In this document: positions 1 through 40,853 of the stretch, in pieces | Position numbering within the stretch: position 1 is the first letter of the stretch | Layout of the letters: each line of letters begins with the position of its first letter | NCBI GenBank assembly: GCA_902797995.1 | Contig: CADBUX010000009.1 | Span: 1-40,853, forward strand | Direction of reading: 5' to 3' | DNA from: an uncultured Erysipelotrichaceae bacterium | Lineage (GTDB): Bacteria > Bacillota_I > Bacilli_A > RF39 > UBA660 | DNA length: 40,853 bases | Notes under the pieces: generated by a model | Database searches by the model: none | Told to the model about the DNA's origin: nothing | The model's input: the letters and a program-made list of their open reading frames with translations, nothing else | Made by a program: the position numbers and the translations under genes

Positions 1-344
1 TTAGCATTTTGAAATCCAGTTACTTGAGTTTTAATCCATTTCCAATCATAACGATATAATTTAGAATTACTCAATCGTAGATTACTACTAAATGGTTCAT
101 TACCAAAAAGAACAATAGCACCATCATCTTTAATCAGTTTAGAGAGCTTGTCCCACATCTGATCAAAAGGAATAATCTGATCCCAAGAATATCCAGTCAC
201 TGCATATGGTGGATCAGTTATAATAGCATCAACTTTTATTCCTTGCTCAATAAGATAATCCATTACTTTTAAACAATCACCTTTATATAAGTTACCTAAT
301 CTTGTAGAGTAGTATGGACTACAAGTTTCTAATTTGTCACCTCC
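1..344 (-). CDS. Partial DNA methyltransferase (DPPY motif)
   Basis: The open minus-strand frame runs off the left edge, so only the N-terminal ~110 codons are visible. It reads NLYKGDC...VMDYL, then the catalytic ITDPPY motif (DPPY), then a segment ending in IVLFGNEPF. This is the layout of the beta-type N4-cytosine/N6-adenine methyltransferases common in phages. Motif IV (DPPY) flips and methylates the target amino base, while the FxGxx part of motif I would lie in the missing part. A strong Shine-Dalgarno (AAGGAGG) sits at about 342-348, but no ATG, GTG or TTG follows it in this frame. The first in-frame ATG (261-263) lies after the conserved NLYKGDC stretch. Either a non-standard start is used or the 5' end is damaged. 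It is probably part of the prophage-like segment that follows. Confidence 0.6.
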
Positions 345-396
345 TTATTATATATATTTAGTTTTTTGATAACGAGATCCCTATAAACTCGATAAA

Positions 397-873
397 TTAC
401 TTTATAGCATCAACGAATTTATCAAGACCACTTCTTAAGCAGAACTTAATAATTGCACTTTTCTTAACAATAGTTATATGTTTAGAATAAGTTCTATATT
501 TACTTATAATTTCCTGATCGGTTAATCTATCAATAAAAGTAGCATCAAAGATATTTTTTTCATCTTTATTTAAAGTAGAGTAAGCAGTAAAGTAGCTGTT
601 TAAGAAACTACTCATTTTTTCTTCATCTCTCATATTTTTGATAATTATGCTTTCTATTTTTGAACTAGTATTCCTTTGCGAAGAACCATATTTTTCCCCA
701 TACGATGCGATAGATGTAGAATTATAATTGAAACCATTTTCCAAAGTTAGTAGGAAGTTCTCGACAATATCGAGTGTTATAAATATTAGTTCTTTGAATT
801 TTTCAATTGGATACTGATTAGCAACATAGTCTGTTAAAAATTCAGTTCTTCTTTTTCTCATATAGACCTCCAT
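397..873 (-). CDS. ArpU/sigma-like phage-type transcriptional regulator
   Basis: The 158-residue protein is basic and helical. Its C-terminal third (about residues 100-155: LNKDEKNIFDATF...LTDQEIISKYRTYSKHITIVKKSAIIKF) looks like a sigma-70 region 4 or ArpU/RinA type helix-turn-helix, where a DQEI helix and a basic recognition helix follow a LNKDEK lead-in. In Gram-positive phages proteins of this size and build switch on late genes. That role is inferred, because the similarity is by pattern only. The start is the ATG after TGGAGGTCTAT; another ATG follows four codons later. A terminator-like hairpin lies immediately upstream with no room for a promoter of its own, so expression probably depends on readthrough from the promoter at 1081-1109. 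Confidence 0.45.
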   Translation of the reverse strand: MEVYMRKRRTEFLTDYVANQYPIEKFKELIFITLDIVENFLLTLENGFNYNSTSIASYGEKYGSSQRNTSSKIESIIIKNMRDEEKMSSFLNSYFTAYSTLNKDEKNIFDATFIDRLTDQEIISKYRTYSKHITIVKKSAIIKFCLRSGLDKFVDAIK

Positions 874-880
874 TTCTTAC

Positions 881-924
881 AAAATAAAAAGAGAGCAGTG
901 ACTAAAAAAAGTCAGTTTGCTCTC
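881..924 (-). terminator. Terminator/attenuator hairpin before the ArpU-like gene
   Basis: The stem GAGAGCA (891-897) pairs with TGCTCTC (918-924). An inner TGAC/GTCA extension pairs inside it, and a T-rich tail (TTTTTATTTT in RNA sense) follows. The hairpin overlaps the stop of a 36-codon ORF and ends 8 bases before the next gene's start, so it can act as an attenuator for 397-873. Confidence 0.6.
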
Positions 925-1022
925 ATGCACACATTAACACTACTATATAAAGATAGAGGGGAAAAATCTACTAGGACATTTTGTTGTAAGTTAGAATTAT
1001 TATAATAGTTAATCCAAATCAT
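912..1022 (-). CDS. Possible 36-residue leader peptide
   Basis: The ORF starts at ATG (1020-1022), 10 bases after a GAGGGGG Shine-Dalgarno-like sequence. It encodes a 36-residue peptide beginning MIWINYYNN and ending NVCMRAN, and its stop lies inside the downstream terminator stem. The ribosome-binding GAGGGG (1033-1039) can pair with CCCCTC inside the ORF (956-961), which could control its translation. No family is recognised. Position and structure fit a regulatory leader; a chance ORF is possible. Confidence 0.35.
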   Translation of the reverse strand: MIWINYYNNSNLQQNVLVDFSPLSLYSSVNVCMRAN

Positions 1023-1080
1023 ATTACTCAATCCCCCTCAAGTATTACGATAGAAAACTCCTTTTAAATACTTGGTTCCT

Positions 1081-1109
1081 ATAATAGCATTAGGGTTTTT
1101 TCAAGTCAA
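1081..1109 (-). promoter_or_regulatory. Sigma-A-type promoter
   Basis: TTGACT (1104-1109) and TATTAT (1081-1086) are separated by exactly 17 bases on the minus strand. It would transcribe the 36-codon ORF, the hairpin and then the ArpU-like gene. Confidence 0.6.
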
Positions 1110-1127
1110 TTCCCAATTCGTGGAATA

Positions 1128-1152
1128 AATAAAAAAAGGATATTTAAATCCT
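1128..1152 (-). terminator. Terminator after the XRE gene
   Basis: Stem AGGAT (1137-1141)/ATCCT (1148-1152), with a run of seven T in RNA sense. It lies about 110 bases beyond the stop of the XRE-type gene. The short stem makes it a weak candidate. Confidence 0.45.
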
Positions 1153-1258
1153 CTCCTTATAGTTATGACTCATTATAATCATTTTATCCCTTGACTTTTG
1201 AAAAATCAAACACTTTATATGATAAGTTATAAACTCTTTATAAACTCTAAATGTTGAT

Positions 1259-1531
1259 TTAGCCTTGTTTTACAAAGTCTTCTGAAGTTTCGTAGATTAA
1301 AATATCGTCAATTTCACAATCTAAAATATAACAAAATTTAGCAAGAATTTCTGATGTAAATGCATAATTCTCACCATTATAATACTTCTTAACAATTTCA
1401 TATTTTACATTTGCAAGTTTGCTCATAGTACTAATTGAAATGCCTTTTTTATCCATAAGCTCATTTAATTTAAGTTTAACATTTCCGAAATTAGTTTTAT
1501 AATCTATTTCCTTAATACCCATGATACCCAT
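1259..1531 (-). CDS. XRE/Cro-like helix-turn-helix protein
   Basis: The 90-residue protein carries one Cro/CI-type helix-turn-helix at about residues 17-80. LKLNELMDKKGISISTMSKLA is followed by a recognition helix (VKYEIVKKYYNG) and then ILAKFCYILDCEIDDIL, the usual closing motif of the small YozG/HTH_26-like group of phage- and plasmid-borne repressors. It should bind operator DNA as a dimer. The start has AAAGGA seven bases upstream; a second ATG three codons later is possible. A terminator-like hairpin sits between its probable promoter (about 1625) and its start, suggesting attenuation. The function as a phage or element repressor is inferred from type and neighbours. Confidence 0.75.
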   Translation of the reverse strand: MGIMGIKEIDYKTNFGNVKLKLNELMDKKGISISTMSKLANVKYEIVKKYYNGENYAFTSEILAKFCYILDCEIDDILIYETSEDFVKQG

Positions 1532-1545
1532 CCTTTCTTGAAACT

Positions 1546-1589
1546 AAAAAAAGAGCAGTACTACCAAAAAATTATGGATAATACTGCTC
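1546..1589 (-). terminator. Terminator/attenuator hairpin before the XRE gene
   Basis: Stem GAGCAGTA (1553-1560) pairs perfectly with TACTGCTC (1582-1589), followed by seven T in RNA sense. It lies only ~15 bases before the XRE gene start and downstream of an extended -10 promoter, so it is placed as an attenuator. Confidence 0.65.
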
Positions 1590-1593
1590 CCAT
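1561..1593 (-). CDS. Possible 10-residue leader peptide
   Basis: The ORF MGAVLSIIFW followed by TAG lies inside the attenuator hairpin; the stop falls in the loop side. No good Shine-Dalgarno is near its ATG. It is recorded because ribosome occupancy here would disrupt the terminator. It may be chance. Confidence 0.2.
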   Translation of the reverse strand: MGAVLSIIFW

Positions 1594-1624
1594 ATAAGTT
1601 TAAATATTTTTTACTACCTTAATC

Positions 1625-1633
1625 ATTATATCA
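1625..1633 (-). promoter_or_regulatory. Extended -10 promoter element
   Basis: TGATATAAT on the minus strand (TG at 1632-1633, TATAAT at 1625-1630) is a consensus extended -10. No convincing -35 is seen. It would start a transcript leading through the 1546-1589 hairpin into the XRE gene. Confidence 0.4.
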
Positions 1634-1702
1634 CATAATTCGACAATTTTATAAAAAAAATAACTATCCACATCAGAATAGTCAAAACTTTACGAATTAG
1701 TA

Positions 1703-2095
1703 TTATATAATTTCGATCAAATGAGTAAAAAAATCATTTATAGTTGAAAAGTTAATTTTATCAAGATAATCCAAGAATAGTGAATGAATATCTTTTTTGT
1801 TTAATGATCTATCAATAGTTATTTCTAATAGATCATCATCCTTATTTATATATAGCTTAAGAAAATAATAATTTTTCATTTCATAATCCAGTTTGTTCGT
1901 GGCATCTTTCTTTTTTTCAGGAATTGATTTTTCATAAGTAAATAAGTTTAAAGTATATGAATCCTTATTAATAGTATGGTGATCAATAGCAAAATCACTA
2001 ATACTTTTATTATTAGTTTCAGAGTCTACAAAAACATTAGTAATTGAATTTTTTTTACTTTGAATTATTGATTTTAACTTATTAAAATTATCCAT
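1703..2095 (-). CDS. Hypothetical protein, 130 aa
   Basis: No family is recognised. The 130-residue protein is charged and rich in Lys, Asp and Asn, with no signal peptide or membrane segment. A middle stretch of alternating hydrophobic residues (YYFLKLYINKDDDLLEITIDRS) suggests a small alpha/beta fold. The ATG follows CAGGTGGTTAGTT, a weak but acceptable ribosome-binding site. It lies in the accessory segment between the XRE gene and another unknown gene, on the same strand and spaced 45 bases from the latter, so the two may share a transcript. A role in the mobile element is only a guess. Confidence 0.5.
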   Translation of the reverse strand: MDNFNKLKSIIQSKKNSITNVFVDSETNNKSISDFAIDHHTINKDSYTLNLFTYEKSIPEKKKDATNKLDYEMKNYYFLKLYINKDDDLLEITIDRSLNKKDIHSLFLDYLDKINFSTINDFFTHLIEII

Positions 2096-2140
2096 AACTA
2101 ACCACCTGTAAAAACATTATAACACACTACAAAAAATATA

Positions 2141-2461
2141 TTACATTTCTTTATTATTATTTTCACTTTTTTTATTTTTATTCCTTTTTAGCTTATTTAA
2201 TAATCTATCTTTTTTATATTTTATAATGTCATCCTTATAATATATATACTGGCATATAAGACTTGTATCTGCAAAATCCACATCCTCGTATTTATCTTTA
2301 GGTTCAACATACGAAATTAAATGTCTTTTAAATTGTGCCATTTCTTCTTCAATATCATCAGGTAAAGATCCACAATATTTTCCTTCTAATGCATCAAGTG
2401 TTTGTAATATAACAAACATACCTTCATGAATCTCGTGGTTATCATAAACATATTTACTCAT
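2141..2461 (-). CDS. Hypothetical protein, 106 aa
   Basis: No family is recognised. The protein is acidic over its first ~70 residues (EIHEGMFVILQTLDALEG...DDIEEEMAQFKRHL) and ends in a strongly basic, low-complexity tail of Lys and Asn. There is no signal peptide or membrane segment. The start ATG has a good ribosome-binding site (GAGGTGATTTTATT). It is co-oriented with its downstream neighbour at 1703-2095 and separated from the lipoprotein gene upstream by a terminator. Small proteins of this type are frequent in Gram-positive phages and conjugative elements, but nothing assigns a function. Confidence 0.5.
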   Translation of the reverse strand: MSKYVYDNHEIHEGMFVILQTLDALEGKYCGSLPDDIEEEMAQFKRHLISYVEPKDKYEDVDFADTSLICQYIYYKDDIIKYKKDRLLNKLKRNKNKKSENNNKEM

Positions 2462-2523
2462 AATAAAATCACCTCGTGTGTGATGTTAACTCTTAATAAT
2501 AATTAAAGCAAGTCATTTACAAT

Positions 2524-2549
2524 AAAAAAAGAGTAGAAGTTATCTACTC
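2524..2549 (-). terminator. Rho-independent terminator of the lipoprotein gene
   Basis: Stem GAGTAGA (2531-2537)/TCTACTC (2543-2549), loop of five, followed in RNA sense by seven T. It lies 34 bases beyond the lipoprotein stop. Confidence 0.75.
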
Positions 2550-2582
2550 AAAAAACATAATATCTTAATCTTCCGACTCCTT

Positions 2583-3125
2583 TTATTTATCTAATTTAAT
2601 ATATTCATCTCCAGTATAATAATATATATTCTTATCTTTTAAATCCGAATAATAATTCTTTACTTCTTTAATCAATCCATCATCTTTCCATTGATAATTT
2701 ATTACTTTGTTTTCAATATCATCAGGGTACATTTCTTTAATTGATGAAGCATATTCATTACCATCTTTAGGTATTTCATATTTTACTACTTTATTATCAT
2801 TTAATTCAAAAGTAAACTTATATGGCATTGAGCTTCCAGATCCACTTATTATCTTATTATCTACTACATAATATGATTCTTCTGATATCCACATATAAGC
2901 ATATCTATAATTATCATCTTCCGTTATACCAAACCCATTGTAATCAATAAACATTTTATACCTATCTTCATTCTTCTCTGGATTTGTATCATTATCAATA
3001 ATATATTGAACTGCAGTATCATATAAATGTTCATTATCAGTTATATAATTTTCTTTATTACTGCAACCTGTAATTATAAATAAACTTACGATCACCATTA
3101 AACATAAAAATATTTTCTTTTTCAT
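2583..3125 (-). CDS. Putative lipoprotein, 180 aa
   Basis: The N-terminus is a clear lipoprotein signal: MKKK, a hydrophobic stretch, and a lipobox (ITGC) at residues 18-21. The mature protein would begin at Cys21, be lipidated by Lgt, be cleaved by LspA and stay anchored outside the membrane. The rest is soluble, acidic and Tyr-rich (YNGFGITEDDNYRYAYMWIS...), with no recognised domain. The start has only a weak ribosome-binding site (GGTGAATAT). It is monocistronic: a terminator follows and about 240 bases without a clear gene precede it. It could be an immunity- or conversion-type gene of the element, but that is speculation. Confidence 0.7.
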   Translation of the reverse strand: MKKKIFLCLMVIVSLFIITGCSNKENYITDNEHLYDTAVQYIIDNDTNPEKNEDRYKMFIDYNGFGITEDDNYRYAYMWISEESYYVVDNKIISGSGSSMPYKFTFELNDNKVVKYEIPKDGNEYASSIKEMYPDDIENKVINYQWKDDGLIKEVKNYYSDLKDKNIYYYTGDEYIKLDK

Positions 3126-3362
3126 ATATTCACCTTCTATTTAAATTATACCATATTCTTTTACTTTTTAATATACTCGTAATATTACTATTTTGCGAAT
3201 TATTAATCATAATATTTTATCACACACAAAACACATATAAAATGTGTTTAAAAATAAGTGTCAGAGTGTTACAAGTCAGTACTCTAATTCCTCACAAAAA
3301 TGAGTATATTTTAACCTATTTTTTATTATTTTTCTTTCTTTTTTACTAAAACTTGCAAGATC
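3126..3362. other. Non-coding stretch between lipoprotein and small-gene cluster
   Basis: Very AT-rich. It contains a perfect 8-bp hairpin AAACACAT (3229-3236)/ATGTGTTT (3242-3249) without a T tail. The reading frame of the 30-codon ORF at 3363-3455 continues open past its TGA for about 24 more codons (to about 3288). Nothing else was recognised. Confidence 0.4.
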
Positions 3363-3455
3363 TCATTTGCTAAAAAGTCCCATTTTATAAGCGTTTAAGC
3401 AATGTACAGTATAAATACAAGGCAGGCAGTTTATATTAGTTTTATTTTCATTCAT
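3363..3455 (-). CDS. Possible 30-residue Cys-rich peptide, maybe truncated
   Basis: The ATG overlaps the end of the 94-aa gene (ATGAATGA arrangement), so translation could be coupled. The peptide has Cys at INCLPCIY and VHC, a CxxC...C pattern seen in many short zinc-binding peptides of phages and conjugative elements. It ends at TGA, but the same frame stays open for about 24 more Lys-rich codons (SFSKKERKIIKNR...CEELEY). The gene may have been interrupted by a point mutation. No function can be assigned. Confidence 0.35.
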   Translation of the reverse strand: MNENKTNINCLPCIYTVHCLNAYKMGLFSK

Positions 3456-3732
3456 TTATATCACCTACTTTTTTTATTATATGTGCAGTAATCATACAAT
3501 AATTATAAGAATTTATTGTTATTATAATATCATCTATTTCACAATAATAATTCTTTCCTTTTTTATATATTATTGAATTTTTATCTTGTATTTTATTTTT
3601 TAAATAATCAACAACATCATTATCTATTTGTAATTTGTTTTTTATTCTTTCTATACCTAGTTTCGTTGTATGTATTTTATTTATATTATAAACCAATTCA
3701 TTTTGACTCTTAAAGATTTTTCTCTTTATCAC
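3448..3732 (-). CDS. Hypothetical protein, 94 aa
   Basis: No family is recognised. The protein is small, basic and rich in Ile, Lys and Asn; the C-terminal half has alternating hydrophobic residues (YYCEIDDIIITINSYNYCMITAHII), suggesting a beta hairpin. The start is GTG and overlaps the stop of the upstream 144-aa gene (TAGTG), so the two are translationally coupled and probably work together. Its own 3' end overlaps the possible Cys-rich peptide. In the RelE/ParE-like context, a small basic protein ending in a beta-rich segment behind an acidic partner would resemble a toxin-antitoxin pair, but no motif supports this. Confidence 0.5.
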   Translation of the reverse strand: MIKRKIFKSQNELVYNINKIHTTKLGIERIKNKLQIDNDVVDYLKNKIQDKNSIIYKKGKNYYCEIDDIIITINSYNYCMITAHIIKKVGDINE

Positions 3733-4166
3733 TAATTATCTTGTTTTTTCTTTAATAAAGCTTTAATTGTTTCAATTTTTTCTAATAGTTCTCTTTTATT
3801 GTTTTCTATTTCTTCTCTATCTTCATCTTCAAAATCTTCCCACATTGCCCATTCAGTAATATTATCTTTTATTTGTTCTATGAAACTTGATATTATCTGT
3901 TCTTTACTTATATCAAAACTATAAAAATCAGTTTTGTTATTTTCATGGATAATATAGGTTTTTAATTCTGAATAAATATTTACTTCTCCATATGCTTCTA
4001 AATGCAAATATAGACAGAATGGCATTTCTTCTTTTAATGATAATATACTATTGTTAACTATGTCAAAAGGAACATTAGTTATATAAGATGCAGTACAATT
4101 AAAATCTCCGATGGTTATATTTACCCAACCAGAGTCTGGAATTCCTAAAACAGTTTTTTCTTTCAT
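3732..4166 (-). CDS. Hypothetical protein, 144 aa
   Basis: No family is recognised. The first ~100 residues look like a mixed alpha/beta domain with a distinctive GIPDSGWVNITIGDFNCTASYITNVPF start. The C-terminal ~40 residues are a highly charged helix (WEDFEDEDREEIENNKRELLEKIETIKALL) likely to form a coiled coil. There is no signal peptide. It is the first gene of a coupled pair with the 94-aa gene (TAGTG overlap). A terminator of the nfo transcript lies just upstream, so a promoter must sit in the short gap before it. It marks the edge between accessory and core segments. Confidence 0.5.
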   Translation of the reverse strand: MKEKTVLGIPDSGWVNITIGDFNCTASYITNVPFDIVNNSILSLKEEMPFCLYLHLEAYGEVNIYSELKTYIIHENNKTDFYSFDISKEQIISSFIEQIKDNITEWAMWEDFEDEDREEIENNKRELLEKIETIKALLKKKQDN

Positions 4167-4194
4167 TATTAGTTCACCACTTTCATTTTATCAC

Positions 4195-4221
4195 AAAAAA
4201 AAGAAGCAGACAAATTGCTTC
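4195..4221 (-). terminator. Terminator of the ffh-nfo transcript
   Basis: Stem GAAGCA (4203-4208)/TGCTTC (4216-4221), with eight T following in RNA sense. Confidence 0.75.
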
Positions 4222-4235
4222 TTCATAGTATTAGA

Positions 4236-4356
4236 TTATTTTTTAAAAATGGCATCGTTCATAGGTACTTTACCTACATATTCGCTTTGACCAAATGCTA
4301 ATATACATAAGAATATTGGTGACAAAATTATCAATAAAAAAGCAATTATTTTTCAT
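4236..4356 (-). pseudogene. Frameshifted 39-codon membrane peptide
   Basis: The frame ending at 4236 encodes a hydrophobic segment (IIAFLLIILSPIFLCIL) followed by AFGQSEYVGKVP, typical of a one-span membrane peptide, but it has no start codon. An ATG at 4354-4356 lies one base out of frame. Removing one A from the run of five A after it would give a continuous 39-codon ORF. It overlaps the end of nfo. Either a real one-base lesion, a sequencing/assembly error in a homopolymer, or a decayed gene explains it. Confidence 0.35.
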
Positions 4357-5221
4357 TAATTACTTTTTCTTTTAAATCCTTGTCAAATTCTTTATTTTTA
4401 ATCATTTCTATTTCTAGTTTATATGGAGCATGTTCATCAACATAGGGTGTTTCTAGTATTTTAGGAATGTTTTCTAGTTTTTTATGATGAATAATTTTGA
4501 TTAAAGCATCAAATCCTAGATATCCAAATCCAATATTTTCATGTCTATCTTTATGGGCTCCAAGAGGATTTTTACTATCATTTATATGAATACATTTTAC
4601 TTTATTTAATAATTCCATGTCTTCAAGTTTTTTTAAGAACGCATCAAAATCGCTCATATCATAACCTGCATCTGATAAGTGACAAGTATCAAGACATATT
4701 CCTATATTTAGATATTTTACGCCATTTATAATAGTTTTTATTTGTTCTAAGGTCTTACCTAACTCTGTACCTTTTCCTGCCATAGTTTCAAGTAATATAT
4801 TTGTCTTAGTAGTGGGAAGTATTTCATTTAAAGCATTAATTATATTCTTTAAACCTAGTTCTTCTCCAAGACCCACATGTGAACCTGGATGAAGCACTAA
4901 TTTTTCTATACCTAGTTCTTCACACCTCTTACATTCTTGCTTTAAGAAGTTTATTGAAAACTGATATTTATTTTCCTCGGAATTAGCAAGATTTATAATA
5001 TATGGAGCGTGTACTATTACATCTTTTATATTAATATTATTTTCTTTCATTTTGTTCCATGCTTTAATAGTTAAATCCTTGCTTAGAGGAATCCTATTAG
5101 TGTTTTGAGGAGCTCCAGTATAGAACATAAATGTTGTGCTTCCATATGATAATGCTTCATCAAGTGAACCTAAAAGTTGGGTATCTTTTTTAAATGATAC
5201 ATGTGACCCTATTTTTAACAT
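4346..5221 (-). CDS. nfo: Endonuclease IV (AP endonuclease)
   Basis: The 291-residue protein matches the AP endonuclease 2 family along its length. Endonuclease IV cleaves DNA 5' of abasic sites in base excision repair and binds three zinc ions in a TIM barrel. Visible metal-binding motifs are GSHVS at residues 5-9, VIVHAPYIINLA, LVLHPGSHVG, LLETMAGKG, CLDTCH and HINDSKNPLGAHKDRHENIG. The N-terminal MLKIGSHVSF is canonical. It lies 11 bases downstream of ffh and is probably co-transcribed with it. The extreme C-terminus overlaps the broken membrane peptide. Assignment is firm from the motifs. Confidence 0.95.
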   Translation of the reverse strand: MLKIGSHVSFKKDTQLLGSLDEALSYGSTTFMFYTGAPQNTNRIPLSKDLTIKAWNKMKENNINIKDVIVHAPYIINLANSEENKYQFSINFLKQECKRCEELGIEKLVLHPGSHVGLGEELGLKNIINALNEILPTTKTNILLETMAGKGTELGKTLEQIKTIINGVKYLNIGICLDTCHLSDAGYDMSDFDAFLKKLEDMELLNKVKCIHINDSKNPLGAHKDRHENIGFGYLGFDALIKIIHHKKLENIPKILETPYVDEHAPYKLEIEMIKNKEFDKDLKEKVINEK

Positions 5222-5232
5222 AACTCATCTCC

Positions 5233-6540
5233 TTAAAATGGCATTTTAAAGTTACCATTTGCCATTTGTTTCATCATTTTTCTACTTTGTTCAAATTGAT
5301 TTAATAGTCTGTTTACTTCTTGGACAGATCTTCCGCTACCTAAAGCAACACGCTGTTTTCTACTTGCTTTCATTATCTCTGGATTTCGTCTTTCTTCTTT
5401 TGTCATAGAAAGTATTATAGCTTCAACATGAGCAAGATCTTTTGGATCTATATTTATATTATTAAGACCCATTTTTTTAGCACCGGGAATCATCTTTAAA
5501 ATACTTTCTAGTGAACCTAGTTTTTTAATTTGTTTCATTTGAGAAAGAAAGTCTTCTAAATCATACTTACCACTTCTCATCTTTTTTAATGATTTTTCGG
5601 CTTCTTTTTCATCAATTACTTCATTTGCTTTATCTACTAAAGATAATACATCTCCCATTCCTATAATACGTGATGCCATTCTATCAGGAAAAAATGCATC
5701 AAGGCCATCAAGTTTTTCAGAAGTTCCTATAAACTTAATTGGAACATTAGTTAAATGACGAACAGATAATGCTACTCCTCCACGAGTATCACCATCAAGT
5801 TTTGTAAGAATAACTCCAGTAAGTTCAAGATTTTCATTGAATCCTGTTATTACATTAATAGCATCTTGCCCCATCATAGCATCTATTACTAGAAGTGTTT
5901 CCTCAGGTTTTATTTCTTCTTTTATGTTTTTTAACTCATCCATTAATTCTTCATCTATATGAAGACGACCTGCAGTATCTATTAAAACATAATCATAACC
6001 ATTTTCTTTAGCATATAAAAGAGCATTTTTACTTATCTCTACAGGACTCGCTTTACCTTCTTCATATACTTCGATATTTAATTCTTTACCTATTTGTTTT
6101 AATTGATCTATCGCTGCCGGGCGATATACATCACAAGCTACTAAAAGTGGTTTTTTGGAGTGTTTTTTTCTTAAAAAGTTAGCAAGTTTTCCTATTGTTG
6201 TAGTTTTACCTGAGCCTTGCAGCCCTACAAGCATAAGACAAGCAGGATTACCAACGATATTAAGTGGTGCTGCTTCTCCCCCAAGAAGCTCTTCTAATTC
6301 ATCACGAATAATACCTACAAACATTTCTCCAGGTGTTAGACTTTTCTTTACTTCTTCTCCCAAAGCTTTTTCTTTTACTTTAGAAGTAAATTCACGAACA
6401 ACTTGGTAGTTAACATCGGCTTCAAGAAGAGCTAAGCGAACTTCTCTTAACATTGGATCTATGTTTTCTTCTGTTATTTTTCCATGTCCTTTGATATTTT
6501 TTATTACTTTTTCTAGTCTATCACTTAAGTTTTCAAACAT
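5233..6540 (-). CDS. ffh: Signal recognition particle protein Ffh (SRP54)
   Basis: This GTPase binds the signal sequence and 4.5S RNA, then delivers ribosomes to FtsY at the membrane. The order is N domain (1-90), G domain with GLQGSGKTTT at about 106-115, DTAGRLH, and TKLDGDTRGG, and an M domain from about residue 300 with MIPGAKKMG and the RKQRVALGSGRSVQEVNRLL RNA-binding helix-turn-helix. Length 435 is a little short of the usual 440-455 because the methionine-rich tail is brief. Start ATG follows GGTGATATAA. It heads a two-gene unit with nfo. Assignment is secure. Confidence 0.97.
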   Translation of the reverse strand: MFENLSDRLEKVIKNIKGHGKITEENIDPMLREVRLALLEADVNYQVVREFTSKVKEKALGEEVKKSLTPGEMFVGIIRDELEELLGGEAAPLNIVGNPACLMLVGLQGSGKTTTIGKLANFLRKKHSKKPLLVACDVYRPAAIDQLKQIGKELNIEVYEEGKASPVEISKNALLYAKENGYDYVLIDTAGRLHIDEELMDELKNIKEEIKPEETLLVIDAMMGQDAINVITGFNENLELTGVILTKLDGDTRGGVALSVRHLTNVPIKFIGTSEKLDGLDAFFPDRMASRIIGMGDVLSLVDKANEVIDEKEAEKSLKKMRSGKYDLEDFLSQMKQIKKLGSLESILKMIPGAKKMGLNNINIDPKDLAHVEAIILSMTKEERRNPEIMKASRKQRVALGSGRSVQEVNRLLNQFEQSRKMMKQMANGNFKMPF

Positions 6541-6564
6541 TTATATCACCATTTAAATTGTATC

Positions 6565-6599
6565 AAAAAAAGAAAAAAAAAGAAAGAACTATTGTTCTT
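6565..6599 (-). terminator. Terminator at the end of the DUF6512-like gene
   Basis: Stem AAGAAC (6584-6589)/GTTCTT (6594-6599), loop of four, then a long T-rich tail in RNA sense. It overlaps the stop codon of the upstream gene. Confidence 0.6.
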
Positions 6600-7131
6600 C
6601 ATATATATCTATTCCATATTTATTATGGTGTGTGTCATAAAATATATAATTTTTTATTGGATTAAATGTAAGTGATGCAAATACTACGTATCCTAGTATT
6701 ATTAAAACTATACTTGCTTTGTTAAGTGGACTATCTTGTTTTTCTTTCTTTAATAGATAAAAACTAAATATTTCATATAATATTATGACTATTATAAGCC
6801 ATCCAATTGATACAATCATGTTTTCTCCAAGCCAGTTATATAAAGGTAAATACCCTATTAGATATACTATAATACTTGTTACCATTACTATAAATGTATT
6901 AAGTATATAATTATTTATCTTTATATTATATTTTCTTATTAAAAGATACTCTATAATGCTCCAGAAGAAGAATCCACTATAAAGAAGCTTCATATGTTCC
7001 CAAATGCTTTCATTTACTGGAAAAAGCACTGCAAATACTGGATTTGGTAACCATTCATATAAAAAATGAAATAGGAATGTTAATGCAAGTACTCCAAAAA
7101 AACTAATTATTTTTATTTTTTTTAAATTCAT
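6589..7131 (-). CDS. DUF6512-type integral membrane protein
   Basis: The 180-residue protein has about five membrane segments and a distinctive FPVNESIWEHMKLL stretch after the first, which I recognise from a family of small Firmicutes membrane proteins (DUF6512). The conserved Asn, Glu and His of that stretch lie near a membrane face and could bind a ligand or metal. The function is unknown in the family. The C-terminus (FYDTHHNKYGIDIYEEQ) is soluble. It is monocistronic with its own terminator and an ATG after ACGGTGATGAT. Family naming is from memory of the motif; the membrane topology is read directly from the sequence. Confidence 0.65.
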   Translation of the reverse strand: MNLKKIKIISFFGVLALTFLFHFLYEWLPNPVFAVLFPVNESIWEHMKLLYSGFFFWSIIEYLLIRKYNIKINNYILNTFIVMVTSIIVYLIGYLPLYNWLGENMIVSIGWLIIVIILYEIFSFYLLKKEKQDSPLNKASIVLIILGYVVFASLTFNPIKNYIFYDTHHNKYGIDIYEEQ

Positions 7132-7155
7132 ATCATCACCGTTATTAGTGTATGT

Positions 7156-7187
7156 AAAAAGATATAGAATTATTTATCTATATCTTT
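7156..7187. terminator. Bidirectional-looking terminator beyond trxA
   Basis: Stem AAAGATATAG/CTATATCTTT (7158-7167 and 7178-7187) with flanking A and T runs. It overlaps the trxA stop codon and would end the cvpA-trxA transcript. Confidence 0.65.
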
Positions 7188-7476
7188 ATTTTAAATCTTT
7201 TAATTCTTCTTCTAAATCATCTTTTGATCTAAAACCTAAAAGTTCTTTTTTTATTTCTCCATCTTTTACTATTAAAAGGTATGGTATTGACATAACTTTA
7301 TATTTTTTTGCAAGTTCCTCGTTTTCATCTACATTTATTTTTATTATATCAACGTTTTCTAATTGTTCCAAAACTTGTGATAACATTTTGCAAGGACCGC
7401 ACCAATCTGCATAAAAATCTACTATTGTTAAATTTTTTATTTCTTCTAACTTTTCATTTGAATATTGTTTAATCAT
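7186..7476 (-). CDS. trxA: Thioredoxin
   Basis: A 96-residue thioredoxin with the complete redox motif WCGPC at residues 25-29, preceded by VDFYADWC, and the cis-proline region MSIPYLLIVKDGE followed by the conserved Gly near GFRS. It reduces protein disulfides in the cytosol with thioredoxin reductase. The length is slightly below the usual ~105 because the first strand is short. No signal peptide is present. The ATG lies 11 bases after the cvpA stop with a GGAGGAAG ribosome-binding site, so the two are co-transcribed. Assignment is secure; whether it is the main thioredoxin of the cell cannot be judged here. Confidence 0.93.
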   Translation of the reverse strand: MIKQYSNEKLEEIKNLTIVDFYADWCGPCKMLSQVLEQLENVDIIKINVDENEELAKKYKVMSIPYLLIVKDGEIKKELLGFRSKDDLEEELKDLK

Positions 7477-7487
7477 ACTCTTCCTCC

Positions 7488-8153
7488 TTAATAATCTATT
7501 TTACCTTGTTTTTTTATTTTGTCTACATAATTTTGATTAATTACTTTATGTTTTAATAATGAGTCTATTATTTCTTTATTGGTTCTGTTTTCATCTTTGT
7601 TATCTTCATAATTCTTAGTTATAGTATAAATATCTTTTAATGAATCATTCATATTTTCTACTATATTAGATAGTCCTGGAGATGAGTTTATAATTACTGG
7701 AGTAAGGGTTGATTCATCAAACAGTTCTTGATTAAATATTGGTTGTTTTGCAAAGAAAAGTACTGCAAATACAATTATATATGTCTCTATTAATCCTACA
7801 ATAAATCCTAATATTTTTGAAGGAATACCTAAAACTATAGTAAATTTTAATATTTTTTCAAAAACTCCTGTTATTTTGATAAGTACTATTAATACTGCTG
7901 ATAATAGTGCAAGCAAACTTAAGAATGCTACTAATTGATAGAATAATATATTAAGTGATTTTAGTCCATTAAAACTAAAAAATGGTAAGTTAAAGCTTAA
8001 AAAATTAGCTATAGGATTTTTAAACATCCATGCAAGTATAAAACAGATAATAGTACCTATAAGTACAACACTTTGTTTAAAAAAGCCATTATGAGCACCA
8101 GTTATACCCCCAGATATTAAAACTATAATTATTAAGATATCTACAAAATTCAT
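7488..8153 (-). CDS. CvpA-family membrane protein
   Basis: A 221-residue protein with four predicted membrane segments. It begins NFVDILIIIVLISGGITGAHNGFFKQS, the typical CvpA start with D and G-rich turn in and after the first segment. CvpA-family proteins are linked to colicin V production in Enterobacteria and more broadly to envelope homeostasis. Their molecular activity is unknown. The C-terminal ~60 residues are soluble and charged. It is followed closely by trxA; in many Firmicutes CvpA genes also neighbour mutS2 or trx. Family assignment is good, function is not known. Confidence 0.8.
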   Translation of the reverse strand: MNFVDILIIIVLISGGITGAHNGFFKQSVVLIGTIICFILAWMFKNPIANFLSFNLPFFSFNGLKSLNILFYQLVAFLSLLALLSAVLIVLIKITGVFEKILKFTIVLGIPSKILGFIVGLIETYIIVFAVLFFAKQPIFNQELFDESTLTPVIINSSPGLSNIVENMNDSLKDIYTITKNYEDNKDENRTNKEIIDSLLKHKVINQNYVDKIKKQGKIDY

Positions 8154-8192
8154 AAACTACTCCTTTCAAATATAGTATATATTACTATTATA

Positions 8193-10799
8193 TTATTTAT
8201 CAATAGTAGCTTTAGCACATGCAAGTTTTGCAACTGGGATTCTATATGGGCTACATGAAACATAATCTATTCCAATTTTAGATAAAAAATTAATACTATC
8301 TTCATCTGCTCCTTGTTCCCCACATATACCAATTTCTATGTTTTTATTTACTTTTTTTGCTTTTAGTATTGCATCTTTTATTAAGCTTCCAACGCCTTTT
8401 ATGTCAAGTGTTTCAAATGGATTAAAGTCCATTATTCCTTTGTCATAATAATCATCTAAGAACTTGCCAGCATCATCTCTAGAAAAACCGTATGTCATTT
8501 GGGTTAAATCATTGGTACCAAATGAGATAAATTCTGCATCTTTGGCAAGGGAGTCTGAAATTAGAGCGGCTCTTGGAACTTCAATCATTGTCCCTATTTT
8601 ATAATTATGTTCTTTTGTGTTAGATATTTCTTTATATGTATTATTTATTATATCTTTTATATAGGTTAATTCCTTTTCGGTTCCTACTAAAGGTACCATT
8701 ATTTCTAAATGTGTTTTTATACCTTTTGATTCTACCTCTTCTTTTGCTTTAAATATTGCTTTAGCTTGCATTTGTACTATTTCTGGAAAAGTAATTCCAA
8801 GTCTTACGCCGCGATGCCCCATCATTGGATTAAACTCTTTTAACTCTTCTATTCTTGATTTAATACTTTGTTTTGATATGTTAAGATCAAGTGCTAATTT
8901 ATATATTTCATTTTCGTCTTTAGGTAAAAATTCATGAAGCGGTGGATCAAGTAATCTAATAGTTACAGGAAGCCCGTTCATTACCTCAAATAATTTTATA
9001 AAGTCCTCGATTTGATATGGCAATATTTTATCAAGCACTTCTTTTCTTTCTTCTACTTTACTTGCCAGAATCATTTTTCTAAAATTAAATATTCTTTCTT
9101 CTTCAAAAAACATGTGCTCAGTTCTACATAACCCAATTCCGGTTGCTCCCAAGGAAAGAGCTTTTTTCGCATCTTTTTCATTATCAGCATTAGCACGAAC
9201 TTGTATTTTTGAAAACTCTGATACATATTTCATAAATTCTTCAAATTCAGAAGATGTATTCTCACTACTTGTTGGTACTTTTCCTAGGTAAACATTGCCA
9301 TTTGTACCGTCTACACTAATATAGTCTCCTTCTTTTACAAGGCCATTTTCATATAGAATAACTTTATTTTTTTCATCTATTTTTAAAATTTCACATCCTG
9401 AGACACAAGGAGTTCCCATAGTGCGAGCTACTACTGCAGCATGAGATGTCATTCCACCGCGAACTGTAACTACTGCTTTTGATTTATTCATACCTTCAAT
9501 ATCTTCTGCAGACGTTTCAAGTCTTACCAAGATAATATCTCTTTCGCCTTCATCATATGCTTTTATTACATCTTCTGCATTAAAATAAACTTTACCAGAA
9601 CCTGCTCCTGGAGAGGCCGCAATGCCTGATGCTATTTTTGTTTTATTTTTTAAATCATCACTATTAAATGTTGGATGAAGCATTCCTTCAATATCATTAC
9701 TAGTTATTCTAGAAATTGCTTCTTCTTTAGTTATAGTTTTTTCTTTTATCATATCAATTGCAATTTTTATTGCTGCTTTTCCAGTTCTTTTGCCATTTCT
9801 GGTTTGTAGTATATATAGTTTTCCACTTTCTATTGTAAACTCCATATCTTGCATATCTTTATAATACTTTTCTAGTTTTTTTGCTATACTATAAAGATCT
9901 TTATAAATATTAGGTATTTCTTTTTCTAAATTTTCAATACTTTTTGGAGTACGGGTGCCTGCTACTATATCTTCTCCTTGAGCATTCATTAAATATTCTC
10001 CATATAATTTATTTTCCCCAGTCGCGGGATTTCTACTAAAGAGAACACCAGTTCCAGAATTATTATTTAAATTACCATAAACCATTTCCTGTATATTAAC
10101 TGCAGTTCCCCAGTCATCAGGAATATTATTCATTTTTCTATAGTATTTTGCTCTTTCGTTATTCCATGATCTAAATACTGCCATAATTGCTTCTTTTAAT
10201 TGTTCTTTTGGCTCATTTGGAAATGGAGTACCTGCTAAGGTGTGATACTTGGCTTTAAACAAAAATACTAATTTTTTTAAATCATCAGTAGTTAATTCTA
10301 TATCTAGTTTAATATGCCTTTCACTCTTAAACTCATCTAATATTCTTTCGAATTCGTCCTTATCAAAATTCATTACTACATCACTATACATACTTATAAA
10401 TCTGCGATAGCAATCATAAACGAATCTTTCATCAATTGTTTTGGATAATTCTCTTACTATTTCATCGTTAAGTCCTAAGTTTAATATCGTATCCATCATT
10501 CCAGGCATAGAAATTCTTGCACCACTTCTAACGGATACTAAAAGTGGATTTAGTTTGTCTCCAAATCTTTTGCCTGTTTCAATTTCTAAGTTTGCTATTG
10601 CTTTATCAAGTTCATTTAATACTTTTTTGCTTATGATCTTATCACTTTTATAATAATTAATACATGCTTCTGTAGACACAACAAAACCTCTTGGTACAGG
10701 AAGACCTAAATTAGTCATTTCACATAGATTAGCACCTTTCCCTCCCAAGAGTTCTCTCATGTCTTTATTTCCTTCTTTAAAACTATATATATATTTCAT
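8193..10799 (-). CDS. ppdK: Pyruvate, phosphate dikinase
   Basis: The enzyme interconverts pyruvate, ATP and Pi with PEP, AMP and PPi, and it serves PPi-dependent glycolysis or gluconeogenesis in anaerobes. The 868-residue length is normal. Domains in order: N-terminal ATP-grasp (LLGGKGANLCEM at 17-28, VSVRSGARISMPGMMDTILNLG), a central phosphohistidine domain with GGMTSHAAVVAR (phosphorylated His453), and a C-terminal TIM barrel for PEP/pyruvate with GICRTEHMF-like GLCRTEHMF, GTMIEVPRA, GICGEQGAD and the final YVSCSPYRIPVAKLA. All key residues are present. It is monocistronic and followed by a hairpin terminator. Confidence 0.97.
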   Translation of the reverse strand: MKYIYSFKEGNKDMRELLGGKGANLCEMTNLGLPVPRGFVVSTEACINYYKSDKIISKKVLNELDKAIANLEIETGKRFGDKLNPLLVSVRSGARISMPGMMDTILNLGLNDEIVRELSKTIDERFVYDCYRRFISMYSDVVMNFDKDEFERILDEFKSERHIKLDIELTTDDLKKLVFLFKAKYHTLAGTPFPNEPKEQLKEAIMAVFRSWNNERAKYYRKMNNIPDDWGTAVNIQEMVYGNLNNNSGTGVLFSRNPATGENKLYGEYLMNAQGEDIVAGTRTPKSIENLEKEIPNIYKDLYSIAKKLEKYYKDMQDMEFTIESGKLYILQTRNGKRTGKAAIKIAIDMIKEKTITKEEAISRITSNDIEGMLHPTFNSDDLKNKTKIASGIAASPGAGSGKVYFNAEDVIKAYDEGERDIILVRLETSAEDIEGMNKSKAVVTVRGGMTSHAAVVARTMGTPCVSGCEILKIDEKNKVILYENGLVKEGDYISVDGTNGNVYLGKVPTSSENTSSEFEEFMKYVSEFSKIQVRANADNEKDAKKALSLGATGIGLCRTEHMFFEEERIFNFRKMILASKVEERKEVLDKILPYQIEDFIKLFEVMNGLPVTIRLLDPPLHEFLPKDENEIYKLALDLNISKQSIKSRIEELKEFNPMMGHRGVRLGITFPEIVQMQAKAIFKAKEEVESKGIKTHLEIMVPLVGTEKELTYIKDIINNTYKEISNTKEHNYKIGTMIEVPRAALISDSLAKDAEFISFGTNDLTQMTYGFSRDDAGKFLDDYYDKGIMDFNPFETLDIKGVGSLIKDAILKAKKVNKNIEIGICGEQGADEDSINFLSKIGIDYVSCSPYRIPVAKLACAKATIDK

Positions 10800-10819
10800 G
10801 AAATCATCTCCAATTTAGC

Positions 10820-10842
10820 AAAAAACGCAGAAAATCTTCTGC
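10820..10842 (-). terminator. Hairpin terminator upstream of ppdK
   Basis: Stem GCAGAA (10827-10832)/TTCTGC (10837-10842), loop of four, then GTTTTTT in RNA sense. It ends the 10848-11495 transcript. Confidence 0.6.
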
Positions 10843-10847
10843 TATTA

Positions 10848-11495
10848 TTATTTTTTACTTAAAACTATATATGCTGAGCCATTAATTACATAGGATTGTC
10901 TAGTCTTTTTATAATATTTATCGTTTTGTATACTTGGCGTAAATGAGTAATATGCTTCTTTAGTAGTTATATGTTTTTTACTAGTTTCTCTACTTTTTAA
11001 TTTTATATATGTTTCAATAACATATGAATCATTCATACTTGAAGAAGGTATCATTATGTCTACTGTATTATTATAGTAGGTTACTTTTAATGAGTCAGTA
11101 TTGTTACTTGACTGTGAAATGCTTACAGGTAAGTCATTAATTGTTATTTTATCGGCAATTAATTCATAAGAATCTCCTAGAATATCGGTTATATTAAATG
11201 TAGATTTTTCACTTAGTAAAGATTCTGTGTCTTTTCTATTGACATGCGTTTTATATGTTACTTTATAGACCCCTTCAGAAATATACTTAATATCTTTTGT
11301 AACATACATCTCTCCTTGAGCTAGATTTTTATTTACAGAAGAATACGTAGTAACTTTATCAATTTTATATTTATTGTCCAAAGTTTCTTTTTGAAATGAA
11401 AGTATAACAAAAACATTACCCACTAATACTAAGATAATTCCAGTAATAAATAAAAATCTAATATAAAAATTAGTATTTCGTATAATTTTTTTCAT
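10848..11495 (-). CDS. Single-span exported protein of unknown function
   Basis: The 215-residue protein has a basic N-terminus and one hydrophobic segment at about residues 12-32 (FYIRFLFITGIILVLVGNVFVIL), a signal anchor or uncleaved signal peptide. The remainder is extracytoplasmic, Ser/Thr/Lys/Tyr-rich and beta-prone, for example GVYKVTYKTHVNRK and YVIETYIKLKS. There is no lipobox or sortase signal, and no family is recognised. It is monocistronic, divergent from tspO, and its terminator is adjacent. A weak ribosome-binding site lies before the ATG. It is probably a surface or membrane-associated protein. Confidence 0.55.
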   Translation of the reverse strand: MKKIIRNTNFYIRFLFITGIILVLVGNVFVILSFQKETLDNKYKIDKVTTYSSVNKNLAQGEMYVTKDIKYISEGVYKVTYKTHVNRKDTESLLSEKSTFNITDILGDSYELIADKITINDLPVSISQSSNNTDSLKVTYYNNTVDIMIPSSSMNDSYVIETYIKLKSRETSKKHITTKEAYYSFTPSIQNDKYYKKTRQSYVINGSAYIVLSKK

Positions 11496-11614
11496 TTATA
11501 TACCCCTTTTACCTTATATAAATTATATTACATTCATAAAAAATATACAAGTAAAATAACTGCTATAAATTAATATTTTATACTTTTTTACATATATTTT
11601 ACTGGGTGAAGGTT

Positions 11615-12073
11615 ATGAAAAATTTAAAAACTTTAATTATTAGTATAATGATACCAATTTTAGTCGGTCTTATTGGTAGTCTACTTGGCAATTCAAGTAT
11701 GGGTTTTGATATTATTAATAAACCTAGTTTTAATCCTCCGGCTGTAGTCTTTCCTATTGTTTGGACAATTCTATATATTTTGATGGGGATTTCTAGTTAT
11801 TTAGTATACGTTTCTAATAGTAAAAACAAAAATAATGCTTTAAGAGTATATGCTGCTGGGCTTGTTTTTAATATGCTATGGACTTTTTTCTTCTTTAACT
11901 TAAAATGGTATTTTTTCTCATTTTTATGGATTATTGTACTTATTGTACTTGTAGCTGTTATGATTTATAGATTTGTAAAGATTAGTAAGCTTGCAGGGTA
12001 TTTACAAATACCATATCTTATTTGGCTTATATTTGCCTCTATATTAAATTTTTCTATTTTTATGTTAAACTAA
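11615..12073 (+). CDS. tspO: TspO/MBR family tryptophan-rich sensory protein
   Basis: Five hydrophobic segments over about 152 residues, with family landmarks: NKPSFNPPAVVFPIVWTILYILMG after the first segment (the FNPP...W...Y signature), and YAAGLVFNMLWTFFFF. TspO proteins bind porphyrins and cholesterol-like ligands and act in tetrapyrrole and stress handling. I chose ATG 11615; GGGTGAAGG lies just upstream, and the GTG three codons earlier lies inside that ribosome-binding site. It is one of few plus-strand genes here, divergent from 10848-11495, ending at a bidirectional terminator. Confidence 0.88.
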   Translation: MKNLKTLIISIMIPILVGLIGSLLGNSSMGFDIINKPSFNPPAVVFPIVWTILYILMGISSYLVYVSNSKNKNNALRVYAAGLVFNMLWTFFFFNLKWYFFSFLWIIVLIVLVAVMIYRFVKISKLAGYLQIPYLIWLIFASILNFSIFMLN

Positions 12074-12097
12074 AAAAGAAACAATGTTTCTTTTTTT
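12072..12097. terminator. Bidirectional terminator between tspO and the 127-aa gene
   Basis: AAAAAAGAAAC / GTTTCTTTTTT with a three-base loop serves both converging genes, with T runs in both directions. Confidence 0.75.
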
Positions 12098-12479
12098 AAT
12101 TGAATGCAAGCTCTACATTTAAATCTTCATCTTCTAGTGCTATATATAGAAAGATTAAACCACTTATTGCTATTAGAAGTGAGGCTATAAACGATAAATA
12201 AACTAAATCTTGTTTCTTATTACTATCAAATTGATTTAACGATTTTAAACTCTTGTATGAATCACTTAAAAAATAAAAATATACTATTACTAAGATACTG
12301 AAAATGATTATTATTATCTTTCTATACTTTTCTTTACTTATTTGATCATTAAATATGAAATAATTTCTTTCTAATGAATTGGAATACCAGCTTAAAAATA
12401 TTATTCCTATGTAAACAAACCAGATAAAGTCTTCAATTTTAAGTTCTTTTAACTTTTCGTTTAACTGTTCATTATTCAT
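12096..12479 (-). CDS. Small membrane protein, 127 aa
   Basis: No family is recognised. There are three likely membrane segments: about residues 19-31 plus flank (FIWFVYIGIIFLSWY), 50-70 (KIIIIIFSILVIVYFYFL), and 94-115 (LVYLSFIASLLIAISGLIFLYIAL), joined by charged loops. The soluble N-terminus (MNNEQLNEKLKELKIED) is a short charged helix. The ATG follows GGTTAATT-like sequence with only a poor ribosome-binding site. It sits between tspO and galE, converging with tspO at a shared terminator. The function is unknown. Confidence 0.55.
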   Translation of the reverse strand: MNNEQLNEKLKELKIEDFIWFVYIGIIFLSWYSNSLERNYFIFNDQISKEKYRKIIIIIFSILVIVYFYFLSDSYKSLKSLNQFDSNKKQDLVYLSFIASLLIAISGLIFLYIALEDEDLNVELAFN

Positions 12480-12529
12480 GGTTAATTATATGAAAAAGAT
12501 ATCAAATTATTGATACCTTTATTTTATAT

Positions 12530-13537
12530 TTAGTTCTTATTTCTTTTTTCAAAATTCCAAGCGTCTCTTACCATATCCTCTAGTGTTTTTTCACATATAA
12601 ATCCTAATTCTTCTTTGGCTTTACTTGGATTACTGTAACACATAGCAATGTCACCAGGGCGTCTTTTTGTAATTTTATATTTTATTTTTATACCGTTTTC
12701 TTTTTCAAATGCTTTTACTATATCTAGTACGCTGTATCCTGTACCTGTTCCTAAGTTGTAGATATATAAACCTTGACCTTCTTTTTCTAGTTTTTCCATC
12801 GCTAAAACATGACCTTTAGCTAAATCCACTACATGAATGTAATCTCTTACACCGGTGCCATCTTTCGTGTCATAATCATTTCCAAATATTGATAAACATT
12901 CTAACTTTTTATTCGCAACTTTCACAATATATGGCATTAAGTTAGCAGGCACTCCATTAGGTTCTTCCCCAATTAAGCCTGATGGATGCGCTCCAATGGG
13001 ATTAAAATATCTTAAAATACATATGTCCATAGAATTATCTGCTTCGTACAAATCTTTAAGTATTCTTTCTACAATTAATTTGCTAGTACCATATGGATTA
13101 GTAGTTCCTCCGGTTTTTGAGTTTTCAGAAATAGGTACTTCCTCTGGACTGCCATATACTGTAGCACTGCTGCTAAAAACTAATTTTTTACAATTAAATT
13201 CTTTCATGACTTTTAAAAGAACTAAAACACTAGATACATTGTTAATATAATACTCTACTGGTTTTTGCATACTTTCTCCGACTGCTTTATAGGCCGCAAA
13301 ATCTATAACGCCATCAATTTTATTTTCTTTAAAAATTTTTCTTATAAAATCTTCATCAAGCATATTGCCTTCATAGAACTTTATTTCTTTTCCTGTTAGC
13401 ACTTCTATTTTATCAAGTACATCTTTTTTACTATTGCTAAAGTTGTCTAGACCTATCACTTCATAGTTGTTATTTAATAGTTCTACACAAGTGTGACTAC
13501 CTATATAACCACAGCAACCTGTTACTAATATTTTCAT
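12530..13537 (-). CDS. galE: UDP-glucose 4-epimerase
   Basis: A 335-residue extended short-chain dehydrogenase. The N-terminal dinucleotide motif GCCGYIG is at residues 7-13, the SSSATVYG strand at about 122-129 and the catalytic Tyr149-x3-Lys153 in NPYGTSK. The GVRDYIHVVDLAKGHVLAM and RRPGDIAMCYSNPSKAKEELG stretches are characteristic of GalE. It interconverts UDP-glucose and UDP-galactose using tightly bound NAD, feeding galactose use or cell-surface glycan synthesis. The ATG follows a good ribosome-binding site (TGGAGGTAATTT). No other galactose gene is nearby, so a role in envelope sugars is plausible but unproven. Confidence 0.93.
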   Translation of the reverse strand: MKILVTGCCGYIGSHTCVELLNNNYEVIGLDNFSNSKKDVLDKIEVLTGKEIKFYEGNMLDEDFIRKIFKENKIDGVIDFAAYKAVGESMQKPVEYYINNVSSVLVLLKVMKEFNCKKLVFSSSATVYGSPEEVPISENSKTGGTTNPYGTSKLIVERILKDLYEADNSMDICILRYFNPIGAHPSGLIGEEPNGVPANLMPYIVKVANKKLECLSIFGNDYDTKDGTGVRDYIHVVDLAKGHVLAMEKLEKEGQGLYIYNLGTGTGYSVLDIVKAFEKENGIKIKYKITKRRPGDIAMCYSNPSKAKEELGFICEKTLEDMVRDAWNFEKRNKN

Positions 13538-13654
13538 AAATTACCTCCATACTTTATTATATTATACACTATATTATCAAAACTTAATGTAAAAATAATT
13601 ATTTTATGTTATAATTTTCTTAGTTTTAAAAATAACTTTTATTGGAGTGATTAT

Positions 13655-14122
13655 ATGTTTAAAAAATATGTGCTTATTTTATTGGTATCTATGGTTCCTG
13701 TTGTTGAGTTAAGGGGCGCTATTCCTATTGCGGTTGGAATGGGTCTTAATAAATTACCTTCGTTTATAATTGCTATAATAGGTAATATGATACCTGTACC
13801 TTTTATTTATTTGTTTGCAAGAAAAATGCTTACTTGGGGAAAAAATAAAAAATTCATTGGAAAACTATGCAAGTTTTGTTTAAATAAGGGCGAAAAAGGT
13901 GGAAGAAAACTTGAAGCAAAAGCAGGTCGTGGTTTGTATATTGCTTTACTTTTATTTGTAGGAATACCACTGCCTGGAACTGGTGCTTGGACTGGAACAC
14001 TTGCTGCAAGTATACTTAATATGGACTTTAAAAAAAGCGTTATTGCTGTAACGCTTGGAGTTCTTCTTGCTGGTCTTATCATGATGGCTATTTCTTTCGG
14101 AGTATTTGAACTAATATTTTAG
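13655..14122 (+). CDS. Small multidrug export family membrane protein
   Basis: A 155-residue protein with about four membrane segments that matches the 'small multi-drug export' family (PF06695). It has VVELRGAIPIAVGMGL near the first segment, IIAIIGNMIPVPFIYLFAR, a soluble basic loop, and FVGIPLPGTGAWTGTLAASIL, which are the conserved ELRGAIP and PLPGTGAWTG signatures. The family name rests on early annotation; transport of drugs is not well shown. The ATG has a TTGGAGTGATTAT ribosome-binding site, and a TATAAT lies at 13608-13613. It is divergent from galE and converges on sodA. Confidence 0.85.
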   Translation: MFKKYVLILLVSMVPVVELRGAIPIAVGMGLNKLPSFIIAIIGNMIPVPFIYLFARKMLTWGKNKKFIGKLCKFCLNKGEKGGRKLEAKAGRGLYIALLLFVGIPLPGTGAWTGTLAASILNMDFKKSVIAVTLGVLLAGLIMMAISFGVFELIF

Positions 14123-14140
14123 ATATTAGTTTTTATTTGG

Positions 14141-14740
14141 TTAAACTGTCTGAAAATACTTATTTGCTTCAGTAAAGTCTACTACTTCAAAAAAATTATC
14201 TATATATATGTCTTTTTTATTTTCATAATTTATATAATATGCATGTTCCCACATATCAAGTGCTATTAATGGTGCGTAGTCATAGTTATAAGGATTATCT
14301 TGATTAGATAAATTGATTATTTTTAGTTTTTCATTATCGAGTACTAAGAATGTATAACCTGATCCTTTTATTGCTAAAGCACTTTCTTTAAATTTAGATT
14401 TGAATAATTCAAAACTTCCAAAAGTATTATTTATTTCTTTATTTAATAATTCATTTGGTAGTACTTTATTAGGACTCATACTTGAAAAATAAAGATTATG
14501 ATTTATGAGACCTCCAAGATTAAAAGTGATATCTTCCCTATCCTCTTCTGGAAACTCATTAATATGTTTAGAAAGTTCTTCTAAAGAGTATTTAAAGTCA
14601 TAATTATTATTGATGAGTAATTCATTTAACTTATTTAAATAATTCCTTTGATGTTTATTATGATGAAGTCCTAAAGTGTGTGTATCAATATAAGGCTCCA
14701 AGGCATCATAATCATATGGTAAATCTTTAAATTTATACAT
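14141..14740 (-). CDS. sodA: Fe/Mn superoxide dismutase
   Basis: The 199-residue protein is a complete iron/manganese superoxide dismutase. It has the LHHNKHQRNY helix with the first metal ligand at His26, then NLGGLINHNLYF (second His), and LDMWEHAYYINYENKK with the Asp and His ligands of the family motif D-x-W-E-H-x-Y-Y. It converts superoxide to oxygen and peroxide. Metal preference cannot be fixed by eye. A terminator precedes it from the GtrA gene. Together with rubrerythrin and thioredoxin it gives this presumed anaerobe some oxygen tolerance. Confidence 0.93.
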   Translation of the reverse strand: MYKFKDLPYDYDALEPYIDTHTLGLHHNKHQRNYLNKLNELLINNNYDFKYSLEELSKHINEFPEEDREDITFNLGGLINHNLYFSSMSPNKVLPNELLNKEINNTFGSFELFKSKFKESALAIKGSGYTFLVLDNEKLKIINLSNQDNPYNYDYAPLIALDMWEHAYYINYENKKDIYIDNFFEVVDFTEANKYFQTV

Positions 14741-14765
14741 TTATATACCTCCATTTAATTGTATG

Positions 14766-14799
14766 AAAAAACTAACTATTTTTATCTAGTTAGTTTTAT
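14766..14799 (-). terminator. Terminator of the GtrA-family gene
   Basis: Stem AACTAACTA (14770-14778)/TAGTTAGTT (14787-14795), with TTTTTC following in RNA sense. It overlaps the stop codon of the upstream gene. Confidence 0.75.
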
Positions 14800-15203
14800 T
14801 CTTTTGTATCAATACTATCTTTAAATACAAAAAATCTATCGTATAAGAACTCAAGTACAAAGTTAAGTAACATATTAATTACAGTTACAAGTATTCCGTT
14901 CCAATGTAGAGACTCCGCTAAATAATTACCAAACATGGTAGATGCCGGAGTAAATATTAGATAAAATACTCCTACTTTTAGCATTGCAATTGGAACATTG
15001 TTAGTTGCTTTAAAGGTGAAGTTTCTATTTAATGTAAAGTTCCAAAGGATTGATGCAATCAAGGCTGGTAAGTAACATACCCAGTAGTTAAAACTGGTAA
15101 AACTATCTAAGATGGTAAATAGTCCAAGTTCAATTATTCCCGCTGATGCGGAAAACAATGTAAATTTAATCATTCTTATTAATTCTTTCTTATTCTTCAT
15201 CAT
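14796..15203 (-). CDS. GtrA-family membrane protein
   Basis: Four membrane segments in about 135 residues with the GtrA pattern: LIRMIKFTLFSASAGIIELGLFTIL at the N-terminus, then ALIASILWNFTLNRNFTFKA with the conserved N-R-x-F-T-F motif, and a terminal ...LEFLYDRFFVFKD. GtrA-like proteins act in polyisoprenyl-phosphate-linked sugar transfer, often as flippases for teichoic acid or O-antigen decoration. I take the ATG at 15203; GGTGAT is just upstream, and the upstream ATG at 15212 is inside that site. The partner glycosyltransferase is not in the window. Confidence 0.85.
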   Translation of the reverse strand: MMKNKKELIRMIKFTLFSASAGIIELGLFTILDSFTSFNYWVCYLPALIASILWNFTLNRNFTFKATNNVPIAMLKVGVFYLIFTPASTMFGNYLAESLHWNGILVTVINMLLNFVLEFLYDRFFVFKDSIDTKE

Positions 15204-15257
15204 AATCACCATAACATAATTATAGTATTAATTAGTATTATTTTCAATATAGAAATA

Positions 15258-15297
15258 AGAGAGAATTATAACTATAAATCTCTATAACTCTCTCTTA
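15258..15297 (-). terminator. Weak hairpin beyond the ABC transporter gene
   Basis: AAGAGAGA...TCTCTCTT arms around a ~25-base loop lie just after the stop of 15300-17993. The T tail is poor (ATTTCTA), so it is only a possible terminator. Confidence 0.4.
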
Positions 15298-15299
15298 AA

Positions 15300-17993
15300 T
15301 TATTCACTTCTTAAAGATTCTACAGGATCTTTTTTTGATGCCATTCTTGATGGAATAAGTCCTGCGATCATAGTAAGTATAATACTTATTAAAACTAGTA
15401 TAATGGCTCCACTCATTGGAAGGCTTGATGTAACATCTGCGTCTGTCAGTTTGCCTATTATTTTATTAATAGGTATATTTAATAAATAAGTAATAGTGAT
15501 ACCTAGGATTCCTGCTATAAAGCCTTCAATAAATGTTTCGGCTTTAAATACACGAGTAACATCTTTTTTTGAGGCTCCGATTGCTCTTAACACTCCTATT
15601 TCTTTTGTTCTTTCAAGAACACTTATATAAGTAATAATTGCAATCATAATACTTGATACTACTAAAGATATTGAAACAAAAGCAATTAATACATAACTAA
15701 TAGTATTTACTATAGTAGTAACGCTAGACATTAATAATCCAACATAGTCAGTATAACTAATTTTATTCTCTTTTTTTACTGTTTTATTATATTTTTTAAT
15801 TTCTTCTTTTATTTTATCTTTGTTTTCAAAATTATCTGTATATATTTCTATTTTTGATGGTGTGTTAGTTTCTACTTTGCCTAATGTTTCAAGAGTTTCA
15901 TCATAACTTCCTACTGATATATAAGTATCATATATTGAAATTAGCGTTTTTTGATCTGGATTTTCCATAAACATATCAAGCATCGATGCAAGATCTATTT
16001 CTGACATATACATAGTTTGTGATGTATCTTTTTTGCCGTAAATATTTTTGATCATTGATGAAGCTAACTTGGCCTTTTCTGAAACTTCCAATGTTTTAAC
16101 ATATTTCTTAGCTTCTAATGCTTTTTCTTTATCATTACTTATTTTATATTTAAGACCATTAAAAACACTTATACTTTTATTATTTTCTTGTGCTTTTACT
16201 ATATCACTTTCATTTGTATGCTTTATAATCCAGTCTGTAAGTGATTTTGTATACCCAACACTACCATTTATAGTAGGTGTTTTTGAGTCATCTTTTTGTT
16301 TAACTACTCCGACAAACTGAAGTTCTAAAGCTTTACTTTTTAAAAGTTCTTCTATCTTTCCTTCTTGCTCTTCGATAGAACTATAATACCCATTTTTATT
16401 TTTTAAATATAAGTCAGATGCTGTTAATAGTTTATATGTTTTTTTGGTAATATCTTCATAACTTATTTTCTTCAAATCAACTTTTACTTTTTTTTCATTA
16501 TTTAAATCTTTAAGTATTTTTTTATATTCTTTTGAAGGCAATAATCCTAAGTTATATAAACTACTAAGTGAGACTTCATTATTTTTATCAAGCACTAAAA
16601 CAATTTCATTATATTTTTCTGGCCAGGATCCGTATACCTTTTCATATTCACCATAGACTGCATCACTTATTTTTCCGTCTTTTCCGCTCATAAGTTCTAC
16701 GAAAATACTATTTTCTTCAGTATTAGTATAACCAGCATACATATTATCAACTGAAGATACATAATCATTTTCAAAAGTAGATCCATCACTATTAATTAGT
16801 CTCTTATCACCATCGTAACTAAATACTTTAAACTTTGTATTATATGAATATACTATTCCATTTTCACCAACATATTTATTTATTGGATTACTTTCCTTAT
16901 CTAAATACTTTTTAAAATCAGTTAAATTGTTTTTAGTTATACTATCTGCAACAGAACTTACCATTTCAACAGAACTATTATTTGAATAAATAGCGTTTTT
17001 CTTATGATTAATTTCCTTTTCTTCACTATTTTGCATGCCTGCTTTGAAAATGCTGCTAAAATCAACTGATTCTGCTTCAATGGATATAGGATATGAAAGC
17101 ATTGTTTCTTTTTGAATGTTGTCTATATATGTATTTACTCCACTTGATAGTGATAGTATTAAGGCAATTCCTATTATACCTATGGAACCTGCAAATGCTG
17201 TAAGAATAGTTCTTCCTTTTTTTGTTAATAGATTATTTAAAGAAAGAGATAGAGCTGTTATAAAACTCATTGATGTCTTTTTAGTTTTACTATTATTGAT
17301 TATCCCTTCTTCTTCTTTATATGGATTACTATCATGGGTTATTTGTCCATCTTTTAACTTTATAATTCTATTTGAATATGACTTCGCAAGTTCTGGGTTA
17401 TGAGTGACCATAATTACTAATCTATTTTTGGCAACCTCTTTTAATATTTGCATTATGGTTTCAGATGTTTTAGAATCCAATGCTCCGGTAGGTTCATCTG
17501 CAAGAAGAATTTCTGGATTATTTACTAAGGCTCTTGCTATTGCAACACGCTGCATTTGTCCTCCAGAAAGTTGTGATGGCTTTTTATTAATGTGATCAAG
17601 TAGTCCTACTTCTGCTAAAGCTTTTTTTGCTCTTTTTCTTCTTTCTTGTTTGGATACTCCGGATAAAGCAAGGGCAAGTTCAACATTAGAAAGCACATTT
17701 TGGTGAGCGATAAGATTGTAACTTTGAAAAACAAAACCTACTTTATGATTTCTATATGTATCCCAATCCCTATCTTTATATTTTTTAGTACTTATTCCAT
17801 TTATTATAAGATCGCCAGAGTCATAGTGATCAAGACCTCCGATTATATTCAAAAGTGTTGTTTTACCACTTCCCGAAGGTCCAAGAATTGATACAAATTC
17901 ATTCTTTCTAAAGCTTATATTTACATCTTCTAGAGCATTTTGAATAAAATTTTCTGTTTTATACACCTTAGTTATATTTTTAATCTCAAGCAT
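15300..17993 (-). CDS. MacB-like ABC transporter, ATPase fused to FtsX-type permease
   Basis: An 897-residue fusion. Residues 1-~225 are an ABC ATPase with GPSGSGKTT at 38-46, Q-loop GFVFQS at about 86-91, LSGGQMQRV at 142-150 and [16 protein letters not shown] at 162-178. A first membrane segment follows at about 260-285, then ~470 residues of extracytoplasmic domain, then three segments at the C-terminus ([24 protein letters not shown], ...[15 protein letters not shown]...). This is the FtsX-like arrangement of the MacB/BceAB/LolCDE superfamily, which works by mechanotransmission. The substrate cannot be told; peptide or lipid export and antimicrobial resistance are the usual roles. The ATG has GGAGGTAAGT upstream. 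Confidence 0.9.
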
Positions 17994-18072
17994 ACTTACC
18001 TCCTTTTATAATACCCTACACTATATTATACACTATAAAATAGGTAAATACCTTAATTTAATTGCAAAAAAA

Positions 18073-18110
18073 TAAAAAAACAGACAACTATAAAGTAAAT
18101 TGTCTGTTTT
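18073..18110 (-). terminator. Terminator of the zinc-ribbon membrane protein gene
   Basis: Stem AAACAGACAA (18078-18087)/TTGTCTGTTT (18100-18109), with seven T in RNA sense (18074-18080 are A on this strand). Confidence 0.8.
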
Positions 18111-18113
18111 AAA

Positions 18114-18842
18114 CTAACAAAATATTTTTATTACTATAAATACAAATAAGAAAAATAATCCAGTTGAAACTACATATATATAGCCATGTTTATTTTCATC
18201 TTTTGGACCAACCATTTTAATCATATGATAGGTATAGAATCCTGTTAAAGCAAGTCCCAAAGAAAGAATGATTGATGCTAGACTAAAGCTTATAAACATT
18301 AATATTGTAGATACCAGTAATGTAATTGATGCTGCAACGCTTATTGTTCCATAGATTGCAAATGTTTTTTTAAAACTTTCTTTTCCTTTGAATATCTTAG
18401 TGTTTACTAAATATAGTATTCCTACAAAAGCAAATGCAAAAATGAATGTAGCAAATAACGCTAAAAAGAATGACTTTGCATAAGGAATATCTATGTTGTA
18501 ACTAGAATAGTTATATAAGCCTCCTAGACTACCAAAACTACCCACAATTAATGAATAAGCATTTTTCATTAGTGATATAACAAATAATCCTGTTATTAAA
18601 CTAAGTACTGCAACTAAAATAATTGATAAAGTGAAATTCTTTTCTTCTCCATATTTTTTAAAGGTATCAATTGGCTTTACAATTAATCCTTTAATTAAAT
18701 CGACTATATTATTAGTTAGTTCTTTTGTATCAATAGATACTTTCTTTGCACTTGCAGTAGTACTTTTTTCAAAGCTTTCTCCACATTTGTTGCAAAATTT
18801 TGCTCCTTCCTTATTCTTTTCTCCACATTTTGGACAAAACAT
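18114..18842 (-). CDS. Zinc-ribbon membrane protein (Yip1-like)
   Basis: The 242-residue protein starts with a zinc ribbon (FCPKCGE...KFCNKCGESF; four Cys at residues 3, 6, 17, 20). A cytosolic linker follows, then about five membrane segments from residue 70 onward (SIILVAVLSLITGLFVI, FFLALFATFIFAFAFVGILYL, FAIYGTISVAASITLLV and others). The membrane part resembles Yip1/DUF-type bundles seen behind 'zinc-ribbon domain' proteins in Firmicutes. The exact function is unknown. The ATG follows GGAGGTATTAT. It is monocistronic, ends at the terminator next to it, and lies downstream of the dcw-cluster genes. Confidence 0.7.
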   Translation of the reverse strand: MFCPKCGEKNKEGAKFCNKCGESFEKSTTASAKKVSIDTKELTNNIVDLIKGLIVKPIDTFKKYGEEKNFTLSIILVAVLSLITGLFVISLMKNAYSLIVGSFGSLGGLYNYSSYNIDIPYAKSFFLALFATFIFAFAFVGILYLVNTKIFKGKESFKKTFAIYGTISVAASITLLVSTILMFISFSLASIILSLGLALTGFYTYHMIKMVGPKDENKHGYIYVVSTGLFFLFVFIVIKIFC

Positions 18843-18920
18843 ATAATACCTCCTTTTTAATATTACTCTTTAATTATATCATGTATATCAAAATTTGTAG
18901 ATTTTTTTTTAATTTTATAT

Positions 18921-18948
18921 CAAAAAAAAATAACATTTAGTTATTTTT
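18921..18948 (-). terminator. Terminator at the end of the murG-murB-ftsQ transcript
   Basis: AAAAATAAC/GTTATTTTT arms (18926-18934, 18940-18948) with a five-base loop and T run in RNA sense. It overlaps the ftsQ stop codon. Confidence 0.7.
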
Positions 18949-19642
18949 TATCAAACTCAAAATAATTACCACTGTCTAGGTATAGCGTCCCTGTTTTACC
19001 CTCAAACTTGGTTACCATTTCATCGTATTTGTTAAAACTCTTGAACTTTGGAAGATTTATATACACTCTGTTAGAATCATTCATGTAAAGTATAAATCTA
19101 TCTTCATCATATTTATTGGGTTCATATTTAATTTGTGATATTTTTTTTAAAAGATTATAATCTATTTGTTTTATTTTTTTGATTAATTCATAATATTTAG
19201 TATTTGGTACATAGTTTATTAAATATGGTACGTTTAAATTATCTTTTGTATTGTTAGGAATTTCGTTATTTTTATCAAATACTATCATATTTGTATCTTC
19301 CCTAATGAAAAGAGGTTTATTTTCTTCTACATATATGTGTATTTGCAATAACGGTTTCTTTTTTACTTTAACATTTTTTATAAATGATAGCTTTTCTATT
19401 TTCTTTTTGATAGTACTTTCTTTTACTTTAAAAAAGTTTGGGTAATCTATAAGATTAGTTTCTTCAAGAATTTGGCTATCAGTAACTATATTATTACCAT
19501 GGATTATTATAGCTTTTGTTTTTATATCAAAAACGTATACTAATAATAATGCTATGGAGAAAAAAAGTAATAAAATAGTTCCTATTACTAACATAAAAAT
19601 TCTTAGTTTTCTATTTTTCTTTTTACTTTTTTTCTTTCTCAT
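18941..19642 (-). CDS. ftsQ: Cell-division protein FtsQ/DivIB
   Basis: A ~233-residue bitopic protein: very basic N-terminus (MRKKKSKKKNRKLR), one membrane segment at about residues 18-40 and an extracytoplasmic POTRA domain (IIIHGNNIVTDSQILEETNL...FFKVKESTIKKKIEKLSFIKNVKVKKKPLLQIHIYVEENKP), with a beta domain after. DivIB/FtsQ bridges early and late divisome proteins. I use the ATG at 19642: GGGAG sits 8 bases upstream, and the TTG at 19657 would put the start inside murB. It lies 2 bases after the murB stop, so it is coupled with murG and murB as part of a division/wall cluster. Confidence 0.85.
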   Translation of the reverse strand: MRKKKSKKKNRKLRIFMLVIGTILLLFFSIALLLVYVFDIKTKAIIIHGNNIVTDSQILEETNLIDYPNFFKVKESTIKKKIEKLSFIKNVKVKKKPLLQIHIYVEENKPLFIREDTNMIVFDKNNEIPNNTKDNLNVPYLINYVPNTKYYELIKKIKQIDYNLLKKISQIKYEPNKYDEDRFILYMNDSNRVYINLPKFKSFNKYDEMVTKFEGKTGTLYLDSGNYFEFDKK

Positions 19643-19644
19643 AT

Positions 19645-20559
19645 TTATTTCTCCCAATTAAATAATTCTTGTTCAACGCGTAATTTTATTCCATAATTTT
19701 TTTCTACTGTAGATTGTGCTAAATCCATGAGATATTTTATATCCTCCGCTGTTGCATTATTTTTGTTTATTATAAAGTTAGCATGCTTATCACTTATTTG
19801 ACCGCCACCATGAACAAATCCTTTTAAGTTAGAATCTTCAATTAATTTACCTGCATAATTACCTTCAGGATTTCTAAATACTGATCCCGCAGAAGGATAT
19901 TCTAAAGGTTGAGATTCTATTCTTCTTCTCTTTCTATCATTTATTAGGGCTATAATTTCATCCTTATTATCTTTTTTTAGTTTAAAATATGCTTTTAATA
20001 TAACCCAGTCTTTGTTCATAAAAATTGAATGCCTATAACTAAAACTTAAATCTTTATTTTCAAGTGTCTTTAATTCTAGATTTTCATCTAAAAACTCAAC
20101 TTTTTCTAAAACTTTGGAAACATCACTTAGGTAAGCTCCGGCATTCATATAAACAGCACCTCCAACAGTTGCAGGAATACCACAAGCAAACTCAAGTCCT
20201 GAGTATCCCTCTTTGGACAAAGTATTAGCAAGAAGTGCAAAATTATAACCAGCTTCTACTTCTATATTTTCTCCTTTTTGTGTAAAGTTTCTAAGATTTG
20301 TTAGTTTTATTATTACTCCATCGTATTCTCTACTACTTGCTAGAATATTTGAGCCATTACCAAATACTTTAAACTTGATATTATTTTCTTTTATATATTT
20401 TAATATTTCTTTTAATGAATCGACACTATTTGGAAAAACTAAAAGTTTTGCAGTTCCTCCTGTTTTATATGTAGTAAGTGTTTTTAATGAAACATTTTCT
20501 TTATATGTTCCAAGTGACTTTTCTTCAATTAAGTTTATTAAACCCTTCATGTTATTCAC
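19645..20559 (-). CDS. murB: UDP-N-acetylenolpyruvoylglucosamine reductase MurB
   Basis: The 304-residue flavoenzyme reduces enolpyruvyl-UDP-GlcNAc to UDP-MurNAc with NADPH. The FAD-binding pattern VFGNGSNILASSREYDGVIIKL, LEFACGIPATVGGAVYMNAGAYLSDVS, the catalytic YRHS (SFSYRHSIFM) and RIESQPLEYPSAGSVFRNP with the active Ser and Glu-containing tail (GKLIEDSNLKGFVHGGGQISDKHANFIIN) are present and in order; this is the type II (Gram-positive) form without the extra loop. It overlaps murG by 8 bases, showing coupling. Assignment is secure. Confidence 0.96.
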   Translation of the reverse strand: MNNMKGLINLIEEKSLGTYKENVSLKTLTTYKTGGTAKLLVFPNSVDSLKEILKYIKENNIKFKVFGNGSNILASSREYDGVIIKLTNLRNFTQKGENIEVEAGYNFALLANTLSKEGYSGLEFACGIPATVGGAVYMNAGAYLSDVSKVLEKVEFLDENLELKTLENKDLSFSYRHSIFMNKDWVILKAYFKLKKDNKDEIIALINDRKRRRIESQPLEYPSAGSVFRNPEGNYAGKLIEDSNLKGFVHGGGQISDKHANFIINKNNATAEDIKYLMDLAQSTVEKNYGIKLRVEQELFNWEK

Positions 20560-21628
20560 CTAACAACCTTTCTATTTCCTTGTATATTCTAGTATTACTA
20601 TCTGTGATACCCATTTTTTTAGCAGATTCACTCATTCTTTTATATAATTCTTTATCATTTAAGATTTCGTCAATTTGCCTTATAAATTCTTTGCCATCAA
20701 ACTCATTTTCTTTTATGACAATAGATGCTCCATTTTTTTCTAAATCTTGTGCATTTATCTCTTGATGATTATTGGCAACATAGGGACTTGGTATTAATAT
20801 CGATGGAATTCCTAACGAAGTAATTTCTGAGATAATTGTTGCTCCTGCTCTTGTTATTATTAAATCAGTAAACTTTAATACTTCTCCCATTTTTTCTATA
20901 TAAGGCGTTATTTTTACATTTTTTGGTAAATGGGTACTAGCTACTTCATCGTAATTATCTTTACCTGTTACTAATAGTACTTCATATGGCTTGTTTTTAA
21001 ATTCATTTAAAAGTTCTACTATCTTTCTGTTAATAGTAGAGGCTCCAAGTGATCCCATAGTTATTAGTACTAATTTTTTTTCGATAGAAAGGTCATAATC
21101 TTTCTTATCACCTTTCTTAAATTTTATAATATCTTCTCCTCGTGGATTACCTGTTAAAATAACATTATCCTTTTTAAAATACTTTTTTGATGTTTCCATA
21201 GAAACGCAAACAGTATCGGCATATTTACTTAATATTAGATTGGATTTACCAGGGATACTATTTTGTTCATGTAATACTATTTTAACTTTTCTAGAATGGG
21301 CTGCTAGTATCACTGGTACTGTTATATAGCCTCCAACTCCTATAACAACGTCAGGATTAAATTTCTTCATAATTTTTTTACATTTACTTAACCCTGATAC
21401 TGTATTTTTTACAAATTGAAATAGCTTCTTAGGACTTTTAGATAATCCATTCATTTTTATACCAACGTAATCTATTCCCATATTTGGAACTATATCTTTT
21501 TCCATGCGATCTGTTGTTCCAATATATAGTATTTTTGCTTTTTCATCTTCTTCTTTTATTTTATTTATTATACTGAGTGCTGGATAAATATGACCTCCAG
21601 TACCTCCAGCTGAAATTATGTATCTCAT
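20552..21628 (-). CDS. murG: N-acetylglucosaminyltransferase MurG
   Basis: The 358-residue enzyme adds GlcNAc to lipid I, giving lipid II, on the inner face of the membrane. Motifs are ISAGGTGGHIYPALSI at the N-terminus, VIGVGGYITVPVILAAH, LHEQNSIPGKSNLILSKYAD, VLITMGSLGASTINRKI, and the C-terminal donor-binding ITRAGATIISEITSLGIPSILIPSPYVANNHQEINA. All hallmark residues are seen. Length and order are normal. It heads the murG-murB-ftsQ unit. The ATG has AGGAGGTTGCA upstream. Assignment is secure. Confidence 0.97.
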   Translation of the reverse strand: MRYIISAGGTGGHIYPALSIINKIKEEDEKAKILYIGTTDRMEKDIVPNMGIDYVGIKMNGLSKSPKKLFQFVKNTVSGLSKCKKIMKKFNPDVVIGVGGYITVPVILAAHSRKVKIVLHEQNSIPGKSNLILSKYADTVCVSMETSKKYFKKDNVILTGNPRGEDIIKFKKGDKKDYDLSIEKKLVLITMGSLGASTINRKIVELLNEFKNKPYEVLLVTGKDNYDEVASTHLPKNVKITPYIEKMGEVLKFTDLIITRAGATIISEITSLGIPSILIPSPYVANNHQEINAQDLEKNGASIVIKENEFDGKEFIRQIDEILNDKELYKRMSESAKKMGITDSNTRIYKEIERLLGE

Positions 21629-21683
21629 TGCAACCTCCTATAATAATTATATCATTAAAAAGGTATGATATTAAGTTTTTTTA

Positions 21684-22274
21684 TTATTTTCTTATAGAAA
21701 ATTCACATCCACAATAATCTTGTCTATATAAATCATATTTTTTAGATAATTCGATACTCTTTTTATACCCATCTTTTTTCTTGAAGTCTGAGTACAAATA
21801 TGGAATGCTATACTTTTCTTGAAGTTTGTATCCTATTTCATTTATCATTTTACTACTTTTATGAGGGCTAACAGAAAGTGTTGTAGTATAATAATCATAA
21901 TTATGTTCTTTAGCATATTTACAAGCCTGTTCCATACGCATGTTTATACATGTTTTGCATCTTGCTCCGCCTTCTTTTTCTTGTTCCATTCCTGTTACTT
22001 TTTCCTTGTATAAATTGTAGTTATAGACTCCTTCAATAAATTTAATATTGTTGCCTAATTCTTTTAATAGTCTTTCTTGTTCATTCTTTCTTTTTATAAA
22101 TTCAGATTCTGGATATATATTTGGATTATAATAATAAACATCTACTTTAAAATAGTTGACTAAAAGTTCAAGTACAGAACTTGAACATGGTCCACAACAA
22201 CTATGAAGTAATAGTGTTGGTTTGGTGTCAAGTCTTTTTATATATTCTTCAAAATCTTTGTATGATTCTATCAT
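21684..22274 (-). CDS. queH: Epoxyqueuosine reductase QueH
   Basis: A ~196-residue member of the DUF208/QueH family, the last step of queuosine synthesis in many anaerobes lacking QueG. The CCGPC motif (LLHSCCGPCSSSVLELL) at about residues 24-29 plus two later cysteines (RCKTCIN and DYCGCEF) supply an iron-sulfur/metal site; the YYYNPNIYP and TTTLSVSPHKSSKMINEIG segments are typical. I use the ATG at 22274 because GGTGATTAAC lies upstream and the ATG-like start at 22286 lies ahead of it. It is a single gene with a terminator-like hairpin upstream; the substrate is tRNA-bound epoxyqueuosine. Confidence 0.85.
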   Translation of the reverse strand: MIESYKDFEEYIKRLDTKPTLLLHSCCGPCSSSVLELLVNYFKVDVYYYNPNIYPESEFIKRKNEQERLLKELGNNIKFIEGVYNYNLYKEKVTGMEQEKEGGARCKTCINMRMEQACKYAKEHNYDYYTTTLSVSPHKSSKMINEIGYKLQEKYSIPYLYSDFKKKDGYKKSIELSKKYDLYRQDYCGCEFSIRK

Positions 22275-22310
22275 GTTAATCACCAAAGAAAATTATATCA
22301 TAAAATAGAT

Positions 22311-22345
22311 AAAAAAAACAGATAATGTGGCATCACTATCTGTTT
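22311..22345 (-). terminator. Terminator beyond pyrH
   Basis: Stem AAACAGATA (22316-22324)/TATCTGTTT (22337-22345), followed by a T run in RNA sense. It lies immediately downstream of the pyrH stop. Confidence 0.8.
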
Positions 22346-22354
22346 AAAAAGGCT

Positions 22355-23065
22355 TCATAATACCTCTTTAGTTATTACTCTTGTTCCTTCTTTATTCTCC
22401 AAAACTTCTTTAACACTATTTATTTTGCTAGAACTATAAACATACAAAGGCATTTTATTTTTTACTAGACTTGATAAAGCTTCTAGATCCATAACCATTA
22501 AAGAATCTACTCCTTGTTTTAATGACATATTAAGTAATTCTTCATGAGATATTTCTTTAATCTTTTGTGCTCCTTCTTCTTTAGGATCTCTATCATATAT
22601 TGCATCAATACTTTTAGCCATAAGTATCGCATCAGCTTTATACTCTATTGCTTTTGATACAGTAGTCATATCAGTTGTTAAGTTAGGAATACCAAGTCCT
22701 CCTCCAAAAACTACTACTTTTTTATTTTTTAAATCATTTTCTATTTCATAAGGAGTACCTTTTTTTATAATTCCTGTTATATCAAATGATCCATATACCG
22801 AAGAAGAAATACCACTTTCATTTAAATAAGAATTAATTGCTAAAGCATTCATAGCTGTTGCAAGCATTCCTATATAATCAGAAACTGTACTATTAATATT
22901 TAGTTCATTTCTTCCTCTCCAGAAGTTTCCTCCTCCGACAATTATGATTAATTCGTTATGCACATGTAATTCTTTTATATCTTTTAATATTGTTTCTAGT
23001 CCACTATTGGATATATTATTTTCCCCTTTTAGTGCTTCACCGCTTATTTTTAATACTACTCTCAT
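22355..23065 (-). CDS. pyrH: UMP kinase
   Basis: A 236-residue amino-acid-kinase-fold UMP kinase: RVVLKISGEALKG at the N-terminus, IIVGGGNFWRGR, DYIGMLATAMNALAI and VFGGGLGIPNLTTDMTTVSKAIEYKADAILMAKSIDAIYDRDPK are all in the order of the family. It phosphorylates UMP to UDP for RNA and nucleotide-sugar synthesis and is usually regulated by UTP and GTP. It is a single gene here, bounded by the queH terminator downstream and rubrerythrin upstream. In Bacillota it usually lies between tsf and frr, so the position is not the common one. Confidence 0.95.
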   Translation of the reverse strand: MRVVLKISGEALKGENNISNSGLETILKDIKELHVHNELIIIVGGGNFWRGRNELNINSTVSDYIGMLATAMNALAINSYLNESGISSSVYGSFDITGIIKKGTPYEIENDLKNKKVVVFGGGLGIPNLTTDMTTVSKAIEYKADAILMAKSIDAIYDRDPKEEGAQKIKEISHEELLNMSLKQGVDSLMVMDLEALSSLVKNKMPLYVYSSSKINSVKEVLENKEGTRVITKEVL

Positions 23066-23097
23066 TATTCCCTCCTTAGTAAAAAAGACTAAAACTT

Positions 23098-23637
23098 TTA
23101 ATAGTTTTCAGCCTTAACTTCAAAATAACTTTGTGGATGGTTACATACTGGACATACATTTGGAGCTTTTTTACCAATTACTACATGTCCACAGTTACGG
23201 CAAATCCAAATACAATCTTCGTCTTTAGAAAATACTACTTCATCTTCGATATTTTTAAGTAGTTTTCTAAATCTTTCTTCGTGATGTTTTTCAATTGCCC
23301 CAACCATCCTAAATTTTTTAGCTATTAAATCAAATCCTTCTTCTTCTGCTGTACGCGCAAACTCTTCATACATATCTGTCCATTCATAGTTTTCTCCATC
23401 TGCTGCAGCTTTTAAATTTTCAGTTGTTGTAGGAACTTCTCCTCCGTTTAGTTCTTTAAACCACATTTTTGCATGTTCTTTTTCATTATTAGCGGTTTCT
23501 TCAAAAATCGCAGCTATTTGACAATATCCATCCTTTTTAGCTTTACTTGCAAAATAAGTATATTTATTTCTGGCTTGTGATTCCCCTGCAAAAGCTGCCA
23601 TTAAATTTGCTTCAGTTTTACTTCCTTTTAGTTCCAT
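23098..23637 (-). CDS. Rubrerythrin
   Basis: A 179-residue rubrerythrin, a peroxide-reducing protein of anaerobes. The N-terminal four-helix domain carries the di-iron ligands ([62 protein letters not shown]), and the C-terminal rubredoxin domain has the CRNCGHVV and [14 protein letters not shown] cysteine pairs. All four rubredoxin cysteines and the ExxH motifs are present. The ATG follows a GGAGGTAGAATT ribosome-binding site. It is monocistronic. Together with sodA it indicates oxidative-stress defence in an anaerobic organism. Confidence 0.93.
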
Positions 23638-23944
23638 AATTCTACCTCCATAATTATTATAATAAATTTATTTTTTTTCTTCAAGATATTTTAATATTTA
23701 TATTATATTTATATCATATTTATATTATATTTATAAATTTACTACTCTGTAAGAATTAATACAATTATTCTTTCAAAACATAAAAATTATTATATTTCTA
23801 TTACTTATCATCCTTTACGGTGTATTAGTATAAAGAAAAAACGCCTAACTAGTTGTTAGGTGAATTACTTTGGTAACACTTAACACCAAAAAAACTAAGT
23901 GTTCCTTATTTATTATTATACATAAATATAAATTATTTTCAAGT
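23638..23944. other. Intergenic region with AT repeats and two hairpins
   Basis: Upstream of rubrerythrin a stretch of ATATTTATATTAT-like imperfect repeats (about 23692-23732) probably includes its promoter. At 23835-23860 a stem CCTAAC/GTTAGG with a T-rich tail in minus sense is the rluB terminator. At 23875-23903 arms AACACTTA/TAAGTGTT form a further hairpin. No gene is seen. Confidence 0.5.
23835..23860 (-). terminator. Terminator of rluB
   Basis: Stem CCTAAC (23844-23849)/GTTAGG (23855-23860), loop of five, T run in RNA sense at 23835-23841. Confidence 0.7.
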
Positions 23945-24667
23945 CTATTTTCCGTTTTTTGCTAAATTATAAAGTTTTTGTACTTCTTTTATAGTAAGAG
24001 TTCTATAATCTTTTGAACTAAGTCCTTCAAGCGTTAAAAAGGCATATTTTTCCCTTTTAAGTTTTAATACTTTATGGTTAACTCTTTCAAACATTTTCTT
24101 AACTTGATGATTTCTTCCTTCAGTAATAGTTATTTCTATTATACTTGTATCAGTATTTTTATCATAATTTTTTATTTTTACTTTAGACTTCTTAGTCTTT
24201 ATATTATCTATTACTACACCCTTTTTTAAACTCATTAATTCATTTGGTAATAATTTACCATTTATTTTTGCAATATATGTCTTTTCAATATTATTTTTAG
24301 GATGCATAAGTAAATTGGATAGTTCTCCATCATTAGTTAAAATAATTAAACCTGTAGTATCATAATCAAGTCTTCCAATAGGAAATATTCTTATATCTGT
24401 ATCAATTAAAGATACAATTGTTTTTCTTCCTTTTTCATCACTAGTAGTACTAACTACACCCCTAGGTTTATTAAGTAAATAATAAACTTTTTGTTCTTCT
24501 TCCAAAACTATACCATCAATCATTATTTGATCTTTGTCTTCTACTTTAAATCCAAGTTCAATTACTAATTTTCCATTAACAAAAACTTTACCTTCTTTTA
24601 TTAATTCTTCTGCTTTTCTTCTTGAACAATAACCAAGGCTTGCTATTCTTTTTTGTAATCTTTCCAT
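23945..24667 (-). CDS. rluB: Pseudouridine synthase RluB/RsuA family
   Basis: A ~240-residue enzyme. The first ~55 residues are an S4 RNA-binding domain (ERLQKRIASLGYCSRRKAEELIKEGKVFVNG), and the catalytic domain carries RIFPIGRLDYDTTGLIILTNDGELSNLLMHP with the nucleophilic Asp of the GRLDxxTxGL motif, then TITEGRNHQVKKMFERVNHKV. It modifies uridine in rRNA (23S U2605 type for RluB, or 16S for RsuA); which one cannot be settled by eye, but length and PRGVVST favour RluB. I use the ATG at 24667, with GAGGTGAATCTC upstream. It is followed by dacF in the same direction. Confidence 0.88.
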   Translation of the reverse strand: MERLQKRIASLGYCSRRKAEELIKEGKVFVNGKLVIELGFKVEDKDQIMIDGIVLEEEQKVYYLLNKPRGVVSTTSDEKGRKTIVSLIDTDIRIFPIGRLDYDTTGLIILTNDGELSNLLMHPKNNIEKTYIAKINGKLLPNELMSLKKGVVIDNIKTKKSKVKIKNYDKNTDTSIIEITITEGRNHQVKKMFERVNHKVLKLKREKYAFLTLEGLSSKDYRTLTIKEVQKLYNLAKNGK

Positions 24668-24715
24668 GAGATTCACCTCAAGAAGAATTATAAATTATTT
24701 TAAAGTTTTATGCAA

Positions 24716-25762
24716 TTATTTGAATAGTTTTTTTAGTTTTTGAAAGAATGATTCATGTGCTTCGCGCAAATATACCTTTTCTTTATGAATTAGATCTTTG
24801 TCAAGGTATATTAGTATTTCTCCTACTTCATTTTTTGTTTTATTATTAAACATAATTTTTTTACTTATTTTATCCTTTTCTTCTTTTGTTAAAGGATAGA
24901 TAAATGAATTTTTTATATATAACTTACCATCAAGATTACTCTTATAATTAAAACTATTTTTATCAAGTATTAAATAATTTTTATATTTAGAAAACATATT
25001 TTCATACATACTTATATGATTATTGTAACCATAAGTATTACCTCGTGATGCTATTACTAAGTTTAAATCATTATTTGAAGCACTACTAACAAGTAATCTT
25101 CCAGCTTTTGGAGTATATCCTGTTTTTCCTCCGGTTGCTTTATTATATCTATCTAGTATTTCTGTTCTATTCTTAAAGTAATAACTTTTTTTATCACTAC
25201 TTGTCTTATAAGTTTTAGTTTTAACTATATCTCTAAAGCTTTTATTATTATAAGCATAAGAGTAAATAGTAGCTAAATCATGCACTGATGAGGTGTTTTT
25301 AGTAGTATCATCTAGTCCTGTTGGGTTTTCAAAATTAGTGTTTTTTAGATTTAGTTGTCTTGCTTTTTCATTCATTAGTTTTACGAAGTTTTCTACATTG
25401 CCTCCAGTATGATTTGCTAAGGCAAGAGCAGCATCATTACCACTTCTAAGTATCATTCCATATAACAAATCATTAAGTAGCATATTTTCACCTGGCTCTA
25501 TATAGATATTGGTACCATCTGCAATTAAGATTTCGTTGCCTACTTTTACCACGTCCAAAGGATTAGAGTTTTCGATAGCTACAATTGCAGTCATAATTTT
25601 AGTAGTAGAAGCTGGATATATTTGTTCATTTATATTTTGTCCATTTAATATTCGTTTCGAGTCTATATCCATTACTATATAATTGTTTAATATTTCTTGG
25701 GCAGAAATCTTTAATGGTGTTATAAGAAATATAAGTATTGGTAATATTAATATTTTTTTCAC
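24716..25762 (-). CDS. dacF: D-alanyl-D-alanine carboxypeptidase (PBP5/DacF-like)
   Basis: A ~348-residue serine peptidase that trims pentapeptide stems in peptidoglycan. An N-terminal signal peptide (LPILIFLITPLKISA) precedes the catalytic motifs: PASTTKIMTA (S-x-x-K), SGNDAALAL (SGN) and TGGKTGYTPKAG (KTG). The C-terminus (KLKKLFK) is short and basic; a clear amphipathic anchor as in E. coli PBP5 is not visible. The start is probably GTG at 25762: AGGTGG lies 5 bases upstream, and the GTG at 25771 lies inside that site. It lies near rluB and fits the wall-synthesis theme. Confidence 0.9.
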   Translation of the reverse strand: MKKILILPILIFLITPLKISAQEILNNYIVMDIDSKRILNGQNINEQIYPASTTKIMTAIVAIENSNPLDVVKVGNEILIADGTNIYIEPGENMLLNDLLYGMILRSGNDAALALANHTGGNVENFVKLMNEKARQLNLKNTNFENPTGLDDTTKNTSSVHDLATIYSYAYNNKSFRDIVKTKTYKTSSDKKSYYFKNRTEILDRYNKATGGKTGYTPKAGRLLVSSASNNDLNLVIASRGNTYGYNNHISMYENMFSKYKNYLILDKNSFNYKSNLDGKLYIKNSFIYPLTKEEKDKISKKIMFNNKTKNEVGEILIYLDKDLIHKEKVYLREAHESFFQKLKKLFK

Positions 25763-25810
25763 ATTGACCACCTATAAAATATTATGAAAAAAATACTTAT
25801 TATTGCACAT

Positions 25811-25851
25811 AAAAAAGAGTTTGTGAATTATATATATTTTTCACAAACTCT
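25811..25851 (-). terminator. Strong terminator beyond the sensor-kinase-like gene
   Basis: AAAGAGTTTGTGAA pairs with TTCACAAACTCTTT (14 bp), with A and T runs on the two sides. The hairpin holds the stop codon of the upstream gene. Confidence 0.85.
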
Positions 25852-27660
25852 TTTTATTTCTTCTTCTATATTTTCTTCTAGTATGCAATCTTTAAATCCA
25901 TCTTCTATAAAATGTTCTTTTATAAACTCTTTATCTTTTTTGATTGTAATAATTACTGGAATATCAAATTTCTTTATTTTTTGTAATTCTTTTAAAATAG
26001 TATATCCTGAATCTGGTTTCATTTCATCTTTTAATACTATTGCATCATAAGTATCTCCAGATTTAACTTTATCTATTACATCTTTTCCTACTAGTGTAAG
26101 TACTGGATCTAAATCATATTTTGAAAACAATCTTCCTTCTTTTTCTAATTCTTCTGCTATATCACTTGCTATTAAAACTCTTTTTTTAGATTTTACTGTG
26201 TTACTATACTTTTTTGTTGTAGAATTTTCTATTACATTTTTTGTTTTACCTACTTTTTGATCTATAACTACTACAACAATAGTACCTTTGTCGCCTTCAC
26301 TTTTTATACTAATAGAGCCCCCAAGCATCTTTATTATTTTAATTACTACAGGAAGTTCTAAATCTAGGCTATCAATCTTTTCAAATTCCTCAAGAGACAT
26401 TTCTTCATTTGATGAAAGCAATTCATTTACTTTAGAAATGTTCATTCCTTTCCCTGAGTCTTTTATAGTGAATATCATTCTACAAGTATCATATCTTACT
26501 AAAGTATCAACATCTACATCTATAAAACCTTTTTCAGTATACTTAATACTATTTGATATAATTGACAATAATACTTGTCTTAATTTTATATAATCTCCAC
26601 ATAGTTTTTCTGGATAACTATTAAATGTTTTTAGACTGAACTTAATATCCTCATCTTTTCCTTCAACACTTAGTTTATTCTTAGTATTAGTTTCAATATC
26701 TACAAAAAGTTTTTTTGTTATGTATTCTGTATCTTGCATTTTTAACTTTTTAAAATCAGTGGATGATATATTAGTAATATCATTTATTATAAAGTAAGCA
26801 TTATTAGCATCTTGTTCAATTAACTGAAGTATATGATTTCTTTCAGTCATATTTTTAGCATTTCGATATGCTTTTACATTTTCCATAATATCTTTTACTG
26901 GAACTTTCATTTCTTGTGAAACTTTAAATAAGAAATTAGATTTATCATTAACTGTTTGTTCTACAAGTTCTTTATTTCTTAAAAGCGTATCTATCATTTG
27001 CATATCAGGATTTTCTATTGTATGGAACATTATAAATGCAATAAATATAAATATTGGATTTATTATATAGTTAAGTGATGGATTAAGCATTATAATAACT
27101 ACTACTAAAGAACCTAAAACTATTAATAAATATAATGGTATATATTTTTTATCCTTTAAATTCTTATGATTTAATAATAAGAATATTATTTGAGCAATGA
27201 ATCCTGAAGCAAACATTGTATATGTAAACATAATCGCAGGGCCTCCTGCTACAGCACCAGAATCCGACACATCTACAGTTATTGGTAGTATTAAAATTAG
27301 TAATACACTTGCAATTTCAAGTATATTAAATACTTTTCTAGATTTAACTTCATTTATTTTATCTTTAATAGATACATGCATAAAATAATTAGTCATTATA
27401 GAAATCCATAATATTAAGCATATTAGATAAAGCTTATTAAGCACTTTTATAAAGATTATATTGAAGTTAAAACTTGGTGTTACTACAAGTCCTAATACTA
27501 AACCACTTAAAGAAATAAATACATTAGCTATTAAAAAGTTTTTATATGTTTCATCTTCAAATTGTTTAGACCTTTTTTTTCTAAAAAATATTATACTTGT
27601 TGATATTATTATCAGAAATGCATAAATATTAATTAATAAAAATCCTAAAATACTACCCAT
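25828..27660 (-). CDS. Degenerate membrane hybrid histidine kinase with receiver
   Basis: About 610 residues. Roughly 210 residues hold six to seven membrane segments, followed by a HisKA-like helix (FLFKVSQEMKVPVKDIMENV), an ATPase domain (LRQVLLSIISNSIKYTEKG; DSGKGM) and a C-terminal receiver-like domain (KRVLIASD...DAIVLKDEMKPDSGY). The phosphoacceptor His of the normal SHEIRTPL pattern is Gln249 here, so classical autophosphorylation should be lost. The N-box Asn and the receiver Asp are kept; the receiver's N-terminal acidic pair is reduced to one Asp. I use the ATG at 27660 (GGAGAGTGATGAT upstream). It lies 29 bases downstream of the acyl-CoA synthetase-like gene and is probably co-transcribed with it. 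It may act as a pseudokinase sensor or scaffold. Confidence 0.75.
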   Translation of the reverse strand: MGSILGFLLINIYAFLIIISTSIIFFRKKRSKQFEDETYKNFLIANVFISLSGLVLGLVVTPSFNFNIIFIKVLNKLYLICLILWISIMTNYFMHVSIKDKINEVKSRKVFNILEIASVLLILILPITVDVSDSGAVAGGPAIMFTYTMFASGFIAQIIFLLLNHKNLKDKKYIPLYLLIVLGSLVVVIIMLNPSLNYIINPIFIFIAFIMFHTIENPDMQMIDTLLRNKELVEQTVNDKSNFLFKVSQEMKVPVKDIMENVKAYRNAKNMTERNHILQLIEQDANNAYFIINDITNISSTDFKKLKMQDTEYITKKLFVDIETNTKNKLSVEGKDEDIKFSLKTFNSYPEKLCGDYIKLRQVLLSIISNSIKYTEKGFIDVDVDTLVRYDTCRMIFTIKDSGKGMNISKVNELLSSNEEMSLEEFEKIDSLDLELPVVIKIIKMLGGSISIKSEGDKGTIVVVVIDQKVGKTKNVIENSTTKKYSNTVKSKKRVLIASDIAEELEKEGRLFSKYDLDPVLTLVGKDVIDKVKSGDTYDAIVLKDEMKPDSGYTILKELQKIKKFDIPVIITIKKDKEFIKEHFIEDGFKDCILEENIEEEIKRVCEKYI

Positions 27661-27688
27661 ATCATCACTCTCCAATTATTATTTTTTA

Positions 27689-29686
27689 CTATTTTAATTC
27701 TCTTACTTTACCCTTTTTATTTTTGAATATATCGATACTATCGACTTTAACATTTGTTTCGTTTACTACTACGTTTATTTCGTCTCCGGTTACACCTTCA
27801 GCTTCCAATGCTTTGAAATCAACTTTATTACCTTTATTTAGTGGAAGAGTCTTTCTTATTTTGAATTTTGAAGGGATTTGTCTAGAATTCATATCAGGGT
27901 TCCCTATTATATTATTATAAACTATTTCTTTAACAATTTCAATTTGTTCTTCATCGCTTAAATCATTTTTTTCAAGAACCAGATGGCACATTGGCATTTG
28001 TCCTCTTATATCTCTGTCATAATATGGAACAATTCTAGCATATTTTACATTTTTGTTTTCTTCGATAGGTCTTTCGATTTCGGATGGTTTTACTTTATAG
28101 CCATCAATTCTTGCAAAAGATCTTCCTTTTCTTTCGTCTATAAAGAAGCACCCATCTTTGTCCATGTAGCCTATATCTTTTGTTCTGATATAACTTTTAC
28201 CATCCATTTCATAATGTGGAACAATTGTTTCTCCGTGAAGCATTCCGTTTGTTACATGCTCTGCAGATACTACTATTTCACCACGAAGAACGTCCATATC
28301 ATCTTCAAAACGAAGTGGCACTAATCTATCTTCAACTTCTGGATCTACCATAGTATATATTGTTTTTGGAGCAGGTATACCAATTGTATTTGGTTTATTA
28401 TAATCGTTTTTTGCATATGTACCACATCCACAGAATTCACTCATGCCGTGACCTTTTTCAACCTCGGCGTTACTTCCGTGACTTCTTAGCCATTTGTTTA
28501 TTCTTTCCTCATCTTCATAAGTCATAGCATCTCCACCATAAACTATTCTATCGATAAATGATAAATCTTCATTTTTTAATAGTTCATAGTCAGGTAGTGC
28601 TGTTAAGAATGCTGGTGGCGTCATAATAGCACTTGGTTTATGTCTTTTTAAAAGGTATCCAAAATCACTTAACATAAACTCAGGTATATGAATATTAATA
28701 CCTTTATTGTAATATGTTTGAATATCGTTGTTGTATCTTCCAAAAGGCGCAAAGCCAGGAAGTAAATGTAAAGACGATTCTCCTTCATGTGGTCCTACTC
28801 CTGCTATTTCACATTGAACAATAGATGCAATAGCGTTTTTATTAGAAAGTGCAATTGGTTTTGGCCTTGCTCCACTTGTTCCTGATGTGTGTCCTATATA
28901 GTTAATTAATTCAGGATTCGTTACTATTTCTAATTTAGAATTTTTACATTCTTTTACTAAATCTTTATATTCATAAACATTAAGTGGAGATGTTTTGATA
29001 GCATTTTGCATCATAACATTTTCTTGCTGTATATCACGCATTAACTTATCTTTTACTTTTAGTAATTCTTCTAATGGGATATCATCATTTATTTCATAAT
29101 TACCACTTTTTAATTTTTCATAATTTACTACATCTTTTAAATACTCGTACATTGCTAAATCATCCATGCTATCAGAAGCATGAAGAATAATTACATCGTT
29201 TATACCAAGTTCTTTTAATTCATTTTCGATTGGTTTAATCATCCAGAGATAACATTTATCTGCTGCTACTATGTACTTTGGTTTTTCATATTTGATTATT
29301 TCAAGTAGTTTTTTAGAGTTCGCAACTGGATCCATACTATCTGGTCTTGGATCAATATAATCTGTTATTGCACCAATCTGTGTTGCTCCAAACCAAAGTT
29401 CTTCTTCTTCTGGAATATTTGGAACCATGCTTAAAATAATATCACTTTGTTTTACGCCAAGATCTGATAAAACTTTTGAGGCGGTATTTACTCTATCCCA
29501 CATTTCATCATAGCTTACTCTTTTCCCATAATATTCATAAGCAGTTTTTGATTTTCTCCATTTGTTTCTCATTTTCAGAACTTCTACCATATTAGTTTTT
29601 GGTTCATCCTCAGGTATATACTCCCCTTCATAATATTTCATCCACGGTCTATCTATATGTGGATATCCTGTTTTTTTATTTTCCAT
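27689..29686 (-). CDS. AMP-forming acyl-CoA synthetase/ligase-like enzyme
   Basis: About 665 residues of the ANL superfamily, which activates carboxylic acids as acyl-AMP. Features: GHTSGTSGARPKPIALS (AMP/phosphate loop) near residue 270, LLPGFAPFGRYN, IMTPPAFLTALP, YGGDAMTYEDEERIN, EKGHGMSEFCGCGTY (core motif of the active site), RTKDIGYMDKDGCFFIDERKGRSFARIDGYKVKPSEIE (hinge) and a C-terminal LPLNKGNKVDFKALEAEG with the catalytic Lys. The substrate is unknown: fatty acid or a related acid is plausible given the neighbouring phospholipid genes. The start at 29686 has GGGGAGGAAGTAT upstream. A TTTCAA-17-TATAAT promoter lies at 29730-29758. Confidence 0.85.
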   Translation of the reverse strand: MENKKTGYPHIDRPWMKYYEGEYIPEDEPKTNMVEVLKMRNKWRKSKTAYEYYGKRVSYDEMWDRVNTASKVLSDLGVKQSDIILSMVPNIPEEEELWFGATQIGAITDYIDPRPDSMDPVANSKKLLEIIKYEKPKYIVAADKCYLWMIKPIENELKELGINDVIILHASDSMDDLAMYEYLKDVVNYEKLKSGNYEINDDIPLEELLKVKDKLMRDIQQENVMMQNAIKTSPLNVYEYKDLVKECKNSKLEIVTNPELINYIGHTSGTSGARPKPIALSNKNAIASIVQCEIAGVGPHEGESSLHLLPGFAPFGRYNNDIQTYYNKGINIHIPEFMLSDFGYLLKRHKPSAIMTPPAFLTALPDYELLKNEDLSFIDRIVYGGDAMTYEDEERINKWLRSHGSNAEVEKGHGMSEFCGCGTYAKNDYNKPNTIGIPAPKTIYTMVDPEVEDRLVPLRFEDDMDVLRGEIVVSAEHVTNGMLHGETIVPHYEMDGKSYIRTKDIGYMDKDGCFFIDERKGRSFARIDGYKVKPSEIERPIEENKNVKYARIVPYYDRDIRGQMPMCHLVLEKNDLSDEEQIEIVKEIVYNNIIGNPDMNSRQIPSKFKIRKTLPLNKGNKVDFKALEAEGVTGDEINVVVNETNVKVDSIDIFKNKKGKVRELK

Positions 29687-29729
29687 ATACTTCCTCCCCT
29701 GTATTTTGTATATTTTATATAATAAATAC

Positions 29730-29758
29730 ATTATAACATCTTGTTATTATTTTTGAAA
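29730..29758 (-). promoter_or_regulatory. Promoter of the acyl-CoA synthetase/kinase pair
   Basis: TTTCAA (29753-29758) and TATAAT (29730-29735) with 17 bases between on the minus strand, about 45 bases before the ATG. Confidence 0.5.
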
Positions 29759-29791
29759 GATTTTGTGTAAAGTGTTGACATTAATATTTTA

Positions 29792-29832
29792 AAAAACAAA
29801 ATACCTAACTTCTAATTAAGCATTTTGTTTTT
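29792..29832 (-). terminator. Terminator of the pssA-psd-flippase operon
   Basis: AAAAACAAAAT (29792-29802)/ATTTTGTTTTT (29822-29832), with T run in RNA sense. It overlaps the stop codon. Confidence 0.7.
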
Positions 29833-30852
29833 AATTCTATATGATATTACATTTATAATTATTGCTAAACCACAAATTAATAAAGGTATATAAAATGAAA
29901 AGGTTCTAGTAAGGAGCATTCCTACATCTGCATATTTTAATCCAAATATATTTATAAATATATTTTTAAAAGTTGCCTCAGAAAGCACTGTTCCTCCAGG
30001 AAGTGGCATAACTCCTGCTGCTAGTTGTACGCTTACTTGAATTGATAATAAATCTAAATAGCAAAAACTATTAAATCCTAAAGCTCTATATACTACATAT
30101 GCCGTAGAAAATAGAATTAATCTTTGAGCAAATGTTATAACAAATGTAAAAAATGTAGTTCTTTTATTATTTTTTAAATATTTCAATTCACCTTTATATT
30201 TATCTAAAAACTCTTCTAAATTAAAAGATTTTACTCTTTTTTCAAATATCTTAAACTTTGAACCAATTTTAAGTATAATTTTTAGAATTCTTTTTATATA
30301 TCTTTGTTTAAACATAAGCATATAGCAAACAATTACTAGAAGAACATTCCCTAATAAGCTTATTATAAAAAATACTATATATATACTGTTATAATTAAAT
30401 ATATATTGTGGTTTAAAAATCAAAGCAATAATTCCTAAAAGAATTACTATTACTTTAAAATAAATAGTATTTAGAATAAGCGTTATATAACTTTTTCTAA
30501 CTGGTATCTTATCTTTTGTCATATAGTAAAGCTGTACAGGTTGTCCTCCGGTTGCAGAAGGCGTTATACCACTAAAGTAAAATTCAACCATTGAGTAGAA
30601 TATACCTTTATTTAAAGTTATATTATTTTCTAATGATTTTAATGTTAGTTTCATATATATTCCTTGTAATGCGAAATATAAGCCTATCATTAAGAAAAAA
30701 ACTAATAAATAAATCTTATTTATTCTACTTATGTCATCTACTATTGAAGAAAGTGAATCATTTTTAAAAATGCTATAAAGTGTTAATGTAATAATCAATA
30801 TCAATAATAAAAACATAAGCAAATATTTCTTCTTATTTTTTATGGAGAACAC
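29812..30852 (-). CDS. LPG-synthase TM-domain (UPF0104) flippase-like protein
   Basis: A 346-residue membrane protein with about eight segments of the lysylphosphatidylglycerol synthase transmembrane family (MprF N-terminal part, AglD/UPF0104), here without a C-terminal aminoacyl-transferase domain. Conserved landmarks are FSGITPSATGGQPVQLYYMTKDKIPVRKS and a late ...GVMPLPGGTVLSEATF. Such stand-alone proteins are believed to flip lipids. It overlaps psd by 20 bases and pssA-psd by one base, so three lipid genes are translationally coupled. The likely substrate is a phospholipid such as phosphatidylethanolamine, inferred from the neighbours only. Confidence 0.8.
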   Translation of the reverse strand: MFSIKNKKKYLLMFLLLILIITLTLYSIFKNDSLSSIVDDISRINKIYLLVFFLMIGLYFALQGIYMKLTLKSLENNITLNKGIFYSMVEFYFSGITPSATGGQPVQLYYMTKDKIPVRKSYITLILNTIYFKVIVILLGIIALIFKPQYIFNYNSIYIVFFIISLLGNVLLVIVCYMLMFKQRYIKRILKIILKIGSKFKIFEKRVKSFNLEEFLDKYKGELKYLKNNKRTTFFTFVITFAQRLILFSTAYVVYRALGFNSFCYLDLLSIQVSVQLAAGVMPLPGGTVLSEATFKNIFINIFGLKYADVGMLLTRTFSFYIPLLICGLAIIINVISYRIKNKMLN

Positions 30853-31675
30853 CTCCCACTCTATTTCCTAGTTTAACAATTGTTTCAATATTATTCTTAC
30901 TATTTTCTAGGATTTGCTTATCAACTTTTACTTTATTTTTTTCTAATAATAGCACTATTGTGGAACCTCCAAATTCAAAATGACCTTTTTCATCACCTTT
31001 TTTAAAGCTGGTAACTGGTTCATTTACTATTTTACCTATCATCATGGCTCCTACTTCAATATAACAAACATTGCCTAGATTTTTACACTTTAAAAAACTC
31101 ACATTTCTTGTGTTTTCTGTAAATACTTTATATTTTTTAAAAGCTATAGGCTGAACTGTATGAAGAATTCCTTTAATTTGTTTGCTTGATAAAACTATTC
31201 CATCATCTGGAAAACAATAATGATGATAATCATGGGCTTCTAATCTAAATATCAAAGCATATTCGTATTTGTTAGCACTATCTTGTATTAGTTCCTCTAC
31301 TGTATACACTGAGTTTTTTATTTTAAAACTACTATTTTTATCTATTTTATAAACTGTTAGTTTGGAATCTGCAATAGCAATTAAACCATCCTCTATTTTT
31401 CTTTTATTCTTTTTTATTTTTCTTATGAAAAAGTCATTAAAAGAATTATAATCTTTTTCTTGATACTCATTCATATCGATATTATTACTTTTTATAAATG
31501 ATTTTATTTTTATTGTTGATAATTTTGAGTTCATATATTTGGCATATATTTTTGCTACCAAATGAGAAGTAATTATTTTTAATATTAGTCTTCCTAGTAT
31601 AGTATTATATAAAAATTTTAAGGCTTTTGATTTTTTACTTTTAACTAATCTTTTTGTTTTTAAATCATAATACAT
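30833..31675 (-). CDS. psd: Phosphatidylserine decarboxylase
   Basis: The 280-residue precursor decarboxylates phosphatidylserine to phosphatidylethanolamine. It cleaves itself at a Gly-Ser in FEFGGSTIVLL (Ser238), where the new N-terminal pyruvoyl group forms. The catalytic Asp (IADSK, Asp103) and His (LEAHDYHHYCFP, His148/151 region) of the self-cleavage triad are present. Membrane attachment is likely through the N-terminal hydrophobic helix (LYNTILGRLILKIITSHLVA). Its ATG overlaps the pssA stop by one base (TAATG), so the pathway enzymes are co-translated. Assignment is firm. Confidence 0.93.
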   Translation of the reverse strand: MYYDLKTKRLVKSKKSKALKFLYNTILGRLILKIITSHLVAKIYAKYMNSKLSTIKIKSFIKSNNIDMNEYQEKDYNSFNDFFIRKIKKNKRKIEDGLIAIADSKLTVYKIDKNSSFKIKNSVYTVEELIQDSANKYEYALIFRLEAHDYHHYCFPDDGIVLSSKQIKGILHTVQPIAFKKYKVFTENTRNVSFLKCKNLGNVCYIEVGAMMIGKIVNEPVTSFKKGDEKGHFEFGGSTIVLLLEKNKVKVDKQILENSKNNIETIVKLGNRVGGVLHKK

Positions 31676-32301
31676 TATCTAATTACCAAAAGTAGGATAA
31701 CTAATATAATCGAGATGATTGGTACTATTACATATGCTTTGCCTTTTAGTTTTGGAACTTTAATATTTAGGATAAATAAGAAAGCTATTATATATGTAGC
31801 TACTAAATAAATAGTTTCGAAATTACTTTCAGAAATTACACCATGAAATAGACCAAGTATTGGAAAAATGAATGCTGTTGTTGTTACTGGAAGACCACTA
31901 TAATACTTTACTGGTTCATCAGTAACTGCAATCACATTAAAATGAGCAAGTCTTAATACTCCACATAAAATAAATAAAACAAATCCTATTATTGATATTA
32001 TAGTGTCCATACCTAGTGATAACATTATTACAACTGGTAAGCATACAAAACTTACTGTGTCTGCTAAAGAATCTATTTGAATACCAAACTGTTTATCATA
32101 TTCGTTTCTTTTACACATACGGGCAACTTTGCCATCAAACATATCACAAATACCTGCTAAAAGAAGGAATATTAAGGAATATCTAACATATGAAACTTCT
32201 AAAAAAGCAATTTTACTAAAAGCAAAATACATTGATAAAACTCCAAATATTACTCCTAAACACGTAATTAATACTGATTTTTTTATTTTTATTATAAACA
32301 T
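31675..32301 (-). CDS. pssA: CDP-diacylglycerol-serine O-phosphatidyltransferase
   Basis: The 208-residue integral membrane enzyme condenses CDP-diacylglycerol with serine. The CDP-alcohol phosphatidyltransferase signature is complete: DG-x2-AR-x8-G-x3-D-x3-D in FDGKVARMCKRNEYDKQFG with the following IQIDSLADTVSF. About six membrane segments are predicted. It is the first gene of the pssA-psd-flippase unit, divergent from rnhC. Together they allow phosphatidylethanolamine formation, which is typical of Gram-positives with PE but rare in Mollicutes. Assignment is firm. Confidence 0.93.
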   Translation of the reverse strand: MFIIKIKKSVLITCLGVIFGVLSMYFAFSKIAFLEVSYVRYSLIFLLLAGICDMFDGKVARMCKRNEYDKQFGIQIDSLADTVSFVCLPVVIMLSLGMDTIISIIGFVLFILCGVLRLAHFNVIAVTDEPVKYYSGLPVTTTAFIFPILGLFHGVISESNFETIYLVATYIIAFLFILNIKVPKLKGKAYVIVPIISIILVILLLVIR

Positions 32302-32453
32302 ATATACTACTCTCCTTAAACCTATTCAATCTAATTATATAATTTTTTACAGTATTTTGCAATTTGTATTTTGCGTTTTGTGAAATTAATTTGTTTTATG
32401 ATTTTTTTTCTTTATTTCTTTACTTTGTGTTATAATAACTCTAGGTGATATAG

Positions 32454-33347
32454 ATGAATGTTGTAATAAAAGTTGATGAAGAAACTAAGAAGAAAATGAT
32501 TGAATACTATAAAGATAAAGTTAGGGAAAAAACTCCACCATACGCTATATTTCAAGCTAAGGAAGAAGATACAATTATTACTTTATATTCATCAGGTAAA
32601 GCTATGTTTCAAGGAACTAGTGCATTTGTAGATGCCAATATGTGGAAAGCAATAAAAGAAAATGACGAAGAAGATACCGATACTACTGATTACATAAACA
32701 CGACATCAGTTGGATCAGATGAAGTTGGTACTGGTGATTATTTTGGACCAATTGTGGTAACAAGTGCTTATGTTAGAAAAGAAGATGTTTCTTTTTTAAA
32801 AGAACTTGGATGTACTGATTCTAAAAAGGTTACTGATGATAAAATTAAAAAGATTGCTCCAGAGATTATTAAAAAAATAAAGTATAAGAGTATTATTTTA
32901 AAAAACGAAGAATACAATGAAAAGTATTCAAAAGAAAACAATATGAATAAAATAAAGGCTATTATGCATAACAAAGTCCTTTCTTTGATACTTGATGAAG
33001 TTGATAAACCGGATTATGTTATTGTAGATGAGTTTGCAAGAGAAAATAGATATTATTCTTATTTAAACGAAATACCTAATGTTGTTAAAGGGATTACTTT
33101 TATTACTAAAGCAGAAAGTAAAAATTTAGCAGTTGCTGCTGCTTCAATTATAAGTAGATATATTTTTTTAAATGAATTTGATAAACTTTGCGATACTTAC
33201 CATTTACCTCTTCCAAAAGGAAGCGGTGCTTCTGTAGACGAAATTGGACAGGAAGCAGTAGAAAAATATGGAAAAGATATACTCGATAAGATTGCTAAAA
33301 AGAACTTTTCTAATACTAGTAGGATTTTAAAAACAAGAATTATATAA
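32454..33347 (+). CDS. rnhC: Ribonuclease HIII
   Basis: The 297-residue protein has the N-terminal TBP-like DNA-binding domain (about 1-80: MNVVIKVDEETKKKMIEYYKD...) and the catalytic domain beginning SVGSDEVGTGDYFGPIVVTSAYV, whose acidic residues (D and E of GSDEVG) are the active site of RNase HII/HIII. Later Asp (YVIVDEFARE) and the AESKNLAVAAASIISR segment complete the family pattern. It removes RNA from RNA-DNA hybrids. The extra N-terminal domain and the GSDEVGTGD motif distinguish HIII from HII. The ATG follows AGGTGATATAG. It ends at a bidirectional hairpin. A Mg2+-dependent enzyme that may matter in clearing TR-RNA/cDNA hybrids of the DGR, but that is speculation. Confidence 0.93.
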   Translation: MNVVIKVDEETKKKMIEYYKDKVREKTPPYAIFQAKEEDTIITLYSSGKAMFQGTSAFVDANMWKAIKENDEEDTDTTDYINTTSVGSDEVGTGDYFGPIVVTSAYVRKEDVSFLKELGCTDSKKVTDDKIKKIAPEIIKKIKYKSIILKNEEYNEKYSKENNMNKIKAIMHNKVLSLILDEVDKPDYVIVDEFARENRYYSYLNEIPNVVKGITFITKAESKNLAVAAASIISRYIFLNEFDKLCDTYHLPLPKGSGASVDEIGQEAVEKYGKDILDKIAKKNFSNTSRILKTRII

Positions 33348-33348
33348 A

Positions 33349-33374
33349 AAGCAAGTAATTACTTGCTTATTTTT
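33349..33374. terminator. Bidirectional terminator between rnhC and the DUF2974 gene
   Basis: The palindrome AAGCAAGTAATTACTTGCTT (33349-33368) is flanked by A and T runs and serves both converging genes. Confidence 0.75.
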
Positions 33375-34398
33375 GATCTGGATTAAAAATTAATTTTACT
33401 ATTTCTATAAAAGCTTTTTTTGTTTTCTCATCTACATCATTTATATCAAAAATCATATTTTTAAAATCATTAAAATTTAAACTATTAAATCCTTTTTCAT
33501 AAATATTGTTATTGTCTAAGAATATATGCACTTCATCTAATACTTTTTGCATTTCTCCATCTTTTAGTTCACTTAAACTTTTATCCATATTTTCTTTTAT
33601 TTTTTTTGACGTAATAGCTAGAGAGCTTTTAATAAAGAATTCTCCGAATAGTTTCCAATTAGTTGGATAATGTTGTTTAAATCCTATCCCACTTGCCTTT
33701 ACGTAGGTATAATTATCATTAAATAGTAATATACCTATTAAGCTTCCTTCAGGTAAAATATTAATTGTTTTTTTATTTACTTCTTTAAATCTATCTAACA
33801 CGTACTCTTCTTTTCTAAAACCTGGTCCATCAAAGTTATATATTTTTTCTATTTTGTTAAATAATATTTTGTTGCACAACATTGCAGATGACATAGCAAG
33901 ATTACCACCTTTGGAATGGCCACATAAATATATTTTTTTATCACTTTGTTTAATTGTTTTTTGAAGATACTTAGCTGCATACTCTTGGGTTAAAGTTGGA
34001 AACTTACATGATAGCATAAAGTTTTCCATCCAACCAGACGCTGAAGCATTGGTTCCTTCATATACAACATAAGTTTCATTTTTATACCTAAACGTAACAG
34101 CACCGAATTGTAACATTTTATCATTAAATTTTTCTAAATTATATACTATTAAATCTTTATATCTTTTGCTATTATATGTTTTTTCTAGGATTTCTATTGC
34201 AATAGGAGCCATGGCACCATGAATGTTATTTTTATCAATTTGTTTATACAAATTTTGTATTGAAGAAGTATTTTTTGTATCTTTGAATGGTGCATAAATA
34301 ATCATTGAAAATACTAAAGCATCCATTTGATTAAATAGTATATCGTCAAAAGTATAATCTTTGTAATAATTTAAATATTCATATATATTCTTATTCAT
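33367..34398 (-). CDS. DUF2974 (Mbeg1-like) alpha/beta hydrolase
   Basis: A 343-residue protein with an alpha/beta-hydrolase core: YEGTNASASGWMENFMLSC (strand and oxyanion region), IYLCGHSKGGNLAMSSAML with the nucleophilic Ser in GHSKGG, and a likely acid/His region after IYNFDGPGFRKEEY. The match to the Mbeg1-like (DUF2974) family of putative lipases from Gram-positives is good by pattern. There is no signal peptide, so it acts in the cytosol. The substrate is unknown. It lies between rnhC and parC, monocistronic, with its own terminator. The ATG has AAGGAGATGTTTT upstream. Confidence 0.8.
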   Translation of the reverse strand: MNKNIYEYLNYYKDYTFDDILFNQMDALVFSMIIYAPFKDTKNTSSIQNLYKQIDKNNIHGAMAPIAIEILEKTYNSKRYKDLIVYNLEKFNDKMLQFGAVTFRYKNETYVVYEGTNASASGWMENFMLSCKFPTLTQEYAAKYLQKTIKQSDKKIYLCGHSKGGNLAMSSAMLCNKILFNKIEKIYNFDGPGFRKEEYVLDRFKEVNKKTINILPEGSLIGILLFNDNYTYVKASGIGFKQHYPTNWKLFGEFFIKSSLAITSKKIKENMDKSLSELKDGEMQKVLDEVHIFLDNNNIYEKGFNSLNFNDFKNMIFDINDVDEKTKKAFIEIVKLIFNPDQK

Positions 34399-34413
34399 AA
34401 AACATCTCCTTGT

Positions 34414-34448
34414 TAAAAAATAGAAGCATGATATTTTCTATGCTTCTA
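34414..34448 (-). terminator. Terminator of parC
   Basis: TAGAAGCAT (34421-34429) pairs with ATGCTTCTA (34440-34448), followed by seven T in RNA sense. Confidence 0.8.
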
Positions 34449-34454
34449 TTGGTG

Positions 34455-36986
34455 TTATTTTAGAAATTCATCTATTTCTTTTAATCTATCATCTATTTCT
34501 AGAAGCGATATTTGATGTACTTCTTCTCTTGGTTCTTCTACCTCTTGCTTTTCTATTCCTTCGCTTTTATCGTCTAAGGTTTCTAGATTTTTTGTTATAA
34601 ATACCTTATCAATATTTTGTTTTGAAATAGTGGAACCTGTTTTATAACGATCCGATATTGGTATTTCTGTATTTTTAATAATATCAATATCATCTAATTT
34701 TTTAAGTCCTATATGACCTTTGTTTTCTGTAATTATTGCACTTATTACTTTATATGGATTGGTTTTAACATCTCTTAAAATAACTAACCCACGCCTTGCT
34801 CTTACAGACTTTTCGAATTCTTCTAGTTTTACTCTTTTAGCAGTGCCTTTGTCTGTAAATATTGTAATGTATTCTATATTTTTATTAAAACTATTTACGC
34901 TTACTACTACATCATCTTTTAAATTAATTGATTTTACTCCAGATGATTTTATTCCTGATGATGGCACTTCATCAATATCAAACCATAATCCATAACCTTT
35001 TTCAGTTGCAATAAAGATTTCTTTATCTTGTGATGTAAATGCATTTATAACTTCGTCATCATCTTTTAATTTCATACATGACATTGGTTTAGTATATCTA
35101 GTTACTTTAAATTCAGAAAGCGCTGTTTTTTTAATCATACCTAATTTACTAGATATAACAATATCTATATTTTTATTAAAATCTTTTACGGGAATAGCAC
35201 TTATTATTTCTTCGTTTTCAGATAACTTTATAATATTACTAATGTGCTTTCCTAATTGCTTCCATTTAATATCAGGTATTTCATGTACTGGAAGGAATAA
35301 ATAGTTACCAAGATTAGTAAATAAAAGCACTGTATCTAATGTATTCATTTGATATAATCCAATAACATAATCTCCTTCTTTTAAAAGTGGATCTTCAGTA
35401 TTAGCTTTATAACCTCTCATTGAAGTCCTTTTTACATAACCATCTTTTGTTATTAAGGCTACTACTTCTTCATTTGGAATCATAGCTTTTTCATCTATTT
35501 TAATAGTTGCTTCTTCATTAGTTATTACTGTTTTTCTTGGAGTAGCATATTCTTTTTTCATGGCACGAAGCTCGTTTTTCATAACCTTTTTTAATTCTTC
35601 TTCGTCTTCAAGTATTTTAGTAAGTGCTGCAATTATAATATTTAAATTTTTAAGTTCTTCTTCTAAGACAGCAATATCAGTATTTGTTAAACGATAAAGT
35701 TGTAATACTACAATTGCTTCTGCTTGATCAATAGTAAAGCCAAATTCTTTTACTAAATTATCTTTAGCATCGGCTTTATTTTTACTAGCTCTAATTACGC
35801 GTATAACTTCATCTAGGATTGATATAGCTTTTATAAGGCCTTCAACAATATGAAGTCTTTTTTTAGCATGCGCTAAATCAAAAGCAGTTCTTTTTAAAAC
35901 TATTTCTTTATAATGAGCAAGATGAGCATCAAGTATATCAAGAATACCAAGTTGTTTAGGACGTCGATTAACTATTGCTATCATATTGTAATTATATGTT
36001 GTTTGTAATTCTGTATTTTTATATAAATAGTTTAAAATTAAATCAGAGTTAGCGCCAGATTTTAATTCTATAACAAGTCTTATACCATCTTTATCAGTTT
36101 CATCACGAACTTCTGCAATACCTTCGATTTTCTTATCAATTCTTATTTCATCTATTTTGCGTGCAATACTTGATTTTAAAACATCAAATGGTATTTCTGT
36201 TACTATTATATTTGTTTTACCTTTTACTTTTTCTAAATCTACTTTAGCACGTACTGTTATCTTACCTCGACCAGATGTAAAGGCATCAATTATTCCTTTT
36301 GAGTCATATACTACTCCGCCGGTTGGAAAGTCTGGTCCTTTTACGATTTCCATAATTGTCTCTAACCTACAATTTGGAGAATCTATTCTTTTTATAGTGG
36401 CATCTATTATTTCTCCAAGGTTATGAGGCGGAATATTAGTAGCATAACCTGCACTTATTCCGTTAGCACCGTTTACTAATAAATTACAAAATTTTGCAGG
36501 AAGAACAGTAGGTTCAAGTTCAGTGTCATCAAAGTTTGGAGCCCATACTACAGTATCTTTATCGATATCTTTCAAAAGTTCATTAGATATCTTAGAAAGG
36601 CGCGCTTCCGTATAACGCATAGCAGCAGGTGAATCTCCATCTATTGAACCATTATTACCTTGCATATCAATGTATGGAGTATTTTGTTTCCACCACTGAC
36701 TCATACGTACCATAGCATCATAAATAGAACTATCACCATGTGGATGGTAATTACCCATTATATGTCCAACAGTTTTGGCACTTTTACGATATGGTTTATC
36801 GTAAGTATTACGTTCTCTAAACATACCATAAAGTATTCTTCTTTGTACAGGCTTTAATCCATCACGAACATCAGGAATAGCACGATCTTGAATTATATAT
36901 TTGGAATATCTTCCAAAAGATTGTCCCATTATTTCTTCTAAAGAATAGTTGTATATTTTTTCTAAAACTGATTCTGTCTTCTTCAT
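34455..36986 (-). CDS. parC: DNA topoisomerase IV subunit A
   Basis: About 843 residues. FGRYSKYIIQDRAIPDVRDGLKPVQRRILYGM at 24-55 is the ParC/GrlA version of the type IIA opening; catalytic Tyr125 lies in AAMRYTEARL and the quinolone-sensitive HGDSSIYDAM at 83-92. The C-terminal beta-pinwheel has EEVVALITKDGYVKR-type repeats but no GyrA-box QRRGGKG (SVRARRGL instead), which favours ParC over GyrA. It decatenates replicated chromosomes with ParE, which is not in the window. I choose ATG 36986 over 37013 because GGTGAT sits 8 bases before it and a TATAAT (37005-37010) overlaps the upstream ATG. It is the last core gene before the retroelement. Confidence 0.92.
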   Translation of the reverse strand: MKKTESVLEKIYNYSLEEIMGQSFGRYSKYIIQDRAIPDVRDGLKPVQRRILYGMFRERNTYDKPYRKSAKTVGHIMGNYHPHGDSSIYDAMVRMSQWWKQNTPYIDMQGNNGSIDGDSPAAMRYTEARLSKISNELLKDIDKDTVVWAPNFDDTELEPTVLPAKFCNLLVNGANGISAGYATNIPPHNLGEIIDATIKRIDSPNCRLETIMEIVKGPDFPTGGVVYDSKGIIDAFTSGRGKITVRAKVDLEKVKGKTNIIVTEIPFDVLKSSIARKIDEIRIDKKIEGIAEVRDETDKDGIRLVIELKSGANSDLILNYLYKNTELQTTYNYNMIAIVNRRPKQLGILDILDAHLAHYKEIVLKRTAFDLAHAKKRLHIVEGLIKAISILDEVIRVIRASKNKADAKDNLVKEFGFTIDQAEAIVVLQLYRLTNTDIAVLEEELKNLNIIIAALTKILEDEEELKKVMKNELRAMKKEYATPRKTVITNEEATIKIDEKAMIPNEEVVALITKDGYVKRTSMRGYKANTEDPLLKEGDYVIGLYQMNTLDTVLLFTNLGNYLFLPVHEIPDIKWKQLGKHISNIIKLSENEEIISAIPVKDFNKNIDIVISSKLGMIKKTALSEFKVTRYTKPMSCMKLKDDDEVINAFTSQDKEIFIATEKGYGLWFDIDEVPSSGIKSSGVKSINLKDDVVVSVNSFNKNIEYITIFTDKGTAKRVKLEEFEKSVRARRGLVILRDVKTNPYKVISAIITENKGHIGLKKLDDIDIIKNTEIPISDRYKTGSTISKQNIDKVFITKNLETLDDKSEGIEKQEVEEPREEVHQISLLEIDDRLKEIDEFLK

Positions 36987-37004
36987 ATTCTTATCACCAA
37001 TACT

Positions 37005-37010
37005 ATTATA
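37005..37010 (-). promoter_or_regulatory. -10 element of parC
   Basis: TATAAT on the minus strand, 19 bases before the chosen parC ATG, leaving a very short leader that contains GGTGAT. No clear -35 is seen. Confidence 0.45.
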
Positions 37011-37055
37011 CATTAAAAAGGCATTTTTTTACAAATATTTACCTTTTTTTGACGT

Positions 37056-37089
37056 AAAGAAAAAGTTTATCTAAATTAATAGACAAACT
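37056..37089 (-). terminator. Terminator of the DGR operon
   Basis: AGTTTGTCT and AGATAAACT arms (37081-37089, 37064-37072) pair over nine bases with one G-U, followed in RNA sense by TTTTTCTTT. A second hairpin (TAAACTCTA/TAGAGTTTA, about 37134-37158) stands just after the MutS-domain gene. Confidence 0.6.
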
Positions 37090-37167
37090 CTAAGGATAAG
37101 TATACATGGAAGAAAAACTTATCTTTATATAAACTCTACAGGAGTATGTATAGAGTTTACAATATTA

Positions 37168-37584
37168 TTATATATCAAGTAATTCATTTATTCTATATAT
37201 TTTATCACTTATTTCATCATTTGTAATATTGTTTTCTAAATGCTTAATAATCTTTTCTATTAATATAAAACTATATAATAAACTATCAGTATCAAAATTG
37301 TAATTAGAATAAGTATTACTATCAGCTTCATATTTATCAATAATCAAATTATTATCATCAATTATGTAATTAATATTACTATCTGCAAGTTTACTGGTAA
37401 CACTGAAAATATTCTTAACAGGAAAACCACATTTAAATGTATTTTTTATCTTTTTAATCTTATAATTAAATAATTTGTTTATAATCAATGCATCTTTTGA
37501 AAAGCATTCATAAAAGCTACCTACTTTTATGAATATAAGATAATCATTATATACCGATTTATATTTATAATACTTTTCTAGCAT
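37168..37584 (-). CDS. Stand-alone MutS domain I protein (DGR-associated)
   Basis: The 138-residue protein matches only the mismatch-recognition domain I of MutS: YKSVYNDYLIFIKVGSFYECFSKDA (residues 8-32) followed by KCGFPVKNIFSVTSKLADSNINYIIDDN, equivalent to the AGVPYHA...LVKKGYKVAICEQ region of MutS. The Phe-x-Glu that stacks on and contacts a mismatched base is kept (Phe24-Tyr-Glu26). The ATPase, clamp and connector domains are absent; the last ~45 residues are a helical tail. Its start overlaps the RT stop by 7 bases with GGAGG in the RT's last codons, so it is translationally coupled. MutS-like accessory genes (MSL) have been noted in DGR surveys, as I recall; a role in mismatch handling is inference. 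Confidence 0.8.
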   Translation of the reverse strand: MLEKYYKYKSVYNDYLIFIKVGSFYECFSKDALIINKLFNYKIKKIKNTFKCGFPVKNIFSVTSKLADSNINYIIDDNNLIIDKYEADSNTYSNYNFDTDSLLYSFILIEKIIKHLENNITNDEISDKIYRINELLDI

Positions 37585-38729
37585 ATAAAACCTCCTACTG
37601 TTTGATAATATAAGTTATTACAATTACCATACATAAGAATACCTTTGTAACTAGAAAGTAACCTTTTATAATCAAAATAATCAATGTATTTATTATTATA
37701 TAATAAGTTTATATTTTTAGTTTTCTTCTTAAACTTTTTCTTTGTATTATTCCTTAATTTCATAATAATATGATTATTTTTAATATAGAATCTATATCCT
37801 AAAAAATCTATTCCATTTTTGATACTATCTATTCTAGTCTTCTTTTTGTTTATTTCTAATTCATAATCTTTTCTTAATTTATTAGTAATGCAATTTAAAC
37901 AGTACTTTAAATATTCTTTAGAATGATGTAATAAAATAAAATCATCCATAAAATTAAGTAAAAACCTAATATGCAAATCTTCTTTTATATAATGATTTAT
38001 TTCTAAAAGATATATAAGTCCAAAACATTGTGATGTTTGATCACCAAGGGGTGCTCCTTTATTATATTTATATATAGGTACTTCAGAAGTCTCTTTAATT
38101 AAAGATTCTTTATTTTTAAGATTAGAATCATTCAAATAATTAATTCTATTATTTATTAAAGAATTAATCTTATTGTTTATATAATTATGATTAGTAGAAT
38201 CAATAATACTAAATAATACTTTTAAAGCATCTTTATCTTTTATATTATCTAATAAAATTCTTTTTAATATATTATGATCTATATTATAAAAGTACTTACT
38301 TATATCTATTTTTAAAACATAAAAGTTATCATATTTATTTTTTATTTCATTAAGATATTTTTTTAATAACTTAATACCATAACTAGTACCTTTACCTTTT
38401 CTTGTAGCTATCATACTATTTGGATATTTAGGCTCAAACGTTTTAACTAAAATATGTTCTGCAATTAAATGATTTATTATTTTATCTTCTATCTCTTGTG
38501 CCATTACTATTCTACATTTTGGATCTGTTATCATAAAAATATTATATTTACCAAATGATAAGTTATTATTCATTAATCTATTTTTAATATTTATTATATG
38601 TTCTGTTTTATATAATTCAAACTTATCTACTTTAGATTTATTTCTAACAGTTGTGCATACTTTATTAGTCATAGAAACAATGTTATTTAAATCATAACAA
38701 GCACTGTATAAATTATTTGATCGTTTCAT
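37578..38729 (-). CDS. DGR-type reverse transcriptase
   Basis: The 383-residue enzyme has the RT palm motifs: KIDISKYFYNID with Asp142, GAPLGDQTSQCFGLIYL with L228-GDQT-SQ234, FMDD at 260-263 and LGYRFYI at about 310-316. The [I/V/L]GxxxSQ in the fourth motif, in place of QGxxxSP of retroviral and group II RTs, is the hallmark of diversity-generating retroelement RTs and is linked to adenine infidelity. There is no endonuclease, maturase or RNase H domain. It overlaps avd by 17 bases and the MutS-domain gene by 7, forming one coupled operon. It would copy the TR RNA into error-prone cDNA. Confidence 0.96.
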   Translation of the reverse strand: MKRSNNLYSACYDLNNIVSMTNKVCTTVRNKSKVDKFELYKTEHIINIKNRLMNNNLSFGKYNIFMITDPKCRIVMAQEIEDKIINHLIAEHILVKTFEPKYPNSMIATRKGKGTSYGIKLLKKYLNEIKNKYDNFYVLKIDISKYFYNIDHNILKRILLDNIKDKDALKVLFSIIDSTNHNYINNKINSLINNRINYLNDSNLKNKESLIKETSEVPIYKYNKGAPLGDQTSQCFGLIYLLEINHYIKEDLHIRFLLNFMDDFILLHHSKEYLKYCLNCITNKLRKDYELEINKKKTRIDSIKNGIDFLGYRFYIKNNHIIMKLRNNTKKKFKKKTKNINLLYNNKYIDYFDYKRLLSSYKGILMYGNCNNLYYQTVGGFIC

Positions 38730-39108
38730 AATTAAACCAACCTCTTATCATTTTATCAAGACCCAGTAAATGATTTGAATAACTTAAAAACTTCTTTTCA
38801 GATAATAAATCTTTTCTTAATGCTTCTTCTAGATAGAAATTAAGCATTTGTATAGAAACTACTATTTCTTTTTTTATAGAAATATCTTGAAATATATTAG
38901 CACGATATATATTTTCAAGTATGTCATAACAACAATTAATTATTCTTTCTTTAAGCACTTTATAATCATTAGAAAAGTTAGTAGTATTTTTTTCAATAAA
39001 TCTAATAGTTTTTCTAGCATTTCTAGCTATTATAAAGTTTTCATGTATAACATATTTTTCTTTTAATTTATTAAGTTTTTCTATCTTTTTATTGGAAATA
39101 TCTTCCAT
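38713..39108 (-). CDS. avd: Avd-like accessory variability determinant
   Basis: A ~131-residue, basic, all-helical protein upstream of the RT. It resembles the Avd / bAvd four-helix-bundle family (related to the S23 ribosomal intervening-sequence protein): IARNARKTIRFIEKNTTNF...ERIINCCYDILENIYRANIF...EIVVSIQMLNFYLEEAL...LGLDKMIRGWFNYE. Avd of the Bordetella phage DGR forms a pentameric basic barrel that binds RNA and the RT and is required for mutagenic homing. I use the ATG at 39108 (GAGGTGTTTCTT upstream); the GTG at 39117 is inside this site. The match is by helix pattern, size and position rather than by a strict motif. Confidence 0.8.
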   Translation of the reverse strand: MEDISNKKIEKLNKLKEKYVIHENFIIARNARKTIRFIEKNTTNFSNDYKVLKERIINCCYDILENIYRANIFQDISIKKEIVVSIQMLNFYLEEALRKDLLSEKKFLSYSNHLLGLDKMIRGWFNYETIK

Positions 39109-39127
39109 AAGAAACACCTCACTTCAA

Positions 39128-39200
39128 TAAAAAAAGTAGTAACGATAGAAAAAGAAGATATTCATATAAATATTACTAACCTAATTTTTCGTTTACTACT
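39128..39200 (-). terminator. Hairpin with T tail between TR and avd
   Basis: Arms AGTAGTAACGA (39135-39145) and TCGTTTACTACT (39189-39200) pair over 11 bases with one bulge, with a ~43-base AT-rich loop and seven T in RNA sense. It can end the TR RNA or attenuate avd-RT expression. Confidence 0.5.
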
Positions 39201-39291
39201 ATATATTTTGTGATAAAATCACAAGGGATATCTTTGTTTCTATATCTTAAACGATTTAACCTTAATCAAATCATAAGTAATTATAGAAAAT

Positions 39292-39453
39292 CTGGGGCAC
39301 GGAAAGCTACTACTCATTGCATTCTGAATTGCCATTGTTATTCGCATTGCATTCTGTACTGTCATCATTAGCATTGACATTGCCATTCATATTCGCATTA
39401 GCATTGAGACCCGAAGCGGAACAATTGATGTTGTTCTCGTTAACGGAGCAAAC
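39292..39453 (-). repeat. DGR template repeat (TR)
   Basis: A 162-bp direct copy of 39711-39872. The two copies differ at 28 positions, each an A of the TR on the coding (minus) strand. No other base type differs, 51 A and 111 non-A by my count. Read in the frame of the target gene the TR is full of AAT/AAC codons (about 19 Asn among the last 47 codons), the codons that adenine mutagenesis spreads best. GC content is well above its surroundings. It is non-coding here: the upstream target-like frame is absent. The TR is read into RNA and used by the RT as template. The first 25 bases (39292-39316) are identical to the VR and form the putative initiation (IMH-like) end. Confidence 0.97.
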
Positions 39454-39531
39454 CTTACAATTTCATTCAAGATATCCCTATATAGACTCTGACAAAGGAT
39501 AAGTTATGTCTAGAGTTTATACCATGTTTTT

Positions 39532-39616
39532 TCCATTTTTAACTACCATCGTTAGTACATATTACATATTATCGATAACATAGTCTACCAACCAAGTAAG
39601 TTTTGTTAAAAATGGA
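39532..39616. repeat. 12-bp inverted repeat between VR and TR
   Basis: TCCATTTTTAAC (39532-39543) and GTTAAAAATGGA (39605-39616) pair perfectly over 12 bases around a 61-base spacer that has its own TTATCGATAA palindrome. It could structure the TR RNA leader or the transcript beyond the target gene. Confidence 0.4.
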
Positions 39617-39649
39617 GCCTGCGACTACACTTGCGTTCGTCGCTTATTC

Positions 39650-39690
39650 GGACCTTTCGGTCCTCAATATCTTTTGCTTTTCGCAAAAGA
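39650..39690 (-). promoter_or_regulatory. Two GNRA-like hairpins beyond the VR (target-site candidates)
   Basis: On the coding strand GGACC-GAAA-GGTCC (39650-39663) has a GAAA tetraloop, and arms TCTTTTGC/GCAAAAGA (39670-39690) form a perfect 8-bp stem with loop GAAAA. The second lies 20 bases beyond the VR 3' end. In the Bordetella phage DGR a hairpin with an 8-bp stem and GAAA loop just after the VR is needed for efficient homing. Confidence 0.6.
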
Positions 39691-39710
39691 GGATTTAAGA
39701 TTTAGAGATG

Positions 39711-39872
39711 CTGGGGCACGGAAAGCTACTACTCAAAGCAATCTGAATCGCCATCGCTATTCGCATCGCAACCTGCACTGCCATCACTAGCACCGACAGA
39801 GCCACTCAGATCCGCACCAGCAAAGAGACCCGAAGCGGAACAATAGATGCCGTCCTCGGTAACGGAGCAAAC
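39711..39872 (-). repeat. DGR variable repeat (VR)
   Basis: The copy of the TR that forms the 3' end of the target gene, covering its last 47 codons, the stop and 18 bases beyond. Of 47 codons, 21 differ in amino acid or base from the TR, all by A-to-N changes on the coding strand. The 25 bases at the 3' end (39711-39735) match the TR exactly. Two stop codons in tandem (TAGTAG) close the gene. Confidence 0.97.
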
Positions 39873-40853
39873 ATTGTTTTCTATCGCATTTGGTCCGAAG
39901 GCTTCTAGTAAAGTGTTATAATTTTCTTGATAATACGGTGCTGGATTTTCTGTATTATAACCTGCATTTGCTGTTTCTACTCCTTTTAAACAATATAATG
40001 TATTATTTCTTATAAAACATGCATCATTTCTTTCTACTTTACCATCATTTCCTATTTTATGTCCTAAAAAGTATGTTTTATTTAGTGTTGTATAATCTTC
40101 TGTATAATCAAAGCCTCCAAATGTTCCAGTTTTTCCTTGACAAGAATATCCTGCTGGTGAACCAAATCCTTCTAATGCTGTTTGACATTCACTTTGATTT
40201 TCATAAGGTCCCACTGGTGCTTCTTGATTTCCATCTGTTATTACATATTTAGTACCAGATACGGGTGTTATTGAAGTACCTATACTTACATTATTTGTTC
40301 CATATCTATATACATATTCTGGATATGCACTTTTTTGTTTTTCAGTAGATGTTAATCCTATCTTAAACTTGTATTGTAGTTTTGTTGATTGATTCCAACT
40401 TGATGCATCTACTGCTCCATCTATCCATGCTCTTAATTTAAACTTATCTTGTACTGTTTCATGAGTACTATCATGACTATGCTTTCCTGTATATAGTTTA
40501 TAATTTGTTAAATTTGATATTAGAGTTGGTGCTACTTTTTGTGTTCCAGAATAATCTGTTAAATATACTTTTATTTGGTTGTCATTTAAAGATGTATATC
40601 CATTATCTACTTCTAGCTTTTGTATATTTATATTATATTCTATATCTATATCTTTTACTGTTTTACTTGTTACTGCAAAATCAAATGTTTCTGTCTGAGC
40701 TTTACCTTCATTATCACTCATAGGTAGTGCATTTTCTATTGTTATTATATTTGTATTACTTTCTAATAAATCTAAACTTATATCATTTGTTGATATTGTG
40801 TTTACTAGTGTTCCATTAAATACATAGTTCCATACTGCAAATGATGCTCCTAC
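39729..40853 (-). CDS. DGR target: secreted surface protein (TasA/SipW-like), partial
   Basis: The open frame continues past the right edge, so the N-terminus is missing; 374 residues are seen. The visible start (GASFAVWNYVFNGTLVNTISTNDISLDLLE) resembles the mature N-terminus of TasA/camelysin-type proteins exported with a SipW-type signal, followed by a beta-rich domain (FDFAVTSKTVKDIDIEYNINIQKLEV). The C-terminal ~190 residues are Cys-rich, with paired cysteines (ECQ...YSC; ACF-x-LYC; VCS-x-IYC; GC...DC). The VR supplies the last 47 residues (VCSVTEDG...DCFE). No C-type lectin signature is seen. The four cysteines of the VR are TGC or TGT codons with no A, so the mutagenesis cannot remove them. 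A surface or fibre binding role is inferred. Confidence 0.75.
   Translation of the reverse strand, partial: VGASFAVWNYVFNGTLVNTISTNDISLDLLESNTNIITIENALPMSDNEGKAQTETFDFAVTSKTVKDIDIEYNINIQKLEVDNGYTSLNDNQIKVYLTDYSGTQKVAPTLISNLTNYKLYTGKHSHDSTHETVQDKFKLRAWIDGAVDASSWNQSTKLQYKFKIGLTSTEKQKSAYPEYVYRYGTNNVSIGTSITPVSGTKYVITDGNQEAPVGPYENQSECQTALEGFGSPAGYSCQGKTGTFGGFDYTEDYTTLNKTYFLGHKIGNDGKVERNDACFIRNNTLYCLKGVETANAGYNTENPAPYYQENYNTLLEAFGPNAIENNVCSVTEDGIYCSASGLFAGADLSGSVGASDGSAGCDANSDGDSDCFE

Follow-up and report, generated by a model that had tools for sequence, protein, structure and literature searches.

The window, by which we mean the whole stretch of 40,853 nucleotides that was analysed, very probably carries a chromosomal diversity-generating retroelement (DGR) whose target protein bears a four-cysteine C-terminal domain. 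The novelty is in the target scaffold; the element itself is a true DGR. We think it probable that this cellular DGR clade acts on a scaffold other than the C-type lectin fold. The surface subunits would carry at their tip a beta-meander pinned by disulphides, in which one face of the sheet is randomised while the opposite face stays constant, and which was recruited from a domain family that also occurs free of DGRs.

On the minus strand, the order of the elements is target gene, variable repeat (VR), three hairpins, template repeat (TR), bAvd, reverse transcriptase (RT) and MSL. The genes and the two repeats are the following.

39729 to 40853, minus strand: target gene, 374 aa, from its open reading frame; truncated 5' by the end of the contig
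39711 to 39872, minus strand: VR, from base-by-base alignment with the TR and the codon table
39292 to 39453, minus strand: TR, which would encode VCSVNENNINCSASGLNANANMNGNVNANDDSTECNANNNGNSECNE
38713 to 39117, minus strand: bAvd (accessory variability protein), 134 aa; PF22296, E 7e-9; NF033474, E 4e-9
37578 to 38729, minus strand: RT, 383 aa; PF00078, E 2e-15; phrog_1423, E 5e-75
37168 to 37584, minus strand: MSL accessory, MutS domain I, 138 aa; PF01624, E 2e-11, above the Pfam cut-off

The N-terminus of the target is missing because the reading frame runs off the end of contig C9 (40853). bAvd also matches phrog_3206 ('Avd protein of DGR', E 7e-14), and its score against PF22296, 36.5 bits, lies slightly below the Pfam cut-off of 40. 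The translated RT contains the motifs GDQTSQ (of the GxxxSQ type) and FMDD (of the xxDD type). MSL proteins are already known as accessories of DGRs (PMC10053308), and a small MSL-like reading frame is also present at the DGRs of relatives. The initial annotation had reported a GxxxSQ RT, an Avd-like protein and the right gene order, all of which the profile matches confirmed; its description of the DGR as complete is supported by the A-only TR/VR differences, the GxxxSQ/FMDD RT, bAvd, the hairpins and the relatives with the same layout.

The cassette has parC, RNase H and PS decarboxylase genes as neighbours, with murB, murG and ffh farther away; the element is therefore chromosomal and cellular rather than phage-borne, and these genes rule out a prophage origin. 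The host is a small gut-type bacterium (MAG of 1.07 Mb, Bacilli-like, 96% complete). Pattern-based scans of viral contigs returned no relative of the RT or of the target, and five DNA-pattern matches there were rejected, the domain not being encoded at those sites.

The TR (39453-39292) and the VR (39872-39711), read on the minus strand, align without gaps over 162 bases, so that the coordinates, length and spacing of the two 162-bp copies noted earlier, with 257 bases between them, were all reproduced. Our recount on this strand also agreed with the 28 mismatches claimed, each at an adenine of the TR (28 of 51 A, as against 0 of 111 other positions, with the remaining 23 adenines the same in the VR). 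The changes comprise 17 A>G, 8 A>T and 3 A>C, and the hypergeometric probability that 28 of 28 mismatches land on A is 9.7e-18. The VR consists of the 47 final codons of the target, the stop codons TAGTAG and an invariant tail, CTTTCCGTGCCCCAG. Since the 111 unchanged positions include third codon positions and the untranslated tail, the VR must have been copied from the TR recently. The element had been called 'working or recently active'; recent copying is thus borne out, whereas that it still works we can only infer. TR and VR do not differ in their 3' tails as far as 39292/39711, and a difference of the IMH versus IMH* kind is absent. In Bordetella, IMH* is described as a similar copy of IMH; we took the difference between the two as a trait of that element, and did not count it as needed for DGR membership.

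Sixteen of the 17 in-frame AAY codons of the TR are altered in the VR, no stop codon can be reached by any A>N change in its 28 A-holding codons, and the four Cys codons contain no A; about 10^26 protein variants are reachable. The AAY codons alternate with invariant Cys, Ala, Val and Gly codons, and within LnAnAnMnGnVnAn they occupy every second position. Such alternation, considered with the predicted strands described below, suggests that one face of a beta sheet is probably what is diversified.

The target, on which the initial annotation was silent, is made of an N-terminal surface-protein part (about residues 1-172) and the diversified C-terminal domain (about residues 255-374). This domain, the last 120 residues, has no match in Pfam, NCBIfam or PHROG, and a sequence search of solved structures gave nothing significant for it, for the DUF6273-type targets discussed below or for the N-terminal part. 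Of 291 genomes from the bacterial family, 20 matched a profile of the domain, with up to 11 copies per genome, mostly at the C-terminus of putative surface proteins and including copies without a DGR; the VR-coded domain family is thus widespread and mostly outside DGR control. Its consensus shows two or three beta strands and a helix (Y..NK..LL.AFG..NC), followed by C-x8-9-C, GL.A.A..GxVxA and C.V...G.S.C. Within the genome itself, paralogues of the target lie on contigs C34, C13, C7 and C4, that on C13 being a full-length relative without a matching TR. Among nine homologues not known as DGR targets, entropy was higher at A-holding than at A-free TR positions (2.37 vs 1.36 bits, one-sided P 1e-5), indicating that the TR adenines are placed where the domain tolerates change.

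As to the N-terminal part, the target of a sister element in genome G012 is placed in the SipW-dependent BsaA family by matches above cut-off to TIGR04090 and TIGR04088; the window target, whose N-terminus is missing, does not match. From G012 and from the paralogues at L050, the window target is probably a SipW-dependent, TasA/BsaA-like exported surface subunit. In L050 (G000:C4:30000-35000), a gene for a SipW-like signal peptidase adjoins several genes for TasA-like small surface proteins, and this region is probably the export system for the DGR target.

AlphaFold models were built on an alignment of two sequences. For the window domain the mean pLDDT was a moderate 64, with 70-93 in the core, and for the domain of the relative L045 it was 84.7, with a pTM of 0.81 (values for the top model of five; the remaining four scored much lower). 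Both models show strands, one helix and then six short strands across the VR, that is, a beta-meander. A Foldseek search of the models against the PDB and viral models gave no match with E < 0.001. The VIA-align matches listed included the CPAP G-box (Z 5.7, rmsd 2.4, 51 residues), OspA (Z 5.1, rmsd 2.2, 46 residues) and polo boxes (Z about 5); we rejected kinship to these proteins, reading Z values of 4-6 as generic meander shape.

The DGR could be genuine and its target domain nonetheless a very divergent, truncated C-type lectin fold. A 2021 survey placed annotated DGR VRs systematically on C-type lectin folds, and its authors, Roux et al., expected VR domains without annotation to be variants of the same fold (PMC8144416); besides, the variable beta-hairpin on the lectin surface of phage targets offers a partial parallel (PMC10743442). 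We nevertheless regard this alternative as unlikely. DUF6273-like domains were shown to resemble C-type lectins (PMC10743442), and when the domain was compared by hhalign with the DUF6273/C-lectin-like DGR targets that this bacterial family also has, the probability was 0.3%. The models, with their one helix and short meander strands, have unrelated meanders as their best matches among those listed. C-lectin-like VRs, moreover, end in a conserved (G/S/A)-(V/A)RPV segment, beyond which the protein continues, whereas the VR of the window ends the protein with C...C. No C-type lectin appeared among the VIA-align matches listed, an absence that is weak evidence when taken alone.

The RT has a match in 18 of 60 related genomes, with no match in the same-genus genomes G001-G004. 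Ungapped scans for pairs with A-only mismatches recovered TR/VR pairs in many of the matching genomes, for example at L045 (17 A vs 1 other difference over 153 bases), L054 (15/0), L057 (14/0), L055 (10/0), L134 (18/0) and L022 (21/1), so that an A-specific process is general in the family and not the chance of one contig. A maximum-likelihood tree was built from 29 RTs. The six whose target has the four-cysteine domain form one group (100/100) together with L044, which is without an assigned target, and the nine with DUF6273/C-lectin-like targets fall outside this clade. The kind of target thus follows the RT lineage.

The sister elements (L045, G012/L052, G222/L120, G137/L123 and L043) have RTs 63-72% identical to that of the window and share the TR-RNA, the four-cysteine domain and, as far as their contigs reach, the gene order. 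They differ in the N-terminal parts of the targets (of the BsaA type in G012) and, in the case of G222, in having extra TR/VR cassettes distant from the RT. The DGRs with DUF6273 targets (L054, L055, L057, L058, L127 and L132-L134) likewise belong to the same host family and possess an Avd and an RT; their RTs, however, are only 39-53% identical to the window RT and lie outside its clade, their VR is within a DUF6273-type domain instead of the four-cysteine domain, and MSL, seen at L054, L055, L057 and L058, comes before avd rather than after the RT.

Two of these loci showed peculiarities of their own. In L052 (G012; 5186-5289 vs 5475-5595), the VR lacks some 17 bases that belong to an A-rich stretch in the TR, the remaining differences being A-only; the RT may have slipped or jumped on these adenines. 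In L055 (528-2537 and 4625-4714), the DGR target has the N-terminal motif of type IV prepilins (PF07963), and the TR follows the RT rather than preceding it.

Several structured elements were recognised behind the VR and around the TR.

39671 to 39689, minus strand: hairpin 1 behind the VR, CTTTTGC-GAAAA-GCAAAAG, from sequence and fold
39650 to 39663, minus strand: hairpin 2 behind the VR, GGACC-GAAA-GGTCC, from sequence and fold
39621 to 39643, minus strand: hairpin 3, GCGAC-GAACGCAAGTGTA-GTCGC, from sequence and fold
39469 to 39478, minus strand: 5' arm of the TR-bracketing stem, GGGATATCTT, from pairing in five relatives
39225 to 39234, minus strand: 3' arm of the same stem, AAGATATCCC, from pairing in five relatives
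39208 to 39224, minus strand: short conserved hairpin of the TR RNA, TTGTGAT/ATCACAA, with compensatory changes at 3 pairs
39136 to 39199, minus strand: third conserved stem, GTAGTAA/TTACTAC, then a T run; a terminator-like 3' end of the TR RNA

The stem-loops behind the VR are similar to the BPP-1 hairpin that homing requires, and DGR target hairpins have the loop consensus GRNA (PMC3240598). Hairpin 2 matches this consensus; as is characteristic of DGRs, the VR forms the 3' part of the target gene and has a GRNA-loop hairpin behind it. Hairpin 1 is repeated where contigs C7 and C5, from the same genome, end; the GAA...TGTAG loop of hairpin 3 recurs, with changed stem letters, in four relatives and on the same two contigs. 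Conserved sequence extends between hairpin 3 and avd.

The TR is enclosed by the 10-bp stem 39469-39478/39225-39234, which pairs in five of five relatives with compensatory changes. Over the whole TR-flanking RNA there are 24 pairs, 7 of them changed on both sides, and 93% of cells pair in this small sample of five sequences; because the pairs were picked after viewing the same sequences, the percentage is inflated, but the compensatory changes are not. None of 500 shuffles reached the observed score, and slid versions gave 40-58%. A search of Rfam gave no match.

Compared with the mtd/avd/brt element of Bordetella phage BPP-1, the window shows the same A-specific TR/VR divergence, an Avd, an RT of the same logic and, behind the VR where the target gene ends, a hairpin whose loop is of the GAAA type (PMC3240598). 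It differs in lying on a cellular chromosome, in the additional MSL protein, in the several hairpins that follow the VR and in the stem that encloses the TR; no relation was detected between the target domain and the C-type lectin fold that Mtd has.

In the proposed mechanism, the TR would be transcribed to an RNA with its two ends joined by the 10-bp stem, and the RT and Avd, perhaps assisted by MSL, would copy it to cDNA with random bases opposite the adenines. The invariant 3' tail and the hairpins that follow the VR would then guide the cDNA into the place of the VR, leaving the TR intact and the cycle repeatable. The new protein would be exported as a surface subunit, probably SipW-dependent and TasA/BsaA-like, in which the A-free Cys, Ala, Val and Gly codons keep the core of the beta-meander and the AAY-coded face is randomised. 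Cells with different binding faces might thereby vary in adhesion, in their host or bacterial partners, or in phage avoidance.

The element might instead have died recently, its VR and TR being relics of past homing and its RT disused. This appears quite improbable, as all genes are open, the RT retains GxxxSQ and FMDD, the 111 non-A positions are free of differences down to the untranslated tail, and the RNA pairs are intact. Coincidental duplication followed by ordinary mutation, despite the closeness of the two copies, is refuted by the A-only pattern (P about 1e-17) and by its recurrence at the same place in relatives, leaving this explanation a negligible chance.

If the non-lectin reading is true, the disulphide-pinned beta-meander with alternating fixed and variable residues would be a second natural scaffold besides the C-type lectin, and its perfect alternation a natural design for a binding library. 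The system suggests, in addition, that gut Bacilli with tiny genomes vary their surface in a programmed way; a literature search found no paper on DGRs in these bacteria.

Two other contigs of this genome, C7 and C5, end in a hairpin block of the window type beside VR-like DNA, which implies that further VRs probably exist, perhaps with a second TR, and were lost at assembly breaks. At G000:C7:42697-42803 (end of L005), the contig breaks at a copy of the block with a different tail, GCCCTCTTTTTGCCCCAG. At G000:C5:1-132 (start of L006), a VR-like piece is joined in inverted orientation to the block, the join being either an assembly chimera or real; with 8 non-A differences from the window TR, this piece would need another TR. 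Remote copies of the window TR were sought in the genome's own paralogues, and no A-only match was present in C34, C13, C7:1-3000, C4 or C5:29000-33500.

G222 (L120, L121, L122 and L130-L133) has five DGR-type RTs in a 1-Mb genome. Its contig C8 carries a VR+TR cassette 90% identical to that of C80, the RT locus, with no avd or RT nearby, possibly a satellite template acting in trans, and its contig C17 has another VR-bearing target. In G012 (L052 and L088-L095) there are eleven domain matches, some of them arranged in tandem in a single protein and several lying where a contig ends; two of the eleven show weak TR-like matches, so that more remote VRs or TRs are likely.
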